Positions 1 through 64,000 of a stretch of 64,000 nucleotides of DNA are shown here, piece after piece. Made by a program: the position numbers and the translations under genes. How positions within the stretch are numbered: position 1 is the stretch's first letter; the number at the start of each line of letters is the position of its first letter. The stretch is from an uncultured Gammaproteobacteria bacterium (GTDB lineage Bacteria > Pseudomonadota > Gammaproteobacteria > HK1): assembly GCA_958295835.1 (NCBI GenBank), contig OY282378.1, forward strand, positions 947,001 through 1,011,000, read 5' to 3'. Below the pieces are notes generated by a model, which ran no database searches, was not told the origin of the DNA, and saw only the letters and a list, made by a program, of their open reading frames with translations.

Positions 1-1
1 C

Positions 2-826
2 CGGCCATACGGCCGATCCGCGCTGCTCATCGGACTGCTCTGGTTCCTGGTATGCCTCTCGCCGACGCTGGGATTCGTGGACCATCCCTCCCTCCACATG
101 TCCCTCGCGTGGTCGCGGTACCGCTACCTGGCGTCGCTGGGTCCGTGGGCGCTGGCGGTGGGAGCCGGGCTGGCGGCTCTGCACCACATGTCGCGGCAGC
201 CGCGCAGGCTTCCCCGCGCGCTCGGGCGGGGCGCCTTGCGCGGCCTCGGCCTGGCGGCCCTGCTGACCGCCGGCCTCACCACCGCGCGCTTCTCCATCCT
301 CTTCTCCAACGACGCCACGTGGTTCCAGCACCTCGCCCGTCATGCGCCCGCCTCCGACTGGCTCGCGAGCCACTTCGTCAACGCGCTCATCCGCGCCGGC
401 CATACCGAGCGGGCGCTGCGCGTCGCCGAGACGCGCTTCCTCTCCGATCCCTCCCGCTTGCGCTATCGCCGCGACCGGGCCATTGCCCGCATGGCCGCGG
501 GACGGCGCGACGAGGCCCGCGCGGACTTCCGGGCGCTCGTCTCGCTTCTCGACCGGGATCCGGGCCTGATCCCCCGCCCCCCCTGCGTCTCCCCCCGCAC
601 CTTGGCCGGATACTGGCCGCTGGAGCGGGACGATCTGCATCTCATCTATTTCAACTACGGCATCCTGCTGTCCGAGCTCGACCGCCCGTTCGAAGCGCGG
701 GACATGTTCTTCCGGGCCCGGCAGGTACACCCCGGACCCGGCGATGTCTGGGTCTTCCGCGCCGATCCGCCGATCGTGGCCGTCGGCCCGCCTGCCGGCT
801 CCGGGGGGCGAGAGTGTGCGCCGTAG
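2..826 (+). CDS. C-terminal part of a TMTC-like polytopic membrane protein (partial at window edge)
   Basis: The frame is open from the first bases, so the 5' end lies outside the window. The visible part has two hydrophobic segments, then a lumenal or periplasmic-type signature ending in RYRYLASLGP, which resembles the HFQYLASIGP block of TMTC/O-mannosyltransferase-type (GT-C plus TPR) membrane proteins. After this comes a helical, TPR-like tail (paired motifs such as RALRVAETRFLSDPSRLRYR and LSELDRPFEARDMFFRARQV). That combination, membrane domain followed by TPR, matches the family order. The first internal ATG (77) is not a credible start because homology begins upstream of it. The substrate cannot be read from this fragment. 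Confidence 0.6.
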   Translation, partial: RPYGRSALLIGLLWFLVCLSPTLGFVDHPSLHMSLAWSRYRYLASLGPWALAVGAGLAALHHMSRQPRRLPRALGRGALRGLGLAALLTAGLTTARFSILFSNDATWFQHLARHAPASDWLASHFVNALIRAGHTERALRVAETRFLSDPSRLRYRRDRAIARMAAGRRDEARADFRALVSLLDRDPGLIPRPPCVSPRTLAGYWPLERDDLHLIYFNYGILLSELDRPFEARDMFFRARQVHPGPGDVWVFRADPPIVAVGPPAGSGGRECAP

Positions 827-828
827 AC

Positions 829-950
829 CGGGAATTCCCGCCCCAGTCCGAACATGTCCCGTGAATCGCCGGGATCGGATGCCCGGGTCGTCAGGGAGGC
901 CGGGAATTCCCGCTCATCCGGTCCGTGTCCGGGTATCGGCGGGAGTTGCC
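829..950. repeat. REP-like palindromic intergenic repeats
   Basis: The gap before the ETF-QO gene holds GGGAATTCCCGC twice (829-842 and 902-913) and the opposite-sense 13-mer GGCGGGAGTTGCC at 938-950, so the last two can pair as a hairpin. The same motif family recurs at 33492-33503 (GCAATTCCCGCC), 59176-59212 (hairpin) and 59307-59319 (GGCGGGAATTGCC). Multi-copy, palindromic and confined to intergenic DNA, it looks like a REP-type element. No RAYT transposase is in the window. Confidence 0.5.
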
Positions 951-1041
951 GGGCTGCCGCAGACTGACTTGCGCCCCTTGCGGCAGCGCGAAGACAATGC
1001 CCACGACAGATGCTCGTCGCGGACGTGGAGGAGATGGGGAC

Positions 1042-2694
1042 GTGGAACGCGAGTCGATGGAGTTCGACGTCGTCATCGTCGGGGCGGGGCCGTCGGGGCT
1101 CTCCACCGCGATCCGGCTGAGGCAGCTCTGCGCGGAGCACGACTCGGACCTCTCGGTGTGCATCGTCGAGAAGGGGTCCGAGGTCGGGGCCCACATCCTC
1201 TCCGGCGCGGTGCTGGAGCCGCGCTCGCTGGAAGAGCTGTTCCCGGACTGGAAGGAGCGCGGGGCGCCGCTCCATACCCCCGCGCGGGAGGATCGGTTCC
1301 TCTTTCTGACCAGGGGCGGCGCGGTACGGCTGCCGACTCCCCCCCAGATGCACAACGACGGCAATTACATCATCAGCCTCGGGAACCTGTGCCGCTGGCT
1401 GGGTGAGCAGGCGGAGGCGCTCGACGTCTCGATCTTCCCGGGCTTCCCCGCCGCCGAGGTGCTCTACCACGAGGACGGCACGGTCAGGGGGGTCGCGACC
1501 CGCGACATGGGGATCGGACGCGACGGGCAGCCGAAAGGGAGCTTCGAGCCGGGCGTCGAGCTGCACGCGCGGGCCACCGTCTTCGCCGAGGGCTGCCGCG
1601 GCCACCTGACCAAGGCGCTGTTCGAGCGCTTCGATCTCCGCGCCGGCGTCGACCCGCAGACCTACGGCATCGGCATCAAGGAGCTGTGGGAGATCGAGCC
1701 GGCCCGGCACGAGCCGGGGCTGATCGTGCACACCCTCGGATGGCCGCTCGACCGCTCGACCTACGGCGGCTCGTTCCTCTACCACCTCGAAGACCACCAG
1801 ATCGCGGTGGGATTCGTGGTCGGCCTCGACTACGCCAATCCGCATCTCAGCCCCTTCGATGAGTTCCAGCGGTTCAAGACCCACCCGAAGATCCGTCCCA
1901 CGTTCGAGGGCGGGCGACGGATCGCCTACGGCGCGCGCGCGATCAGCGAAGGCGGCCTCCAGTCGATCCCGAGGCTCACGTTCCCGGGCGGGCTGCTGGT
2001 GGGGGACACCGCCGGATTCCTCAACGTCCCGAAGATCAAGGGGACCCATACCGCGATGAAGTCCGGGATCACCGCGGCGGAGGCGATCTTCGACGCGCTG
2101 AACGGCGCGGCCCCGGAGGCCGCGGCTTCCGGAGCCGGCGCGGTGGAGATCGCCGATTACCGCCCCCGCCTCGAAGGCACCTGGCTCTGGGACGAGCTGC
2201 ACCGCGTGCGCAACCTGCGTCCGTCGTTCCGCTGGGGGCTGTGGGGCGGGATGCTCTACTCGGGGCTCGACACGTACCTGTTGCGCGGCCGGGCGCCGTG
2301 GACGCTCCACCACCATCCCGACCACACCACGCTCGAGCGGGCCTCGGAATGCCCGCGCATCGAGTATCCGAAGCCCGACGGTGTCGTGAGCTTCGACCGG
2401 AACTCCTCGGTCTTCCTCTCCAATACGAACCACGAGGAGGACCAGCCGGTGCATCTCACCCTGAAGGACGATTCGGCGCCGATCACGGTCAACCTCGCCG
2501 AGTACGACGCGCCCGAGCAGCGCTACTGTCCGGCGGGCGTGTACGAGATCGTGCGTGAGGAAGGGGGACCGAGGCTGCAAATCAACGCGCAGAATTGCGT
2601 GCACTGCAAGACGTGCGACATCAAGGACCCGACGCAGAACATCCACTGGATCGCCCCGGAAGGCGGCGGGGGCCCGAACTATCCGAACATGTAG
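1042..2694 (+). CDS. etfD: Electron transfer flavoprotein-ubiquinone oxidoreductase (ETF-QO)
   Basis: This inner-membrane-associated FAD/4Fe-4S enzyme passes electrons from reduced ETF to ubiquinone and so links acyl-CoA dehydrogenases to respiration. Near the N-terminus is the FAD-binding motif [16 protein letters not shown]; the middle has the quinone-binding/membrane segment typical of the family; the C-terminus is a ferredoxin domain with CPAGVYEIV and [12 protein letters not shown] supplying the cluster cysteines. The GTG at 1042 is chosen because GGAGGAG (1027-1033) sits 8 bases upstream; the ATG at 1057 is an alternative. The length (550 aa) matches bacterial ETF-QO. The acyl-CoA dehydrogenase directly downstream is a natural electron source. 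etfA and etfB are not in the window. Confidence 0.95.
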
Positions 2695-2795
2695 CTCCCA
2701 ACCCGGCATAGCCGGAACCAAACGCCGGTTGGCGGAAAAATCTTCGTCGTTTTGTCGGAGATTTCACGGATAAGGGACTAAGGAGGTCACGGCAG

Positions 2796-4583
2796 ATGGC
2801 AACGTATCAGGCACCGCTGAGGGACATGAAGTTCGTGCTGCACGAGCTCCTCGACGCCGAGCGGGAGTTCGCGGCGCTGCCCGGATTCGAGGAGGTGACC
2901 CGGGACCTGATCGACCCGGTGCTCGAAGAGGCGGCGAAGCTCTGCGAGAACGTGGTGTTCCCGCTCAACCGGACCGGGGACCAGGAAGGCTGCACCTTCG
3001 AGGATGGGACGGTGCGCACCCCGAGCGGGTTCCGCGACGCCTACCGCACGTTCGTCGAGGGCGGTTGGAACGGACTGTCGTGCAACCCGGAGTTCGGCGG
3101 GCAGGGACTGCCCGGCACCCTCAGCGTATTCGTCGAGGAGATGCTGCAATCGGCGAACCTGGCCTTCGCGCTCTATCCGGGCCTGACCCACGGCGCCTGC
3201 ATCGCGGTCGACAAGCACGCCGACGAAGATCTGCGCCGGCGCTACCTGCCCAAGCTCGTCGAGGGGACCTGGTCCGGCGTCATGTGCCTCACGGAGTCCC
3301 ACTGCGGCACCGACCTCGGGCTGCTGCGCACGCGCGCCGAGCCGGCCGGCGAGGGGCGCTACCGGGTCACCGGCACCAAGATCTTCATCACCGGCGGCGA
3401 GCAGGACCTGAGCGAGAACATCGTCCACCTCGTGCTCGCCCGGCTGCCGGACGCGCCCGCCGGGGTGAAGGGCATCAGCATGCTCCTCGTGCCGAAGTTC
3501 GTCGCCGGGGAGGACGGCTCGCTCGGGGAGCGCAACGCGGTCTCCTGCGGCTCGATCGAGCACAAGATGGGGATCCGGGGCGCGAGCACCTGCGTGATGA
3601 ACTACGACGGCGCGATCGGCTACCTGATCGGCGAGCCGCACCGCGGGCTTCAGGCGATGTTCTCGATGATGAACTACGAACGCATCATGGTCGGGCAGCA
3701 GGGGCTGTCGCTGGCCGAGGTCGCGTACCAGAACGCGGCCGACTACGCCCGCGAGCGGCTCCAGGGCCGCAGCCTCAAGGGTCCGGTCGCGCCGGACCTG
3801 CCCGCCGACCCGATCATCGTCCACCCCGACGTGAGGCGGATGCTGCTCGCCACCCGCGCGTACAACGAAGGCGCCCGCGCGCTGATCGCGTGGACCTCCC
3901 TGCAGATCGACCGCTCGACGCGCCACCCGGATCCGTCGGTCCGCGAGGCCGCCGCGGACGTCGTCGGGCTGATGATCCCGGTCATCAAGGCGTTCTTCAC
4001 CGACTACGGCTTCGAGGGCTGCCACCAGTGCCAGCAGGTGTTCGGCGGCCATGGCTACATCGCGGAGTGGGGCATGGAGCAGCTCGTGCGCGACGCCCGC
4101 ATCGCGCAGATCTACGAAGGGGCGAACGGGATCCACGCGCTCGACCTCGCCGGCCGGAAGCTCGCGATGAACGGCGGGCGGGCGATCCGGGCGTACATCG
4201 GGTCGGTGTCGGCGTTCATCGCCGAGCGTCGCAAGGTCCCTGGGCTCGATGAGTTCCTCGACCCGCTCGCGGCGGCGCTCGCGCGGCTCACCGAGGCCAC
4301 GCAGTGGTTGAACGAGGCGGCGAGGCGGGACCCGGACGAGATCGGCGCCGCGTCCTACGACTATCTCCGGCTGTTCGCGCTCGTCGCGTTCGGACGGATG
4401 TGGGCCGAGAGCGCGCAGATCGCGCTGGCGAAGCAGGAGGGGGACAACTCCGGCTTCTACCGCGCAAAGCTCGCCACCGCGAGGTTCTTCGTCCGGCGCC
4501 TCCTGCCCAACACCGCCTCGCTGCTCACGACGTTGCGCGCGGGCGCGGACACGGTGATGGCGCTGGAAGCCGAGGCGTTCTGA
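2796..4583 (+). CDS. Acyl-CoA dehydrogenase, DmdC-like family
   Basis: FAD-dependent alpha,beta-dehydrogenation of an acyl-CoA, feeding electrons to ETF and then to the adjacent ETF-QO. At 595 aa it is longer than classical short-chain enzymes: it has the N-terminal extension (YQAPLRDMKFVLHELLD) and extra C-terminal domain found in the DmdC/FadE-like group that includes 3-methylmercaptopropionyl-CoA dehydrogenase. The catalytic region IYEGANGIHALDLAGRKL and the FAD-contact block CLTESHCGTDLG are intact. A strong ribosome site, AAGGAGG (2780-2786), fixes the ATG at 2796. The true acyl chain (fatty, branched or methylthio) cannot be decided from sequence alone. Confidence 0.93.
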   Translation: MATYQAPLRDMKFVLHELLDAEREFAALPGFEEVTRDLIDPVLEEAAKLCENVVFPLNRTGDQEGCTFEDGTVRTPSGFRDAYRTFVEGGWNGLSCNPEFGGQGLPGTLSVFVEEMLQSANLAFALYPGLTHGACIAVDKHADEDLRRRYLPKLVEGTWSGVMCLTESHCGTDLGLLRTRAEPAGEGRYRVTGTKIFITGGEQDLSENIVHLVLARLPDAPAGVKGISMLLVPKFVAGEDGSLGERNAVSCGSIEHKMGIRGASTCVMNYDGAIGYLIGEPHRGLQAMFSMMNYERIMVGQQGLSLAEVAYQNAADYARERLQGRSLKGPVAPDLPADPIIVHPDVRRMLLATRAYNEGARALIAWTSLQIDRSTRHPDPSVREAAADVVGLMIPVIKAFFTDYGFEGCHQCQQVFGGHGYIAEWGMEQLVRDARIAQIYEGANGIHALDLAGRKLAMNGGRAIRAYIGSVSAFIAERRKVPGLDEFLDPLAAALARLTEATQWLNEAARRDPDEIGAASYDYLRLFALVAFGRMWAESAQIALAKQEGDNSGFYRAKLATARFFVRRLLPNTASLLTTLRAGADTVMALEAEAF

Positions 4584-4608
4584 GCCCGCGGGCCACCGGG
4601 CGGGACCG

Positions 4609-5535
4609 ATGTATCTCGTCAGCGGGGAAGCTCTCTTCGACTGCTTCGTCGATGACGGGCCGGACGCGGATCATGCGCACATCAACGCGATCATGGGCGG
4701 TGCGCCGTTCAACGTCGCGCGGGGGATCGTACGTCTCGGCGGCAAGGCAACGTTCTTCGGCGGTATTTCGACCGATCCGCTGGGCCGAAGGATTCGCCGC
4801 ATCCTCGACTCCGAGGGCGTCGGCACGGAATACGTGGTCGACGTGGCGGCGCCGACTCCGCTGAGTGTCGTCGCCACCGATCCGCGAGGGGAGCCGAGCT
4901 ACGTCTTCTACAATCAGGGAACCGCAGAGTGTGCGCTTACCCGTCGATCGAACCCCGCGCTTGATGAGCGTATCACCGGCCTTCACTTCGGATCGTACAC
5001 CCTGGTGGCGGAGCCGACCGCCGACGCCCTGGCGGCCCTGGCCTCGGCTCAGCGCGATCGGTTCATTTCCGTGGACCCGAACGTGCGCCCCGCGATCGTC
5101 CCGGACATGCGGGAGTGGCGACGGCGGGTGGAGGCGATGGTGGCGCTCGCCAACCTGGTCAAGGCCAGCCGAGAGGATCTCGAAACGTTGTATCCGTCGA
5201 AGGCAGTCGAGGGGATCGCGCGGCGTTGGCTGGATTCGGGCCCCGACCTCGTGGTCGTGACCGGCGGAGCGGCGCCGGTGCAGGCGTACCGCAGGGGCGA
5301 GCGGGTGGAGCATGTTCCCCCCGTGATCGCGGTGGTGGACATGGTTGGGGCCGGCGACACGTTCCAGGCCGCGCTGCTTGCAAGGATCGCGGAGCTCGGT
5401 CCCCCGGCGGACGTGGTCTCGGAGCTGCGCGGCTGCGCGCTCCGGGAGACCCTCGCATTCGCCGCCGCCGCCGCCGCGCTCACATGCCAGCGCCGGGGTG
5501 CCGGCGCTCCGGCGAGGAAGGAGTTGGTCGTCTGA
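4609..5535 (+). CDS. PfkB-family carbohydrate kinase (fructokinase-like)
   Basis: A ribokinase-fold sugar kinase of 308 aa that phosphorylates a monosaccharide with ATP. The N-terminal PfkB signature is seen as GGAPFNVARGIVRLGGKATF, and the C-terminal signature as VGAGDTFQAALLARI, in which the Asp is the catalytic base and the GAGD turn forms the anion hole. It begins 25 bases after the acyl-CoA dehydrogenase stop. Directly downstream is a decayed sugar ABC permease, so the kinase is probably a survivor of a sugar-uptake operon. Specificity for fructose, ribose or another sugar is not determined. Confidence 0.88.
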   Translation: MYLVSGEALFDCFVDDGPDADHAHINAIMGGAPFNVARGIVRLGGKATFFGGISTDPLGRRIRRILDSEGVGTEYVVDVAAPTPLSVVATDPRGEPSYVFYNQGTAECALTRRSNPALDERITGLHFGSYTLVAEPTADALAALASAQRDRFISVDPNVRPAIVPDMREWRRRVEAMVALANLVKASREDLETLYPSKAVEGIARRWLDSGPDLVVVTGGAAPVQAYRRGERVEHVPPVIAVVDMVGAGDTFQAALLARIAELGPPADVVSELRGCALRETLAFAAAAAALTCQRRGAGAPARKELVV

Positions 5536-5558
5536 ATCAGTCGGCAGATCCCGGCGCA

Positions 5559-5917
5559 TGCCGGTCCACCTCAGCCTGCACGATACCCTGACCGAGCTGA
5601 TCCTGTCCGCGATACCGAGTGCGTTCGGTACTTTCCTGATGCGACAATGCTACCTGTGCGTCCCCTCCGGGCTGGAGGAAGCCATGATCATCGACGGCGC
5701 AATCCAGCGGCAGGTTTACCGGAAGATCGGCTTCCCGCCGGGCACCACGGGGATGGTGGTGATCGGCATCGTCGCGCTGAGGGACTGCAAGATGACCGGC
5801 AGCAGACCGGTCGTGCTCGCGGGCATCGTGCTTTCCACCATACCTGCACTGCTTCCTCTGCCTTTTCGGTCAGGAATACCTGGTCGAGGGGTCCCTGCCG
5901 GAGGTATGAAAGGCTGA
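5559..5917 (+). pseudogene. Relic of a MalG-type sugar ABC transporter permease
   Basis: Translation in the frame ending at the TGA at 5915-5917 gives pieces in the right order for a carbohydrate ABC permease of the MalG type: LILSAIPSAFGTFLMRQ, then the EAA-loop-like block VPSGLEEAMIIDGA, then VLAGIVLSTIPALL, and a final VPAGGMKG. The usual central membrane segments between the EAA loop and VLAGIVLSTIPALL are collapsed. Just before the end the expected QEYLVEG is present, but in a different frame, so a frameshift separates it from VPAGGMKG. The 5' two thirds are missing. With the sugar kinase upstream this marks a dismantled sugar-uptake locus. Confidence 0.7.
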
Positions 5918-6894
5918 TGAAGATCCTGTTCGCCGACGTGTTCCCGCCGCCGCGGCTCGAACGGCTGCGCGGCGAGGGCCACGAGTGCCGGTACGCGCCT
6001 GCCCTCACCGGCGACGATCTCCCCGGCGCGGTGCCCGGATTCGAGGCGCTCGTCGTGCGCAGCACCCGGATCGGCGCGGCGGCGCTGGAAGCCGGCGATT
6101 CGCTGAAGCTCGTCGTGCGGGCGGGAGCGGGCACCAACACCATCGATACCGGGCGCGCGAGAGAGCTGTGCATCGACGTATGCAACGTGCCGGGCGCGAA
6201 CGCGCTGGCGGTGGCCGAGCTGACGCTGGGGCTGATCATCTCGGCGGATCGCTGGATCCCGGACAACGTGGCGGATCTGCGAAACGGGGCGTGGAACAAG
6301 AAACGCTACTCCAGGGCCCGCGGGCTGTTCGGGCGTTCGCTCGGGGTGGTGGGGGCCGGGGCGATCGGGCTCGCGGTCGCCGAACGCGCGGCGGCGTTCG
6401 GGATGCGGATCCTGGTGCTCGCGAGCCCGCGGCGCGGAGACGCCGTCCGCGCGCGCCTCGCCGCACTCCGGGCGACGGAGCTGCCGTCACTCGGGGAGCT
6501 TGCCGAGAAGAGCGACTTCCTCACCCTGCACGTGCCCGGTGGAGCGCGGACCGCGGGACTCGTCAATCGCGACATCCTGGCGCGCATGCGTCCGGGCGCG
6601 ATCCTCGTCAACACCTCGCGCTCGGACGTCATCGACGAGCCGGCGCTGATCGAGGCGCTGGACACGCAGGGGATCCGCGCCGTCGTCGACGTATTCGACG
6701 GTGAGCCGGCGAGCGGCGAGGCCCGGTTCGACAGCCCCCTTGCCCGGCATCCGCACGTATACGGGACACACCATATCGGCGCGTCCACCGAACAGGCGCA
6801 GCTCGCGGTCGCGGATGGGGTGGCCAGCGTCATCGCCGCCTTCGTCGATGGTAAGGTGATCAACTGCGTGAACGCGGCGCCGAACGCCGCCTGA
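5917..6894 (+). CDS. D-3-phosphoglycerate dehydrogenase-like 2-hydroxyacid dehydrogenase
   Basis: NAD-dependent dehydrogenase of the SerA family, 325 aa, with no C-terminal ACT domain. The Rossmann motif is GVVGAGAIGLAVAERAAAFG; the catalytic Arg is in VNTSRSDVIDEPAL, the Glu in VVDVFDGEP and the His in GTHHIGAST. The ATG at 5917 overlaps the stop of the permease relic by one base (TGATG). SerC starts 13 bases after the stop, so this enzyme most likely makes 3-phosphohydroxypyruvate, the first committed step to serine. A role as another 2-hydroxyacid dehydrogenase is possible but the context argues for serine synthesis. Confidence 0.88.
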   Translation: MKILFADVFPPPRLERLRGEGHECRYAPALTGDDLPGAVPGFEALVVRSTRIGAAALEAGDSLKLVVRAGAGTNTIDTGRARELCIDVCNVPGANALAVAELTLGLIISADRWIPDNVADLRNGAWNKKRYSRARGLFGRSLGVVGAGAIGLAVAERAAAFGMRILVLASPRRGDAVRARLAALRATELPSLGELAEKSDFLTLHVPGGARTAGLVNRDILARMRPGAILVNTSRSDVIDEPALIEALDTQGIRAVVDVFDGEPASGEARFDSPLARHPHVYGTHHIGASTEQAQLAVADGVASVIAAFVDGKVINCVNAAPNAA

Positions 6895-6907
6895 ATGGAA
6901 CGGGGCG

Positions 6908-7993
6908 ATGTCGAATCGAAAGCACAACTTCTGCGCGGGGCCGTGCACCCTGCCCATCGGCGTGCTCGAAGAGATGCGCGACGAATTCCTGGACCACCAC
7001 GGAGCGGGCCTCTCGCTCATCGAGATGAGCCACCGTGCGGCGGAGTACGACGCGGTCCACCAGGAAGCGAGGCGCCTGGCGCTGGAGGTGTTCGGGGCGC
7101 CGGAGGATTTCGACGTGCTGTTCATCCAGGGCGGCGCAATCCTGCAGTTCGGCATGGTGGCGATGAACCTGCTCGGTCCGGGCCGATGCGCGGGCTACGT
7201 GAACACCGGGGCGTGGGCGAAGGGCGCGATCGCCGACGCCCGGCACTACGGCGAGATCTACACCGCCTGGGACGGCGCGGCCGATGGGTATGCACGCACC
7301 CCGGACGACTCCGAGATCGAGGTGCGGACCGGGACGCGCTATCTCCACGTCACGTCCAACGAGACCATCGGCGGGATCCGCTTCCCCGAGTTCCCCGTGG
7401 TGGACGTGCCGCTGGTCGCGGACATGTCCTCGGAGCTGATGGCGCGGCGCATTCCCTGGGACCGGTTCGACCTCGTCTACGGCGGCGTGCAGAAGAATCT
7501 CGGCCCCGCCGGGATGGCGATGGTCTTCATCCGGAAGTCGATCGCGACGCCGGCCAACGAGTCCATCGCCCGCTACCTGCGCTACGACGTCCACCTCGAC
7601 AAGGAATCCCTGTTCAACACCCCTCCGATGTTCACCATCGCGATGGTCGGCAAGGTGCTGAAGTGGATGAAGGACAAGGGTGGCCTGGACGTCATCGAAC
7701 GCGAAGCGGCGGAGAAGGCGACGATCCTCTACCGGTGCATCGACGAGAGCGATGGCTTCTACTCCTGTCCGGTGGAGTCCGCGTCGCGTTCCCACATGAA
7801 CGTGGTGTTCCGGCTTGCGGACGAAGCGCTGGAGCGTCGTTTCCTGGCCGGGGCGGAGTCCGCGGATCTGCTCAACCTCAAGGGCCATCGCAGCGTGGGG
7901 GGGTGCCGGGCGAGCATCTACAACGCGATGCCGCACGACGGGGTCGAAGCGCTCGCGGACTTCATGCACCGGTTCCGCACCGGGCGCCGGTAA
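6908..7993 (+). CDS. serC: Phosphoserine aminotransferase
   Basis: PLP enzyme (361 aa) that converts 3-phosphohydroxypyruvate and glutamate to O-phosphoserine. The N-terminal FCAGPCTLP block and the PLP-lysine region YGGVQKNLGPAGM are typical of SerC, as is the C-terminal KGHRSVGGCRASIYNAM block that contacts substrate phosphate. It sits in a tight cluster with a SerA-like gene upstream and a DUF1015 gene 30 bases downstream, consistent with one serine-biosynthesis transcript. No classical phosphoserine phosphatase (serB) is visible in the window. Confidence 0.95.
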   Translation: MSNRKHNFCAGPCTLPIGVLEEMRDEFLDHHGAGLSLIEMSHRAAEYDAVHQEARRLALEVFGAPEDFDVLFIQGGAILQFGMVAMNLLGPGRCAGYVNTGAWAKGAIADARHYGEIYTAWDGAADGYARTPDDSEIEVRTGTRYLHVTSNETIGGIRFPEFPVVDVPLVADMSSELMARRIPWDRFDLVYGGVQKNLGPAGMAMVFIRKSIATPANESIARYLRYDVHLDKESLFNTPPMFTIAMVGKVLKWMKDKGGLDVIEREAAEKATILYRCIDESDGFYSCPVESASRSHMNVVFRLADEALERRFLAGAESADLLNLKGHRSVGGCRASIYNAMPHDGVEALADFMHRFRTGRR

Positions 7994-8023
7994 GCCACCC
8001 GACGGGGCGCAAGGGCCGGGCGC

Positions 8024-9250
8024 GTGGCCTTCATCCACCCGTTCGAGGGCTACCTCTTGGCGGCGGAGCGCGCCGGCGCGGTCGTCGCACCGTTGTACGA
8101 CTCCCTGACCGCCGATGAACGGCGCCGGTACGCCGACGCCCACCCCGACAACTACCTGAACGCGATGCGCACCGCCGAGGAGCTCGCATCGGATCCCGCG
8201 TCCGATCTGCCCGCGCTCCTCGACCGGAATGCGAGTTACGTGCGCCGGTGCATCGACGACGGGACGTTCCTCGCGCAGCCGCCGTGCGTGTTCGTGTACC
8301 GGCTCGCCTGCCCCGGCCACGTGCAGCACGGCGTCGTGGCGGAGATGCCGATCGGCGCCTACCTGGACGGCCGGATCAAGCGCCACGAGCTGACCCGCGT
8401 CGCGCGCGAAGACGCGCTCGCCGGGTACATCGACCACGTCCGCGCGGCATCGAGCCCGGTGTGCCTGGCCTATCGAGCCGACGACGGGATCCGGGAGCGG
8501 GTCGATGCCGCCACCCGCTCGCGCGCCGGCCTCTCCCATACCTCGGCGGACGGGGTCGAGCACGACGTCTGGATGCTCGACGGGGCGGATGCGAGCGCGT
8601 TGATCGCCGCGTTCGACCGGGTGTCGACCGCGTACCTCACCGACGGGCACCACCGGTGCGCCGCGATGGCCAGGTTCTCGGCGTTCGGCGCGGGCGCCCG
8701 GCTGCTCGTCGCCCTCTTTCCCGACGACGAGCTGCGGATCCTGCCCTACCACCGCGTGGTGAGCGATCTCGGTTCGCATACGGCGGAATCCTTCATTGCC
8801 CGCCTCGCCGAGGACTTCACCGTGGAGCGGTTGCCGGACGGTGAGCCCGACGCGGCCCGGCCGCGGGCGCGAGGTGAGTGTGCGGTCCACGTCGACGGCG
8901 GCTGGTTCCGCTTCCGGCTCGCCGGCGGCGAGGCATCGGGGCCGGATCCGGTGGCGGCGCTCGACACCGCGATGCTTCAGGCGCAAGTGCTCGGGCCGGT
9001 GTTCGGAATCACGGACCCCCGCGGCGACGAGCGTCTGGGCTACGTCGACGGCGCCGGCGGGCTGGGCGCCCTCGAGAACGCCTGCCGCGGGCAGTGGCGG
9101 GCCGCGTTCGCGCTGTACCCGACGAGCATGGGCGAGCTCGTCGCGGTCGCCGATGCCGGGGCGGTGATGCCACCGAAATCGACATGGTTCGACCCGAAGC
9201 CGCGTTCCGGATTCTTCCTCCACGATCCTCTTCGGCTGTACGAGCGCTGA
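8024..9250 (+). CDS. DUF1015 family protein linked to serine biosynthesis genes
   Basis: A 408-aa DUF1015 protein. It starts with the family-typical IHPFEGYLL and VVAPLYDSLTADERRRY, has NYLNAMRTAEEL in place of the usual serine-rich stretch, and carries the signature YLTDGHHRCAAMARF. The DGHHR motif resembles the GxHR nucleotide/phosphate-binding motif of the ParB/sulfiredoxin superfamily, which includes the free-serine kinases SerK and SbnI. The GTG at 8024 is the most upstream credible start. Gene order serA-serC-DUF1015 recurs in several bacterial groups. The biochemical role is not established; a step in phosphoserine or serine metabolism is inferred from context and the motif only. Confidence 0.85.
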   Translation: MAFIHPFEGYLLAAERAGAVVAPLYDSLTADERRRYADAHPDNYLNAMRTAEELASDPASDLPALLDRNASYVRRCIDDGTFLAQPPCVFVYRLACPGHVQHGVVAEMPIGAYLDGRIKRHELTRVAREDALAGYIDHVRAASSPVCLAYRADDGIRERVDAATRSRAGLSHTSADGVEHDVWMLDGADASALIAAFDRVSTAYLTDGHHRCAAMARFSAFGAGARLLVALFPDDELRILPYHRVVSDLGSHTAESFIARLAEDFTVERLPDGEPDAARPRARGECAVHVDGGWFRFRLAGGEASGPDPVAALDTAMLQAQVLGPVFGITDPRGDERLGYVDGAGGLGALENACRGQWRAAFALYPTSMGELVAVADAGAVMPPKSTWFDPKPRSGFFLHDPLRLYER

Positions 9251-9377
9251 CGCGGACGGGCGCCCTCGGCGGCGTCGCCACCGCCCCGGATATCCGGCAT
9301 GGAGACGGAATCCGCGTGCAGTACAGTGCGCGAGGCGGATGCGCCGCAAGGGCGATCGAGATGGTCCGGAACCGCGA

Positions 9378-9752
9378 ATGAGGACGATGCTGGCGATCGC
9401 CGCCGGGGGCGCCTGCGGCGCGCTCCTGCGCTTCTGGGTCACGCAGGGCGCACACGCCCTCTTCGGGCGGGGATTCCCGCTCGGCACCCTGGCCGTGAAC
9501 GTCACCGGATCGGTGGCGATGGGCGTCGCCTACGTCATGTTCTTCGAGCGTTACGACGTCGCGCCGGAATGGCGTGCCGCCCTGACCATCGGCTTCCTGG
9601 GCGCGTTCACCACGTTTTCGACCTTCTCGATGGACACCCTGCTGCTCATTCATCAGGGAGAGCACGTCAAGGCGGGGGCGAACGTCGCGCTGAGCGTCGC
9701 CCTGTGCCTCGCCGGGTGCTGGCTCGGCATGGTCGCGGCCCGGCAGCTCTGA
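9378..9752 (+). CDS. crcB: CrcB/Fluc fluoride ion channel
   Basis: Small (124 aa) four-helix inner-membrane protein that exports fluoride as a dual-topology dimer. The family signatures are present: GGACGALLRFW near the N-terminus, GTLAVNVTGS in helix 2 and GFLGAFTTFSTFS in helix 3, the last carrying the phenylalanines and the TM3 break that line the pore. The ATG at 9378 gives the normal family length; an upstream ATG at 9339 would add a non-conserved, charged tail. I looked for a crcB-motif fluoride riboswitch in 9251-9377 and did not find its conserved core. Confidence 0.92.
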   Translation: MRTMLAIAAGGACGALLRFWVTQGAHALFGRGFPLGTLAVNVTGSVAMGVAYVMFFERYDVAPEWRAALTIGFLGAFTTFSTFSMDTLLLIHQGEHVKAGANVALSVALCLAGCWLGMVAARQL

Positions 9753-9832
9753 CCCCCGATCGCAGGTGGCCGGACGGACGGCGGACCTGTCCTTCGCATG
9801 GATACGCGATCCTCCGGCCGGCGGGCCTGTCG

Positions 9833-10783
9833 TCACTCGCGCCGGTACGCGACCCCTTCGGCATCGAGAAACCGCACGATCACGTTCGTGGGCACGGCGA
9901 GGCCCATGTTCAGAAACTGGTGCTCCACGTGCTCCAGCCCCCCGCCGGGCGTCGCCGGATGGAAGCCGAGCGGATGGTGCATGGTATGGGACTGGATCCC
10001 CCACACCACCGCCTCGGCATCGAAGACCGGTCCGCCCATCTGTCCGACGAGGCTCGGCGAGGAGGTCTCGATGAAGGGGCTCAGCGTGCCCTCCCGGCTT
10101 CCCGGGGCCCGGGTGTTGACGATGCGCGTGAACATCCCGTCGAGGGGGAACATCGGCAGCGGCACCGAGCCGGCGGGCAGGGTGAACGTATCCGACCCCT
10201 CGTCGTAGATCGGCACGATCCGGACGAAGGGGAAGCCGAGCTTGCAAAGGCTCCGGCCGGGCGTGTAGTCCCCAGCGGGGTCCTTGAACACCGGGTAATG
10301 CGCGATGGAAGCCGGATCGAAGGGCTCCAGGCGCCCGAGGGCGAGATCCGCGTCGGGCAGCATCTTCGCTTCCACCAGGCGTGCACCGTCGGCGCCCCAC
10401 CACGCCGAGTGGTTGCGCACGGAGACGGCCCGCGGGCGGTCGAAGGTCCGCACGCCCTTCTTGCGGAAGCGCTTGTCCGCCACCGTGTCGTGCTGGAACT
10501 GCACCACGTTGTCCCGGTAGCCCCGGTGCGTGCGCACGCTCTCCTGCTGCTGACGCACGATGTCGAGAAGATGTCCCGCGGTGAGGATCCAGCCCTCGGC
10601 GTTGAGCACGACGTACGCGCCGACGGTGCTCTGGCACTCGCCCCGGGTGGTCCGGCTGGAGAGCACCAACGGCCGGGTGAAGCCGGCCGCGATGGGAACC
10701 GCCTTGCTGAACAACTGCGCCTCCCTGGCCCGCGTGCGAAGTGCCGCGTCCGCGGATGTCCGAATCGGGCTGATCCTCGCCAT
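9833..10783 (-). CDS. Trypsin-fold protein lacking the catalytic serine (probable pseudoprotease)
   Basis: A 316-aa protein with the chymotrypsin-like serine protease layout. The His region is GWILTAGHLLDI and the Asp region PDADLALGRL, both normal. At the nucleophile, where the family has GxSGGP, this protein reads VGQMGGPVFD, so Met replaces Ser; the codon is clearly ATG. The rest of the fold, including the following VVWGIQSHT strand, is intact, arguing for a retained binding role rather than decay. The ATG at 10783 is chosen because the N-terminal extension beyond it is low-complexity and unlike a protein. It is transcribed away from the S9 peptidase gene. No signal peptide is obvious. Confidence 0.7.
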   Translation of the reverse strand: MARISPIRTSADAALRTRAREAQLFSKAVPIAAGFTRPLVLSSRTTRGECQSTVGAYVVLNAEGWILTAGHLLDIVRQQQESVRTHRGYRDNVVQFQHDTVADKRFRKKGVRTFDRPRAVSVRNHSAWWGADGARLVEAKMLPDADLALGRLEPFDPASIAHYPVFKDPAGDYTPGRSLCKLGFPFVRIVPIYDEGSDTFTLPAGSVPLPMFPLDGMFTRIVNTRAPGSREGTLSPFIETSSPSLVGQMGGPVFDAEAVVWGIQSHTMHHPLGFHPATPGGGLEHVEHQFLNMGLAVPTNVIVRFLDAEGVAYRRE

Positions 10784-10880
10784 CCGGGCCGCGAAAGGCA
10801 ACGGCCGGGTGACGATCCCGGGACCCGCTGCCCTCTCTCCCTTGTCGGGCTCGACGATGTATCGTGTGTCCGCTCCGGCG

Positions 10881-10977
10881 TTCGGCCGGGGCCGGGACCC
10901 GGGGTGACGACGAGGCGGACAGCGCGGGATGATGCATGACGCGCTCGTTCGGCCGGGGCCGGGATGACGACGAGGCG
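10881..10977 (+). repeat. Imperfect tandem duplication in a divergent intergenic region
   Basis: The block TTCGGCCGGGGCCGGG followed by TGACGACGAGGCG occurs at 10881-10917 and again at 10948-10977, the second copy lacking eight bases between its halves. It lies between the divergent trypsin-fold and S9 peptidase genes. Confidence 0.7.
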
Positions 10978-11018
10978 AGGAGCTCGACGATGAGGCATTC
11001 GGTGCAGGGCCTGCCGGC

Positions 11019-12947
11019 ATGAGGACGCTTCCGTACGGGACCTGGCCGTCCCCGATCACCCCGGACGCTATCGTCGCCGACACCGTCCGGCTCTCGTCGG
11101 TCAGCCTGGACGCGGGCCGGATCGGCTGGCTCGAAGGGCGTCCCGGCGAAGGCGGGCGCAACGTCCTCGTCCGAGCCGGCGTTCGGAGCGATGCCACGGC
11201 ACGGCCCGCCGACATCACCCCCGCGCCGTTCAACGTGCGGTCGCGGGTTCACGAATACGGCGGCGGCGCGTATGCCGTCTCCGGGGACCGGATCTGGTTC
11301 TCGAACTACGAGGACGGCCGGGTCCATGCGCAGGCAGGCGCCGCCGCGCCGACCCCGGTGACGGTGGGAGGCACGTCCCGATTCGCGGATCTGACCGTCG
11401 ATCCCGCCCGGCGGCGCCTGCTCGCGGTACGCGAGACGCATCGTGACGGTGCGCCGCCGGTCAACGACCTGGTCGCGATATCCATCGACGACGGCTCCAT
11501 GAGAACACTCGCCTCGGGCCATGACTTCTTCGCGGCGCCGGCCCCCGGTCCCGACGGGCGCCGGCTCGCGTGGCTCGCCTGGGATCAGCCCGACATGCCC
11601 TGGGATGCGGCGGCCCTGTATCTCGCCGAGCTCGACCGGGACGGCGTTCCCGGTGCGCCGCTACGCATCGCGGGAGGGCCGGGGTGCGCGGCGTTCCAGC
11701 CGGCATGGTCGCCCGACGGCGCCCTGTGGTGCGTCGCCGATCCGGAAGGATGGTGGAACCTCCACCGTTGGCGCGATGGCGAGCTCCGGTGCATGTATCG
11801 GGCCGAAAGCGAGTTCGGAAAGCCGCTGTGGCAGCTCGGCACGACGACCTTCGGGTTCGATGCGGCCGGGCGCGTGGTCTGCACGTGGCGCAGCGGCGGC
11901 GCATGGCGGCTGGGCCGACTCGACCCGGACGGCGCCATGACCACGATTCCGCTGCCGTGGACAAGCATCGATTCGCTTGCGGTCGATGGATCGACCGCCG
12001 CGTTCATCGGCGGCGCGCCGGATCGGAGCGCCGCGGTGGTGAGCCTGGACCTCGAAACCGGGGAGACCCGCGTACATCGCGCATCGAGTGCGCTCTCGAT
12101 CGATGAGCGTGTGCTGTCGCGTCCCGTCGCGCTCGGCTACCCCACCGGAGGCGGGGAGGAGGTCGCGCACGGCTTCTACTACCCGCCGCGCAACGCGGCG
12201 TGCCGGGGGCCGGCCGGCGAGTCGCCGCCGCTGCTGGTCATGAGCCACGGCGGGCCGACCGGGGCGACCTCCGACACCCTGAATCCGATGACCCAGTTCT
12301 GGACGAGCCGCGGCTTCGCGGTGCTCGACGTCGATTACCGGGGCAGCACCGGATACGGCCGCGCGTATCGCGAGCGGCTCTACGGAGCGTGGGGCGTGGT
12401 CGACGTCGAGGACTGCGTCGCCGGCGCGTTGCACCTGGCCGAGACCGGCCGTGCCGATCGCGAGCGGCTCGCGATCCGGGGCAGCAGTGCCGGCGGCTAC
12501 AGCACGCTGGCCGCGCTCACGTTCCACGACGTCTTCCGGGCCGGGGCGAGCTACTACGGCATCTGCGACCTGGAGGTGCTCGCAGCCGACACCCACAAGT
12601 TCGAGGCGCGGTATCTCGATCGGCTCGTGGGCGCCTGGCCGGCGGAGCGCGACGTGTACCGCGCGCGCTCGCCGCTGCACCATGCCGCGCGGATTGGATG
12701 CCCGGTCATCTTCTTCCAGGGGCTCGACGACCGGGTGGTTCCCCCGAACCAGGCCGAGCTGATGGTGAACGCCCTCGACCGCCGGAGGCTGCCCGTGGCC
12801 TGTCTCATGTTCGAAGGGGAAGGACACGGCTTCCGCAAGGCCGCCACCATGCGCCGGTGCCTGGAGGCGGAACTCGCGTTCTATGCCCGGGTGTTCGGGT
12901 TCGAGCCGGCGGATACGCTGGCGCCCCTGGTCATCCGCAATCCGTAG
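11019..12947 (+). CDS. Prolyl oligopeptidase family (S9) dipeptidyl/acylaminoacyl-peptidase
   Basis: A 642-aa serine peptidase with an N-terminal beta-propeller (about residues 40-380) and a C-terminal alpha/beta-hydrolase domain. The catalytic Ser is in IRGSSAGGYSTLAAL, the Asp in FQGLDDRVVPPNQ and the His in FEGEGHGFRK; the oxyanion region VMSHGGPTGATSD is also typical. No signal peptide is seen, so it is likely cytoplasmic and trims short peptides. It is convergent with the following aminotransferase and shares a terminator hairpin with it. Confidence 0.93.
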   Translation: MRTLPYGTWPSPITPDAIVADTVRLSSVSLDAGRIGWLEGRPGEGGRNVLVRAGVRSDATARPADITPAPFNVRSRVHEYGGGAYAVSGDRIWFSNYEDGRVHAQAGAAAPTPVTVGGTSRFADLTVDPARRRLLAVRETHRDGAPPVNDLVAISIDDGSMRTLASGHDFFAAPAPGPDGRRLAWLAWDQPDMPWDAAALYLAELDRDGVPGAPLRIAGGPGCAAFQPAWSPDGALWCVADPEGWWNLHRWRDGELRCMYRAESEFGKPLWQLGTTTFGFDAAGRVVCTWRSGGAWRLGRLDPDGAMTTIPLPWTSIDSLAVDGSTAAFIGGAPDRSAAVVSLDLETGETRVHRASSALSIDERVLSRPVALGYPTGGGEEVAHGFYYPPRNAACRGPAGESPPLLVMSHGGPTGATSDTLNPMTQFWTSRGFAVLDVDYRGSTGYGRAYRERLYGAWGVVDVEDCVAGALHLAETGRADRERLAIRGSSAGGYSTLAALTFHDVFRAGASYYGICDLEVLAADTHKFEARYLDRLVGAWPAERDVYRARSPLHHAARIGCPVIFFQGLDDRVVPPNQAELMVNALDRRRLPVACLMFEGEGHGFRKAATMRRCLEAELAFYARVFGFEPADTLAPLVIRNP

Positions 12948-12965
12948 ACCGCCCCGGAGGAACGT

Positions 12966-12997
12966 GGATGCCGCGGGCGGCGTTGCCCGCGGCATCC
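12966..12997. terminator. Bidirectional intrinsic terminator-like hairpin
   Basis: GGATGCCGCGGGC at 12966-12978 pairs perfectly over 13 bases with GCCCGCGGCATCC at 12985-12997, leaving a 6-base loop. It sits between convergent genes (S9 peptidase ending at 12947 and aminotransferase ending at 13003), the usual place for a shared terminator. There is no clear U-tract. Confidence 0.75.
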
Positions 12998-13002
12998 GTG
13001 CA

Positions 13003-14355
13003 TCAGCCCGCGCCGAAGACCTCGTGCACCGAATCGCGCACGATGGCGACGATATCGTCGAGGATCGCGTTCGACACCATGATCGGGGGCGCGAGGCAGA
13101 TGACGTCCTCGCCCTTGAGCCGCGTGAAGAGCTTTCGGGAGATCATCGCCTTCATGAGCCTCGGACCGATCCCGTCCTCGGGGGTGAACTGAGCCTTGGT
13201 GGCGCGGTCCTTCACCACTTCGACACCGCACATGAGGCCCAGACCGCGTATGTCGCCGACGTTGGGATGGTTCGTGAGCGCATCCTTGAGACCTACCAGC
13301 AGCCGCTTGCCCTTCTCTCGAGCCTGGACGGGGAAATCCTCGCCTTCGATGATGTCGAGGGCCGCGAGCGCGACCGCGCAGCCGACGGGGTGGGCGCTGT
13401 AGGTGTAGGCGTGCATCCAGGGCTTTCCGCTGTCTTCCATGGCGTTCGCGATCCGGTCGCTCACCCCGATGCCGCCGAGCGGGAAGTAGCCCGACGTGAT
13501 CGCCTTCGCATACTGCATGAGGTCGGGCTGCACGCCCCAGTGCTCCAGCCCGAACATGCGGCCGGTGCGGCCGAAGCCGGTGATGACCTCGTCGGAGCAG
13601 AGCAGCACGTCGTACTGGTCGCAGATCTCGCGAATGCGTGGAAAGTAGTCGTCCTGAGGCGGGATGACCCCGCCCGCGCCGTGCACCGGCTCCGCGATGA
13701 ACATCGCGACGGTGTCGGGTCCCTCTTCGAGGATCTTCTTCTCCAGCTCGTTCGCGGCGGCGACGCCCTGGCTCACGCCCTCCGGCGCCTCGTACCGGTA
13801 TGGATAGGGCGACGGGATATGGGAAAAGCCCGGCACGCGCGGCTCGAACATCGGCCAGTACGCCGGAATGCCGGTCGCGCACATCGCGGCCAGGGTCACG
13901 CCGTGGTAGCCGAGCTCGCGCGAGATGACCTTGAACTTGCCCGGCTTGCCTCGGAGCTTCCAGTAGTAGCGGGCCATCTTGATGTTGGAGTCGGTCGACT
14001 CCCCGCCCCCGGAGGTGAAGTAGAAGCGGTTGATGTCCGGATAGGCGATCCGTGCGAGGCGCTCCGCGAGCTCGATCGCCTTGGGGTTCGAGCTGCCCGC
14101 GTACCCCGACGCGTAGCCGAGCGCGTTCATCTGCGCGGCCGCCGCATCCGCCAGCTCCCGGCGCCCGTTCCCGCAGGTGTTGTTCCACAGCCCCGCGAGC
14201 CCGTCGATGAACGCGTCGCCGTTGGCGTCGTAGAGCATCGCGCCCTCGCCGCGGGTCCAGACCCGGCCGTTCGCGTGCATGGGGCTGCTGTGCAGTGGGT
14301 GGATCAGGTGGCCTTGATCCCGCTCGATGAGCGCTGCGTTCACGTCGTTCGTCAT
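13003..14355 (-). CDS. Class III (omega) aminotransferase
   Basis: A 450-aa PLP-dependent fold-type I aminotransferase of the omega-amine or omega-amino acid group (putrescine, beta-alanine, taurine or similar donors, pyruvate acceptor). Recognisable blocks are the N-terminal HPLHSSPMHANGRVW, FYFTSGGGESTDSNIKMAR (cofactor phosphate), the Asp region CSDEVITGFGRTG and the PLP-lysine region YAKAITSGYFPLGG. The ATG at 14355 is preceded on the minus strand by GAGGAAG. Donor specificity cannot be read reliably; SpuC-like putrescine:pyruvate and related enzymes are the nearest in pattern. Confidence 0.9.
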   Translation of the reverse strand: MTNDVNAALIERDQGHLIHPLHSSPMHANGRVWTRGEGAMLYDANGDAFIDGLAGLWNNTCGNGRRELADAAAAQMNALGYASGYAGSSNPKAIELAERLARIAYPDINRFYFTSGGGESTDSNIKMARYYWKLRGKPGKFKVISRELGYHGVTLAAMCATGIPAYWPMFEPRVPGFSHIPSPYPYRYEAPEGVSQGVAAANELEKKILEEGPDTVAMFIAEPVHGAGGVIPPQDDYFPRIREICDQYDVLLCSDEVITGFGRTGRMFGLEHWGVQPDLMQYAKAITSGYFPLGGIGVSDRIANAMEDSGKPWMHAYTYSAHPVGCAVALAALDIIEGEDFPVQAREKGKRLLVGLKDALTNHPNVGDIRGLGLMCGVEVVKDRATKAQFTPEDGIGPRLMKAMISRKLFTRLKGEDVICLAPPIMVSNAILDDIVAIVRDSVHEVFGAG

Positions 14356-14489
14356 TGAGGGCTTCCTCTTCGTTTCCGGTGGGCCGCGACGGCCGGCCGG
14401 GCGTTGATGATCGTGTCGTAGCCTACCATTCGTGCCGATGTTTTCCATGCACGCGGCCCGAGGCCGGCCGCACCCTGATGCCCGCGCGA

Positions 14490-15311
14490 TCACCGTCCAT
14501 TTTCGAGCCCGGTTGCGAAGCGCGCGAGATAGTCCATGGCCCGGATCGCGCGCGAGCCGTACCACGACGCCATCTCTCCGTCGAAGAGCCGAATGGCGGG
14601 GCATCGCGCGCCGGCACGGGCGCGGACCTCCGCGACATGGCGCTCCTTGAACGGATACGGCTCGCTCGAGAGCAGCACCAGATCCACAGCGTCGAGAAGC
14701 TCCGCGGTGAGTGCGATCCGCGGGTAGCGCGGGCCGTTGTCGCCGCCGGCGGTCCGGAGATTGGCCAGCGCGAGGGTGCGAGACACGTAGGTGTCGCGCG
14801 AGACGGTCATCCAGGGATCACGCCAGATCAGGTAGAGGACCTGTCGCTCCGCCAGTCCGCCCACGGCGGATTCCAGCGCCGAGACGGCGTCTTCGAACCC
14901 GCGGCACAGGCGCTCCGTGGCCTCGCGGCCTGCAAAGATGCCGCCCACGAGCCGGTACAGGACCGGATTGTCCCGCGGGCGGAGCGGATGGGTGACGACG
15001 ACGTTGGGAACGAATCCGGCGAGGGCATCCGCGTCCTCGCGGCGGTTCTCGTCCACGTTCACGATGACGTGGGTCGGCTCCAACACACGAATGCGATCGA
15101 GGCGCGGGGTCTTGGTGCCCCCTACCCGCGGGACGTTCGCGACGCCGTCGCGCGGATGGATGCAGAACGGTGTACGACCGACCACCCGGTCCCCGACCCC
15201 GAGAGCGAAGAGAAGCTCGGTAATGCTGGGGACCAGGGAGACGATCCGTGCCTCGCCGGACGCGGGCGCGTGGGTCGTCCCGACCGCGTCGCACAGCGCC
15301 GGATCCGGCAT
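14490..15311 (-). CDS. BtuF-like helical-backbone metal/cobalamin receptor protein
   Basis: A 273-aa class III substrate-binding-protein fold. The N-terminal half has the signature RIVSLVPSITELLFALGVGDRVVGRT followed by the FCIHP segment, typical of BtuF and of helical-backbone metal receptors. No signal peptide or lipobox precedes it, which is unusual for a periplasmic receptor and seen in a subset of cytoplasmic-looking members. The ATG at 15311 overlaps the stop of the upstream DUF2889 gene by one base, so the two are co-translated. No BtuCD-type permease or ATPase is adjacent. Ligand unknown. Confidence 0.8.
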   Translation of the reverse strand: MPDPALCDAVGTTHAPASGEARIVSLVPSITELLFALGVGDRVVGRTPFCIHPRDGVANVPRVGGTKTPRLDRIRVLEPTHVIVNVDENRREDADALAGFVPNVVVTHPLRPRDNPVLYRLVGGIFAGREATERLCRGFEDAVSALESAVGGLAERQVLYLIWRDPWMTVSRDTYVSRTLALANLRTAGGDNGPRYPRIALTAELLDAVDLVLLSSEPYPFKERHVAEVRARAGARCPAIRLFDGEMASWYGSRAIRAMDYLARFATGLENGR

Positions 15312-15871
15312 CAGTCGCTGCCGGTGTAGAACTCCGGCCACTGCTCCTTCACCGCCGGGCTGTCGCTCGCCAGCGCGTGACAGGTGCCGAGAAACCGCGG
15401 GCGCTCCCGCCCCGCGTCCGCGCGGCCTTCCGCCTCCTCGAGGCGACGCCGCGCGGTCATGGTCTGAAACGCGGTGGTCGCGATCGGATCGACGAGCTCG
15501 ACGAGGTGGGTGCATCCCTGCACGCCGCCCACCCGCGCGCGCACCGCGCGCCGAAATCCGGGCCCGATCGTCAGGCCTTCCAGCCGCTTGAAATTCCCGG
15601 TGATCGCCGGACACATGCCGAACGGTCCGTAGTCCGTCACCGCCTCTACCTCATGGATCCGCATCGCGTCGTCGATGGTCAGGCGCAGCCACATCTCGTG
15701 CACGGGCTCGCCCGCCTCGACCTCGCCCCGGTGGCGGTTGGGAAAGGAATAGGTCTTGGTATCGACCATATGGCCCTCGATGTCCCACAGTCCGTCGCCT
15801 CGAAGATAGCCGCGGCATTCGACGTTGCGGGTATGAAGATGCGTTCTCGGGGCGGGCTCGGACAAGGGCAT
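15311..15871 (-). CDS. DUF2889 family protein
   Basis: A 186-aa protein matching the DUF2889 pattern: N-terminal RTHLHTRNVECRGYLRGDGLWDIEGHMVD, a central MWLRLTIDDAMRIHEVEAVTDYGPFGMCP and a C-terminal GCTHLVELVDPIATTAFQT. The conserved His, Glu and Cys residues suggest a small enzyme or ligand-binding domain, but no function is established. In other proteobacteria the family is often found near aromatic-degradation or acyl-CoA genes. It is translationally coupled to the BtuF-like gene downstream. Confidence 0.85.
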   Translation of the reverse strand: MPLSEPAPRTHLHTRNVECRGYLRGDGLWDIEGHMVDTKTYSFPNRHRGEVEAGEPVHEMWLRLTIDDAMRIHEVEAVTDYGPFGMCPAITGNFKRLEGLTIGPGFRRAVRARVGGVQGCTHLVELVDPIATTAFQTMTARRRLEEAEGRADAGRERPRFLGTCHALASDSPAVKEQWPEFYTGSD

Positions 15872-16033
15872 CGGCAGGTTGCTCGGCGGATGGGGCGGAG
15901 CGCGCGAAGGTACGGGCGGCGCACCGCGACGGTCAAGGCCCGATCCCGGCGGTCCGGAGCCGTTTCACGCCATGGATTGGCGCGAAGACCCGGCCAGCGT
16001 GAAGTCACCCTGCCGTCGGCCCGGGACCCCGCA

Positions 16034-16075
16034 TTGTCAGCGACAGGTGCGGCCACTATATTGTGCAGCGCACAA
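16034..16075 (+). promoter_or_regulatory. Sigma-70 promoter with overlapping palindromic operator upstream of phaC
   Basis: TTGTCA (16034-16039) and TATATT (16057-16062) form a -35/-10 pair with the ideal 17-base spacer, 64 bases before the phaC1 start. Overlapping the end of the -10 is TTGTGCAGCGCACAA (16061-16075), with perfect 6-base arms around AGC. Its position would let a bound repressor block transcription. The TGC/GCA half-sites resemble operators of the PHA regulator PhaR, but that assignment is an inference; no phaR gene is in the window. Confidence 0.65.
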
Positions 16076-16125
16076 ATCGGCCGAATCCAGGGAAACACGT
16101 CCGCAGGCGCATCCGAGGATCACGC

Positions 16126-17931
16126 ATGAATCATGATTCCGCAGAGGCGGCGCGCGCGCCGCGCGAGCCCGGGGTCACGTCCCGGCGACCCATTGGCCGC
16201 AATCCGGATACGGGGTCCCGGCAAGCGCCGGGTGCCGGACCGTTCGGTGCGTTCGGTGCGGATAGGTTCCTCGATCCGCTCCGCCTGAACGATGCAACGT
16301 GGCGGCTCGGGTCCCGACTCGCGGCCGATCCGTCACCTCTCGCCGACACTTGGCTCGATCTCGCCGAATCGTGGGGAAAGCTGTGGGCGTATGGCGCCGC
16401 CCGCATGGCCTGCGTCGATGTGGAGCCGGTCGCGCGTCCGGACGGGAACGATCGTCGTTTCCGGGACCCCGCCTGGGACGACGTCCCGTGGCTGGACGTC
16501 CTGAAGCAGGCATATCTCATCAACGCCCGCGCGTGCACTTCGCTGCCGGCCCAGGTCGCGGGACTCGACGCGCCCAGCCAGGATCGGCTCGGGTTCGCCG
16601 CCCGGCAGGTGACGGATGCGCTCGCTCCGACGAACTTCCTGCCGACCAACCCGGAAGCGATCCGTACCGCGGTCGAGTCGGGAGGAGCGAGCACGGTCAA
16701 CGGCATCAGGCAATTTCTCCGTGACCTCGACCCCGTGACCGGGAGGCTGGACGTGCGGATGTGCGCACCGGACGCCTTCGTGGTCGGCGAAAGCATCGCG
16801 ACCACGCCGGGCAAGGTGGTCTTCCGGAACGATCTCATGCAGCTCCTCCAGTACGCGCCGGCCACCCGGAGGGTACGCCGCCGGCCGATGCTCCTCATCC
16901 CGCCATGGATGAACAAGTTCTACGTGATGGACCTGCGCCCCGGAAACTCCATGGTCGAGTGGCTGGTGGGCCGGGGCCACACGGTGTTCATCATCTCGTG
17001 GGTGAACCCGGATTCGTCGCTGGCCGGCAAGGGGTTCGACGACTACATGCTCGAAGGGCCGCTCGCGGCGCTCGCGGCCATCGAGCGCGCCACCGGCGAA
17101 CGGGAGGTGAACGCGGTGGGCTACTGCCTCGGCGGGATCCTGCTGAGCGCGCTCTCGGCCTGGCTTCGGGCCCGGGGCGATACGAGGCTCGCGAGCACGA
17201 CGTACCTCGCGACGATGGTCGATTTCTCGGACGTGGGCGCGGTCGGAGTGTTCATCGACGAGGAAGGGCTCCCCGCCCTCGAATCCGCCATCTCGGCGCA
17301 AGGGTATCTCTCCGGGCAGCAGGTCGCGGACACCTGGCGGGCGGTGCGGGCCAACGATCTCGTCTGGTCCTTCTACGTCGACAGCTATCTGCTGGGCAAG
17401 GAGCCGCCCGCGCTCGACCTTCTGTTCTGGAACAGCGACCCGACGAACATGCCGGCCGCGATGCACACCTTCTTCATGCGCAACATGTACGTCGGGAACC
17501 GGCTGCGCGAACCGGGCGGACTCACCCTCGCGGGCGAGGCGATCGACGTCACCCGGATCACCACCCCGTCCTACGTGCTTTCGGCGGCCGAGGACCACAT
17601 CGCTCCGTGGAAGACGACCTACGAGACCACGCAGCTCTTCGCCGGCCCGGTGGAGTTCGTGCTCGGAGCGTCGGGACATATCGCAGGCGTCGTCAACCCC
17701 CCGACCAGGCACAAGTACGGGTACCGGACGGGCTCCGGCACCCCCGCTTCGCCCGAGGCGTGGCTCGCTGCCGCGCACGAGCACGAGGGTTCATGGTGGC
17801 CGCACTGGGACCGCTGGCTCGAGCCGTTCGGCGGTGGCGAGGTGCCGGCGCGGGTCCCCGGCGACGGCGGGCTGCCCGCGATCGAGGATGCGCCCGGGAG
17901 CTACGTGATGCGGCCGATGCCGAGGGATTGA
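16126..17931 (+). CDS. phaC: Class I polyhydroxyalkanoate synthase (first of two)
   Basis: Polymerises (R)-3-hydroxyacyl-CoA into PHA storage polyester on granules. At 601 aa it is class I length. The lipase-like box is GYCLGG, where Cys is the nucleophile that carries the growing chain; the catalytic Asp is in AAEDHIAPW and the His in GASGHIAGVVNPP. The conserved PPWMNKFYVMDLRPGNSMVEW and FIISWVNPD blocks are present. The ATG at 16126 is chosen over an upstream in-frame ATG at 16063 that overlaps the promoter/operator. A paralogue follows 124 bases downstream. phaA, phaB and phasin genes are not in the window. Confidence 0.95.
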   Translation: MNHDSAEAARAPREPGVTSRRPIGRNPDTGSRQAPGAGPFGAFGADRFLDPLRLNDATWRLGSRLAADPSPLADTWLDLAESWGKLWAYGAARMACVDVEPVARPDGNDRRFRDPAWDDVPWLDVLKQAYLINARACTSLPAQVAGLDAPSQDRLGFAARQVTDALAPTNFLPTNPEAIRTAVESGGASTVNGIRQFLRDLDPVTGRLDVRMCAPDAFVVGESIATTPGKVVFRNDLMQLLQYAPATRRVRRRPMLLIPPWMNKFYVMDLRPGNSMVEWLVGRGHTVFIISWVNPDSSLAGKGFDDYMLEGPLAALAAIERATGEREVNAVGYCLGGILLSALSAWLRARGDTRLASTTYLATMVDFSDVGAVGVFIDEEGLPALESAISAQGYLSGQQVADTWRAVRANDLVWSFYVDSYLLGKEPPALDLLFWNSDPTNMPAAMHTFFMRNMYVGNRLREPGGLTLAGEAIDVTRITTPSYVLSAAEDHIAPWKTTYETTQLFAGPVEFVLGASGHIAGVVNPPTRHKYGYRTGSGTPASPEAWLAAAHEHEGSWWPHWDRWLEPFGGGEVPARVPGDGGLPAIEDAPGSYVMRPMPRD

Positions 17932-18055
17932 CGTTCCCGGCCCACTTGGCGGCGATCGGTCTCGGCACGCAAAAGCCGTTCCCAATCCTGCCGAGCATGG
18001 TTTCGGTGCATACGCGGTGCGCATGAAGGCGGCATACGCCAGGAGGACTCGACCC

Positions 18056-19879
18056 ATGAGCGATCAGTCGGCCCCGACCCCTCCGAGTACGGACCCGCGG
18101 CGCCTGTCCGCGGCGATGAGCCGCATCACCGAGCAGAGCCGACGCATCATGCAGGCGTTCGTCGAACGCCAGGCGAGCAGCCCCCGCGAGTTCAATCCGT
18201 TGGAGCCCGCGGTGGTATCCAGAGCGTACCAGGCGCTGTGGCAGCAGATGCTGACCGATCCCGAACGCCTCGTCGAAGCGCAGGTTTCGCTGTGGCAGGA
18301 CTACGCGAAGCTGTGGGAGAACACGGCACGCCGCCTGGCTGGAGAGGACGTCGAGCCGGCAGCGGCGCCCGAGCCCGGGGACCGCCGGTTCAAGGACGAC
18401 GCCTGGTCCGAGAACCCGCTCTACGACCACATCAGGCAGAGCTACCTGCTCGCGTCGAAGTTCATGCTCTCCACGGTGCGCGAGACGGAGGGCCTGGATG
18501 CGCATACCGCGCACAAGGTGGACTTCTATACCCGCCAGTTCATCGACGCCCTCGCGCCGACCAATTTCGCGATGACGAACCCCGAGGTGGCGAGGCGCAC
18601 GGTCGAAACGGGCGGCGAGAACCTCGTGCAGGGGTTGTCGAACATGCTCGAGGATCTCGAACGGGGACAGGGGCGACTCCGGATCAGGATGACCGATCTC
18701 GACAAGTTCAAGCTGGGCGAGAACGTCGCCGTCACCCCCGGCAGGGTCGTCTTCGAGAACGATCTGATGCAGCTCCTCCAGTACGCGCCCACCACCGACA
18801 CGGTGCGCAAGCGCCCGCTGCTCGTCATTCCGCCGTGGATCAACAAGTACTACATCCTGGATCTCCGCCCGAAGAACTCGTTCATCAAGTGGGCGGTGGA
18901 TCAGGGGCATACGGTGTTCGTGATCTCGTGGGTGAATCCGGACGAACGGCTGGCGCACAAGGGCATGGACGACTACCTGCTCGAAGGCCCCATCGCCGCG
19001 CTGGACGCGATCGAGAAGGCGACCGGGGAGTCCCGGGTCAACGCGATCGGATACTGCCTGGGCGGCACCCTGCTCGCCGCGACCCTCGCATATCTGAAGG
19101 CCGGGGATGCGGTGGCCGCACCGGCTGCCGACCGGCGCCCCGGCATCGAGTCGGCGACGTTCTTCACCACCATGGTCGACTTCGAGGAGCCCGGCGAGCT
19201 CGGGGTGTTCATCGACGAGGAGCAGCTCTCGCTCGTCGAGGAGTCGATGAAGGAGAAGGGCTACTTCGACGGCGCGAAGATGGCCGAAGCGTTCAACCTC
19301 CTGCGCGCCAACGATCTCATCTGGAGCTTCGTCGTCAACAACTACCTCATGGGCAGGGATCCTTTCCCGTTCGACCTCCTGTACTGGAACTCCGATTCAA
19401 CCCGCATGCCGCGCGCGATGCACTCCGCGTACCTGCGCGACATGTACCAGCACAACCGTCTTCGGGAGCCCGGCGGAATCACGCTCGATGGCGTGCCGAT
19501 CGACCTCACCGCCGTCGACGTGCCGATCTACATCCTCTCGACCCGCGAGGATCACATCGCACCGTGGCGCTCCACCTACGCGGCGACCCGGCTCTACCGC
19601 GGGCCGATCCGCTTCGTCCTTGCGATGTCGGGACACATCGCCGGGGTCGTGAATCCGCCATCCGCGAACAAGTACGGCTACTTCACCGGCGAGCTTGCCG
19701 CCACGCCGAATGCGTGGCTCGAAGCGGCCGCCGCCCGGGACGGCTCCTGGTGGCCCGACTGGGACGCCTGGGTGGGCGAGCACGACGGCGGCGAGGCGTT
19801 GCCGCGCGAGCCCGGCGCCGGCTCCCTGCCGATCATCGAGGATGCCCCGGGGCGCTACGTGAAGGTCCGAATCGAGTAG
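18056..19879 (+). CDS. phaC: Class I polyhydroxyalkanoate synthase (second of two)
   Basis: A 607-aa paralogue of the preceding gene with the same triad: Cys in GYCLGGTLLA, Asp in TREDHIAPW, His in AMSGHIAGVVNPP. It differs in its N-terminal 100 residues, which in PHA synthases govern dimerisation and granule or phasin contact, and it has a longer loop after the Cys helix (KAGDAVAAPAADRRPG). AGGAGG at 18041-18046 selects the ATG at 18056. The intergenic gap has no obvious terminator, so both may share the upstream promoter. The pair could form a heteromer or differ in substrate range; sequence alone does not decide. Confidence 0.95.
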   Translation: MSDQSAPTPPSTDPRRLSAAMSRITEQSRRIMQAFVERQASSPREFNPLEPAVVSRAYQALWQQMLTDPERLVEAQVSLWQDYAKLWENTARRLAGEDVEPAAAPEPGDRRFKDDAWSENPLYDHIRQSYLLASKFMLSTVRETEGLDAHTAHKVDFYTRQFIDALAPTNFAMTNPEVARRTVETGGENLVQGLSNMLEDLERGQGRLRIRMTDLDKFKLGENVAVTPGRVVFENDLMQLLQYAPTTDTVRKRPLLVIPPWINKYYILDLRPKNSFIKWAVDQGHTVFVISWVNPDERLAHKGMDDYLLEGPIAALDAIEKATGESRVNAIGYCLGGTLLAATLAYLKAGDAVAAPAADRRPGIESATFFTTMVDFEEPGELGVFIDEEQLSLVEESMKEKGYFDGAKMAEAFNLLRANDLIWSFVVNNYLMGRDPFPFDLLYWNSDSTRMPRAMHSAYLRDMYQHNRLREPGGITLDGVPIDLTAVDVPIYILSTREDHIAPWRSTYAATRLYRGPIRFVLAMSGHIAGVVNPPSANKYGYFTGELAATPNAWLEAAAARDGSWWPDWDAWVGEHDGGEALPREPGAGSLPIIEDAPGRYVKVRIE

Positions 19880-19968
19880 ACGGGGGGCGCGACCGCTCCG
19901 CCCTCCACGACGCCCGCCGGCGCCTGTATGATCCCCGCCCGCGGTCACCGCACGCTTCCGGAGTCCCC

Positions 19969-20445
19969 GTGTTGAGCGACGACATTCCCACCCTGCGCAG
20001 AGTCCTTGCGGAGAACCGCGTCATCGCGATGGTCGGCCTCTCCGCGAGCTGGTACCGGCCGAGCTACTTCGCCGCGAAGTACCTCCTCGATCACGGCTAC
20101 CGCGTCATTCCGGTCAATCCCCGGTACGAGGAGGTGCTCGGGCAGCGCTGCTATCCGGCGCTGAAGGACATCCCCGAACCCGTTGACGTCGTCGACTGCT
20201 TCCGCCCCGCCCACGACATCCCGCCGCTCGCGCGCGACGCGATCGCCATGGGCGCCAGGGTTCTGTGGATGCAGCTCGGTATCGTCAACGAGGAAGCGGC
20301 GGCGACCGCCCGCGACGCCGGTCTGGAAGTGATCATGAACCGCTGCATGAAGATCGAGTACGCGCGACTGTTCGGCGGCCTTGGATGGGTCGGCGTGGAC
20401 ACCAAGATCATCTCCGGAAAGCGCTCGATGTACGTCACCCATTGA
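19969..20445 (+). CDS. CoA-binding domain protein (YccU type)
   Basis: A 158-aa single Rossmann CoA-binding domain of the kind fused in succinyl-CoA synthetase alpha and free-standing in YccU-like proteins. Typical blocks are RVIAMVGLSASWYRPSYFAAKYL, GYRVIPVNPRY, VDVVDCFRP and the C-terminal NRCMKIEYARL. A GTG start at 19969 is inferred from the family's N-terminal length; GGAG lies a few bases upstream. The metY gene begins 21 bases downstream, an arrangement suggesting one operon. The function of these domains is generally unknown; binding of CoA or a nucleotide is expected. Confidence 0.82.
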   Translation: MLSDDIPTLRRVLAENRVIAMVGLSASWYRPSYFAAKYLLDHGYRVIPVNPRYEEVLGQRCYPALKDIPEPVDVVDCFRPAHDIPPLARDAIAMGARVLWMQLGIVNEEAAATARDAGLEVIMNRCMKIEYARLFGGLGWVGVDTKIISGKRSMYVTH

Positions 20446-21777
<1,332 letters not shown>

Positions 21778-21813
21778 CCCCGCGTCGGTCGACCTGCCGT
21801 GCCGTTTCCGCGA

Positions 21814-22953
21814 TCAGGAACCGACCTTCGTGGATGCTTCCGGCCTCCACTTCTCCATCACCATGCATTCATGGATGTAGTCCATCGCATGGGGCTCGGG
21901 GTCCGAGCGAACCAGGTCGGCGAAGCTTTCGAAGTAGCGGTCGACGATCGCCTGGCGCAGCGCCGGGGGTCGGGCTGCGTCGAGGGCGTTGACGAAGACC
22001 GTCTCGCTCCAGGTGCGGGTGTTGGGGACGTAGGTCTCGGCGAAGCGATCGGCGTCGCCGTCTTCCGCGAAGCGCGCCGCGTACGGGCAGCGGGTGAACC
22101 GGGTTTCCGCATGCACGAGCCGCAACCCGGCGCGATGGACCGGGCCGTCCGGATCGAGGAGCGGCGCATGGAATTCGGCCGGGGTCCGGTAGAATTGCGG
22201 AATGGTGGTTCGACGGTACTCCGAAGCGGTGATCGTTCCGTCGTCGACCAGCGAACGCCACAGGTGGTTCATGACGTCGAACATGTTCGCGCCGCCGGTA
22301 TTGCCCATGTGGCGGCCATCGTCGGCGAACGCGAGGTTCATCGTCAGCAGCCGCCCGCCGGGCTTCAGCTCCGATGCGCGGGCGAGCAGGATGTCCCGCC
22401 AGTCGGCGAGGGCGCGAGCGCGCAACGCCTCCCGCTCCTCTCCGTGTGCGCCGGCCATGTGGATGTGGTCGCCCACCGGGCAGGGCAGTGCGCTCAGCCA
22501 GTGCATCGCGGTCGCGGAGAACCCGAAGTCGATCGTCCCGGGAGGGAAGATCGGCTCGAAGAAGCTCGTCGCCGCGGCGTAGACGAAGATGTCGTCGTGC
22601 TCGTCGCGATAGCTCGTGACGCCGGGGCGTCCGCCGTTGACGGTGGTGAACAGGGCAGAGTAGTCGTTGCGCGGCAGATCGGTATAGGTGATGCACACCG
22701 CGCGGTGCGGTGCGCGCGCCCGCAACGCCGAGATCGTCGCGCGGTGGAGATCGATCGAGGTTCCGCCGTCGGCCGCTCCGTAGTCGGCAATCCGGAACGG
22801 CTCCCGGGAGCCCTCGACAGCCATCCCCGCGATCGCTTCGCACGCGAGCCCGCGGGCATTGTCGATGACGTCCTTCGCACCCTGGGTGTGGGCCGAGTAG
22901 TCACCCTCATGCCACATCGAGATCGTCGATCGCGCTCCGTCGAGCCGGCTCAT
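21814..22953 (-). CDS. SABATH-type SAM-dependent carboxyl methyltransferase
   Basis: A 379-aa methyltransferase with the layout of the plant SABATH family, which methylates the carboxyl group of small acids. Motif I is IADYGAADGGTSIDLHRA; the family landmark after the fourth strand, usually SxxxLHWLSxxP, appears as FSATAMHWLSALP; the substrate-pocket region PGGRLLTMNLAF and the late WRSLVDDGTITASEY also fit. Such proteins are best known from plants but occur sporadically in bacteria. Substrate unknown. The ATG at 22953 starts the conserved region. Neighbours give no clear clue. Confidence 0.8.
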   Translation of the reverse strand: MSRLDGARSTISMWHEGDYSAHTQGAKDVIDNARGLACEAIAGMAVEGSREPFRIADYGAADGGTSIDLHRATISALRARAPHRAVCITYTDLPRNDYSALFTTVNGGRPGVTSYRDEHDDIFVYAAATSFFEPIFPPGTIDFGFSATAMHWLSALPCPVGDHIHMAGAHGEEREALRARALADWRDILLARASELKPGGRLLTMNLAFADDGRHMGNTGGANMFDVMNHLWRSLVDDGTITASEYRRTTIPQFYRTPAEFHAPLLDPDGPVHRAGLRLVHAETRFTRCPYAARFAEDGDADRFAETYVPNTRTWSETVFVNALDAARPPALRQAIVDRYFESFADLVRSDPEPHAMDYIHECMVMEKWRPEASTKVGS

Positions 22954-23219
22954 GCCGCTGCTCCGTCGGCCTCGGTGGGGCGGATTATAGGCGGCCGGAG
23001 CCTGCCCTCCGCCACCCTGCATTCAGCAAGAGACCATGCCGGAGTGATTGATCGACCCCACCCGGTCCAGCCGGAGCCGGGCTTCTCGAACAAGGGTCCT
23101 GCGGGAATCGTCCGGGGCGTGGCGGACGGCGCAATCCGGTGGCGGGTCATGATGCCGGTCATGACAGGGGCATCGGACTCCGTGGGCCGGTTGCCGGCCA
23201 CCGAATCGCCAGCCGATTG

Positions 23220-24095
23220 ATGAAGGGGATCGTGCTTCCGCTGCTGTACACCGGGCTCGCGGCGTTCATCGGGCTGTGCGCGGTGCTCTACCTGCTTCAG
23301 GAGCAGCTCATCTTCCCTCGCCAGCCGCTCGCGAACGGCGATCGGCATGCGGTCCGGATGCTGCCCGGCACCACCGAGATCGAGCTCACCGCGAAAGACG
23401 GCACGCGGTTGCATGGCTGGCTCCGGCACACCGTCGAGGAGACGTCCCCCCGAGGCCTCGTGATCTATTTCGGTGGCAACGCGGAGGAGGTGTCCGGGCA
23501 AATGTACGACGCGGAGCTCCTCGCGCCATGGTCACTCGCATCCTTCAACTACCGCGGCTATGGACTGAGCGAAGGGCGTCCGAGCGAGAAGGCGCTGGTC
23601 GCGGACGCGCTGGCCATCTACGACCTTCTCGCGAGGCGCGAGGACGTCGACACGAATCGCATCGTGATTTTTGGGCGCAGTCTCGGTAGCGGGGTCGCGG
23701 TACCGCTCGCTGCAAGCCGCCCGGTGTGCGCGGTCGTGCTCGTCTCTCCCTTCGACAGCCTGCGAAGCATCGCCGGAAAGCAGTACCCGTTCGTCCCGGT
23801 GTCCCTGCTCCTCGAGCACCCCTTCGACTCGCTGGCGCGCGCCCCGTGGATCGGGACGCCCCTGCTGGTGATCGCGGGAGGCCGCGACCGACTCATCCCG
23901 CCCGCGTACTCGCGGCGCCTGCACGACGCCTGGGCCGGCCCGAAGCGATGGGTCCGCATTCCGGAGGCGGATCACAACGACATCCACACCCGACCCGAAT
24001 ACTGGCCCGCGATCCGTGAATTCCTGGCGTCCCTCGCCCTCGCGCCCTGCACGACGACGAAAATGACGGGGAAGCACGGACATGGAAAGCCATGA
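23220..24095 (+). CDS. Membrane-anchored alpha/beta hydrolase
   Basis: A 291-aa alpha/beta hydrolase preceded by one N-terminal membrane helix (about residues 4-26), so the catalytic domain is probably held at the membrane. It resembles the ABHD13/BEM46/YfhR group: FPRQPLANGDRHAV near the start, then the LHGWLRH strand. The nucleophile Ser is in FGRSLGSGVAVPL, the Asp in IAGGRDRLIPP and the His in PEADHNDIHT. The substrate is unknown. The last about 15 residues (TTTKMTGKHGHGKP) are low in conservation. Confidence 0.85.
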   Translation: MKGIVLPLLYTGLAAFIGLCAVLYLLQEQLIFPRQPLANGDRHAVRMLPGTTEIELTAKDGTRLHGWLRHTVEETSPRGLVIYFGGNAEEVSGQMYDAELLAPWSLASFNYRGYGLSEGRPSEKALVADALAIYDLLARREDVDTNRIVIFGRSLGSGVAVPLAASRPVCAVVLVSPFDSLRSIAGKQYPFVPVSLLLEHPFDSLARAPWIGTPLLVIAGGRDRLIPPAYSRRLHDAWAGPKRWVRIPEADHNDIHTRPEYWPAIREFLASLALAPCTTTKMTGKHGHGKP

Positions 24096-24160
24096 CCGTC
24101 AAGCAGACCCGCTACCCGCTTTCGCGGGCACATGCTTCGCGGGAATGACGGCAGGGGACG
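24094..24160. repeat. Degenerate REP-like intergenic sequence
   Basis: After the hydrolase stop the DNA reads GCTTTCGCGGG, then TGCTTCGCGGGAATGACGG. This is the common proteobacterial intergenic repeat type made of GCTTTCGCGGGAATGAC-like halves, here broken in the middle. It is a different family from the GGCGGGAATTGCC repeats elsewhere in the window. Confidence 0.4.
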
Positions 24161-24208
24161 GGGCCGATACCATAGCCCGCGCGTCGCAGTCGCCACGGGA
24201 GCCCACCG

Positions 24209-24949
24209 ATGCCCGCAACCAACCCGAGAGTCCTGGTCTTCCAGCACATCGCGATCGAGCACCCCGGAGTGTTCCGTGACTTCCTGCGCGAGGACGGCAT
24301 CGAGTGGACCGCGGTCGAGCTCGACGAAGGCGAGCCGATCCCGACCCTCGACGCCTATGACGCGCTGTGGGTCATGGGCGGCCCGATGGACGTCTGGGAG
24401 GACGACGCCTGCCCGTGGCTGGAGCCCGAGCGCGCCGCGATCCGGGAGGCGGTCATCGAGCGCAAGATGCCGTTCTTCGGCTTCTGTCTCGGTCACCAGC
24501 TTCTCGCGCAGACGCTCGGCGGCGAGGTCGGGCCGGCGGCCGAGCCCGAGATCGGCATCATGGAGGTGGAGCTGACGGAGGCGGGCCGCGCGAGCCCGAT
24601 CTTCGAAGGCCTGCCGGCGGTCCACTCCTGCCTTCAGTGGCATGGCGCGGAAGTGTTGCGGGCGCCGCCCGGCGCGCAGACCCTCGCCGCGTCCCGGGCC
24701 TGCGCGGTGCAGGCGCTGGGCTACGCCGGCCACGCCTTCAGCATCCAGTACCACATCGAGATCACCGGCGACACGGTGCCCCAGTGGGGCGAAGTTCCCG
24801 CCTACGAGCAGGCCCTGGAGCACGCGATGGGCGAGGGCGCCCTGGCCGCGTTCGAGGCCAGGGCGGCCGCCGGCATGGCCGATCTCAACCGTAGCGCGCG
24901 CTGCATCTACGACAACTTCATGCGGATCGTCCGCCAGGGCGGGGCATGA
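24209..24949 (+). CDS. Class I glutamine amidotransferase domain protein
   Basis: A free-standing 246-aa GATase1 protein of the GuaA/YfeJ-like group. The nucleophile elbow is FFGFCLGHQLLAQTLGG; the catalytic His and Glu are expected in AFSIQYHIEIT, where H and E have the proper H-x-E spacing. Such proteins hydrolyse glutamine or gamma-glutamyl compounds. No synthetase partner is fused or adjacent, so a gamma-glutamyl amide hydrolase role is possible. The GMC oxidoreductase begins 43 bases later on the same strand. Confidence 0.85.
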   Translation: MPATNPRVLVFQHIAIEHPGVFRDFLREDGIEWTAVELDEGEPIPTLDAYDALWVMGGPMDVWEDDACPWLEPERAAIREAVIERKMPFFGFCLGHQLLAQTLGGEVGPAAEPEIGIMEVELTEAGRASPIFEGLPAVHSCLQWHGAEVLRAPPGAQTLAASRACAVQALGYAGHAFSIQYHIEITGDTVPQWGEVPAYEQALEHAMGEGALAAFEARAAAGMADLNRSARCIYDNFMRIVRQGGA

Positions 24950-24992
24950 CCGCCGCCATTCCCGATGGCGCGCCGGAGAGCGCTCGTTCCTG

Positions 24993-26597
24993 ATGGGCGA
25001 CGGGACGTATGACTACATCGTTGTCGGCGCGGGATCGGCCGGCTGCGCGCTGGCGAGCCGGCTCAGCGAGCGACCGGACCTGCGCGTCCTCCTGATCGAG
25101 GCGGGCGGGCGGGACCGGCACCCGTGGATCCGCATTCCCCTCGGGATCGGCAAGATCCTGTCGGATGAACGCTTCGTGTGGAAGTACGAGACCGAGGGCG
25201 AGCCCCAGCTCGACGATCGCAAGCTCTACTGGCCGCACGGCCGGCTCCTCGGCGGATCGAGCTCCGTCAACGGGATGCTCTTCGTACGCGGTGAGCCCGG
25301 CCGCTACGACGAGTGGTCCGAAGCCGGCTGCCCCGGCTGGAGCTACGCCGAACTGCTCCCGCTGTTCAAGAAGATCGAAGACTATCGCGAGGGCGATCCG
25401 GCCTACCGCGGCGCCGGAGGTCCGGTCACCGTCACCCGGATCGATCTCGACGATCCCGTATCCCGGGCCTTCGTGCGGGCCTGCCGCGAAGCCGGACTTC
25501 CCGCCAACCCGGACTACAACGCGGCGCAGTCCGAAGGCGTTGCCAACGTCCAGCTCAATACCCGCAGGGGGCTGCGCTGCAGCGCAGCCCGAGCCTATCT
25601 CCATCCCGCCCTCGGGCGGCGCAACCTGGAGGTCCGCTGCAATGCTTCGGTGCGCCGACTGATCGCAACCGGAAACCGGGTGTCCGGCGTCATCGTGTCT
25701 TCCGGCGCCGAAGAGAGGGCGGTCACCGCCCGGGGCGAGGTCATCCTCAGCGCCGGCGCGCTGCACTCGCCCCAGCTACTGGAGCTCTCCGGGATCGGCA
25801 ACGGGGAGATCCTCCGCCGCAGCGGCATCGAGGTCGTCAGGCACCTGCCGGGAGTGGGCGAGAACCTGCGCGACCACCTCCAGTCGCGCATCACGTTCGA
25901 GTGCAATGCGCCGGTGACCGCGAACGACATCCTGCGCAGCCGCCGACACGCCATCGAGGCGATGGCGCGCTATGCCCTGACCCGCCGCGGGCTGTTGGCG
26001 ACGTCGAGTTTCAGGGCACATGCCTTCGCGCGCAGCAGCCCGCAAGCCGCATGTTCCGACGTGCGGGTGCAGTGCGCGCTGGTGAGCGGCCCCTCGCGCT
26101 ACGTGAACGACGGCGTGGATCCCTTCTCTGGGTTTCATATCGGGGCCTACTACACGAATCCCGAATCACGCGGACACGTTCACCGCCGTTCGCCCGATCC
26201 CGAGGAGCCGCCCCTGATGAGGGGGAACTACCTCGATCACCCGGACGATCGTGCGGCGAGCGCGAGCGCGATGCGCATCGTGCGCCGGATCGCGAGCCAG
26301 CCGGCGTTGCAATCGGTCATCGTGCGAGAGGTGCGTCCGGGCTCCGGCGTCTCGTCCGACGATGAGCTCCTGGAGCTCGTGCGGAGCACCGGCCAGACCT
26401 GCTGGCATCCGGTCGGCACGTGCCGGATGGGCACCGGCGCGGACGCAGTGGTCGATGCCGAGCTCCGCGTCCACGGCATGGCGGGACTGCGGGTCGCGGA
26501 CGCCTCGGTGATGCCGTTCCACGTCTCCAGCAACACCAACGTTCCCGCAATGGTGATCGGGGAGAAGGCGGCCGAGCTCATCCTTCGCGGCTTGTGA
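24993..26597 (+). CDS. GMC family FAD-dependent oxidoreductase
   Basis: A 534-aa glucose-methanol-choline oxidoreductase that oxidises an alcohol to an aldehyde. The N-terminal FAD motif is YIVVGAGSAGCALASRLSE; GGSSSVNGMLFVRG is the second FAD contact; the signature ALHSPQLLELSGIG and the C-terminal active-site His in CWHPVGTCRMG plus Asn in VSSNTNVPAMVIGEKAA are present. It is of the AlkJ/BetA-like bacterial group. The ATG at 24993 precedes the FAD motif by nine residues, as is normal; longer in-frame starts overlap the amidotransferase gene and are rejected. Confidence 0.92.
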   Translation: MGDGTYDYIVVGAGSAGCALASRLSERPDLRVLLIEAGGRDRHPWIRIPLGIGKILSDERFVWKYETEGEPQLDDRKLYWPHGRLLGGSSSVNGMLFVRGEPGRYDEWSEAGCPGWSYAELLPLFKKIEDYREGDPAYRGAGGPVTVTRIDLDDPVSRAFVRACREAGLPANPDYNAAQSEGVANVQLNTRRGLRCSAARAYLHPALGRRNLEVRCNASVRRLIATGNRVSGVIVSSGAEERAVTARGEVILSAGALHSPQLLELSGIGNGEILRRSGIEVVRHLPGVGENLRDHLQSRITFECNAPVTANDILRSRRHAIEAMARYALTRRGLLATSSFRAHAFARSSPQAACSDVRVQCALVSGPSRYVNDGVDPFSGFHIGAYYTNPESRGHVHRRSPDPEEPPLMRGNYLDHPDDRAASASAMRIVRRIASQPALQSVIVREVRPGSGVSSDDELLELVRSTGQTCWHPVGTCRMGTGADAVVDAELRVHGMAGLRVADASVMPFHVSSNTNVPAMVIGEKAAELILRGL

Positions 26598-26658
26598 GCG
26601 GCGGCCGCCGACGCGGTCGCCTGGCGAAGGCGTTGTCGAGACGGAGCCCGTCGATCGT

Positions 26659-27981
26659 TCATCCGTAGATCGCGTTCGGCAGCCAGAGCGCGATGGCGGG
26701 GAACGCGATGAGCAGCGCCGCGCCGATGAGCTGGAGGCCCATGAATTGCAGCATTCCCACGTAGATGTCCTTCAGATCCCAGTCGGGCACCACGCCTTTG
26801 AGAAAGTAGGCGGACAAGGCCACCGGTGGCGACAGCCACGCGGTCTGCAAGGTCACCGCAACCAGGGTGCTGAACCAGATGAGGTCGAAGCCCAGCTCCT
26901 CGATCAACGGCAGGAAGATGGGCAGCACGATGACCACGATGGGGACCCATTCCAGCGGCCAGCCGAGGATGAAGATCACGACGAGCAGGAAGATCAGGAA
27001 CAGGGTCGGCGAGAAGTTGAAGGTCAGCAGCGACTCGGCGATGAACTGGGGGGTCCCGAGGCGTGAGAACACCGCTCCGAAGAAGTTCGATGCGGCAACC
27101 AGAAAGAGGATCATGCAGGAGGTCTGTCCGGTCCGGTACACCGCGTCGGCGATGATCCCCCAGGTGAACTGGCGGTAGCCCACGAGCAGCAGGAATGCGC
27201 CGAACGCGCCCATGGACGCCGCCTCCGTCGGCGTCGCGAGCCCGCCGAGAATGCTGCCCAGAGTGGCGAGGATCAGCACCGCGGGCGGGACGAGCCCGAC
27301 CGCGAACTCGCGAAGCACGGGCCGGAGCGACCTGGGGCGCTGCTCCTCGGGCACGGGGGCGCCGAGCTCGGGGTTGAGCCGGCAGCGTATCAGGCAGTAG
27401 CCGATGAACAGCATCGACAGGAGTAGCCCGGGAAGAATTGCCGCCGCGAACAGGCGCACCACGGACACCTGGAACACGATGGCCATCACGATGAGCATCA
27501 CGCTGGGCGGGATCAGGATCCCCAGAGTCCCGCCGGCGGCGATCGATCCCGCCGAGAGCCGCGTGTCGTAGCCGCTCCGGCGCATCGCGGGCGCCGCCAT
27601 CAGGCCCATGATGCTGACCGAGGCGCCGACGATCCCGGTGGCGGCGGCGAACAGCGTCGAGACTCCGAGGGTTGCGACATAAAGGGAGCCCCGGACCGAC
27701 GCCAGCATCATCTGGAACGCATGGAACAGCCGGTTCATGAGATTCGCGCGTTCGAGCAGATATCCCATGAGGAGGAACAGCGGCACCGCGGCCAGCTCGG
27801 CGGACTTCAGCGTCTGCAGCATCTGGAAGTACATCAGGTCGATGACGAGATCGCCGAAGCCGATCAGGCCGAAGATCACGGCGAGGATGATCAGGGTGAA
27901 GGCGATCGGGAAGCCGAGGACGATGGCGATGAACAGCGCCCCCACCAGCACGAGCCCCAGCACCTCGGAGCTCAGGGCCAC
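26659..27981 (-). CDS. dctM: TRAP transporter large permease (DctM)
   Basis: The 440-aa, about 12-helix membrane subunit that carries the Na+-coupled transport pathway of a TRAP system. Signatures are GLMAAPAMRRSGYDTRLSAG followed by GILIPPSVMLIV, the helical hairpin GGLATPTEAASMGAFGA and the late TLQTAWLSPPVALSAYFLK. The GTG at 27981 overlaps the end of dctQ (stop at 27972) and has GAGGACC upstream, so the two subunits are translationally coupled. Substrate is not encoded here but by the DctP partner. Confidence 0.92.
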   Translation of the reverse strand: MALSSEVLGLVLVGALFIAIVLGFPIAFTLIILAVIFGLIGFGDLVIDLMYFQMLQTLKSAELAAVPLFLLMGYLLERANLMNRLFHAFQMMLASVRGSLYVATLGVSTLFAAATGIVGASVSIMGLMAAPAMRRSGYDTRLSAGSIAAGGTLGILIPPSVMLIVMAIVFQVSVVRLFAAAILPGLLLSMLFIGYCLIRCRLNPELGAPVPEEQRPRSLRPVLREFAVGLVPPAVLILATLGSILGGLATPTEAASMGAFGAFLLLVGYRQFTWGIIADAVYRTGQTSCMILFLVAASNFFGAVFSRLGTPQFIAESLLTFNFSPTLFLIFLLVVIFILGWPLEWVPIVVIVLPIFLPLIEELGFDLIWFSTLVAVTLQTAWLSPPVALSAYFLKGVVPDWDLKDIYVGMLQFMGLQLIGAALLIAFPAIALWLPNAIYG

Positions 27982-28523
27982 TTGCCGGTCCTCGCGGCGT
28001 AGATGGCCCGCACGAGCTCGGCGAGCCCCTGGATCAGAAGCAGCACGGCGCTCACCGGCACCACCGTCTTCAACGGGTAGATGGGCGGCATCCACGCGGT
28101 CACCGCGGCGCGTTCGAGCTTCTCCCAGGAGTCGATGGTGTACTCCATGCTCACCCACAGCAGCACCGCGACGGCGGGCAGGAAGAACACGACGTACAGG
28201 AGCGCATCGACGATGCCCTGCCATTTCGCCGGCCACAACCGATACACGAAATCCGTCCGGATGTGGCCGCCTCTCCTGAGCGTGTAGCCCGTCAGCAGCA
28301 TGAACAGCGCGCCGTAGAGCATGTAGGTCATGTCGTAGGCCCACAGCGTCGGCGCGCTGAATGCGTAGCGGGACACGACCTCGTAGACGAGGCCGAGCAT
28401 GAGAGGGATCACGAGCCAGGAAAAGATTTTCCCGGACCACTCGCTCACCGTGTCCGCGAACACGACGTAGAGGGCGATGGGCCGGGGCAGGTCGTCCAGC
28501 CAGAGGGATTGGTCGCTCGTCAC
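27972..28523 (-). CDS. dctQ: TRAP transporter small permease (DctQ)
   Basis: The 183-aa, four-helix small membrane subunit. Typical features are the WLVIPLMLGLVYEVVSRYAF helix with the conserved EVxxRY, WAYDMTYMLYGALFMLLTGY, and RRGGHIRTDFVY. It lies between dctP and dctM and overlaps the latter by ten bases. The 136-base gap to dctP upstream contains no other gene. Confidence 0.9.
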   Translation of the reverse strand: MTSDQSLWLDDLPRPIALYVVFADTVSEWSGKIFSWLVIPLMLGLVYEVVSRYAFSAPTLWAYDMTYMLYGALFMLLTGYTLRRGGHIRTDFVYRLWPAKWQGIVDALLYVVFFLPAVAVLLWVSMEYTIDSWEKLERAAVTAWMPPIYPLKTVVPVSAVLLLIQGLAELVRAIYAARTGKWP

Positions 28524-28659
28524 CGCTTTGCCGTCCGCTCGCTTTCCCGAAGCGGCAGTGCTTCAGGGCGAGGAAGTGTCATGGCGGCCGAAACCGTCCG
28601 CGCGCGGGGCCGCCGAGGGCCCGGGCTTCCGGCAGCCCCGCGCACCGGGCGACTCGCAG

Positions 28660-29772
28660 CTACTTGGCCTTCAGGCCCGCCTCTCCCAGGAAGAGCGACT
28701 GCTTCAACGTTTCGAGCCGGTACGGGACCGCCGTGTCGCTGAACTCCTGGATGGACTTCATGACCTTCGCGAAGAAGGGATCCTCCATCCGGCGCTCCAG
28801 CACGCGGTTCGCCGCCGCGAGGAACTCGTCGGGATAGTCGGCCGGCGGGCTGAACAGGGTCACGCCCTTCTCTTCGGTGAGGATCCTCAACGCCTTGGAG
28901 TTCGCGTGCACGAAGAAGGTGAGGGCACGGGTGATGGTCGCTTCCGTCGCGATCTCGATGATCGCCCGCTGCGCCGGCGACATGCTCTCCCAGACATCCT
29001 TGTTGATGAGGATCACGCTGATGTCGATGGCCTGGTGAAGCCCCTGCAGCGAGTAGTACTTCGCGACGTCGGGGAATCCGATGTCGAGGTCGGTGGAGGG
29101 GTTGATCCACTCCCCGGCGTCGACCGCGCCGCTCGCCATCGCCGGGATGAGCTCGGAGGCCATCATGGACACGACCGAAACGCCCATCTCCGTGTATGCC
29201 TCACCCGGCAGGCCGGGCGGGGTCCGGAACTTGAGCTTGCGGAAGTCGTCCATGGAGGTGATCGGGGTCTTGAACCATCCGAGCGCCTCGGGTCCGTCGG
29301 GGATGATCTGGAACTCGACCACGTTCAGACCGAGGACGTCCTGCCAGAACTCGCGGTTCAACTCCTTGCCGCCGCCGTACATCATCCAGGAGAGATGTCC
29401 GAGCTGGTCGAGTCCGGTGCCGGCTCCGCCGAGCGGCGCGTTGAACAGCCCCGCCGCGGGATGCTTGCCGGTATAGAAGTGGGTCCAGCTCTGGCCCATG
29501 TCCACCAGACCCTTGCTGACCGCGTCCGGGATCTCGGGCCAGTCGACGATCGCGCCCCTCGGTAGCACCTTGATCCTGATGCTGCCCTCCGACATCGTCT
29601 CGACGCGTTCGGCGAACTCCTTGAGCAGCGTCTCGTGAGGGCTTCCCGGCCCCATGTTGGTCTGCATCTGCAGGTTGAAGTTCTTCGCGCCGGCGACGCC
29701 CGACATGGCCAGCGCCAAGGCGCCGGACGCGATCGCGAGCTTCGCTGCGTTCAAGGTCGTGTGCATTTTCAT
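28660..29772 (-). CDS. dctP: TRAP transporter periplasmic substrate-binding protein (DctP)
   Basis: A 370-aa secreted receptor with a cleavable signal peptide (positively charged MKMHTTLNAAK, hydrophobic core, cleavage near VAGAKN). The conserved ligand-carboxylate Arg lies in FRKLKFRTPPGLPGEAY. The motif DAGEWINPSTDLDIGF is characteristic of the TakP/2-oxoacid and related TRAP receptors rather than of sialic-acid or C4-dicarboxylate receptors, so a 2-oxo- or hydroxy-carboxylate is the best guess. GGAGAA precedes the ATG at 29772. The gene is divergent from an SDR gene across 134 bases, which probably holds both promoters. Confidence 0.9.
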   Translation of the reverse strand: MKMHTTLNAAKLAIASGALALAMSGVAGAKNFNLQMQTNMGPGSPHETLLKEFAERVETMSEGSIRIKVLPRGAIVDWPEIPDAVSKGLVDMGQSWTHFYTGKHPAAGLFNAPLGGAGTGLDQLGHLSWMMYGGGKELNREFWQDVLGLNVVEFQIIPDGPEALGWFKTPITSMDDFRKLKFRTPPGLPGEAYTEMGVSVVSMMASELIPAMASGAVDAGEWINPSTDLDIGFPDVAKYYSLQGLHQAIDISVILINKDVWESMSPAQRAIIEIATEATITRALTFFVHANSKALRILTEEKGVTLFSPPADYPDEFLAAANRVLERRMEDPFFAKVMKSIQEFSDTAVPYRLETLKQSLFLGEAGLKAK

Positions 29773-29906
29773 GTCTTCTCCATTCTCCTTGTGTGAGTAC
29801 GTCGAGCTTTGCCCGACAGCCGTCCGGGCCTCCCGTGATTCCTCCGATCCCGGCAGGAGACCCGAGTATACTCGCCCCGGGTTCCGGGCAAAGACGGGCA
29901 AGAAGC

Positions 29907-30683
29907 ATGAAGCTTGCGGGAAAGGTGACCCTCGTCACCGGTGGAGGCAAAGGGATCGGTGAGGCGATCTGCGTCGCATACGGGACGGAAGGAGCGGCCG
30001 TGGTCGTCGCCGATCTCGACCCGGACGGCGCCCGGCGTGTCGTGGAGCGCATTCGGGTCGCGGGCGGTACGGCCACCGCGGTCGAAGTCGACGTGGCCCG
30101 GTCGGAGAGCGTCGATGCAATGGCGAAGACGGCGCTCTTCGAGCATGGCCGCATCGACGTTCTCGTCAACAACGCCGGCGTACGGACGATCAAGGGCTTT
30201 CTCGAGCATACGGAGGAGGACTGGAACCGGATGCTGGCGGTCAACCTCACCGGACCGTTTCTGTGCTCGAAGGCGGTGCTGCCTTCGATGCTCGAGACCG
30301 GAAAGGGCAAGATCATCAACTTGGCGTCCATCGCGAGCTTCATGGGACGGCCGGATCGTGCCGGCTACGTCGCGGCCAAGACCGGGTTGCTCGGCCTCAC
30401 CCGAGCGATGGCCGTGGACATGGCCGGCCGGAACGTCTACGTCAACGCCATCGCACCCGGTCTCATCGCGTCTCCGTTCAACGCCAGGTTCGCGGAAGAC
30501 CCGGACACGGGTCCGGCGTGGGGCAGGGAAACCCTCGTCGGCCGCTGGGGCCAGCCGGAGGACGTGGCCGGTGCCGCCGTGTTTCTCGCCTCCGACGACT
30601 CGGACTTCGTCAACGGGGCGGAGATCAAGATCGACGGCGGCTGGCTCGCGGCCAAGACCCGCGACGGGGAGCTGGACCGCTGA
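29907..30683 (+). CDS. Short-chain dehydrogenase/reductase, divergent from TRAP genes
   Basis: A 258-aa classical SDR. Cofactor motif TGGGKGIGEA, NNAG motif NNAGVRTIKG, catalytic Ser in LASIASFMG, and YxxxK in YVAAKTGLLG are all intact; VVADLD with an Asp after strand 2 points to NAD(H). It heads a rightward group followed by the selenoprotein and cytosine deaminase genes, and faces the TRAP operon. Its probable role is oxidation of a secondary alcohol imported or produced in this locus. Confidence 0.9.
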   Translation: MKLAGKVTLVTGGGKGIGEAICVAYGTEGAAVVVADLDPDGARRVVERIRVAGGTATAVEVDVARSESVDAMAKTALFEHGRIDVLVNNAGVRTIKGFLEHTEEDWNRMLAVNLTGPFLCSKAVLPSMLETGKGKIINLASIASFMGRPDRAGYVAAKTGLLGLTRAMAVDMAGRNVYVNAIAPGLIASPFNARFAEDPDTGPAWGRETLVGRWGQPEDVAGAAVFLASDDSDFVNGAEIKIDGGWLAAKTRDGELDR

Positions 30684-30862
30684 GCCCGCGCGGCGCCATG
30701 CCGGAACGCGCCTGCGGCAGGCCGGATGACGAGCCACGCCGCCGGCCCGGGTCCGCCCCGCCCGAAACGGGCATCCGTTCACGAAACGTCTTCCACGTCC
30801 TGCCCGGGATTCCGGCCACTGTCCACCGATCAACTCAACGCAATCAACAAGGAAACCTCAGC

Positions 30863-32086
30863 ATGGTTCGTCTCAGTGATCTTCCGGATGTCTCACGCCG
30901 ATTCCTGATCGATTTCGACTGCCCGGTGATGGAAGGGCGCCCCTGGGCCGGCGGGCCACCGCTCTCGGAGCGCCGGATCGCCATCGTCACCACCGCCGGC
31001 CTGCAACGGCGCGGCGACCCGCCCTTTCATCTGGGCGCCGGCGGCTACCGGGTCATTCCCGGCGACACCGCGGGCGGCGACCTGGTCATGACCCATGCCT
31101 CGATCAATTTCGATCGCAGCGGATTCCAGGAAGACGTCAACGTCGCCTTCCCGGTCGATCGCCTGCGCGAGCTCGAAGCCGCCGGCACCATCGGCTCCGC
31201 CGGCGAGTACCACTATGCGTTCATGGGCGCTACCCACCCGGAGCAGATGGCGCCGGCGGCGGAGAAGGTCGCCGGATTGCTGAAGGACGACGGAGTGGAT
31301 TCCGTCCTGCTGGTCGGAGTCTGACCGGCCTGTACGCGCGCCGTGAGCGGGCTGGGCCACATTCTGGAGAACGCGGGGCTGTCCACGGTATCGATCAGCC
31401 TCGTTCGCGAGCACACCGAGCGCATCGTGCCGCCGCGCGCCCTCTGGGTGCCGTTCGAGTTCGGTCGTCCCCTTGGAGTGCCCGGGGACGCGGAATTTCA
31501 ACGCCGGGTTCTGGTCGCCGCCCTGAATCTCCTGGAGATCGAATCAGGACCGGTTCTTGCCGACTACCCCGAGGACGTGCCGGACCCGGCGCCCTCCGCG
31601 GACGGGGAGGGATGGGTCTGCCCCGTCCATCTCCGGCCGCCGGTCGCCGATGCCGACGACGAGTCGCTGGTTTCGGCGTTCCTCGCGGAGATTGCCGAGC
31701 TGCGGCCCTGGTACGACATCGGTCTTGAACGTCGCGGCCACACGACCTTCGGCGCGAGCGGTCTGGACATCACGGGATGCGGGCGCTTTCTCGGCGACTT
31801 TCTTGACGGCGACGGCCCCGCAACGGAGCGCTGGCCCGATCTGAGAGCGGGCGACATCCTCAAGATCGTGCTCATGGACGTCAAGACCTACTACCTGGAA
31901 GCGGCGCTGGCGCGGCCGGGCGGGGCATCGAGCCGGAACCTGGAGGACTGGTTCTGGGGTGATACCAACGCCGGGCAAGTGTTCCTGGCCTTGCAGCGGC
32001 GATGCGCGGCCAGCGACGACCCCTTCGTCGCCACGCTGGGGAGGCAGTTCATCGTTCCGCGCGCCCAGGCGCACCGGATCCGATGA
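30863..32086 (+). CDS. GrdB/PrdB-like selenoprotein, UGA (31322-31324) read as selenocysteine
   Basis: Two open stretches, 30863-31321 and 31325-32086, are in the same frame and separated only by TGA at codon 154. Read through, they give one 407-aa protein of the glycine/sarcosine/betaine reductase selenoprotein B family. Homology runs across the UGA: DDGVDSVLLVGV, then U-PACTRAVSGLGHILENAGL, which fits the family's LxPVU/CPxC(H/N) redox motif, followed by the downstream VPFEFGRPLGVPG block. The motif is therefore UPAC, a UxxC redox pair. AAGGAAA lies before the ATG at 30863. GrdB-type proteins reductively cleave C-N bonds; the substrate here is unknown. SDR upstream and cytosine deaminase downstream share the strand. 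selA, selB, selC and selD must be elsewhere in the genome. Confidence 0.88.
31325..31355 (+). promoter_or_regulatory. Candidate bacterial SECIS hairpin directly after the UGA
   Basis: The mRNA can fold with CCGGCC (31325-31330) pairing to GGCUGG (31350-31355), continuing through U-G, G-C and U-G pairs, one A-A mismatch, then C-G, G-U and C-G, closing a 5-base loop GCGCC whose first base is G. A stem starting right after the UGA with G early in the loop fits bacterial SECIS elements, although the loop is a little closer to the UGA (13 bases) than the usual 16-37. Confidence 0.5.
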
Positions 32087-32221
32087 CCCTGCCGTCTCAT
32101 GCTCCGTCCGAACCGGGGCGCGGACTTGCGCACGCCGTCGGGCGTCCGCGGTCCCGTGCCCCGGATCGCCCCACTTCGAACGTCCAATGGCCGACCGTGT
32201 CGTCGGTCGCGGAGATCACAT

Positions 32222-32686
32222 ATGCCTCTGGGTACTCCGATACCTGAGGACCGCGGCTTCATGCGCGAGGCGTACGCGCAAGCCCGTACGAGCTACGAGG
32301 CGGGCGGCGTTCCGGTCGGCGCGGTCATGGTCGAGAACGGCGAGGTCATCGGCCGCGGACACAATCGCCGGGTGCAGGACGCGAACCCCGTCTCGCACGG
32401 TGAGACCGACTGCATGAAGAACGCGGGCCGGCGGCCCGATTACTCCAACGTCACCATGTACACCACGTTGAGCCCGTGCATGATGTGCACCGGGACCATC
32501 CTCCAGTTCGGCATTCGAAGGGTCGTGATTGGCGAGGCGAAGAGCTTCGCCGGAAACATCGAGTTCCTGAGCGGGCGAGGCGTCGAGGTAGTGCTCATGC
32601 ACGACGAGGCGTGCATCGCGCTCATGTCCCGATTCATCGAAGAGCGCCCGGATCTGTGGTACGAGGACATCGCGGGCAACGGGTGA
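32222..32686 (+). CDS. Yeast-type (Fcy1-like) cytosine deaminase
   Basis: A 154-aa zinc deaminase of the cytidine deaminase fold. The zinc site is SHGETDC (His and catalytic Glu) with SPCMMCTG (two Cys). The C-terminal tail FIEERPDLWYEDIAG closely parallels the substrate-closing tail of yeast Fcy1 (ERPQDWFEDIGE), and GGVPVGAVMVENGEVIGRGHN matches its N-terminal part. It should convert cytosine to uracil. This differs from the usual bacterial CodA, an amidohydrolase. GGAG a few bases upstream supports the ATG at 32222. The uracil phosphoribosyltransferase gene is convergent with it, completing a cytosine-to-UMP salvage route. Confidence 0.87.
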   Translation: MPLGTPIPEDRGFMREAYAQARTSYEAGGVPVGAVMVENGEVIGRGHNRRVQDANPVSHGETDCMKNAGRRPDYSNVTMYTTLSPCMMCTGTILQFGIRRVVIGEAKSFAGNIEFLSGRGVEVVLMHDEACIALMSRFIEERPDLWYEDIAGNG

Positions 32687-32753
32687 GGCGGACGTTTCAG
32701 CTTGCCTCGGAGGGAGGGGCAATCTCCCGCCTCGACGAGCCTTGGCGCGAGCC

Positions 32754-33383
32754 CTACTTCGTCCCGTAGAGCCGATCCCCCGCATCACCGATCCCCGGCA
32801 CGATGTAGCCGTGATCGTTCAGGTGCGAGTCGATGGCGGCGGTGTAGATCGGGATGTCCGGGTGTGCCTGCCGGAAGGCTTCGATCCCCTCGGGCGACGC
32901 GAGCAGGCTGACGATCTTGATGTGTCTGGCGCCCGCTTCCTTGATCCGCGCGACGGCGGCAATGGCCGTGTTCGCGGTGGCGAGCATCGGATCGAGCATG
33001 ATCACGGGACGGTCTTCGAGATCGTCCGGCACCTTGAAGTAGTACTCCACCGCGACGAAGGTGTCCGGATCGCGATAGAGCCCGATATGGCCCACGCGGG
33101 CCGAGGGCACGAGATCGAGCATCCCTTCGAGCAGACCGTTGCCGGCCCGCAGGACCGAGATCAACGCAAGCTTCTTCCCGGAGAGGAACGGCGCCGGCGT
33201 CTCGGCAAGCGGCGTGCTGATGGTGCGCATCTCGATGGCGAGATCGCGCGTCACCTCGTAGCCGAGCAGTAGCGCAATCTCGGTCAGGAGCTGCCGGAAC
33301 TTCGCGGTCGGTGTGTCCTTGCGCCGCATGAGCGAGAGCTTGTGTTGAACGAGGGGGTGATCGATTACGGTGACGTCGGCCAT
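32754..33383 (-). CDS. upp: Uracil phosphoribosyltransferase
   Basis: A 209-aa type I phosphoribosyltransferase making UMP from uracil and PRPP. Visible signatures are the N-terminal [15 protein letters not shown], the flexible loop near [13 protein letters not shown], the PRPP-binding segment [12 protein letters not shown] and the uracil-binding C-terminus [12 protein letters not shown]. Length is exactly that of the family. It is convergent with the cytosine deaminase gene, which makes its substrate. Confidence 0.95.
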
Positions 33384-33790
33384 CTGAAGACACTCCGTGG
33401 CATCAGGTTTGCCCTGGGGCGCGCGCGGCGTTGCGCCGCCGGTGCGAATCATCCCCGGGATGCGGAACACGAAGCAAGCGCAACTCCAATCGCAATTCCC
33501 GCCAATCCATCGTTACCATCGAGACGTCGAGAGACGTCGACTGACGATGGAATGGCGGGTGCAGGGCCGGGAAGTGATTGATTTGTAGGGAGGATACGGG
33601 ACTGGTATGGATTGATCCGTCAAGCTGCCGTATCGTCTCTTGAAGCCGTCTCCCTCGATGTGCTGGAATCCGCGCCGCTTCATCCTCACGCAGCGTTGGA
33701 CAGTTCTCCGGGCGTCCGGCTCCACCCACCCTTACGGCAGGCAGTCGTGCCTGCCGGCCATGAACCCGATGCATCTCCGACTCTGAGACC
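33384..33790. other. 407-base intergenic region with a REP 12-mer and a tandem decamer
   Basis: No gene is supported here. It contains GCAATTCCCGCC at 33492-33503, identical to the right arm of the hairpin at 59201-59212, and two abutting copies of GAGACGTCGA at 33521-33540, each containing the palindrome GACGTC. The decamers could be an operator for one of the flanking genes, but nothing else supports that. Confidence 0.5.
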
Positions 33791-35722
33791 ATGAACACCT
33801 CGAAGCTCACCGGCGTGACGAGGACCGTGTTCGTCCTTACCGGGACCGCTCTCACCCTCTACATCGGCCTCGCGACGTTCGGATTCGTCTCCAGCTCGAA
33901 GGTGCACTACGCGAACTTCGTGCTCGCGATCATGGTCCTCGGCGCGATCCACGGGGTCGAAGTGCTGCTCGGGGAGCACGCCAGGGCGGGCGGCTTCCCG
34001 GCAAGGCTGCGGTTCCGGATCGGGCTCCTCGTGCTCGGCGCGACGCTGGCCATCGCCGGGGCGCTCTACGTCCGCATCCACGCGATCCGGCTGGACCAGA
34101 TCCACCCGTTCTTCGAGGAGGTCGACTTCTACGTGGGTCTCGTCTTTCTCGCCGGGGTGCTGCTGCTGAACTGGCTTCACTGGGGCGGGCTGCTCACCTC
34201 GCTGGTCCTCATCACCATCCTCTACTTCTTCTTCGGGGACCGGGTTCCGATCCCCCTGCTCATGCTGCCCGAGTACGACCCGAACTTCGTCATGAACTAC
34301 ATGGGGCTCGGACTCGCCGAGGGGATGTTCTGGTTCGCGCGGGTGGCGGCCGACAACATCTACTTCCTGATCATCTACGCCTCGATCCTGCTCGGGGTGG
34401 GCATGCTCAAGCTCGTCATCGAGATCGGGAAGGTCGCGGGCAACCACGTGCGGGGCGGCGCCGCCTTCCCCGCGATCATCGGCAGCGGCATCGTCGCGTC
34501 GGTCATGGGCCAGGCGGTGGCGAACGTGTTGCTCACCGGCCGCCTGACCATCCCGATGATGAAGGAGCGGGGGTTCCGGCCGAACATGGCGGGCGCGATC
34601 GAGGCGGTGGCGTCCACCTCGGGGCAGATCATGCCGCCGGTGCTCGGGCTCGCCGGGTTCATCATCGCGGTGTTCCTCAACGTCCCCTACCTCGACGTCG
34701 CGCTCGCGGGGCTCATCCCTGCGTTGCTGTTCCTCTCCGGCGTCACCATCGGCGTGCTCGCCGAGGCGCTGCGTTCGGACCTGCCCACCCTGAACGAGAC
34801 GATCGACCGCACCGTGATCGTCCGCCTGCTCCCGCCGTTCCTCATATCGTTCGGCGTCGTCCTCTACCTGCTGCTCGGCTACTACTCGCCCTCCTACGCC
34901 GGGCTGCTGGGGATCACCGCCGCGCTCGCCGCCTGCCTGTTCCAGGGCCGCCATCGCCCGACCCGGGCGGAGCTGCTGGAGGCGTTCACCGACGGCCTGC
35001 GGCTGATCACGCTGCTCTCGCTCCTGCTGATCGCGATCGGCCCGCTGGCCCAGACCTTCCAGACCACGAACCTCGCGCAGCGTCTGGGGGTACTGTTCTC
35101 CCAGATCGTGCCCGACAGCACGTTGCTCATCCTGGGCGGCGCGATGGTGATCTCGCTGATGCTCGGGATGGGGCTGCCGACCCCCGTCGCCTACCTGGTG
35201 GTCGCCCTGAGCCTCGTCCCGTTCATCCAGGGCGCGGGCGTCGAGCCGCTGGTCGCCCATTTCTTCGTGTTCTACTTCGCCGTGTTCTCCACCCTCACCC
35301 CGCCGGTGGCGGTGAGCGCGCTGGCCGCCGCCAAGGTCTCCGGCGGCACCTTCGTGGGCACCGCGGTGGACGCGATGAAGCTGATGCTGACGACGTTCAT
35401 CATCCCCTTCGCATTCGCCTACCACCCGCAGCTTCTCCACTTCCCGAGGCTCGGCGCGGATCTGATTCCACCGGTGCTTCTGGTCGTGTTTCTCCAGGCC
35501 ACCACCTCGGCCTTCTGCTACGGCTACCTGTTCGTGAGGCTGGAGAGGGTCGACCGGTGGCTGGCGCTGGCGCTCACCGTGGCCGGGCTCGCCCTGCTGA
35601 CGGGCTGGGCCCGAGTGGAGCTGTCGATCTTCCTGGTGCTGGCGGTGGTTTTCGCCGCCCGTGTCGTATACGCGAAGCGATCCTCCATGCATCGAAGAAC
35701 CGGAGACGAAGTCAATGGGTAG
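33791..35722 (+). CDS. Fused TRAP transporter permease (DctQM fusion, TAXI type)
   Basis: A 643-aa integral membrane protein in which small and large TRAP permeases are fused, as in TAXI-TRAP systems. The N-terminal four helices (to about residue 150) precede an M-type domain with GSGIVASVMGQAVANVLLTG, AVASTSGQIMPPVLG, MLGMGLPTPVAYLVV and TLTPPVAVSALAAAKVSGG. Two extra helices are seen at the C-terminus. No TAXI substrate-binding protein is adjacent, so it must be encoded elsewhere. The LarA homologue 82 bases downstream suggests that a 2-hydroxy acid is the transported substrate. Confidence 0.9.
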   Translation: MNTSKLTGVTRTVFVLTGTALTLYIGLATFGFVSSSKVHYANFVLAIMVLGAIHGVEVLLGEHARAGGFPARLRFRIGLLVLGATLAIAGALYVRIHAIRLDQIHPFFEEVDFYVGLVFLAGVLLLNWLHWGGLLTSLVLITILYFFFGDRVPIPLLMLPEYDPNFVMNYMGLGLAEGMFWFARVAADNIYFLIIYASILLGVGMLKLVIEIGKVAGNHVRGGAAFPAIIGSGIVASVMGQAVANVLLTGRLTIPMMKERGFRPNMAGAIEAVASTSGQIMPPVLGLAGFIIAVFLNVPYLDVALAGLIPALLFLSGVTIGVLAEALRSDLPTLNETIDRTVIVRLLPPFLISFGVVLYLLLGYYSPSYAGLLGITAALAACLFQGRHRPTRAELLEAFTDGLRLITLLSLLLIAIGPLAQTFQTTNLAQRLGVLFSQIVPDSTLLILGGAMVISLMLGMGLPTPVAYLVVALSLVPFIQGAGVEPLVAHFFVFYFAVFSTLTPPVAVSALAAAKVSGGTFVGTAVDAMKLMLTTFIIPFAFAYHPQLLHFPRLGADLIPPVLLVVFLQATTSAFCYGYLFVRLERVDRWLALALTVAGLALLTGWARVELSIFLVLAVVFAARVVYAKRSSMHRRTGDEVNG

Positions 35723-35804
35723 CGGGACTCGAATCCGCTTCGGGGCTTGCGCCGGGCGAAGAGCTCCAGAGGACATGTTCGGCACGCCGGCCAGGACCTG
35801 ACCC

Positions 35805-37226
35805 ATGCCCTTCAAGACCATCGAGATCGACTTCGGCGCCGAGCGCGTGCCCATCGACGTGCCGGAGAGCGCGGTGGTCGCGGAGTTCCGGGATCCCGAG
35901 CCGCTCGCATCGCCGGCCGATGCGCTCGCCGCCGCACTCGCCAATCCCCACGGCGCCCCGCCGCTGGCCGAGCTCGCGAAGCCGGGCATGAAGGTCGCGA
36001 TCGGCTTCGACGATCCCACCCGGCCGCCGCGTCCCTGGCACGTGATCCTGCCCGCGGTGGTCGATCTGCTGCTCGCGCGTGGCGTCTCCCGGGACGACAT
36101 CGTGTTCATCTGCGCGAACGGCAATCACAAGAAATGGAGCGAGTCGGAGCTGCGGGCCTTCGTCGGCGAGGAGATCTTCGCCGGCTTCCGGCCGGGCGGG
36201 CAGATCGTCAACCACGACTGCCTCGACGAATCGGGGCTCGAATACCTGGGCGAGACCCCGAGCGGCTGCGTGGTCGAGCACAACCGCCGCTTCGTCGAAG
36301 CCGACCTGATGATCTACGCCGGGCAGGTCATGGCCCACACCTGGGGCGGCTATACCGGCACCGGCGCGGTCATCGGGATGGCCTCGACCCGCAGCATCCT
36401 GTCCCACCACAACCACGGCGTCGTGAACCATCCGCAAACCGCGACCGGCGACCACCGGCGCATGTACTTCCGCAAGCTGAAAGCGGAGATCAACGCCCAT
36501 ATCGAGCAGGCCACGGGAAAGCGGATTTTCTACATCAACTGGGTCGGGGACAGCGGCGGGCGGATGGCGGGGATCTTCGCCGGGTACTCCCCCGAGGTGG
36601 AGCCTCCCGCCTGGGAGGCCGCCGACCGATTCAGTGTGATCGAAGTCCCGCAGGCCGACATACTGGTCATCGGGCTCTCCGACCGCTTCGCCTACGGCAG
36701 CGCGGACAACCCCCTCGTCGCGGCCATCGGCGTGGGCTATCCCCCGCGCGTATGGCTGGGCGACCACGTGCTGCGCCGCGGCGGGGTGGTGATCGGGATG
36801 ACCCCTTCGTCGGGGGAGATCGACGCCGGGACATACCCTTCGTATCAGGAGGTCATCGACCTGTACGCCCGCCACCACGAGATCCGCGAGCTGGCCGAAC
36901 ACCAGGACGCCATCGCGTCGCGGCCGGACTATCTCGGACGCTACGCGAAGGGCGGCGCCTACCACCCCATCCACCCCTTCTGGCTGCTGTATGCGTGCGA
37001 CTACGTCCTGAGCCGGGCGGGCGCGGTGTTCATGGCCGGCGTCCGCAACCCCGGCGCGTTCAGAAAGCTCGGCATGCGCCCGGTCAAGTCCTTTGCCGAC
37101 GCCTGGACGCGAGCCGAGCCGATCGTCGGCCCGGACCCGGTGACGGTGGTCGCGCCTACGTACTGGAGCAGGCGCATCTTCAAGTTCGCGGTCCGGGGCC
37201 CGGGAGTGGGTTTTGGGGACGGTTGA
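35805..37226 (+). CDS. LarA-family (nickel-pincer racemase) homologue lacking the cofactor-attaching Lys
   Basis: A 473-aa LarA/DUF2088 protein. LarA enzymes racemise or epimerise 2-hydroxy acids by hydride transfer using a nickel-pincer nucleotide. Conserved elements are FDDPTRPPRP (equivalent to the Asp/Arg pair near residues 72-75 of Lactobacillus LarA), CANGNHKKW (His108), and MAHTWGGYTGTGAVIGMAS then SHHNHG. Counting from the His in MAHTW (His174), the residue at +10, where LarA has Lys184, is Ala; the His at +26 (His200) is kept. Cofactor binding would then be non-covalent. It follows a TRAP permease and is probably co-transcribed with it. larB, larC and larE are not in the window. Confidence 0.85.
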   Translation: MPFKTIEIDFGAERVPIDVPESAVVAEFRDPEPLASPADALAAALANPHGAPPLAELAKPGMKVAIGFDDPTRPPRPWHVILPAVVDLLLARGVSRDDIVFICANGNHKKWSESELRAFVGEEIFAGFRPGGQIVNHDCLDESGLEYLGETPSGCVVEHNRRFVEADLMIYAGQVMAHTWGGYTGTGAVIGMASTRSILSHHNHGVVNHPQTATGDHRRMYFRKLKAEINAHIEQATGKRIFYINWVGDSGGRMAGIFAGYSPEVEPPAWEAADRFSVIEVPQADILVIGLSDRFAYGSADNPLVAAIGVGYPPRVWLGDHVLRRGGVVIGMTPSSGEIDAGTYPSYQEVIDLYARHHEIRELAEHQDAIASRPDYLGRYAKGGAYHPIHPFWLLYACDYVLSRAGAVFMAGVRNPGAFRKLGMRPVKSFADAWTRAEPIVGPDPVTVVAPTYWSRRIFKFAVRGPGVGFGDG

Positions 37227-37353
37227 CGACGGATCTCGCCCAGGATGCGAGCGGCATCGTCGCCGGTCACTCGCCCTCGGACGAGAATGCTGAACCCTGA
37301 CACGTACATTGTCCTTGATTGAAGTTCCGGATTCCCGGGGAGCTTCGCCGCTG

Positions 37354-39126
37354 ATGGACGACACCGGGCGCCTTCCGCCCCGCTGCCTCTCGCTGGATCT
37401 CGAAATCGGCCGCCGGGACGGCCGCATCCACGCCTTCGCCGCGGTGCGTGCGGAGACCGAAGAGGCCCTCACCTTTCACGGCGACGCGTTGGGCCTGGCG
37501 CTGGCGAGGCTGGACGCTTTCGCCGGCGGCGCGGACTGCCTGTTGGGCCACAACCTGATCAAGTTCGATCTGCCACATCTGCGCGCGGTGAACCCCGATC
37601 TCCGGCTCTTGCGGCTTCCCGCGGTGGATACGCTGTGGCTCAACCCCTTGGCCTTCCCCCGCAACCCCTATCACCATCTGGTCAAGCATTACCAGGACGG
37701 GCAGCTCAAACGCGGGCGGGTGAATGACCCGGAGCTGGACGCCCGACTCGTGCTGGAGGTTTTCGGCGATCAGCAAGAGAGGTTGAAGGCGTTGCGCGAC
37801 GAGGCCCCCGACCTGCTGGCGGCCTGGCATTGGCTGGCCACGACGGATCGTGCCGGCGCGGGATTCGATGCATTCTTCGCCGCCGTCCGCGGCGCGCCGC
37901 GGCCCTCCGGCGCCCAGGCGCATGCGGCGATCCGCGAGCGGCTCGCGGGTGCGGCCTGCGAGAACCATTGCCGCGAAATCCTGGCCGATCCGGCACGGCA
38001 TGGCTGGGCACTGGCCTACGCCCTGGCCTGGCTGTCGGTGGCCGGGGGCAACTCGGTGATGCCGCCCTGGGTACGGCACCAGTTCCCCGAAGCCGGCGTG
38101 CTGGTGCGCCGGTTGCGGGATACCGCCTGCAACGATCCCGCCTGTGGCTGGTGCCGGGAGCGGCACGACGCACGCAAGGAGCTCGCGCGCTGGTTCGGCT
38201 TCGGCGACTTCCGCCCGGAGCCGATGGGCGGCGACGGCCGGCCCATGCAGCGTTCCATCGTCGAGGCGGCGATGGCCGGGGAGAGCGTGCTCGGCATCCT
38301 GCCCACGGGCACCGGCAAGTCGCTGTGCTACCAGATCCCGGCCCTGTCCCGTTACGACAAGACCGGCGCCCTGACCGTGGTGATCTCGCCTCTGGTGGCG
38401 CTCATGGCGGATCAGGTGGCGGGCCTCGAAAGGCGCGGCATCGGCTCCTGCGTGACCGTCAACGGATTGCTGTCCATGCCCGAACGCAAGGAGGCGCTGG
38501 ACCGGGTGCGCCTGGGCGACGCGGGCATCCTCATCGTCGCGCCGGAGCAGCTCCGCAGCCTGGCCGTGCGCCGGGCCCTGGAGCAGCGCGAGATCGGCGC
38601 CTGGGTGCTGGACGAGGCGCATTGCCTCTCGCGCTGGAGCCACGACTTCCGGCCCGACTACCGTTACGTGGCACGCTTCATTAAAGAAAGGGCCGCGGAT
38701 GCGCAGGTGCTGTGTCTGACCGCCACCGCCAAGCCCGACGTGAAGGAGGACATCCGCGCCCACTTCCGCGACCGGCTCGACATCGATCTCAGGGTCTTCG
38801 ACGGCGGCGCCAGCCGCACCAACCTGGAGTTCGTCGTGGTGCGGACCACTCCGGGCGAGAAGTTCGCACACCTCCACCAGATCCTGGCGGCCGACCTGCC
38901 TCCGGAAACGCCGGGCGGCGCCATCGTCTACTGCGCGACGCGTCGGCGAAGCGAGGACGTTGCCCAATTCCTGCGCGAGAAGGACATCGCCGCGGACCAC
39001 TTCCATGCCGGCCTGTCGCCGGAGATCAAGAAGACCGTCCAGCAGCGCTTCATCGAAGGCGGCTCGCGGGTGATCGCCGCTACCAACGCCTTCGGCATAG
39101 GCATCGACAAGCCGGACGTGCGGCTG
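37354..39126 (+). pseudogene. 5' part of a split exonuclease-RecQ-UvrD helicase gene
   Basis: The first about 200 residues form a DnaQ-like DEDD exonuclease (LSLDLEIG, LLGHNLIKFDLPHL, NDPELDARL). A RecQ helicase follows with Walker A GILPTGTGKSLCYQ, motif Ia ISPLVALMADQ, DEAH box WVLDEAHCLSRW, motif III LCLTATAK, motif IV IVYCATRR and motif V ATNAFGIGIDKPDVRL. At about 39126 the match ends: the expected HxDxPxSxExYxQExGRAGRDG motif VI is absent and unrelated sequence runs on to a stop at 39336. The 3' part, a UvrD-like helicase, reappears at 42846. The ATG at 37354 (GGGGAG upstream) is preferred over a TTG at 37309. Without motif VI the RecQ ATPase is expected to be dead. Confidence 0.8.
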
Positions 39127-39161
39127 CATGGAGGCTCCATCGACGAATGCCAGGTTGGTGA

Positions 39162-39192
39162 CGTGCCGATGGCACGGACGGCGGTCGGCAGG
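39162..39192 (+). repeat. Left copy of a 31-bp exact direct repeat bounding a cassette
   Basis: The 31 bases beginning CGTGCCGATGGCACGGACGG recur exactly at 40729-40759, same orientation. The left copy lies 36 bases after the point where the RecQ homology ends. The block itself contains the palindrome GTGCCGATGGCAC. Confidence 0.85.
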
Positions 39193-39246
39193 GTATATTG
39201 GATGCCGGTGCCCCAGGGTCACCGGCAGTCGATGGAGGGCAGCACG

Positions 39247-39336
39247 ATGAAACGGTTGATGTTGGGCATTATCCTCGCCGCGGGGGGGCTCGCGATGCCG
39301 GTGCAGGCACCCGACCCCAAGGCCGCAGCCTTTTAG
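39247..39336 (+). CDS. Signal-peptide mini-ORF (29 aa), truncated secreted protein
   Basis: The ORF MKRLMLGIILAAGGLAMPVQA followed by PDPKAAAF has a textbook signal peptide with a basic start, a hydrophobic core and cleavage after VQA, then stops after eight residues. GGAGGG lies 7 bases before the ATG. It is in the same frame as the helicase remnant, so it shares its stop. Either a secreted protein lost its mature part, or a very short peptide is exported. There is no database evidence available to choose. Confidence 0.4.
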   Translation: MKRLMLGIILAAGGLAMPVQAPDPKAAAF

Positions 39337-39435
39337 GGTTGACGCCCATGCGGTCGTCGCCAAGGGTATTCATGCCGCGACGCATCCAGCGACAGGACGC
39401 TGGACTACACAGCACCACCCAAGAGGAGAGAACCA

Positions 39436-39717
39436 ATGGAAACGCCGAATGAAATGCGAATGAAGGTCACGCACAAGGCATCCACGGACGCCGACTTCCG
39501 CGCCCGGCTGGTCAGCGACCCGAAGGCAGCCATCGGCGCAGAGCTCGGCGTCAGCCTGCCGGCAGGACTGACCGTCGAGGTCCACGAGGAGAGCGCCGAG
39601 ACGGCGCATCTCGTCCTTCCTCCCCCCAGCAAGTTGAGCGAGAGCGACTTGCACGCGGTCGCAGGAGGGTTCTTTGGCTCCAGTATGGGGCAGGCAAACA
39701 GCCTCTTGAACTGGTAA
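39436..39717 (+). CDS. NHLP-type RiPP precursor peptide (orphan)
   Basis: A 93-aa peptide resembling nitrile-hydratase-like leader peptides (NHLP family of ribosomal natural-product precursors). The leader is nitrile hydratase alpha-like: DADFRARLVSDPKAAIGAEL, then GVSLPAGLTVEVHEES and AHLVLPPPSKLSESDLHAV. It ends in the double-glycine cleavage site AVAGG. The core would be FFGSSMGQANSLLNW, 15 residues, with three Ser and no Cys or Thr. AGGAGAG lies before the ATG at 39436. A strong terminator hairpin follows. No LanM, YcaO, radical SAM or peptidase-containing ABC transporter gene is in the window, so its maturation enzymes are elsewhere or lost. Confidence 0.8.
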   Translation: METPNEMRMKVTHKASTDADFRARLVSDPKAAIGAELGVSLPAGLTVEVHEESAETAHLVLPPPSKLSESDLHAVAGGFFGSSMGQANSLLNW

Positions 39718-39725
39718 GCCGCGAC

Positions 39726-39757
39726 GGGGCGAGCCCTCGCCCTCCGAGGCTCGCCCC
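39726..39757 (+). terminator. Intrinsic-terminator-like hairpin after the RiPP precursor
   Basis: GGGGCGAGCC at 39726-39735 pairs perfectly with GGCTCGCCCC at 39748-39757 around a 12-base loop, nine bases after the precursor stop codon. It is followed by a C-tract and TTC rather than a U-tract. Its placement supports a single-gene transcript for the precursor. Confidence 0.65.
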
Positions 39758-39903
39758 CCCCCTTCATCGGCGTGATTACGCCAGGGCCGAGAGCACCGTG
39801 CGCACCGTCAGGCAATCAGCCGGGTTCGCCGAGGCTGGCGCGGTTCAGCCGAACCCCGTTACCCTGCCGGTCGCACGCCCGCCGGCCCACACCGGACAGA
39901 GAC

Positions 39904-40005
39904 ATGAGCGCCGTCGCCTTCGACACCCTCAGCGGCGCCCGCGACCTCGAAGCGGCCGGCATCGAGCGCCGACAAGCCGAAGCCACCGCCGGCGGGGTGC
40001 CGTAG
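39904..40005 (+). pseudogene. Truncated DUF1640 gene, 5' fragment
   Basis: Starts MSAVAFDTLSGARDLEAAGI and continues ERRQAEATAGGVP, then stops. It is nearly identical to the first 30 residues of the complete gene at 42302, and about 65 bases of upstream DNA are also shared (GGTTACCCTGCCG-type block at about 39847-39880 and 42241-42272). So the promoter region and first codons were duplicated together. Confidence 0.75.
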
Positions 40006-40050
40006 CCGCCTCAAAGGCGACGGTGATCACCAGGAGACCGAGGGACACAC

Positions 40051-40108
40051 CATGAGCGCCGCCGCCTTCGACACCCTCACCGCCGCTCGTGACATCGAAG
40101 TTGAGGGC
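40051..40108 (+). pseudogene. Second truncated DUF1640 5' fragment
   Basis: Begins MSAAAFDTLTAARDIE, the conserved DUF1640 start, and loses similarity after about 17 codons where it runs into the 3' end of the opposing low-GC gene. A third copy of the same 5' segment within 2.3 kb. Confidence 0.65.
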
Positions 40109-40487
40109 AGGCATCCTTACAGTTCTGTCGCGTCTCATCGGCTAGTTGGACAACGATCTGTTCTACATCGAGAGACTGCTTGTACGCCTTCTCTGCAGCC
40201 TCTTCGGCGCACCGTGCGAATGCATCGGAATGCCCCCCAATTGCTTGTTTGACAGCGCGCCAATGTACATTGGCTTTTGTACCTGCGCTGCGTGCATCCT
40301 GTTTTACTTCCTCAATCTCTTCCAATAGTCCTTTAGCCTTTTTGTATCGCTGCCATTCGTCTAGGTCTTCGTAGATGAGAGACATAGAATCGACCTTGAT
40401 TTTCATGGCCCTTTCTCGGGCTCTGAGAACGCGCTCCGCAGCGTCTCTGGTAGCGTCAACGTTCTGTTCAACGGTGTTCACATCCAT
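40077..40487 (-). CDS. Hypothetical all-helical cytoplasmic protein of lower GC
   Basis: A 136-aa protein I do not recognise. It is highly charged and predicted wholly helical, with heptad-like spacing in the N-terminal half (VEQNVDATRDAAERVLRARE) and in LLEEIEEVKQDARSAGTKAN; Cys residues occur at the C-terminus (QNCKDACPQLRCHERR). AAGGAG is only one base from an ATG at 40493 but seven from the ATG at 40487, so the second, MDVNTVEQ, is chosen. Base composition is clearly lower in GC than the neighbours, indicating recent transfer. The last codons overlap the DUF1640 fragment on the other strand, so the natural C-terminus may be lost. Confidence 0.6.
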   Translation of the reverse strand: MDVNTVEQNVDATRDAAERVLRARERAMKIKVDSMSLIYEDLDEWQRYKKAKGLLEEIEEVKQDARSAGTKANVHWRAVKQAIGGHSDAFARCAEEAAEKAYKQSLDVEQIVVQLADETRQNCKDACPQLRCHERR

Positions 40488-40728
40488 AGTCATGCTCCTT
40501 CGGCCAGGTACTCTATCGCCGATCCAGACCGGACCGCGCGAGGCTCGTTGACCCTCAAATTGTTCTTTTAGCACATTTTCGACGTACTCGCCCCTCGCAC
40601 CGCCCCCGCCCTGGTGCACCAGCGGACGCGCTGATGCGCGTGCCCTGCCGGCCCAGGACCCCCCGGCTCCGAAGGGCAGGCGAGCGCCGCCGGCGCTGGC
40701 ACCCTTCGGGTGAAGGAAAGTGGTTGAC

Positions 40729-40759
40729 CGTGCCGATGGCACGGACGGCGGTCGGCAGG
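40729..40759 (+). repeat. Right copy of the 31-bp direct repeat
   Basis: Exact match to 39162-39192. The two copies bound 1.57 kb that holds the signal-peptide mini-ORF, the RiPP precursor, two DUF1640 fragments and the low-GC helical gene. A recombinational insertion or duplication boundary is the simplest reading. Confidence 0.85.
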
Positions 40760-40785
40760 ATGGCCAGTCGGCGGCACCGACCGGC

Positions 40786-41922
40786 TCAAAGCCCGTGAAG
40801 CTCACTGCAGCGTTGCCGATGGTGTTCTAGAAGCTTCACCATGACCGCATGAACATCGCTACGCGGGCCGCCGTCACGGTCATAGCTGGCGTAATAGGCA
40901 ACGACCAATACATCAACCGCCTGTTGATCGGCGGCTTCATAGGCAGCTTTCGCCTGTTGCTTGGCGGCTTCGTAGGCAGCACGGGCATCTCGCGTGGCGG
41001 CGTCGCGGGCATCGTCCGCCTGTTGCCGGGCGGGTTTGTAGGCAGCATCCGCCTGTTGCTTAGCGGCTTCGTAGGCATCTTTCGCCTGTCGAAGAGCGGC
41101 CTTTTTCGCCTGTTGCGCGGCGTCGCGGGCATCGTCCGCCTGTTGCAGGGCGGCTTCGTAGGCTTCTCCCGCCTGTCGATAGGCGGCTTCGTAGGCATCT
41201 TTCGCCTGTCGAAGAGCGGCCTTTTTCGCCTGTTGCGCGGCGTCGCGGGCATCTCTCGCCTGTTGCAGGGCGGCTTTGTAGGCATCGTTCGCCTGTTTCT
41301 CTGCGGCACGGAAGGCAGCTTGGGCATCTCCCGCCGTTTGCTTGGCGGCGGTGCTGGCTTCTCTCGCCTGTTGCCGGGCGGCTTCGTAGACAGCACGGGC
41401 ATCTCGCGTGGTGGCGTCGCGGGCATCTCTCGCCTGTTTCTTTGCGGCAAGGAAGGCAGCACGGGGATCTCCCGCCGTTTGCTTGGCGGCGGCGGTGCTG
41501 GCTTCTCTCGCCTGTTGCGTGGCGGCTTCGTGGGCAGCACGGGCATCTCGCAGGGCGGCTTCGTAGGCATCTTGCGCCTGTTTCTTGGCGGCGTCGAAGG
41601 CATCATGCGCCCGTGCCCAGGCGGCTCGGTCATCCGCCTTTGCGGCGGTGCTGGCTTCTCTCGCCTGTTGCAGGGCGGCTTCGTAGGCAGCTTCCACCGG
41701 TCGCAGGGCGGCATAGTAGGCATCGTTCGCCTGTTGCTCGGCGGCGGAGCGGGCATCTTTCGCCTGTTGCAGGGCGGCTTCGTAGACAGCATCAGCCTCC
41801 GCGTATCCCGCGCAGGCTTCAATACTCGGGTTGTTGTTGTCCGCTTGGAGTGCACCCGACCCCGCCAGCGCCGCCAACAACACGCACCACAACACCCGTA
41901 CTCTCGTTGACTTCGGCTTCAT
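40786..41922 (-). CDS. Exported Ala-rich coiled-coil repeat protein
   Basis: A 378-aa protein with a signal peptide (MKPKSTRVRVLWCVLLAALAG, cleavage near LQA) and about 300 residues of degenerate repeats of the type YEAALQQAKDARDAA, rich in Ala, Gln, Arg, Lys and Asp, with Tyr spaced regularly. A long single helix or coiled coil in the periplasm or cell surface is expected. The final about 40 residues (LVVAYYASYDRDGG onward) are non-repetitive. GAGGAA precedes the ATG at 41922. Repeats of about 20 bases containing TCAAAGCCCGTG flank it (40778-40796 and 41956-41974). No function is assigned; similar lengths are found in TolA-like or stalk-forming helices. Confidence 0.7.
   Translation of the reverse strand: MKPKSTRVRVLWCVLLAALAGSGALQADNNNPSIEACAGYAEADAVYEAALQQAKDARSAAEQQANDAYYAALRPVEAAYEAALQQAREASTAAKADDRAAWARAHDAFDAAKKQAQDAYEAALRDARAAHEAATQQAREASTAAAKQTAGDPRAAFLAAKKQARDARDATTRDARAVYEAARQQAREASTAAKQTAGDAQAAFRAAEKQANDAYKAALQQARDARDAAQQAKKAALRQAKDAYEAAYRQAGEAYEAALQQADDARDAAQQAKKAALRQAKDAYEAAKQQADAAYKPARQQADDARDAATRDARAAYEAAKQQAKAAYEAADQQAVDVLVVAYYASYDRDGGPRSDVHAVMVKLLEHHRQRCSELHGL
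41063..41253. repeat. 120-base-period DNA repeat inside the Ala-rich gene
   Basis: The 71 bases at 41063-41133 are identical to 41183-41253, exactly 120 bases (40 codons) apart, and the segment between is similar. This is recent in-frame tandem expansion, so the protein length is likely variable between strains. Confidence 0.85.
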
Positions 41923-42301
41923 CGTTTCCTCCCCGTCAGTGTGTCGGCCCACCGCCGACAGGGTCAAAGCCCGTGCAGCATACAACGGCAGCGTTCACGG
42001 CATGAGAGCGGTATCGGCCTCGATGGTGCGCCAGTCCGGCGGTACGTCCCAGGTCATTCAGCCGGACGTGGTAGAGCACTGCGAACCGGCATCGACCTCG
42101 GCGCGGGTTGAGTAACGTCCGCGCGAAGCAGCCTGTACGCCACGGACGGGCGGAACCACGGGGCGCGCTCAATGCCGAGCAGCGACCACGGGGCACCCGT
42201 GGCGCGTCAGAGCACGGTTCGCCGGCAGGCTGGCGCGTTCCCGCCGAACCCGGTTACCCTGCCGACCGCACGCCGACAGCGGAACTGCCCAGGACGGTGA
42301 C
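41923..42301. other. 379-base gap between the Ala-rich gene and DUF1640
   Basis: Holds the right copy of the TCAAAGCCCGTG repeat (41956-41974) and, from about 42200, the duplicated upstream block of DUF1640 genes. The leftward strand at the start is the likely promoter region of the Ala-rich gene. I see no convincing gene in 41980-42200. Confidence 0.5.
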
Positions 42302-42700
42302 ATGAGCGCCGTCGCCTTCGACACCCTCACCGCCGCACGCGACCTCGAAGCGGCCGGCATCGAGCGCCGACAAGCCGAAGCCATCGCCGGCACGGTCCGT
42401 ACCGCCGCCGCCGACCGGGATGCACTGGCGACGAAGGCGGACCTTGCCGAGCTCCGAGCCGACCTCGCCGAACATCGTGCAGCAACCACCACCGACCTCG
42501 CCGAGCTCGAAGCCCGGCTGACGGCACGCATGGACACCTTCACGACGAAGATGGACACCTTCGCCACGAAGATGGACACCTTCGCCACGAAGGCCGATCT
42601 TGCCGGCGTGCGCTCCGAGCTCGGGACGATCCGATGGTCCGTCGGCTTGATCGCCGCCTTCCTGTTCGCCATCGGCCTTCGAGTGTTCGGCTTGATCTGA
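42302..42700 (+). CDS. DUF1640 family coiled-coil membrane protein
   Basis: A 132-aa protein with a conserved start (MSAVAFDTLTAARDLEAAGI), a helical region with repeats of MDTFATK, and one C-terminal transmembrane helix (WSVGLIAAFLFAIGLRVFGL). DUF1640 shares its layout with the mitochondrial CCDC90/MCUR1 family: head, coiled coil and membrane anchor, forming trimeric stalks. The MDTF(T/A)TK unit is repeated three times at DNA level (42532-42594). Function in bacteria is unknown. It is the intact version of the fragments at 39904 and 40051 and a relative of 63362. Confidence 0.8.
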   Translation: MSAVAFDTLTAARDLEAAGIERRQAEAIAGTVRTAAADRDALATKADLAELRADLAEHRAATTTDLAELEARLTARMDTFTTKMDTFATKMDTFATKADLAGVRSELGTIRWSVGLIAAFLFAIGLRVFGLI

Positions 42701-42845
42701 CCAGGTGCCTGCCGCACCGCGTTTCCGGAAGTGCGCCACGTGGCGCGCACTTCCCCCCGGACAGCGACCGATATCGGCGCCAGAGCCGTAGACTCACCGC
42801 AGCGCCGACAGGTGCGGCTCCCACTCCACCGCGCCTTGTGCGAGG

Positions 42846-45800
42846 AGTGAGGACGCCGCGTTCGAGCGCGACTCCGCGACCGACGACACCCGGGTGCGCA
42901 CCGCCATCTCCTGGCTGGGGGAGGCGCAGCTTCTGAGCCGCGAGGAGAATCGGGTGCAGGTGTTCCCGTCTTCTCTGCGGGTGGGGTCGGTGGCGGAGGC
43001 GCGTGATCGGCTCGCGCGGAAAACCGATCTTCGGGAAGCCTACCGCGGCCAGCTACTGGCCATCGCCGAGACCCTGATCGACGCGAACCCGGACGAGGGC
43101 CTCTCCACCGACGAGCTGATGGGAATCTCCGGGCTGAGCGCGGAAGGCGTGCGCGGCGCCATGTACGACCTGGAGCGGCTGGGCGTCGCCAGCAACGACA
43201 CCGTGCTCACCGCGTTCGTGCACGCCGGGGTGGTGCGTGCCTCGCGCAAGCGCTTCGAGGAGTCGACGGCGCTGGAACGCGCCCTGATCGCCGATCTGAA
43301 GGAAACGGCCCCGGACATGGGCAAGGGCGACGCCTCGACCCTCCATCTGCGCATCGCCACCCAGCGGCTCAAGGACACCCTCGAGGAAGCCGGCCACGAT
43401 CCCGTCCGCGTCCTGCCGGAGCGCGTATGGCGCACGCTCCGCGGCATCGCCGGGGACGGCCGCGGCGAGGAGAGCGGCAAGGGCAGCCTGGGGCTGCGCC
43501 GGCGAGACCCGGAGACGGTGCGGGTGACCCTCCAACGCAATTGGAAGGCGCTTGCGGAGACCGCGGAGCGCCGCCGCAGTGCCGCGCGGCGCCTGCTGGA
43601 TCATTTGCTCGACCGCCTGCCGTCCGGCAGCCGGGGCACGGATCTGCTGGCCGAGACCACACTCGGCAAGTTGCTGGACGCGCTCCGTTCCGACCTGGAG
43701 CTGAAAGCCAGGGTCAAGGATCCCGAGAAGCTTCTGGACCGCGCTCTGTTGTGGCTGCACGAGCAGGAGGTCGTCCGCCTCAACAAGGGGCTGGCGGTGT
43801 TCCGGCCCGCCATGTCCATCCACCTGAGCGAGGATCGGCGCGGCTTCGTCAATGCCGACTTCGCGCCGCTCAAGCTCCATTACGAAGACCAGGTGTTGCA
43901 GGTCCACGTGATGGCGGAGTTCGCACAACGGGGCCTCGACGCCATGGCGGACGCGCTGCGCCTTGCGATGGATTATTTCAGTTCGAGCCAGGAAGACTTC
44001 CTGCGCCGCTGGCTGCCGGACCGGGACGGGGATCTGTCGCGGCAGACCACGCCGGCGTCCTGGCGGCGCATCGTCGAGAGCCTGAAGAACCCCGTCCAGC
44101 AGCGCATCGTGGCCGACGAGCGGGAGCAGACCAACGTGCTGGTGCTGGCCGGCCCAGGCTCCGGCAAGACCCGGGTGCTGGTGCATCGCATCGCCTGGCT
44201 GTTGCGGGTGAGGCGCGAGAACCCCCGCGGCATCATCGCCCTGGCCTACAACCGACATGCGGCGGCCGAGATCCGCCGCCGCCTCCGGGACCTGGTCGGC
44301 GACGACGCCCGCGGTGTGACCATACTCACCTGCCACGGACTCGCCATGCGCCTGGTGGGGGCCAGCTTCAGTGGCCGGGCCGGGCGCCTGGATGCAGACG
44401 TCTTCGACTTCGACGAGGTGCTGCGCCAGGCGACGGCGCTGCTGCGCGGCGAGGGGCTGCCGCCCGGCGAAACGGACGAGCACCGGGCGCGTTTGCTCGC
44501 GGGTTTCCGCTGGATACTGGTGGACGAGTACCAGGACGTCGATCGGGAGCAGTACGCGCTGATCTCCGCTCTGGCGGGCCGCACCCTGGCCGACGAGGAC
44601 GACCGGCTCAGCCTCTTCGCGGTGGGCGACGACGATCAGAACGTCTACGCCTTCGCCGGCGCCTCGGTGGAGTTCATCCGGCGTTTCGAGGCGGACTACC
44701 GGGCGAGACCCGCGTTCCTGACCGACAACTACCGCTCCACCGCCCACATCGTCGCTGCGGCCAACGCGGCCATCGAGCCGGCCGGGGAGCGGATGAAAAC
44801 CGGCCATCCCATCCACATCGACCGGGCGCGCACCCGGGCGCCGCCCGGCAGAGACTGGGAGGCACTGGACCCGGTGGCGCGCGGCCGGGTGCAGATCCTG
44901 CCGTCGCGGCGTGACCCGATCGCGCAGGCCGAGATCGCGATGGCGGAATTGCAACGCCTCTCCACCCTGGCTCCGGATTGGGACTGGTCCGCGTGCGCGG
45001 TCATCGCCCGCGAGTGGAAGTACCTGGAGCCGGTGCGGGCCTGGTGCGAGGTGCACGGCGTCCCGGTGCAGATGGGGAACGAGGAGATCCCGAGCTTCTG
45101 GCACCTGCGGGAGACCCGTGCGTTGCGAGACTGGCTGCGCGGGCGCGGGAGGACCGGGGTCGTGAATGCCGCGGAACTCCGGGAGTGGCTGGCCGGGCAG
45201 GGTCTCGATCCGGATCGGTTGCGCGGGCTTCCCCGCCAGCACGCGCCGATCCCAGATTCACGACAGGCGCCTGGTTCCGGCTCCACTGGGTCGGGGTTGA
45301 GCGCTCCGTTGTCCACCTCCAGACCTCAAGAGTCGCCCTCCAACCCCTGGATCGAGCTGCTGGGCGAAGCCGTGGAAGAGCACGCCCTGGAAAGCGGCGG
45401 AGCGGACACGCCGGTGGGCCACTTCATCGAATGGCTGGCGGAGTGGGGGCGGGACGTGCGCCGCCGGCAGCTCGGGTTGCTGCTGCTGTCCGCGCACCGC
45501 GCAAAGGGCCTGGAGTTCGACCACGTGGTAATGCTGGACGGCGGCTGGGAGGACGCCGGCCGGGGCGAGGACGTGGACGCGCCGCGCCGGCTCTACTACG
45601 TGGCCATGACCCGCGCCCGGCGGACCCTTGCGCTCATGCGCTTCGAGCCGGGGCCGAACCTGCCGCATCGGCCGGCGCTGCGCCCGCCGTCTCGGCCGGA
45701 GCCACATCCGCCGCCGACCGGGGCGGAGGAGACGCATCGCGTTCAGCCAGCGTCGCACCCGTTGCATGGCGTCGCGGCGCCGTATCCCGTTCAGCCGGGA

Positions 45801-46451
45801 TCACCCCCGTTGCCCGACGCCGCATATCCGGCAGACGGCGAGCAATCACCACCGGATGGGGTTCAGCCGGGGTCATACCCGCTGCCCGTCGCCGCGGCGC
45901 CGCATCGCGTCGAGGAGCCCGCGCCCCCGGCGTACTTTCGGAGACCGCACCCGTTGCAAGATATCCTGCCGGACGGTCCCGCGGTGCTGCATCGCGCGCC
46001 GGTGGAGATGCCGGATACCCCGGCGCTCGAATCCCGCTATCGGCGGCTCCGTCTGCGCGATGTCGATCTCGGCTTCGCGGGGCGGCACGGCGCCAAGCAT
46101 CCGATCCATCGCACCATCGCCACCCTGTCGCCCGGCGATCCTCTGCAAGTGCGCGTGGCCGCAACACGCCACCCCCGCCGAACCGGACTGCAAGACCGGT
46201 CGCCACCCGACGACGCGCCCGAAGCACACGCCGCTCCCCGACGTTGGGAGTTGCTGGATCGGACCGGCAACGTGGTGGGGCGGCTCGCCGGCGGCTTCGA
46301 TCCCCCCGTCGGGATGCCGTGCCGATCCGCAATGGTGCTGGCGGTGGTGGGTTGGAGCCGCGATGCCTCGGATCCGCAGTACCACGACGGCATCAGGTGC
46401 GAGACTTGGGAAGTCGTCGTTCCCGAACTGGTGTTCGGGCCGGAGGAGTGA
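42846..46451 (+). pseudogene. 3' part of the split exonuclease-RecQ-UvrD helicase gene
   Basis: Homology resumes at about 42846 with EDAAFERDSATDDTRVRTAISW, which lies downstream of RecQ motif VI in intact fusions, then a helical linker with winged-helix features. A UvrD/SF1 helicase follows: Walker A LVLAGPGSGKTRVLVHR, motif II WILVDEYQDVDREQ, motif III VGDDDQNVYAFAGAS, motif IV TDNYRST, motif V LSAHRAKGLEFDHV, motif VI YVAMTRARRTL. A Pro-rich spacer (about 45650-45950) precedes the C-terminal domain. The frame is open from 42792. The first in-frame start, GTG 42894, has no ribosome site, so translation is doubtful although the UvrD part is intact. About 100-150 residues including RecQ motif VI are missing between the halves. 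Confidence 0.75.
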
Positions 46452-46501
46452 TCCCGGCGAGCCCGGGCGGACCGTCTTCCGGCGGGACGGAAGCGGAGAG
46501 A

Positions 46502-47188
46502 TCAGGCGCCACCGTCCAGGAACGGGGTCCGGTAGCCGTCCTCGCGCCACAGGATGGGAAAGAACGACTCGTCCATCTCGTCGCTGCCGACGCGCTTGTA
46601 GCGGCCGTAGACGTAGCCGACGTTGGTCGGATGGAAGCGCGCCTCGGAGGACATGCAGTGCGCGACCACCGCCCGGCGGTGGCGCTCGGAGCGGTTGGCG
46701 CCGGAGCCGTGGTACGTGCGGCCGTGGTGGAACGCGCCGCCGCCGGCCGGGACCACCACCGGCACGATCTCCGGCTCGGCGCCGGCACGGGCCGCCGCCG
46801 CGCGCATCTCCTGCATGGGGTCGTCCGGCGCGTGGAACTCGACCTCGGGCGGCGAGAGACCCCAGCGGTGGGAGCCGCGGGCGTACTCCAGCGTCCCACC
46901 TTCGGGGTGGGTGTCGTCGAGGGCGATCCAGCAGGTGGCCATCTCCGGTGGCACGACCCAGGACTGGTAGCCGTCGTCCTGGTGAAAGCCCACCGGTCTG
47001 GCCCGCGGCGGCTTCCACAGCACGTTGTCCTGGTTGATGCGCGCGCCGGGCCAGCCCCGCAGCATCGCGCACCAGCGCCCGATGCGCTCGCCGAGCACGG
47101 TGCGGGCGATCGTACGATCGGACTTCCAGGCGTTGCAGATCTGGCGGGTGAGATCGCCGGCTTCTCGGTCACGATTCACGAAACCCAT
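46502..47188 (-). CDS. Phytanoyl-CoA dioxygenase (PhyH) family protein, N-terminally short
   Basis: A Fe(II)/2-oxoglutarate oxygenase with the HxD iron ligands in PVGFHQDDGYQSW, the distal region FHHGRTYHGSGANRSERHRRA supplying the second His and the 2-oxoglutarate Arg, and the sheet ATCWIALDDTHPEGGTLEYARGSH. The conserved part starts at DLTRQICNAWKSDRTIA; the family normally has about 60-70 further N-terminal residues including a GFxxxPxxL block, which are absent upstream of the ATG at 47188. This may be a truncated, possibly inactive gene. It adjoins the end of the helicase locus and is divergent from a lipoprotein gene. Confidence 0.75.
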   Translation of the reverse strand: MGFVNRDREAGDLTRQICNAWKSDRTIARTVLGERIGRWCAMLRGWPGARINQDNVLWKPPRARPVGFHQDDGYQSWVVPPEMATCWIALDDTHPEGGTLEYARGSHRWGLSPPEVEFHAPDDPMQEMRAAAARAGAEPEIVPVVVPAGGGAFHHGRTYHGSGANRSERHRRAVVAHCMSSEARFHPTNVGYVYGRYKRVGSDEMDESFFPILWREDGYRTPFLDGGA

Positions 47189-47385
47189 TGAAACAAGGCA
47201 TTTCCTCGCATCCTCCCGGCCGTACCCTCCATCCGTACCCTCCAGAAAAACTGCTATGCAGTGGCTACGCACGGCGCTATTTGAGCACGGATGGCGATGT
47301 CGCGACAGCCGCCGCGCCTTGTCCGGCGCCCGCCCGCGCAGGCGGGTAGTCTCGGCGCTCCGAAGGCTCAACAGGGAGGGTTCTC

Positions 47386-47706
47386 GTGAAGAAACGCAGC
47401 ATCATTGCAGGGCTCGCGCTAGCCGTGAGCGGCTGTGCCGCCATGACCTATGAGCAAAACCCGTGGATCATCGAGGACCTTGACGAGCACAAGGTCAAGC
47501 TTCAGAGGATGCTCGTCCCGGACACTCCGGCCAACCAGCACCTGATAACGGTCTATCCGCAGAAGCTGAGGGAAGAGGCGGAGAGAGCTTGCGCCCTGCA
47601 CGGACGGACTGCGGGCGCGGCGCTGTCGGAGAAGACACACTGCCCCGGCGGCTACTGTTCCTCTGGCACGAAGACGGTGCTGGTGCCGTGTCTTAAGCGG
47701 GACTGA
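47386..47706 (+). CDS. Small putative lipoprotein
   Basis: A 106-aa protein starting at GTG 47386 with GGGAGG eight bases upstream. MKKRSIIAGLALAVSGC is a lipoprotein signal with the lipobox AVSGC, so it should be anchored to a membrane by the Cys at residue 17. The mature part has four Cys (ERACALH, KTHCPGGYC, VPCLKRD), suggesting disulfides. I do not recognise the family. Confidence 0.65.
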   Translation: MKKRSIIAGLALAVSGCAAMTYEQNPWIIEDLDEHKVKLQRMLVPDTPANQHLITVYPQKLREEAERACALHGRTAGAALSEKTHCPGGYCSSGTKTVLVPCLKRD

Positions 47707-47721
47707 CCAGGCGCGCCGGAG

Positions 47722-48017
47722 ATGGACGTGCGGAAGCTCTCGCCGGGAGAAGCCATGAAGCTGTACGACGACTATCCGCACCGGCTCCCGGAGGACACCC
47801 GCATCCACGGGGAGCGTGTCGGCGCGCGGCGCGTGGTGCAGACCCCGCCCGGCAGGTGGTGGAGTACACGGTGGGCTTTCGCGGACCCGTGCCGGCCTTT
47901 GGTCCGATGCTGTTGCGTATCCTCTGGATGGACATGGAGCGCCTGGCCGAAAGCGCGAAGGTGGTGCGGCTGCCCGACGAGCGCCCGAGCGACCGATTCG
48001 GCCGGGAAGGGAAGTGA
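47722..48017 (+). pseudogene. Possible frameshifted small gene (SRPBCC-like tail)
   Basis: From ATG 47722 the frame gives a protein-like stretch MDVRKLSPGEAMKLYDDY onwards to about 47848. The coding character then continues in the -1 frame: RQVVEYTVGFRGPVPAFGPM, then LLRILWMDMERLAESAKVV up to TGA at 48015-48017. That second part looks like the C-terminal strand-helix of START/SRPBCC proteins. A frameshift at about 47850 would join them. Weak evidence; a non-coding region is possible. Confidence 0.35.
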
Positions 48018-48097
48018 ACGTCAGGGTTGCGGCTACCCTGTTTCCGGCCCCCGCGGGGTCTCGCCTCACTTGTTCGAGACAGGCACGGAAACGCCGT

Positions 48098-48207
48098 CAG
48101 AACAGCCCGTAGCGCCCGAAGACGGCTCCAGGCGGGGTTGGTACCGCTTCCGGCCTCTACGGCGCTCTACGGGCCATCCAGTGGTGTTTCCTGCCCCTGC
48201 TGGCGCC
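48098..48207 (+). repeat. Left copy of a ~110-bp direct repeat flanking a surface-gene cassette
   Basis: About 110 bases, including GTAGCGCCCGAAG and GGCCTCTACGGCGCTCTACG, recur at 52130-52237 in the same orientation with few mismatches. The copies enclose 3.9 kb with three leftward genes, part of it of lower GC. On the minus strand the left copy encodes the last residues of the polytopic membrane protein. Confidence 0.85.
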
Positions 48208-49546
48208 GATCCTCTTCCTCGTCTGAAATGGGCTTCGATGCGCAGATACCATGATCCCATACATATAACCACAACAACATGAATCCCAACGGAAATTGTA
48301 TAAAAGCCGTCAAGCCGTGTCTCGCGGTTTCCATTGCATCGCCGTGCCAAGTCAGCCAAGCGTGCGGAGCCGATAACAGGATCATGATCAGTGGAGCTAT
48401 CAAGTAAGGAAATCGATACAACAATCTGCGCTGCCACAAAACGAAAGCAAGGCAGATTGTCAGACTATTTCCAATCAGGAAGCAGATCAACGCGGTTGTC
48501 GAGTGAGAAGAGCAGTGGCCGTATATGTCCTCCATTGACGGATCCACATGGGGAATACAGGCTATTCCGAGAAAATCTTTCGCTACGTCAAAGGCAGGTG
48601 CGGTTGTCGAGTAGATGATATGAGAAACTAAGAATTTCACGTAAGTCATTTTTCCGTTGCTGGCGGTCCAATCCCGGAACTTCTCCAAATGAGGTTCATC
48701 ATAGAATGCCCAACCGTCATCGGATGCCCATTTCCCGGATCGCATCAGAAGGGCGCGGTTAATCGGCATACCATGACTGGAAAAATATGAGACATGTTCG
48801 GGAACGGGCAATATACGTTGCCCCATAATGTTGTAAAAAGGGAACACCCAGCGGTCCCCTGTTTCCGCGGAGAAATTCGATAGTGAGAATATACAAATGA
48901 ACCAGACACAGAGCGCCATCAGAGGCACTTTTGGAAATTTGATGGATACGATCATGGTGATCATGATGATGCTCGCGATCATGATCAACACGTAAGCGTT
49001 TGTGTCCCGCGTCCCGCCCCAAAGCAGGGCGGCTATGGCAACTCCCACCAACCAGGATGAACGCCTGGTTGACAAGAACATGATCCATACAGAGACGAAA
49101 ACGATGAAAAGGGAAATGGTGAAGGATTCACTGAGGGCCATGAAATTCCATCTGGCTACCGCGGGGATCAAGCTGAACAGCAATGGAAGTACGAACAAGG
49201 AGAGACGCCCTTTCCCCGTTCGGGCCGTCTTGGCGCAGGCAAAAGCCAAAAATGAGAAAGCGGCTAGGCTGAATATCGTCTGGCCATATAGCAGCGAGGC
49301 ATCGTCAACATAAATACCATTCCAAGTACAAGATTCGCAATCGTATCTGCCGAATAATTTATAGAAGAGTAAAACAACCGGAGATCGCACCCCTCCCCAG
49401 AATTGGCTATCTGTCAGAGACACACGTGAAAATTCATAATATAAACGGGAATCTGGCTCGATCCAGATGCCATCGATGTTCTTCAAGATAATCGTATGCC
49501 CTAAGAGAAAACCCATATAGATAATGCCGTACAAGAGCCAGTTCAT
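48167..49546 (-). CDS. Polytopic membrane protein, lower GC, possibly GT-C glycosyltransferase-like
   Basis: A 459-aa protein with about ten membrane helices. After the first helix comes a loop with acidic residues, IWIEPDSRLYYEFSRVSLTD, and later a helix with FMALSESFTISLF; the pattern of an early PDS-containing loop and LSE helix resembles GT-C type lipid-linked glycosyltransferases, but no catalytic motif is certain. AGGGAGG precedes the ATG at 49546. Base composition is clearly lower in GC than the rest of the window, indicating horizontal acquisition. It is the last gene of the cassette flanked by the 110-bp repeat, whose left copy forms its 3' end. Confidence 0.7.
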   Translation of the reverse strand: MNWLLYGIIYMGFLLGHTIILKNIDGIWIEPDSRLYYEFSRVSLTDSQFWGGVRSPVVLLFYKLFGRYDCESCTWNGIYVDDASLLYGQTIFSLAAFSFLAFACAKTARTGKGRLSLFVLPLLFSLIPAVARWNFMALSESFTISLFIVFVSVWIMFLSTRRSSWLVGVAIAALLWGGTRDTNAYVLIMIASIIMITMIVSIKFPKVPLMALCVWFICIFSLSNFSAETGDRWVFPFYNIMGQRILPVPEHVSYFSSHGMPINRALLMRSGKWASDDGWAFYDEPHLEKFRDWTASNGKMTYVKFLVSHIIYSTTAPAFDVAKDFLGIACIPHVDPSMEDIYGHCSSHSTTALICFLIGNSLTICLAFVLWQRRLLYRFPYLIAPLIMILLSAPHAWLTWHGDAMETARHGLTAFIQFPLGFMLLWLYVWDHGICASKPISDEEEDRRQQGQETPLDGP

Positions 49547-49640
49547 GCCAACCTCCCTCCGCCTAACTCGTGCGCGCGGACTGGACCATGGCCGCTTGCC
49601 CCTCTCGTCACCGGTAGACTCACCGGCAGCCGTGGACTCG

Positions 49641-49715
49641 TCAGGTGTCTTCACCAATATGTCCTCCACGCCTAAGGGCACAGCGGGCAGCCAGCACCGC
49701 GACCTTGCTCTTCAT
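49641..49715 (-). CDS. Very short ORF (24 aa) with strong ribosome site
   Basis: MKSKVAVLAARCALRRGGHI followed by GEDT begins at 49715, overlapping the end of the 117-aa membrane protein gene, with GGAGGAG four bases upstream. A good ribosome site on a short peptide suggests either a truncated gene start left by rearrangement or a coupling peptide. Low certainty. Confidence 0.3.
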   Translation of the reverse strand: MKSKVAVLAARCALRRGGHIGEDT

Positions 49716-50065
49716 GTCTCCTCCCCCTTCGTCAGTCTCCTCTCAAGTGCGCGGTTGTCCTTCATTGCCTCCATGGGTCCCCCGATGGCCATCATGACCA
49801 GGAAATAACTCCCTATCGTTGCGAAGAACGCCCTCGCAGTGATGTCCCCGCTGTACCAGTGGAGCCCGAGTGCGGTCACGAAGATGATCAGGATGCCCGT
49901 GCCGATCGCACCGTTCCCGCGTGTGGCGCCAGCGAAGACGCTACCCACGACCACGAGGCCCCACGCGAATGCAGTGAGGCCTTCCACCCACCACCACAGC
50001 CAAGCGGCAATCGCCAGCAGCACCCCGCTGATTGCCAGAGTCACCCTCAAGTCATACCCCTGCAT
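49712..50065 (-). CDS. Small membrane protein (about four helices)
   Basis: A 117-aa, strongly hydrophobic protein: VTLAISGVLLAIAAWLWWWV, LTAFAWGLVVVGSVFAG, IGTGILIIFVTALGL and FFATIGSYFLVMMAIGG form four helices, followed by a charged tail (MKDNRALERRLTKGEET). I do not recognise a family. It lies between an SGNH hydrolase-like gene and a polytopic membrane protein, all leftward, and could be part of the same surface-modification cassette. Confidence 0.6.
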   Translation of the reverse strand: MQGYDLRVTLAISGVLLAIAAWLWWWVEGLTAFAWGLVVVGSVFAGATRGNGAIGTGILIIFVTALGLHWYSGDITARAFFATIGSYFLVMMAIGGPMEAMKDNRALERRLTKGEET

Positions 50066-50256
50066 GTTTCCATCTTCATGTGTAGCGGGGCGGCGGATGC
50101 CGCCCCTTGTGTGCCTGCGTGACGCTCAGTCCAGGTGCCCCGTGTCATGGAGAAGTCCGGACGCGCGCCGGCGACGGGGCGCCGGTCCCGTCGCACGTGC
50201 TCCGGTGGCGCCCGAACCCCATCCGATGTTGATCCATTTCGTCACGAGACTCAGGA

Positions 50257-51933
50257 TCAACGGCCTTGTTCGCCCTCCACCGGGCCAACGGGGAACTCGG
50301 CTTTCCAGATCTTGCCATCGTCGGGTGTGAACTGCCCGGTGCGGATGCGGACGATGGGATAGTCGGGCAGCGCACGCTTCGTGATGCACTTGCCGCCAAA
50401 GGCCAGAGCGGCGCCTCCCGTGTCATGGAAATCCAGGTTGTCGAAGCCGTACTGCCGGCGGTCGGCCGGCAGGTCCTCCACAGCTTCCGGGACGACGTGC
50501 AGAAAGAACGGCGCTTGCACATCTGTCGCGCCGCACGGCGATTTGAGGTAGGCCACCGTGTTCTCGCGAAGATAGATGTCGAAGACGGAGCGGACCGCCG
50601 GCTCGCCGGACGCGATGGACTCGTAGTCCGTCAGCCAGGAAGGAGGTGGGGGCGAGGCCGGGCGCTTTCGCATCGTGCAGATCTCCTGGTTCCGCTTCAG
50701 GTACTCGAGCAGGGCTTCCGCCGCCCATTGATGGCCGGCGGTGTTCCAGTGGCCGTCGTGCTCCCACTTCGCATCCCTCCAGGGCACGGCGCCCTGGCGG
50801 AGGACGTAGTCGTTGTAATCGACGACGGGAATGCCCCGCGGTTTGGCCAGAGCGGTCAGGCGGTCGAATCCGAGGCCGCCTCGGGTGCCGAAGTAGTGTG
50901 TGGACAGAATGACCAATGCGGCGCCGTCGCGGTCCGCGCGTTCCTTGAACTGGTCCAGCGCGAAGCCCGTGAAATCCAGCGCGTCCTCGTAGACGGGCGG
51001 CAGATCCTGTGCGTAAAGGAATGGATCCTGGATGCCTTCCCGCGTCGTTGGCCGCCACCCGTCGAAAAGCGCGGCGTAGCGCGGGGAGCGCTGGCGCAGC
51101 AACGCCACCTGGGCAATCAATTCCGGGTCGGTGTCGTCCGAGACAGAAGCGCGCCTCTTGGCATCCAGCCAGCTCGCGAGGGAGGATATGCGGGTCAGGC
51201 GGTCCGTGGCGCGCGCGAGTTGTGTGCGAAGAGGCATCGCTGCATATCGGGACAATCGGGACACCGGGGGATAGGGAGGCCGCAACGTGATGCTTCCATC
51301 CGCGTCTCGTGTCGCGGAGACATACGCGCTCTTGAACTGGTTCGGGTCCTGTCCTCGGTGCAAGGCATCCAGGATTGGCGCGTTGTTCATGAAGTCGTTG
51401 TAAACGAAGACGAGCACTACCAGAGCGGGTCGCAAGAGCCGCGCGAATTCGTCGTAGTACGCCAGTTGGTTGACTTGGCCGGTGCCGGAGACCCCGAACG
51501 CCGAGGTCGTGACGTCCAGACGGCGTAGCTCCCGCGCGGCGAGGTTTTCCAGCCGAACGTGGAATTTGTCGGCGATGGGAACCTGGAGCGCCTCCACGTA
51601 AGAATCGCCGATCATGGTGATGTGGCAGCTTGCCGCGGTCCGCTCAATGCCGACGGGTTCGCGGTCCACAAAGCCCAGTCTGTTCGTGCGAGAGATGGTC
51701 CAGAAATCAAGCCCGTTCGTATGGCGCACCTCCGCGTTGGGTTGGTAATACGCACCAACAGTTGGAGACCAGGCGGATGGATGGGCGTTCACCACGAAGG
51801 GCGTTTGCAGCCAGAAGTACGTCTCAACGGCGACTCCAACCAGCGCCAAGCCCATCGCGAGAAACAGCGCGTTCCAGCCGACCAGACGCAGAGCGCGGCG
51901 GAGGCGCCCGGGAGCGGATGGACGCGGTGTCAC
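50257..51933 (-). CDS. SGNH/GDSL hydrolase-like protein with N-terminal membrane anchor
   Basis: A 558-aa protein with one N-terminal transmembrane helix (WNALFLAMGLALVGVAVETYFW) followed by an SGNH fold. Block I is TMIGDSYVEALQVP (Ser), the Gly/Asn blocks are near SGTGQVNQLAYYDEF and VFVYNDFMNN, and block V is WEHDGHWNTAGHQWAAEALL with the catalytic Asp-x-His. Such anchored enzymes typically acetylate or deacetylate cell-surface glycans. The C-terminal 170 residues are an unassigned extra domain. The GTG at 51933 is the best start; an ATG at 52059 would add a low-complexity extension. Confidence 0.75.
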   Translation of the reverse strand: MTPRPSAPGRLRRALRLVGWNALFLAMGLALVGVAVETYFWLQTPFVVNAHPSAWSPTVGAYYQPNAEVRHTNGLDFWTISRTNRLGFVDREPVGIERTAASCHITMIGDSYVEALQVPIADKFHVRLENLAARELRRLDVTTSAFGVSGTGQVNQLAYYDEFARLLRPALVVLVFVYNDFMNNAPILDALHRGQDPNQFKSAYVSATRDADGSITLRPPYPPVSRLSRYAAMPLRTQLARATDRLTRISSLASWLDAKRRASVSDDTDPELIAQVALLRQRSPRYAALFDGWRPTTREGIQDPFLYAQDLPPVYEDALDFTGFALDQFKERADRDGAALVILSTHYFGTRGGLGFDRLTALAKPRGIPVVDYNDYVLRQGAVPWRDAKWEHDGHWNTAGHQWAAEALLEYLKRNQEICTMRKRPASPPPPSWLTDYESIASGEPAVRSVFDIYLRENTVAYLKSPCGATDVQAPFFLHVVPEAVEDLPADRRQYGFDNLDFHDTGGAALAFGGKCITKRALPDYPIVRIRTGQFTPDDGKIWKAEFPVGPVEGEQGR

Positions 51934-52129
51934 GCAGTCAAGCCGCCTCGACGCCCACCCATGCTGGCGGCGAGCGCCAGCCCTGCAACGATTCTGCGGT
52001 GGTCCACCCGAAGCCTCCTCCCGGCCCGTGAGGCGGGCCGCGAAACGCGAGGGGGCCAAACCCTACAGAGCTTCAGGCGGCGAAGGCAAGGGAATCGGCG
52101 TAGGCCCCCGCGGCGACCTGCTGCAGGGC

Positions 52130-52237
52130 CAGAACAGCTCGTAGCGCCCGAAGGCGGCTCAGGCGGGGTTGGTGCCGCTCCGGCCTCTACGGCGCTCTAC
52201 GGGCCGTCCAGTGGAGTTTCCTGCCCCTGCCGGCGCC
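52130..52237 (+). repeat. Right copy of the ~110-bp direct repeat
   Basis: Partner of 48098-48207. Same orientation, differing mainly by point changes and two single-base indels. Its position just upstream of the SGNH gene start, with the left copy at the end of the last gene, is what a homologous-recombination or cassette-insertion boundary would leave. Confidence 0.85.
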
Positions 52238-52471
52238 TTCCCCGGCTGAAACGGGCGCCGGTGCGGGGACGGTGCCCTGCTCGTCGCCCAGGACTTCCAG
52301 CACGTCAGGCGTTGAAGCGCCGACCCCTCCGAAATGCCCGCTGCCGCGCCTCCCGTCCGGGTGAATGATCTCGACCGTACCGATCGGGTACCACCCGCGG
52401 CGGAAGGTGCCCTCGACGCGCACCCCGCCCAGGCGCGGGTAGCCACCCGGCCCGTACGGGGAGCCGTCCAC
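52187..52471 (-). CDS. Uncertain small ORF (94 aa) overlapping the repeat
   Basis: GTG start at 52471; the first 65 residues (VEGTFRRGWYPIGTVEIIHP and DGRRGSGHFGGVGAS) look protein-like, and the last 25 are encoded by the 110-bp repeat and are probably not native. Possibly a remnant of a gene cut by the repeat. I do not recognise it. Confidence 0.3.
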   Translation of the reverse strand: MDGSPYGPGGYPRLGGVRVEGTFRRGWYPIGTVEIIHPDGRRGSGHFGGVGASTPDVLEVLGDEQGTVPAPAPVSAGEGAGRGRKLHWTARRAP

Positions 52472-52526
52472 GAAATCGGGTCAACTCCACTTCAAGGTGA
52501 CGCGCTCCGGCGGTCAATCCGTCCTG

Positions 52527-53303
52527 TCAATCCGCGACCGGCACCACGTAGTTCAGGCCGAGTCGGCCGCCGTCCGCGACCACCGTCTCGCCGGTGATGT
52601 ACGACGCCTCGTCGCTTGCGAGGAACGCGGCCACCGCGGCGATCTCCTCCGGCTTCCCGAGTCGCCCCATCGGCGTGCGCGACATCACGGTACGCCGCGC
52701 CTCGTCGCTCGATATGAGCTGCATGACCATGTCGGTGGCGATGCTGCCGGGTCCGATGGCGTTGACGCGGATCCCCTTCGGGGCGAGGGCCAGCGCCATC
52801 GCCACCGTGAGCTGCTTCACCCCGCCCTTGCACACCGCGTAGGAGAGCAGGTTCGCATTGGTGATGTACGCCTGGATCGACGACATGTGGATGATCGCCC
52901 CGCCGCGGCCCTGCGCGACCATCTGTCTCGCCGCGGCCTGGCCGGTGAGGAAGAATCCCTTGAGGTTCACCCGCACCACCCGGTCGAAGTCCTCTTCCTC
53001 CAGCTCGAGCACGTCGGCGGGATGGAGCACCGCGGCGTTGCTGATCATCACGTCGAGGCCGCCGTGGGCTTCGACCGTCTTCGCGACCAGCGCCTCGACC
53101 TGCCCGCGATCTCCCACGTCGCAAGCGACGAACGTCGCCTCGCCGCCGGCCTCGCGCAGTGATTGGGCTGCCGCCTCGCCCTTGCCGGCCTGAATGTCGG
53201 CCAGCACCACCTTCGCGCCGTCGTTCGCGAAACGCCGCGCGCACGCGAACCCGATCCCCTGCGCCGCACCGGTGACGACGACCGACTTTCCCGAGCTGTC
53301 CAT
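52527..53303 (-). CDS. Short-chain dehydrogenase/reductase
   Basis: A 258-aa classical SDR. Cofactor motif TGAAQGIGFA, Asp after strand 2 in VVLADIQ (NAD preference), NAA motif ISNAAVLHPA, Ser in MSSIQAY, and YxxxK in SYAVCKGGVKQL. The pattern ASYITGETVVADGG near the C-terminus is typical of FabG/glucose-dehydrogenase-like members. The ATG at 53303 gives the family's normal start. It is 28 bases downstream of the MFS gene on the same strand and may be co-transcribed. Confidence 0.9.
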   Translation of the reverse strand: MDSSGKSVVVTGAAQGIGFACARRFANDGAKVVLADIQAGKGEAAAQSLREAGGEATFVACDVGDRGQVEALVAKTVEAHGGLDVMISNAAVLHPADVLELEEEDFDRVVRVNLKGFFLTGQAAARQMVAQGRGGAIIHMSSIQAYITNANLLSYAVCKGGVKQLTVAMALALAPKGIRVNAIGPGSIATDMVMQLISSDEARRTVMSRTPMGRLGKPEEIAAVAAFLASDEASYITGETVVADGGRLGLNYVVPVAD

Positions 53304-53331
53304 GATCCGTTCCCTCCCCGCGTGGCGCTGT

Positions 53332-54585
53332 TCATCGCGAATCATACGTGCCGCGACCGGACTCGGCAGTATCGTACTTCGCCCCGACCATCCGCAGCGC
53401 CAGCAGCGCGAGCAGTCCTTCGGACCCGGTGATCATCAGCGCGGCCGGCGCCCCGAACGTCTCGGCAAGCCAGCCGATGTGCAGAAACCCGATGGGTCCG
53501 GTGCCGATGCACAGCGTCAGCACCCCGAGCACCCGGCTGCGATACTCCGGCCGCGCATTCAGGTACGACAGGGTGCTCTGCATCGCGGAGAAGCAGGCGC
53601 CCGCGAGCCCGATCGCGAGCAGCACCCCCGCCGCGACGAGGAACGAGGACACCGGCCCTCCGGTCATGAGCGAGACCACCCCCAGGCAGCCGACCAGTGC
53701 GAGATAGGCGACGGTTCCCCACAGATACAACGGCACGAAGCCACCCGGCCGCGCCGCGAACGCGACGACCATCGCGCCGATGAACGCCCCGAGACCCTCG
53801 GTGCTGGACAGGAGCCCGGTCATCGCCGAGTCCAGACCGAGCCGGCCGGCGCCGATGACCGGAATCATCGAGGTGAACGGGAACCCCCAGAGGTTGTACA
53901 CGATGGTGACCGCGAGCACCCAGCGCAGCCGGGCGTCGCCGGCGACGAACCGGATCCCCGAGACCAGCTCCCGGACGAACCAGGTGGACTGCACCCGCCG
54001 CGGGGTCGCGGGCACCGGGGTCAGCGTGATGACGACGAGGGACACGGCGAACACCGCGGCGCTCAGAATGAACACGCCGGCGAGGCCGAAGACCTGCAGC
54101 ACGACGCCGCCGAGCACCGGCCCGGCCATCCGGGTGGCGGTGGAGGTGGCCGAATCGAGACTCATCGCGGCGGCGACGTCCCCGTCCGCGAGATCCCCGA
54201 GCAGGCGCCGGCGCACCGGCATGTCCGTTGCCCAGAAGATGCCGCCGAGCACCGAGGCGGCGGCGACGTACGGAAAGCCGAACGCGCCGGCGTTCGAGAC
54301 CAGCGCCATCGCGACGGAGACCGCGAGCACCATCGCCAGCGATACCGCCAGCAGCCTCTTGCGGTTGACGCGATCCGCGACCACACCGACGAACGGACCG
54401 CATAATGCGAGCGGCAGCATCCACAACATCGGCACCGCCGATACGAGCAGCGGCGAGCCGGTGATCTGGAACGTGTAGAGCCCGAGTACGAAGAGTTGCA
54501 GCCACCGCACTATGCCCGTGAGACCGCCGACCACCCACACCAGCAGAAAACGGGGGTTGCGGAGCAGGAGGCGGCCGGCGCCCAT
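53332..54585 (-). CDS. MFS transporter (enterobactin-exporter-like MFS_3 type)
   Basis: A 417-aa, 12-helix major facilitator. The N-terminal NPRFLLVWVVGGLTGIVRWLQ, the loop motif FVGVVADRVNRKRLLAVS (MFS motif A variant DRxxRRxxL) and GPVLGGVVLQVFGLAGVFIL in helix 5 resemble the MFS_3/EntS group that exports small molecules. The end DTAESGRGTYDSR is hydrophilic. Substrate unknown; neighbours do not include a siderophore cluster. Confidence 0.88.
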   Translation of the reverse strand: MGAGRLLLRNPRFLLVWVVGGLTGIVRWLQLFVLGLYTFQITGSPLLVSAVPMLWMLPLALCGPFVGVVADRVNRKRLLAVSLAMVLAVSVAMALVSNAGAFGFPYVAAASVLGGIFWATDMPVRRRLLGDLADGDVAAAMSLDSATSTATRMAGPVLGGVVLQVFGLAGVFILSAAVFAVSLVVITLTPVPATPRRVQSTWFVRELVSGIRFVAGDARLRWVLAVTIVYNLWGFPFTSMIPVIGAGRLGLDSAMTGLLSSTEGLGAFIGAMVVAFAARPGGFVPLYLWGTVAYLALVGCLGVVSLMTGGPVSSFLVAAGVLLAIGLAGACFSAMQSTLSYLNARPEYRSRVLGVLTLCIGTGPIGFLHIGWLAETFGAPAALMITGSEGLLALLALRMVGAKYDTAESGRGTYDSR

Positions 54586-54889
54586 CGACTATGACCGCGA
54601 CCGCACCGCGGCAGATGGATCGAGCCTCGGCCCTCTCGTATGGAACAAACCCGTTCCCTGCCCGTCCGCGGCGCCGGCCGGAGCACACGCGATTCCGCCC
54701 GGCGGAATCGCCAGGCGACCGTGCCAGCGGTCACCACTCGCACCGGGCATCGAACGTGCCCGCGATCGGCCTTGCAGATCCGGCACCGCGGGTCGCAGCA
54801 TACGGCGATGAGCGGCGCAGGGGGGCATGGGGCGATTGTATCGTGAGCGTCCGGTCACCGCCTTTGAGACCGATTCGAGCCGTATCGCA
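54586..54889. other. Intergenic region without supported gene
   Basis: Lies between the divergent MFS and LLM genes. Several short frames are open but none has a ribosome site or protein-like composition. The promoters of both flanking genes should be here; no clear -35/-10 pair was recognised. Confidence 0.5.
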
Positions 54890-55043
54890 CCCCATGACCG
54901 CACTGTCCGTTCCCGATCTTCCGGAGTCGATCCGCCGGTTCGCCGGGGACGCTGCTTTCACCGCGACGTGCCTTCTTCCTTCACCGGGCGTCGCCGGGCG
55001 CGACGTGGATTGACCCCATGACCGCACTGTCCGTTCTCGATCT
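54890..55043 (+). repeat. Duplicated 5' end of the LLM oxidoreductase gene
   Basis: The 30 bases starting CCCCATGACCGCACTGTCCG at 54890-54919 recur at 55014-55043 with one mismatch, where they form the start of the LLM gene. The first copy opens a 39-codon frame, [20 protein letters not shown] onwards, ending at 55013 just before the real start. This is a partial duplication or an upstream leader ORF. Confidence 0.75.
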
Positions 55044-56031
55044 CTCACCCATCACCGAAGGCGGGAGCCCCGCGCAGTCGATGCGCAACTCCCTCGACCT
55101 CGCGCGCCGGGCCGAGGCGCTGGGGTATCGCCGCTACTGGGTGGCGGAGCACCACAACATGCCCGGCATCGCGAGCGCGGCGACCGCGGTGGTGATCGGC
55201 CACGTTGCTGGCGGGACGTCCACGATCCGGGTGGGCGCCGGGGGGATCATGCTGCCGAACCATGCGCCGCTGGTCATCGCCGAGCAGTTCGGCACCCTCG
55301 ACGCGCTGTACCCGGGGCGCATCGACCTCGGTCTCGGCCGCGCGCCCGGCACCGACCAGCGCACCGCGTTCGCGTTGCGGCGCAACCTCCACGGCGACCC
55401 CGACGACTTTCCGCGCGACGTGGTCGAGCTGCAGGACTACTTCCGCGAGCCGCGGCCGGACGACCACGTCCGAGCCATTCCGGGCAGCGGTCAGAACGTT
55501 CCCATCTGGATCCTGGGGTCGAGCCTCTACGGCGCGCAGCTCGCCGCGATGCTCGGACTACCGTATGCCTTCGCATCGCACTTCGCGCCGGCCGCCCTGA
55601 TGCCTGCCCTCGACATCTACCGCGAATCGTTCAGACCCTCGGAGCAGCTCTCCAGTCCCCATGCCATGGCCGGATTCAACGTGTTCGCGGCCGACACCGA
55701 CGAGGAAGGACACCGCTTGCGCACCTCGGCGCGGCAATGGACGCTGGCGCTACGCCGGGGGAGGCCCCGCCGTCTCCCGCCGCCGGACGACGGGTTCGAG
55801 GCGCGATTGGGCAGGCACGAGCGGGCGATGCTCGACGAACACGGCGCATGCTCGGCGGTCGGCTCCCCGGCCACGGTGCTCGGGCAGATGGAGCGGTTCG
55901 TGGAGCGCACCGGGGTCGACGAGCTGATGATCGCGTCCCAGATCTTCAACCACGACGCGCGCCTACGCTCGTTCGAGATCGCGATGGAGGCGTGGTCGAG
56001 CCGGGCCCGGCAAGGGAGCGCCTCGGCCTGA
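55018..56031 (+). CDS. LLM-class flavin-dependent oxidoreductase (MsnO8 type)
   Basis: A 337-aa bacterial-luciferase-like TIM-barrel flavoprotein using FMNH2. Typical features are [59 protein letters not shown], and [14 protein letters not shown], with the later [20 protein letters not shown]. These match the MsnO8/YhbW subfamily. The natural substrate of this group is generally unknown. The start at 55018 is chosen over the duplicated ATG at 54894, which is followed by a stop. Confidence 0.92.
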
Positions 56032-56305
56032 CCGGTCAGCACCGGCGTCTCGCCGCCGCTCGACCTCGACCGCCCGGTTCGCTGCGCTCCAAGAGCGCCC
56101 GGCATCTCGCCGCGAACCGAAGACGACGTGCAGTACCGGCGGGGATTCTCCCGCGGGACGTGCAGTACGCAGAACGCGGACAGAGTCCGCCTCGGAAGAT
56201 CAGCGTCGCCCTCCTCCCGCTGGTCCCCGCTCCTGCGCGCGGGCCGGCGCCCGGGTCACGGGCGAATACGACGTGGCGGATCGGGAACGGGCGTCCCACC
56301 TTCGC

Positions 56306-56557
56306 TCAACCCGCCTCGATCTTCGGCAGGAAGTACACCTCCGCGTTCTCGCGCAACGGCTGGAACCAGGCGGTCTCGTGGAGCTCGCCGTCGATCGCGA
56401 CGGTGGTCTCCTCCTCCAGGTATTCCCCCAGGCCGGGAAAGCGCGCGTCCATCGCCTTGATGACGCCGCGCAGGTTGCGGGCGTCGACCTCGAACTCCTT
56501 CTCCCCACCGGTGCGCTGGAGGCTCGTCCCGGTGGAAAGCACGACCTTGATGGTCAC
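56306..56557 (-). CDS. MoaD/ThiS-like small protein next to a molybdenum hydroxylase
   Basis: An 83-aa beta-grasp protein. VTIKVVLSTGTSLQRTGGEK, NLRGVIKAMDARFPGLGEYL, VAIDGELHETAW and ENAEVYFLPKIEAG fit the MoaD/ThiS fold and length. It ends in EAG rather than the C-terminal GG needed for thiocarboxylation, so it may not act as a sulfur carrier. It follows the molybdopterin-binding subunit gene by 70 bases on the same strand, an association seen with aldehyde-oxidoreductase-type enzymes. GTG start at 56557. Confidence 0.75.
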   Translation of the reverse strand: MTIKVVLSTGTSLQRTGGEKEFEVDARNLRGVIKAMDARFPGLGEYLEEETTVAIDGELHETAWFQPLRENAEVYFLPKIEAG

Positions 56558-56625
56558 TGCGCCGCCCGAGCCCGACCGGCGGCACCGGCCGGTTGGAGCA
56601 TCCCGGTGGAAAGCACGACCGTCAC
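56554..56625 (-). other. Partial duplication of the MoaD-like gene start
   Basis: Between the two genes lies a 23-codon frame starting at GTG 56625 that reads VTVVLSTGMLQPAG and ends exactly over the start of the MoaD-like gene. The 20 bases GGTCGTGCTTTCCACCGGGA occur in both, so the gene's first codons were duplicated in tandem. It may act as a coupling leader or be debris. Confidence 0.6.
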
Positions 56626-56627
56626 GG

Positions 56628-58907
56628 TCAGAATTCCGGACCGTCGCGGTGGTCGAGCGCTTCGAGGACCTTGGGCGGCGACATCGGCAGCTCCTGCATC
56701 CGCCGGCCGATCGCATCCGCCACCGCATTCGCGATGGCCGCCATCGGCGGGCAGATGCTGACCTCGCCGACGCCCTTCACGCCATAGGGATGGTTCGGAT
56801 TCGGTACCTCGACCACGATCGGCTCGATCATCGGTACGTCGGAGGCCACCGGCACCCGGTAGTCGAGGAAGCCCGGATTGCTCATCCTCCCGTCCTCGTC
56901 GTAGATGTACTCCTCGTTGAGCGCCCAGCCGATCCCCTGCACCACGCCGCCCTGCATCTGGCCCTCGACGTAGCCGGGATGGATCGCGCGGCCGGCGTCC
57001 TGCGCGGCCACGAAGCGCAGGATCGTCACCCTCCCCGTCTCGGGATCGACCTCCACGTCGCAGTACTGGGTCGAGAATCCGGGCGCCTGCCCGCCCGCGC
57101 TCACCGTCCCGGTCGCCCCGATGGGTCCTCCGGTGGCGCTGAACTTCGAGGCGATCTCCTTCAGCAGCAGCGGCTCGAAGTCCCCCACGTTGCTGCTCGC
57201 GGGCTTGGCGCAGCCGTCCTCCCACACCACCGCGTCCACGTCCACGTCCCAGATGAGCGCGGCGCGGGCGCGCATGTCGTCGATCACTTTCTTGCAGGCG
57301 TCGATCACCGCGAGGCCCGTGGCGTAGGTCACCCGCGAGCCTCCGGTGACGTGGCAGTACGGCACCGTCTCGGTATCCACCACGCTGGACTGGATGAGGT
57401 CGTAGTCGATGCCCAGGGTCTCGGCCGCCATGATCGCCATCGACGCCCGCGTGCCGCCGATGTCCGGGCTGCCGGTGGCGATGGTCACGGTGCCGTCGGC
57501 GTTGACCGCGACGTTGGCGGCGGAATCGCCCGCGCCGTTGAACCAGAAGCCCGAGGCAACGCCCCGCCCCCGGTTCGGCCCGAGCGGAACCCGGTAGCCC
57601 GGATGGTCGAGCAGGGCCTGCACCGTCTCGACGTAGCCGCCGTGCGCGAGCTTCGGGCCGTAGACCATCCGGGTGCCCGGGGTGGCGGCGTTCTTCAGCC
57701 GGAACTCGAGCGGATCCATGCCGATGGTCTTCGCCACCACGTCGAGGGTGCTCTCGACCGCGAACGCCGAGATCGGCGCGCCGGGGGCGCGGTACGCGGC
57801 GGCCTTCGGGCGGTTGCTGACCACGTCGTAGCCGACAGTGCGCTGGTTGGGGATGTCGTAGGGCGCGAATGCGCACATGCAGCCGTTCGTCACCGGGGAG
57901 CCGGGGAAGGCCCCCGCCTGGTACTTGAGAACCGCTTCGGCCGCGGTGATGGCGCCGTCACGCTTGAAACCGATCTTCACCGTCATCGAGGAACCGGAGG
58001 TCGGGCCGGTCCCCTTGAACACCTCCTCGCGCGACATGTTCATCCGCACCGGATGGCCGGATTTCTTCGACAGCGTGAGCGCCACCGGCTCCAGGTACAC
58101 GATGGTCTTGCCGCCGAAGCCCCCGCCGATCTCGGCCGGGTTGACCTTCAGGTCGCCGATGGTCATGCCGGTGAGCTTCGCGGTGAGGTTGCGCACCGCG
58201 AAGTGCCCCTGGCTGGAGCTCCAGACCTCGGCCTTGCCGCCGCCCTCCCAGTGCGCGAGGCAGGCCTGGGGCTCGATGTACGCTTGGTGGATCGGCGCGG
58301 TCCGGTAGTGCTTCTCGACGATCTCGTCGGCCTCGGCGAAGCCCGCGTCGAGATCACCGATCTCGAAGCCGACCTGCTTCGAGACGTTCGACGGACGCTC
58401 GGGCGCCGGGTCCACCCCGCGCGTGATCATGTCATCGAACAACAGCGGCGCGTCCTCGGCCATCGCCTCCTCCACGTCGATGACGTGCGGCAGCATCTCG
58501 TAGTCCACGTCGATGAGGGCAAGCGCCCGGTTCGCGATGGCGACGCTGATCGCGGCCACCGCGGCCACCGCGTGGCCTTCGTAGAGCGCCTTCTCGCGCG
58601 CCATGACGTTGCGGGTGACGTGCCAGAAATTGACCGCGAGCCGCTCGGGGCCGACGTATGCGAACGGATGGTCGGGCAGGTCCGTGCCGGTGATGACCGC
58701 CTTCACCCCGGGCAGGGCCTCGGCGCGTGAGGTGTCGATGGAGCGGATGCGGGCGTGCGGGTGCGGGCTGCGCAGCACCTTTCCGTACAGCATCCCGGGC
58801 AGATGGTAGTCGGCGCCGAACTTCGCGGCCCCCGTGACCTTCGGCACCCCGTCCGGACGCACCGGCCGGGTACCGACCCATTTGAAGGCTTGCTGCGGTT
58901 GAGACAT
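56628..58907 (-). CDS. Xanthine dehydrogenase family molybdopterin-binding (large) subunit
   Basis: A 759-aa molybdenum hydroxylase catalytic subunit. Visible features are DGVPKVTGAAKFGADYHLPG at the start, the Mo-cofactor contacts GGGFGGK, AYRAPGAP at the active-site loop, and the catalytic Glu in GVKGVGEVSICPP. The AYRAPG loop resembles 4-hydroxybenzoyl-CoA reductase, nicotinate dehydrogenase and related enzymes rather than CO dehydrogenase, which has VAYRCSFR. AAGGAG lies before the ATG at 58907. The 2Fe-2S and FAD subunits normally adjacent are absent from the window, so it must pair with products encoded elsewhere. Substrate unknown. Confidence 0.9.
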   Translation of the reverse strand: MSQPQQAFKWVGTRPVRPDGVPKVTGAAKFGADYHLPGMLYGKVLRSPHPHARIRSIDTSRAEALPGVKAVITGTDLPDHPFAYVGPERLAVNFWHVTRNVMAREKALYEGHAVAAVAAISVAIANRALALIDVDYEMLPHVIDVEEAMAEDAPLLFDDMITRGVDPAPERPSNVSKQVGFEIGDLDAGFAEADEIVEKHYRTAPIHQAYIEPQACLAHWEGGGKAEVWSSSQGHFAVRNLTAKLTGMTIGDLKVNPAEIGGGFGGKTIVYLEPVALTLSKKSGHPVRMNMSREEVFKGTGPTSGSSMTVKIGFKRDGAITAAEAVLKYQAGAFPGSPVTNGCMCAFAPYDIPNQRTVGYDVVSNRPKAAAYRAPGAPISAFAVESTLDVVAKTIGMDPLEFRLKNAATPGTRMVYGPKLAHGGYVETVQALLDHPGYRVPLGPNRGRGVASGFWFNGAGDSAANVAVNADGTVTIATGSPDIGGTRASMAIMAAETLGIDYDLIQSSVVDTETVPYCHVTGGSRVTYATGLAVIDACKKVIDDMRARAALIWDVDVDAVVWEDGCAKPASSNVGDFEPLLLKEIASKFSATGGPIGATGTVSAGGQAPGFSTQYCDVEVDPETGRVTILRFVAAQDAGRAIHPGYVEGQMQGGVVQGIGWALNEEYIYDEDGRMSNPGFLDYRVPVASDVPMIEPIVVEVPNPNHPYGVKGVGEVSICPPMAAIANAVADAIGRRMQELPMSPPKVLEALDHRDGPEF

Positions 58908-59175
58908 CCGGGGCTCCTTGGCATGGCATGTGGAACGTATCGGGCCGTCGCCTCTCGGGCGGCGCCGCCTCTCCGGCGGATTGTATATGCGGCGGCGGAA
59001 TTGCCGTATCGCCGAATGCGCGGTGGAGCCGGCGCCGTATGCCCCCCCGATGAAGGTTCCGGCGCGCCGGCAGCTCCCGCCAGGCGCGAGAACGTTCGAG
59101 CATCCGCCACGATCGAGCGTTCCGGCCATCGGAACCGGCACGACATCGCGTCGTGACATCGCGTATCGGGACGTT
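58908..59175. other. Intergenic region upstream of the molybdenum hydroxylase gene
   Basis: No gene is supported. It should contain the leftward promoter of the hydroxylase gene. Short open frames in it are GC-driven and have no ribosome sites. Confidence 0.5.
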
Positions 59176-59319
59176 GGCGGGAACTGCTCCCACCGCGTCA
59201 GCAATTCCCGCCGAGCCCGAAAACGACCATTGAATCACCGCGACCCGATGCTCAGGCGGCAGAGAAGGCCACGAGATCCCGATGACACGACCGTGTTCGG
59301 GACATTGGCGGGAATTGCC
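59176..59319. repeat. REP-like hairpin and half-site
   Basis: GGCGGGAACTGC (59176-59187) pairs at 11 of 12 positions with GCAATTCCCGCC (59201-59212) around a 13-base loop. A further half-site, GGCGGGAATTGCC, is at 59307-59319. Same family as 829-950 and 33492-33503. Confidence 0.6.
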
Positions 59320-59517
59320 GGCGCCGCGTGAGATCCGGCCGGGTGACGGCGCCGCTGGTGTACGATCGCGATCTTCGCACCAAACGCCGTCGCCAGTGGG
59401 CCGGGCGTCCGGCGCGGTGACGGCTTCATGTTCGACGACTCGCACCGTGCGGCCCGGATGTCAACGGCCGCGCGGCGCGCCTCGATACGCCCCGGCCTGC
59501 AAGGAGATCGAATCGGG

Positions 59518-60576
59518 ATGAGCATCGAGACCGACGTGGTCATCATCGGCGCCGGCCCATGCGGCCTGTTCCAGGTCTTCGAGCTGGGGTTGCTCGGCAT
59601 CCATGCGCACGTGGTGGACACCCTGCCGGAGATCGGCGGGCAATGCGTCGCGCTGTATCCGGAGAAGCCGATCTACGACATACCCGCCCTTCCGGTGGTG
59701 GGTGCGCGCGAGCTCGTCGATCGTCTCGCGGAGCAGATCCGCCCCTTCAGGCCCGATCTCCATCTGGGCGAGATGGTGGTGAAGCTCGAATGCGAGCCCG
59801 ACGGCGCCTTCTCGCTGGAGACCTCGGCCGGAACCCGGTTCCGTACCCGTGCGGTGGTGGTCGCGGGGGGGCTCGGCTCCTTCCAGCCACGGCCGCTTCG
59901 CCTTCCCGGCGTGAAGGGCTACGAGGGGGTCAACGTCGAGTACAAGGTGCTCGACAAGTCCCGGTATCGCGACAAGGCGGTCGCGATCCTCGGCGGCGGC
60001 GACTCGGCGCTCGACTGGGCGCTGGAGCTGGCGCCGCTGGCGAAGAGCCTCGCCCTGGTGCACCGGCGCGAGGGCTTTCGCGCCCAGCCCGTCTCGCTCG
60101 AGCGCCTGCGGGCGATGGCCGCGGCGGAGCCCGAACGCATCCGCATCGTCATCGGCCGGATCGGCGGCCTCATCGAGGAAGGCGGCGCCCTGGGAGGCAT
60201 CGAGGTCGAGCCGTTCGAGAAGGGCGCCGGGAAGCACGCGGTGCGCTTCGACGATCTGCTCGTCTTCTACGGGCTCTCGCCCAACCTCGGCCCGATCGCG
60301 GAGTGGGGCCTCGGGGTGGAGAAGCGCCAGATCCCGGTGGATACCGAGAAATTCCAGACCAGCGTCCCGGGGATCTTCGCGATCGGCGACATCAACACCT
60401 ACCCCGGCAAGAAGAAGCTCATCCTGAGCGGCTTCCACGAAGCGGCGCTCGTCGCGTTCGCGGTCCAGAAGCACCTCGACCCCGATGCGAGGCAGTTTCT
60501 CCAGTACACCACCACCAGCCCCGTCATGCACGAGCGCCTCGGGGTCTCCGGAGAGCTCGAGCGGACGGCGCAATAG
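59518..60576 (+). CDS. TrxR-like ferredoxin/flavodoxin-NADP+ reductase
   Basis: A 352-aa FAD/NADPH oxidoreductase of the type 2 ferredoxin-NADP reductase group, which resembles thioredoxin reductase but lacks its CxxC. FAD motif VVIIGAGPCGLFQVFELGLLG, GGQCVALYPEKPIYDIPA, the NADP motif VAILGGGDSALDWALEL with HRREGFRA, and the C-terminal FAD block GIFAIGDINTYPGKKKLILSGFHEAA are all intact. AAGGAG (59501-59506) supports the ATG at 59518. It may supply electrons to Fe-S or oxygenase systems. Confidence 0.92.
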   Translation: MSIETDVVIIGAGPCGLFQVFELGLLGIHAHVVDTLPEIGGQCVALYPEKPIYDIPALPVVGARELVDRLAEQIRPFRPDLHLGEMVVKLECEPDGAFSLETSAGTRFRTRAVVVAGGLGSFQPRPLRLPGVKGYEGVNVEYKVLDKSRYRDKAVAILGGGDSALDWALELAPLAKSLALVHRREGFRAQPVSLERLRAMAAAEPERIRIVIGRIGGLIEEGGALGGIEVEPFEKGAGKHAVRFDDLLVFYGLSPNLGPIAEWGLGVEKRQIPVDTEKFQTSVPGIFAIGDINTYPGKKKLILSGFHEAALVAFAVQKHLDPDARQFLQYTTTSPVMHERLGVSGELERTAQ

Positions 60577-60748
60577 AGCTTCTTGTCCGTGAAGTCTTCG
60601 GCCAGGTGATGCAGAGTTGTTCGCCGATTCCGGTTCCGGTGATCGAGCCCTTCCAGGGCTCACGCCGTGACAATCAGGGGAATCTGCCCTCCCCGGCGCC
60701 AGGAAACCGCTTCAATAGCGAAATTTCGCAGAGCGCGCCGAGGCGCGC

Positions 60749-60862
60749 GTGCGGGTCCTCGCCCTGTCCCGCAAATTCCGCCACCAGGTAGCCATTACCG
60801 CCGGCTTGCAGCATGTCGCTGGTCATGTCGCCGTCGTCATCGACGCCGACTGTCTCGAATAG
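60749..60862 (+). pseudogene. Relic of a family 2 glycosyltransferase
   Basis: The frame from 60749 to TAG 60860-60862 reads VRVLALSRKFRHQVAITAGL then QHVAGHVAVVIDADCLE. This matches the polyprenyl-phosphate glycosyltransferase block LSRNFGHQxALTAGLxHAxGDAVVxMDADLQ, including the nucleotide-sugar DAD. Nothing before or after continues the enzyme, so only about 37 codons survive. Confidence 0.65.
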
Positions 60863-60889
60863 TGGGACCACCTCACCGCAAACGCTCAG

Positions 60890-61085
60890 TCAACAACCCG
60901 CCGCGGCCGGGACATGCGCGCCCGGGCCGTAGATGGCCGCCACCCCGGCGCGGCGCAGCATCGCGTGGTCCTGCGAGGGGATGACCCCGAGACGACGGCG
61001 ATGCAGAGGGGCTTCACACCGATGCCCTCCGGAGTCCACCACGTGAGATCGTGGGGAGGGCGGCCTCGGATCTCCGGTTCGCCGT
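60890..61085 (-). pseudogene. Relic of methylmalonyl-CoA mutase with its two ends joined
   Basis: On the minus strand the first part reads EIRGRPPHDLTWWTPEGIGV then KPLC, matching the N-terminal block ELRGRxPxxLxWHTPEGIxVKPLYT of the mutase large chain. It is followed almost at once, in another frame, by GVIPSQDHAMLRRAGVAAIY then GPGAHVPAAAGC and a stop at 60890-60892, matching the C-terminal B12-domain end GGVIPxQDYxxLxxAGVAxIFGPGT. Roughly 600 central residues are deleted. Confidence 0.75.
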
Positions 61086-61227
61086 CCAGGTATACTGCCA
61101 AGGTCTCAACCGCGGATCGGTGAGCAGACTGCGCTTGGCCAACTTGGAACCGAGCCCCGAACGGAGTGCCTGCGGTAAACGATTTCATCTTTCAAGACAG
61201 GGAAAATGGCGGGAAGGGGAAATTCTC

Positions 61228-61470
61228 ATGAATCGACGTTTGAACATCTCGCTCCCGGAACGCACCGTGGATCTCATCGACCGTGTCGCCGGCAAAAGGC
61301 ACCGCAGTGCTCTCATTGATCGCGCAGTCGTCCGGTACATTCAAGAGGAATCTCGCGCCAACCTCGAAAAACGGATCGCTGACGGTGCTCGCGCTCGTGC
61401 CGATCGGGATATGCGACTCGCTGAAGAATGGTTTCCCGTCGAAATGGCCATGGAAGATCCGAAAGCATGA
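61228..61470 (+). CDS. Antitoxin, CopG/ribbon-helix-helix type
   Basis: An 80-aa protein starting MNRRLNISLPERTVDLIDRV, the strand-helix-helix pattern of RHH DNA-binding antitoxins, with a helical C-terminal tail (LEKRIADGARARADRDMRLAEEW) that should wrap the toxin. It overlaps the MazF-like gene by four bases (ATGA). AAGGGGAA lies upstream. Expected to repress its own operon together with the toxin. Confidence 0.88.
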   Translation: MNRRLNISLPERTVDLIDRVAGKRHRSALIDRAVVRYIQEESRANLEKRIADGARARADRDMRLAEEWFPVEMAMEDPKA

Positions 61471-61820
61471 TCAACCCGAAGAGAGGAGACGTCTACCTGG
61501 TCAACTTCGATCCGACGCTGGGCGCGGAGATCCGCAAAACCCGCCCAGCCCTTGTCTTGCAGAACGACATCGCCAACCGGCACAGCCCCATTACGATCGT
61601 GGCCGCGATCACATCCCACTTCGGAGATCGGCTTTACCCGACGGAAGTGCTTGTCGAAGCGCCGGAAGGTGGTCTCTCGACCGACTCGGTCATCCTCTTG
61701 AACCAGATCCGCTCCATCGATCGAAGACGACTCGCAAAACGACTCGGATCTGCCAATCCCGAAACAATGACACGAGTGGACCAAGCACTTCGAGTGAGTC
61801 TCGGTCTCGTCGGTCTTTGA
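61467..61820 (+). CDS. MazF/PemK-family endoribonuclease toxin
   Basis: A 117-aa mRNA interferase. MINPKRGDVYLVNFDPTLGAEIRKTRPALVL holds the family's GDVYxVxxxPxxGxExxKxRPxxV signature, with catalytic Arg in RKTRP; HSPITIVAAITS provides the conserved Ser/Thr, and NQIRSIDRRRL the dimer-groove segment. Its start lies inside the end of the antitoxin gene, indicating coupled translation of a type II toxin-antitoxin pair. Confidence 0.93.
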   Translation: MINPKRGDVYLVNFDPTLGAEIRKTRPALVLQNDIANRHSPITIVAAITSHFGDRLYPTEVLVEAPEGGLSTDSVILLNQIRSIDRRRLAKRLGSANPETMTRVDQALRVSLGLVGL

Positions 61821-61859
61821 TCAGATCGAGTGTCAGGTGCAAAGCGGGCATTGCCCGAT

Positions 61860-62627
61860 TCACGAATGGAGCAACTGGACAACCACATCACCGGATCCGT
61901 CGGGACGCACCACCTTCACGTCATTGGAAGATTCCAGAAACCGCATGAACGTTCTGTGGCCCAGTTTCTTGAAATCAAAACCCGGATCTATCCGCCGCAT
62001 GGTATCGTGGAGCTTGGAGCCCTTGACGTTTCCCTGATCATCCATCGAGGCTTCCATTGCACGTAGAAGCAGATCAGCAGGAGAAAGCCCGTTGGCAAAT
62101 TCTATTGGAGATTCGTCGTTGATCGTGATGGATGTGGATTTTTCGGTTGGTCGTTGAGCGGCAGACTCGTCATCCTTCGAAGGGCTCGACGTGTCCGCGT
62201 CCAGTGCGATGAATCGATCACAACTGTTTATCAGAACGTCAGACGTGCTTGCCTTCCTGCCCGATACGATGACCATCTTGCCGGAAGACCGCAGCCTGTT
62301 TACCAACGGAAAGAAATCGCTGTCTGACGACACGATGACAAACGTGTCAATGGTAGCGGGGGATTGGTGTAACAGGTCCATGGCGTCGATCGACAGCTTG
62401 ATGTCACTGGAATTCTTGCCCGAAGAGGAGTGTTTCTGATGGATCAAAGAGAATCCGAGTTGAAGTAGCTGATCTTGCTCCTTGGGCTGCTGCACCGACC
62501 AATCACCATAAGCCCGTTTTTCGACGATGCTTCCGATCCCGGATATCAGATCCAGCAGGACTCGTATGGCGTCTCTTCCACTGACGTTCTCATAGTCCAG
62601 AAGTACCGCGACGTTCGATTTATCCAT
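61860..62627 (-). CDS. NYN-domain ribonuclease-like protein with C-terminal OST-HTH/LOTUS domain
   Basis: A 255-aa protein of the LabA/DUF88 group. The NYN (PIN-like) domain has its acidic residues at VAVLLDYENVSGRD, in SSDIKLSIDAMD and in IVSSDSDFFPLVNRLRSSG. After a charged linker, residues about 180-255 (SPADLLLRAMEASMDDQGNV, then KLGHRTFMRFLESSNDV) match OST-HTH/LOTUS RNA-binding domains. The protein is expected to cleave or bind RNA. Base composition is lower in GC than nearby genes. The start ATG at 62627 abuts the stop of a truncated ATPase gene. Confidence 0.88.
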   Translation of the reverse strand: MDKSNVAVLLDYENVSGRDAIRVLLDLISGIGSIVEKRAYGDWSVQQPKEQDQLLQLGFSLIHQKHSSSGKNSSDIKLSIDAMDLLHQSPATIDTFVIVSSDSDFFPLVNRLRSSGKMVIVSGRKASTSDVLINSCDRFIALDADTSSPSKDDESAAQRPTEKSTSITINDESPIEFANGLSPADLLLRAMEASMDDQGNVKGSKLHDTMRRIDPGFDFKKLGHRTFMRFLESSNDVKVVRPDGSGDVVVQLLHS

Positions 62628-62629
62628 GA

Positions 62630-63046
62630 TCACCCTCGACCGCGCCCCGCCTCGACCCGGTAGGAATCGCTCGAACCGCCTTCCGGCCTCGCGAGGACGC
62701 ACTCTTCTCCGCGGATCACATAGCCGCCCCTTGGTCGCGCCCCGATCTCCAAGGCAAAATGACCCTTGACACCCGAAACCCGGAAGTCGAAGCAGATACC
62801 GAAGTCCTGTCCACCACCCGCCTCCGAGCGATGTAGCACCTCCCCGATTCCGCCCCGCTCGCTCAAGGCATCGCCGAGAGACGACCGCAGGGCGTCGGTG
62901 ACGAAGCGGAGCGCATCGAGAAAATTGCTCTTGCCCGACCCGTTCGGACCGACAAGGAACGAGAGCGGTGCCGGCGAGACGTCGCACGCGGCGATGCTCT
63001 TGTAGTTGCGCAGCGTCGTGATGCGGGTCAGCAGCCGGCGGTCCAT
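62630..63046 (-). pseudogene. Truncated AAA/RecF-like ATPase (N-terminal third)
   Basis: The 138 residues from ATG 63046 start MDRRLLTRITTLRNYKSIAACDVSPAP and have Walker A FLVGPNGSGKSNFLDALRFV, the N-terminus of SMC/RecF-type AAA ATPases (normally about 370-430 aa). The frame ends at 62630, three bases before the NYN gene, and the signature motif and Walker B are missing. The NYN gene therefore seems to have replaced the ATPase's 3' two thirds. Confidence 0.7.
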
Positions 63047-63200
63047 GATCCGGTCCGTGATCCTCTGTGCGACGATTCCGCTGGACCCGATTCCGGGCCG
63101 CTCCGCCGAAGTGCCCGTCTGGCGGGGTTGCCCGATGATTCTACGCGCGAATCGCCGGATCTGGCGCAATTCAAATCGATCAAGGCCCGAAGGGTTCCGG

Positions 63201-63257
63201 TCAGATATCCGGGATACACTTGTAGTGCCGGATGTTTGCGGTCATGAGCGTGACGCC
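63201..63257 (-). pseudogene. C-terminal tail of a VapC (PIN) toxin
   Basis: The minus-strand frame ends with GVTLMTANIRHYKCIPDI and a stop at 63201-63203, resembling the VapC ending GAxLxTANxxHFxxIPGL. Upstream of 63257 the similarity is cut off by a DUF1640 3' fragment on the other strand. Only about 18 codons survive. Confidence 0.5.
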
Positions 63258-63262
63258 GGTAC

Positions 63263-63337
63263 GACTTGACGCTACGCATCGGATCGATGATGGTGGAGCC
63301 GATCGGAATCGCCGCCGTTCTGATGAAGCTGTCGTGA
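63263..63337 (+). pseudogene. DUF1640 3' fragment
   Basis: DLTLRIGSMMVEPIGIAAVL then MKLS and stop parallels the end of the intact gene just downstream (DLTLRLGSMMVVAIGIVAVL then VRLL). The fragment is 264 bases upstream of the matching part of the intact copy, so it is the leftover of a tandem duplication. Confidence 0.75.
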
Positions 63338-63361
63338 GTCGAGAGCAACAGGGGGACACGC

Positions 63362-63601
63362 ATGAGCGCGCTCTTGTTCGATACCCACGCCTTCGTGAAA
63401 GAGTTGACCGAAGCCGGCATGCCGGAGGCGCAGGCCGAGGTGCTGGCGCGTTCGCAGGCGACGTTGATCGATGAGAAACTGGCGACGAAGCGAGATCTGA
63501 AAGAGCTGGAGTTACGGTTGAAACACGACCTGACGCTACGCCTTGGCTCGATGATGGTGGTGGCGATCGGGATAGTCGCCGTGTTGGTGAGGCTGCTGTA
63601 G
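63362..63601 (+). CDS. Short DUF1640-family coiled-coil membrane protein
   Basis: A 79-aa protein with the family start MSALLFDTHAFVKELTEAGM, the PEAQAEVLARSQATLIDEKL segment, a short coiled coil (LATKRDLKELELRLKHDL) and a C-terminal membrane helix (SMMVVAIGIVAVLVRLL). GGGGGACAC lies before the ATG. Divergent in sequence from the copy at 42302 but the same architecture. Function unknown. Confidence 0.8.
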   Translation: MSALLFDTHAFVKELTEAGMPEAQAEVLARSQATLIDEKLATKRDLKELELRLKHDLTLRLGSMMVVAIGIVAVLVRLL

Positions 63602-63741
63602 CCGGAGCCGAACCTTCCTTTCGCCGAAGGGGTTCGTCGAATTCGATGCGAACGGCAGTGCCAGCTTCGGGCAGGATCAAGTTTCGGACCAGACACCGGC
63701 AACTGAATCATCTCAAACGAACACCAAGAAATCGCGTGGTA

Positions 63742-64000
63742 TTATAGATGTTTCTCACATACTTTTTCAAGGGGGCAATTAGAGTAAGCAGGTTCATGGG
63801 GATAGCAAAATTTTTGACCAATATTCCATACCGCCCAATCAAAATCTGCCGGTGATGCCAGCTTCAGATTGTCGACATTCGCAACTACCGATGCAGCAGT
63901 CTCTTTTTCGGCAAGCCCGAGTCTGAACAGGACCCTCTGCAGGTGAGTATCTGGTTTTACCGACATATATTTCTTGCTCTTTTTCCCACCTGCGATTCCA
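63742..64000 (-). CDS. Endonuclease III-like HhH-GPD DNA glycosylase (partial at window edge)
   Basis: The frame runs off the right end of the window. The visible part reads GIAGGKKSKKYMSVKPDTHLQRVLFRLGL, matching the helix-hairpin-helix glycine turn and the catalytic Asp segment (VDTHVxRV) of endonuclease III relatives. It ends in an iron-sulfur loop, FCYPHEPAYSNCPLEKVC, in which the Cys spacing (9 then 5) differs from the classical C-x6-C-x2-C-x5-C. GC is low for the window (many A/T codons), pointing to acquisition. The full domain structure cannot be judged. Confidence 0.7.
   Translation of the reverse strand, partial: GIAGGKKSKKYMSVKPDTHLQRVLFRLGLAEKETAASVVANVDNLKLASPADFDWAVWNIGQKFCYPHEPAYSNCPLEKVCEKHL

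Follow-up and report, generated by a model that had tools for sequence, protein, structure and literature searches.

A predicted two-domain, PrdB-like selenoprotein in an uncultured gammaproteobacterium

Introduction

PrdB-like marine selenoproteins have been known since 2005, when 42 selenocysteine (Sec)-containing 'PrdB' genes were described from sea-water bacteria (PMC1088965). The 2008 GOS survey, with 235 Sec and 110 Cys PrdB-like genes (PMC2398784), places them among the commonest selenoproteins of sea water, yet they are named for an anaerobic clostridial enzyme. These marine proteins, annotated as 'proline reductase PrdB', are of PF07355 type, carry a UxxC motif and are Sec-rich in sea-water bacteria. 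The available text of a 2026 review gives only GrdB and PrdB for the superfamily (PMC13188914). PrdB itself (TIGR04483) works with PrdA and has its Sec (U151 in the Peptoclostridium protein) in the motif U-G-T-C-H-R, GrdB (PF07355, TIGR01918) has U-x-x-C-x-x-C according to the same review text, and a group of short proteins (~300 aa) annotated as 'glycine/sarcosine/betaine reductase selenoprotein B family protein' has U/C-P-V-C-H-Q, commonly with Cys.

Here we describe a gene from an uncultured gammaproteobacterium that is related to all of these. The window, the whole stretch of 64,000 nucleotides that was analysed, lies within a single 5.73 Mb contig of the source genome (G000, 97% complete). 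Relatives that combine the PrdB-like domain with a C-terminal helical domain are called long forms below, and those without the helical domain short forms.

Results

The gene lies on the forward strand in a single frame, 30863-32083, whose sole interruption is a TGA at 31322-31324 (codon 154). A Shine-Dalgarno-like AAGGAAA, read from the sequence, stands 7 nt upstream of the ATG at 30863 (30849-30855, + strand), and the terminator is TGA 32084-32086. With the internal TGA translated as Sec, as its conservation in homologues suggests, the product has 407 residues and U at position 154 in V-U-P-A-C-T, the wider context being LLVGV-U-P-A-C-T-R-A-V. The mechanical ORF list cuts the gene at this codon and begins a second ORF at GTG 31343, the very split into two false genes that had been foreseen in an initial annotation, where the locus was proposed to be a hidden selenoprotein with an in-frame UGA at codon 154. 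The proposal holds: the TGA is kept in homologues, selA, selB, selC and selD are present and a SECIS element is supported, and together with the translation, the profile match and dN/dS these point almost beyond doubt to a real single cistron in which UGA 154 is read as Sec.

The selenocysteine machinery, on whose presence that proposal depended, was located in the source genome. selA (C1:1625512-1626852) is followed directly by selB (1626888-1628933; 407 bits in all) and, 45 nt past selB, by selC (start at 1628979), the three being consecutive; selD is at 735566-736495. Two further PrdB-like selenoprotein genes, both with an in-frame TGA, are found in the same genome: a long paralogue with 48% identity to the window gene (L037, G000:C1:1720209-1721372) and a short Sec copy (L042, G000:C1:3149187-3149774).

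TGA occupies the codon 154 position in 80 of 80 homologous long-form loci from at least six phyla, these being the best 80 of 494 matches in a genome-collection scan and not an unbiased census. The patterns used for retrieval excluded the Sec position, and for L072 and L119 the motif was inspected by eye. By their MAG labels as deposited, the loci belong to Pseudomonadota, Thermodesulfobacteriota, Chloroflexota, Nitrospinota, Gemmatimonadota, Verrucomicrobiota and further groups. A hand-counted census of one order gave TGA in 52 of the 53 long-form genes that span the Sec position, with up to four long-form copies per genome, some of them in tandem. The lone exception (G601), apparently stop-free, has CGA (Arg) and not Cys, which may reflect a sequence error or the decay of this copy. 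Because the codon is kept throughout the 80 loci and in 52 of the 53 census genes, a chance TGA is excluded. The long form with TGA was found at 46-87% identity to the window gene among 185 relatives. Between the window gene and its 87%-identical orthologue, dN/dS is 0.09 before the TGA and 0.13 after it; purifying selection acts on both sides.

Beginning ~10 nt past the TGA, the window RNA folds into a hairpin (31332-31356, + strand; stem core 31336-31352) with an apical GUG loop at 31343-31345. Rfam gave no match at the hairpin, and since the single-sequence fold of the window RNA falls short of significance (z -1.0 to -1.6), its assignment as a bacterial SECIS element rests on comparative data. 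Counting the U of UGA as 1, the consensus stem of the homologues joins positions 15-21 to 25-31 and is capped by a G-U-N loop. Third-base entropy among the 84 four-fold columns of the gene is lowest at codons 158, 159, 160 and 162, frozen wobble sites that all lie in the stem, and the third base of codon 161, which sits in the loop, is variable. Pair 16/30 changes from C-G to U-A in 12 distinct sequences and to G-C in one. Pairing is kept there in 75 of 78 sequences against 63.9 expected, a value reached in 0 of 5000 shuffles; these shuffles ignore the kinship of the sequences, although the U-A type occurs in Betaproteobacteria, Chloroflexota and an alphaproteobacterium. This covariation is not explained by protein constraint, because position 30 is the third base of a codon. 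The element stands directly 3' of the TGA with a conserved G/U in the apical loop, as expected of a bacterial selenoprotein gene.

The N-terminal domain (residues 33-228; 30959-31546, + strand), delimited by profile match, predicted model and structure comparison, contains U154-P-A-C157. TIGR04483 (PrdB) matches residues 33-225 with E 2e-29 in an alignment that crosses the TGA, at a score of 102.7 against an equivalog cut-off of 300, and TIGR01918 aligns over 34-227 with a score of 52.6, below its cut-off of 65.45. A search of the joined protein, with U at 154, against PF07355 exceeded the cut-off (34.7 bits versus 22) with the Sec/Cys column aligned, but the match is confined to profile positions 223-345, the C-terminal part of the family, whereas a full-length GrdB (~430 aa) would match from the start. 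That similarity to the selenoprotein B superfamily continues on both sides of a U-P-A-C redox motif at the UGA had been claimed beforehand and is confirmed by these alignments, which cross residue 154. AlphaFold2 gave a confident two-domain model (mean pLDDT 92.9), in which the predicted N-terminal domain is Rossmann-type and the Sec stands at the start of helix 155-170; H78, D84, D91, N93 and R182 are conserved polar residues of this domain.

Residues 33-228 cover nearly the whole of PrdB, with the Sec at an equivalent position and a shared U-x-x-C. Identity to PrdB is ~30-35%, far under the family cut-off, the long form has U-P-x-C-T-R where PrdB has U-G-T-C-H-R, and PrdB is without the 160-residue helical domain. 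Compared with GrdB, the window protein is without the N-terminal half and the third Cys of the motif. The short proteins share the N-terminal domain and the Sec/Cys position but not the helical domain, and fall into a separate tree group. Judged by these comparisons, the protein is a PrdB-like domain joined to a C-terminal helical domain of ~160 residues, and not GrdB. The label 'GrdB/PrdB-like' of the initial annotation is therefore right about PrdB-like membership of the superfamily; the GrdB part falls away, and the protein carries an extra, undescribed C-terminal domain.

In a quick tree a branch supported at 100 set all 69 long forms apart from the short forms, the position of PrdB being unsure on its long branch, and the long forms appear to be one clade. 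Cys was not seen at the Sec position in any long form examined (best 80 of 494 loci; 53 genes of one order), so that the earlier statement that this position is Sec or Cys in homologues describes the short relatives but not the long form. NCBIfam has no model specific to the 67 members compared, whose matches were the known PrdB/GrdB models. The passages compared from the two marine papers (PMC1088965, PMC2398784) describe neither a long form nor a helical domain or a Sec-only clade, and PrdB is not among the domain fusions given in the available text of the Sargasso Sea and GOS surveys. The 'PrdB' sets of these surveys may well include the long form. One Cys-type short homologue, on a Roseomonas plasmid, adjoins the protein adenylyltransferase SelO (L162, 5863-8248).

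The C-terminal domain (residues 250-407; 31610-32083, + strand), recognised from conservation, predicted models and database searches, starts with a near-invariant Cys253-Pro254 and comprises seven helices from 266 to 405 in the predicted model; modelled alone it reached a pLDDT of 93.2. C253, E276, W283, R293 (His in the window protein), D339, Y344, E346, P352-G353 and W363 are near-invariant. The domain has no match in Pfam or NCBIfam, and no solved structure in the PDB was matched by sequence. Comparison of the domain alone with the PDB by Foldseek and VIA-align gave no credible match (E at least 3.8, best Z 4.2), and the whole model found no trustworthy one, its best Z of 7.7 being to generic Rossmann/binding-protein folds. 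Missing structural matches do not prove a new fold. Among the 185 relatives the helical domain occurs solely within the long form or as a remnant in the same-genus genome G003. This remnant (L029, G003:C1:3136921-3137532) is a 5'-truncated long-form gene without everything before residue ~190, the Sec half included, and abuts an opposite-strand dehydrogenase gene. Homologues in which the second half is an independent protein with its own start, named beforehand as evidence that would count against a selenoprotein, were not seen, the truncated remnant being the sole lone copy.

The TRAP, SDR, deaminase and UPRT neighbours of the gene are syntenic only with the same-genus genome G002, the source of the 87%-identical orthologue, and not with the 80 wider homologues. 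The setting with an SDR, a TRAP importer and a cytosine deaminase had been thought informative; as a setting confined to the genus it reveals little of the substrate, and inference of the substrate from these neighbours was rejected. Beside a few homologues GMC oxidoreductase genes reappear; the family being large, they were not used as a clue. At one long-form locus (L052) a large protein that begins like an FAD oxidoreductase and is fused to SelD (3031-5247) converges on the long-form gene, with 8 bp between the two; the GOS text describes Ndh-SelD fusions (PMC2398784). Elsewhere in the window are an NHLP-leader RiPP precursor (39436-39717, + strand; TIGR03793, 70.7 bits versus 50.9), a RecQ-type helicase (37309-39336, + strand) that looks truncated, its match ending at ~position 295 of 591 and the frame continuing into unrelated sequence, a LarA-like protein (35805-37226, + strand) far under the cut-offs of all nickel-pincer racemase families, and a highly repetitive Ala/Gln/Asp-rich ORF with repeated QQARDA-type units (40786-41985, - strand).

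Discussion

On balance we favour a model in which a Sec-encoding cistron yields an enzyme with PrdB-type selenolate chemistry but without a pyruvoyl partner, the helical domain completing the pocket. The hairpin close behind UGA 154 would direct SelB and tRNA-Sec to read this codon as Sec, and within the PrdB-type fold the Sec of the U-x-x-C motif would stand at the N-terminus of a helix. The selenolate may attack or reduce a small substrate held between the PrdB-like and helical domains, Cys157 (possibly also Cys253) would form a Se-S bond that resolves the oxidised selenium, and the selenoenzyme could be regenerated by a dithiol of the cell, e.g. thioredoxin. As the search for a PrdA/GrdE pyruvoyl subunit came back empty, activation of the substrate probably takes another route, the helical domain most likely standing in for the missing partner to complete the substrate pocket. 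The roles suggested for Cys157, Cys253 and the helical domain draw on conservation and on analogy with GrdB/PrdB; no conserved neighbour in the 80 loci indicates a substrate or electron donor.

An unlikely alternative is that the protein belongs to selenium metabolism, for example by handling selenide or selenol on its way to SelD. In ~10 of the 80 loci (L044, L047, L052, L054, L057, L071, L074, L080, L082 and L090) the retrieved flanks contain sel genes, selD is directly upstream (~20-180 nt) in six of them on several tree branches (L044, L047, L057, L071, L074 and L090), and no Cys version of the long form was encountered. However, selenoprotein genes of unrelated function, such as that for formate dehydrogenase, can also adjoin sel genes, the window copy is far from its own, and the presence of several long-form copies in one genome suits a catabolic or stress enzyme better than a single housekeeping step.

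We also think it quite unlikely that the protein is a redox defence enzyme of peroxide/thiol type with a PrdB fold. A U-x-x-C motif where a helix begins does resemble those of thiol oxidoreductases, and the gene is carried by sea-water lineages such as Rhodospirillaceae and SAR202, but the predicted Rossmann-type fold with its conserved polar residues is unlike peroxiredoxin or thioredoxin.

That the protein is a genuine subunit of D-proline or glycine/betaine/sarcosine reductase, working with a pyruvoyl partner encoded at a distance, is improbable. PrdB is the best curated family, and residues 33-228 share 30-35% identity with the plasmid PrdB of Peptoclostridium and with others; against this stand the score, about a third of the PrdB cut-off, and the extra helical domain. 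The pyruvoyl PrdA/GrdE family PF09338, the only Pfam family tested for a partner, is absent from the source genome, was over the cut-off in 3 of 12 other long-form genomes tested and in none of the remaining nine, and gave three matches in the Peptoclostridium record used as a positive control (W01). No such partner having been found in the genome, it is unlikely that the reaction is D-proline or glycine reduction or that the window protein is either reductase.

Two separate genes or a pseudogene, with a PrdB-like fragment ending at the TGA and an independent protein from GTG 31343, would give exactly the two ORFs of the mechanical caller and might be read into the lone C-terminal half in G003, but this is effectively refuted by the TGA in 80 of 80 loci, with hairpin and purifying selection also conserved, by the confinement of the helical domain to long forms and that truncated remnant, and by GTG 31343 itself, which is codon 161 (V161) and is GTC, GTT or GTA in about half of the homologues, so that the second half has no conserved start.

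Carried from this selenoprotein to its relatives, the favoured model becomes tentative. The long forms may constitute a Sec-only family, spread over several phyla and multi-copy in some marine Alphaproteobacteria, that performs partner-free PrdB-type selenolate chemistry with the helical domain binding the substrate.

What is new beside the PrdB-like proteins already known from the sea is a two-domain, almost exclusively Sec branch that is widespread and unnamed. Ordinary gene calling will cut genes of this type in two. With its near-invariable Sec, apparently partner-free and having no NCBIfam equivalog, the branch is a target for asking why these bacteria maintain selenocysteine.
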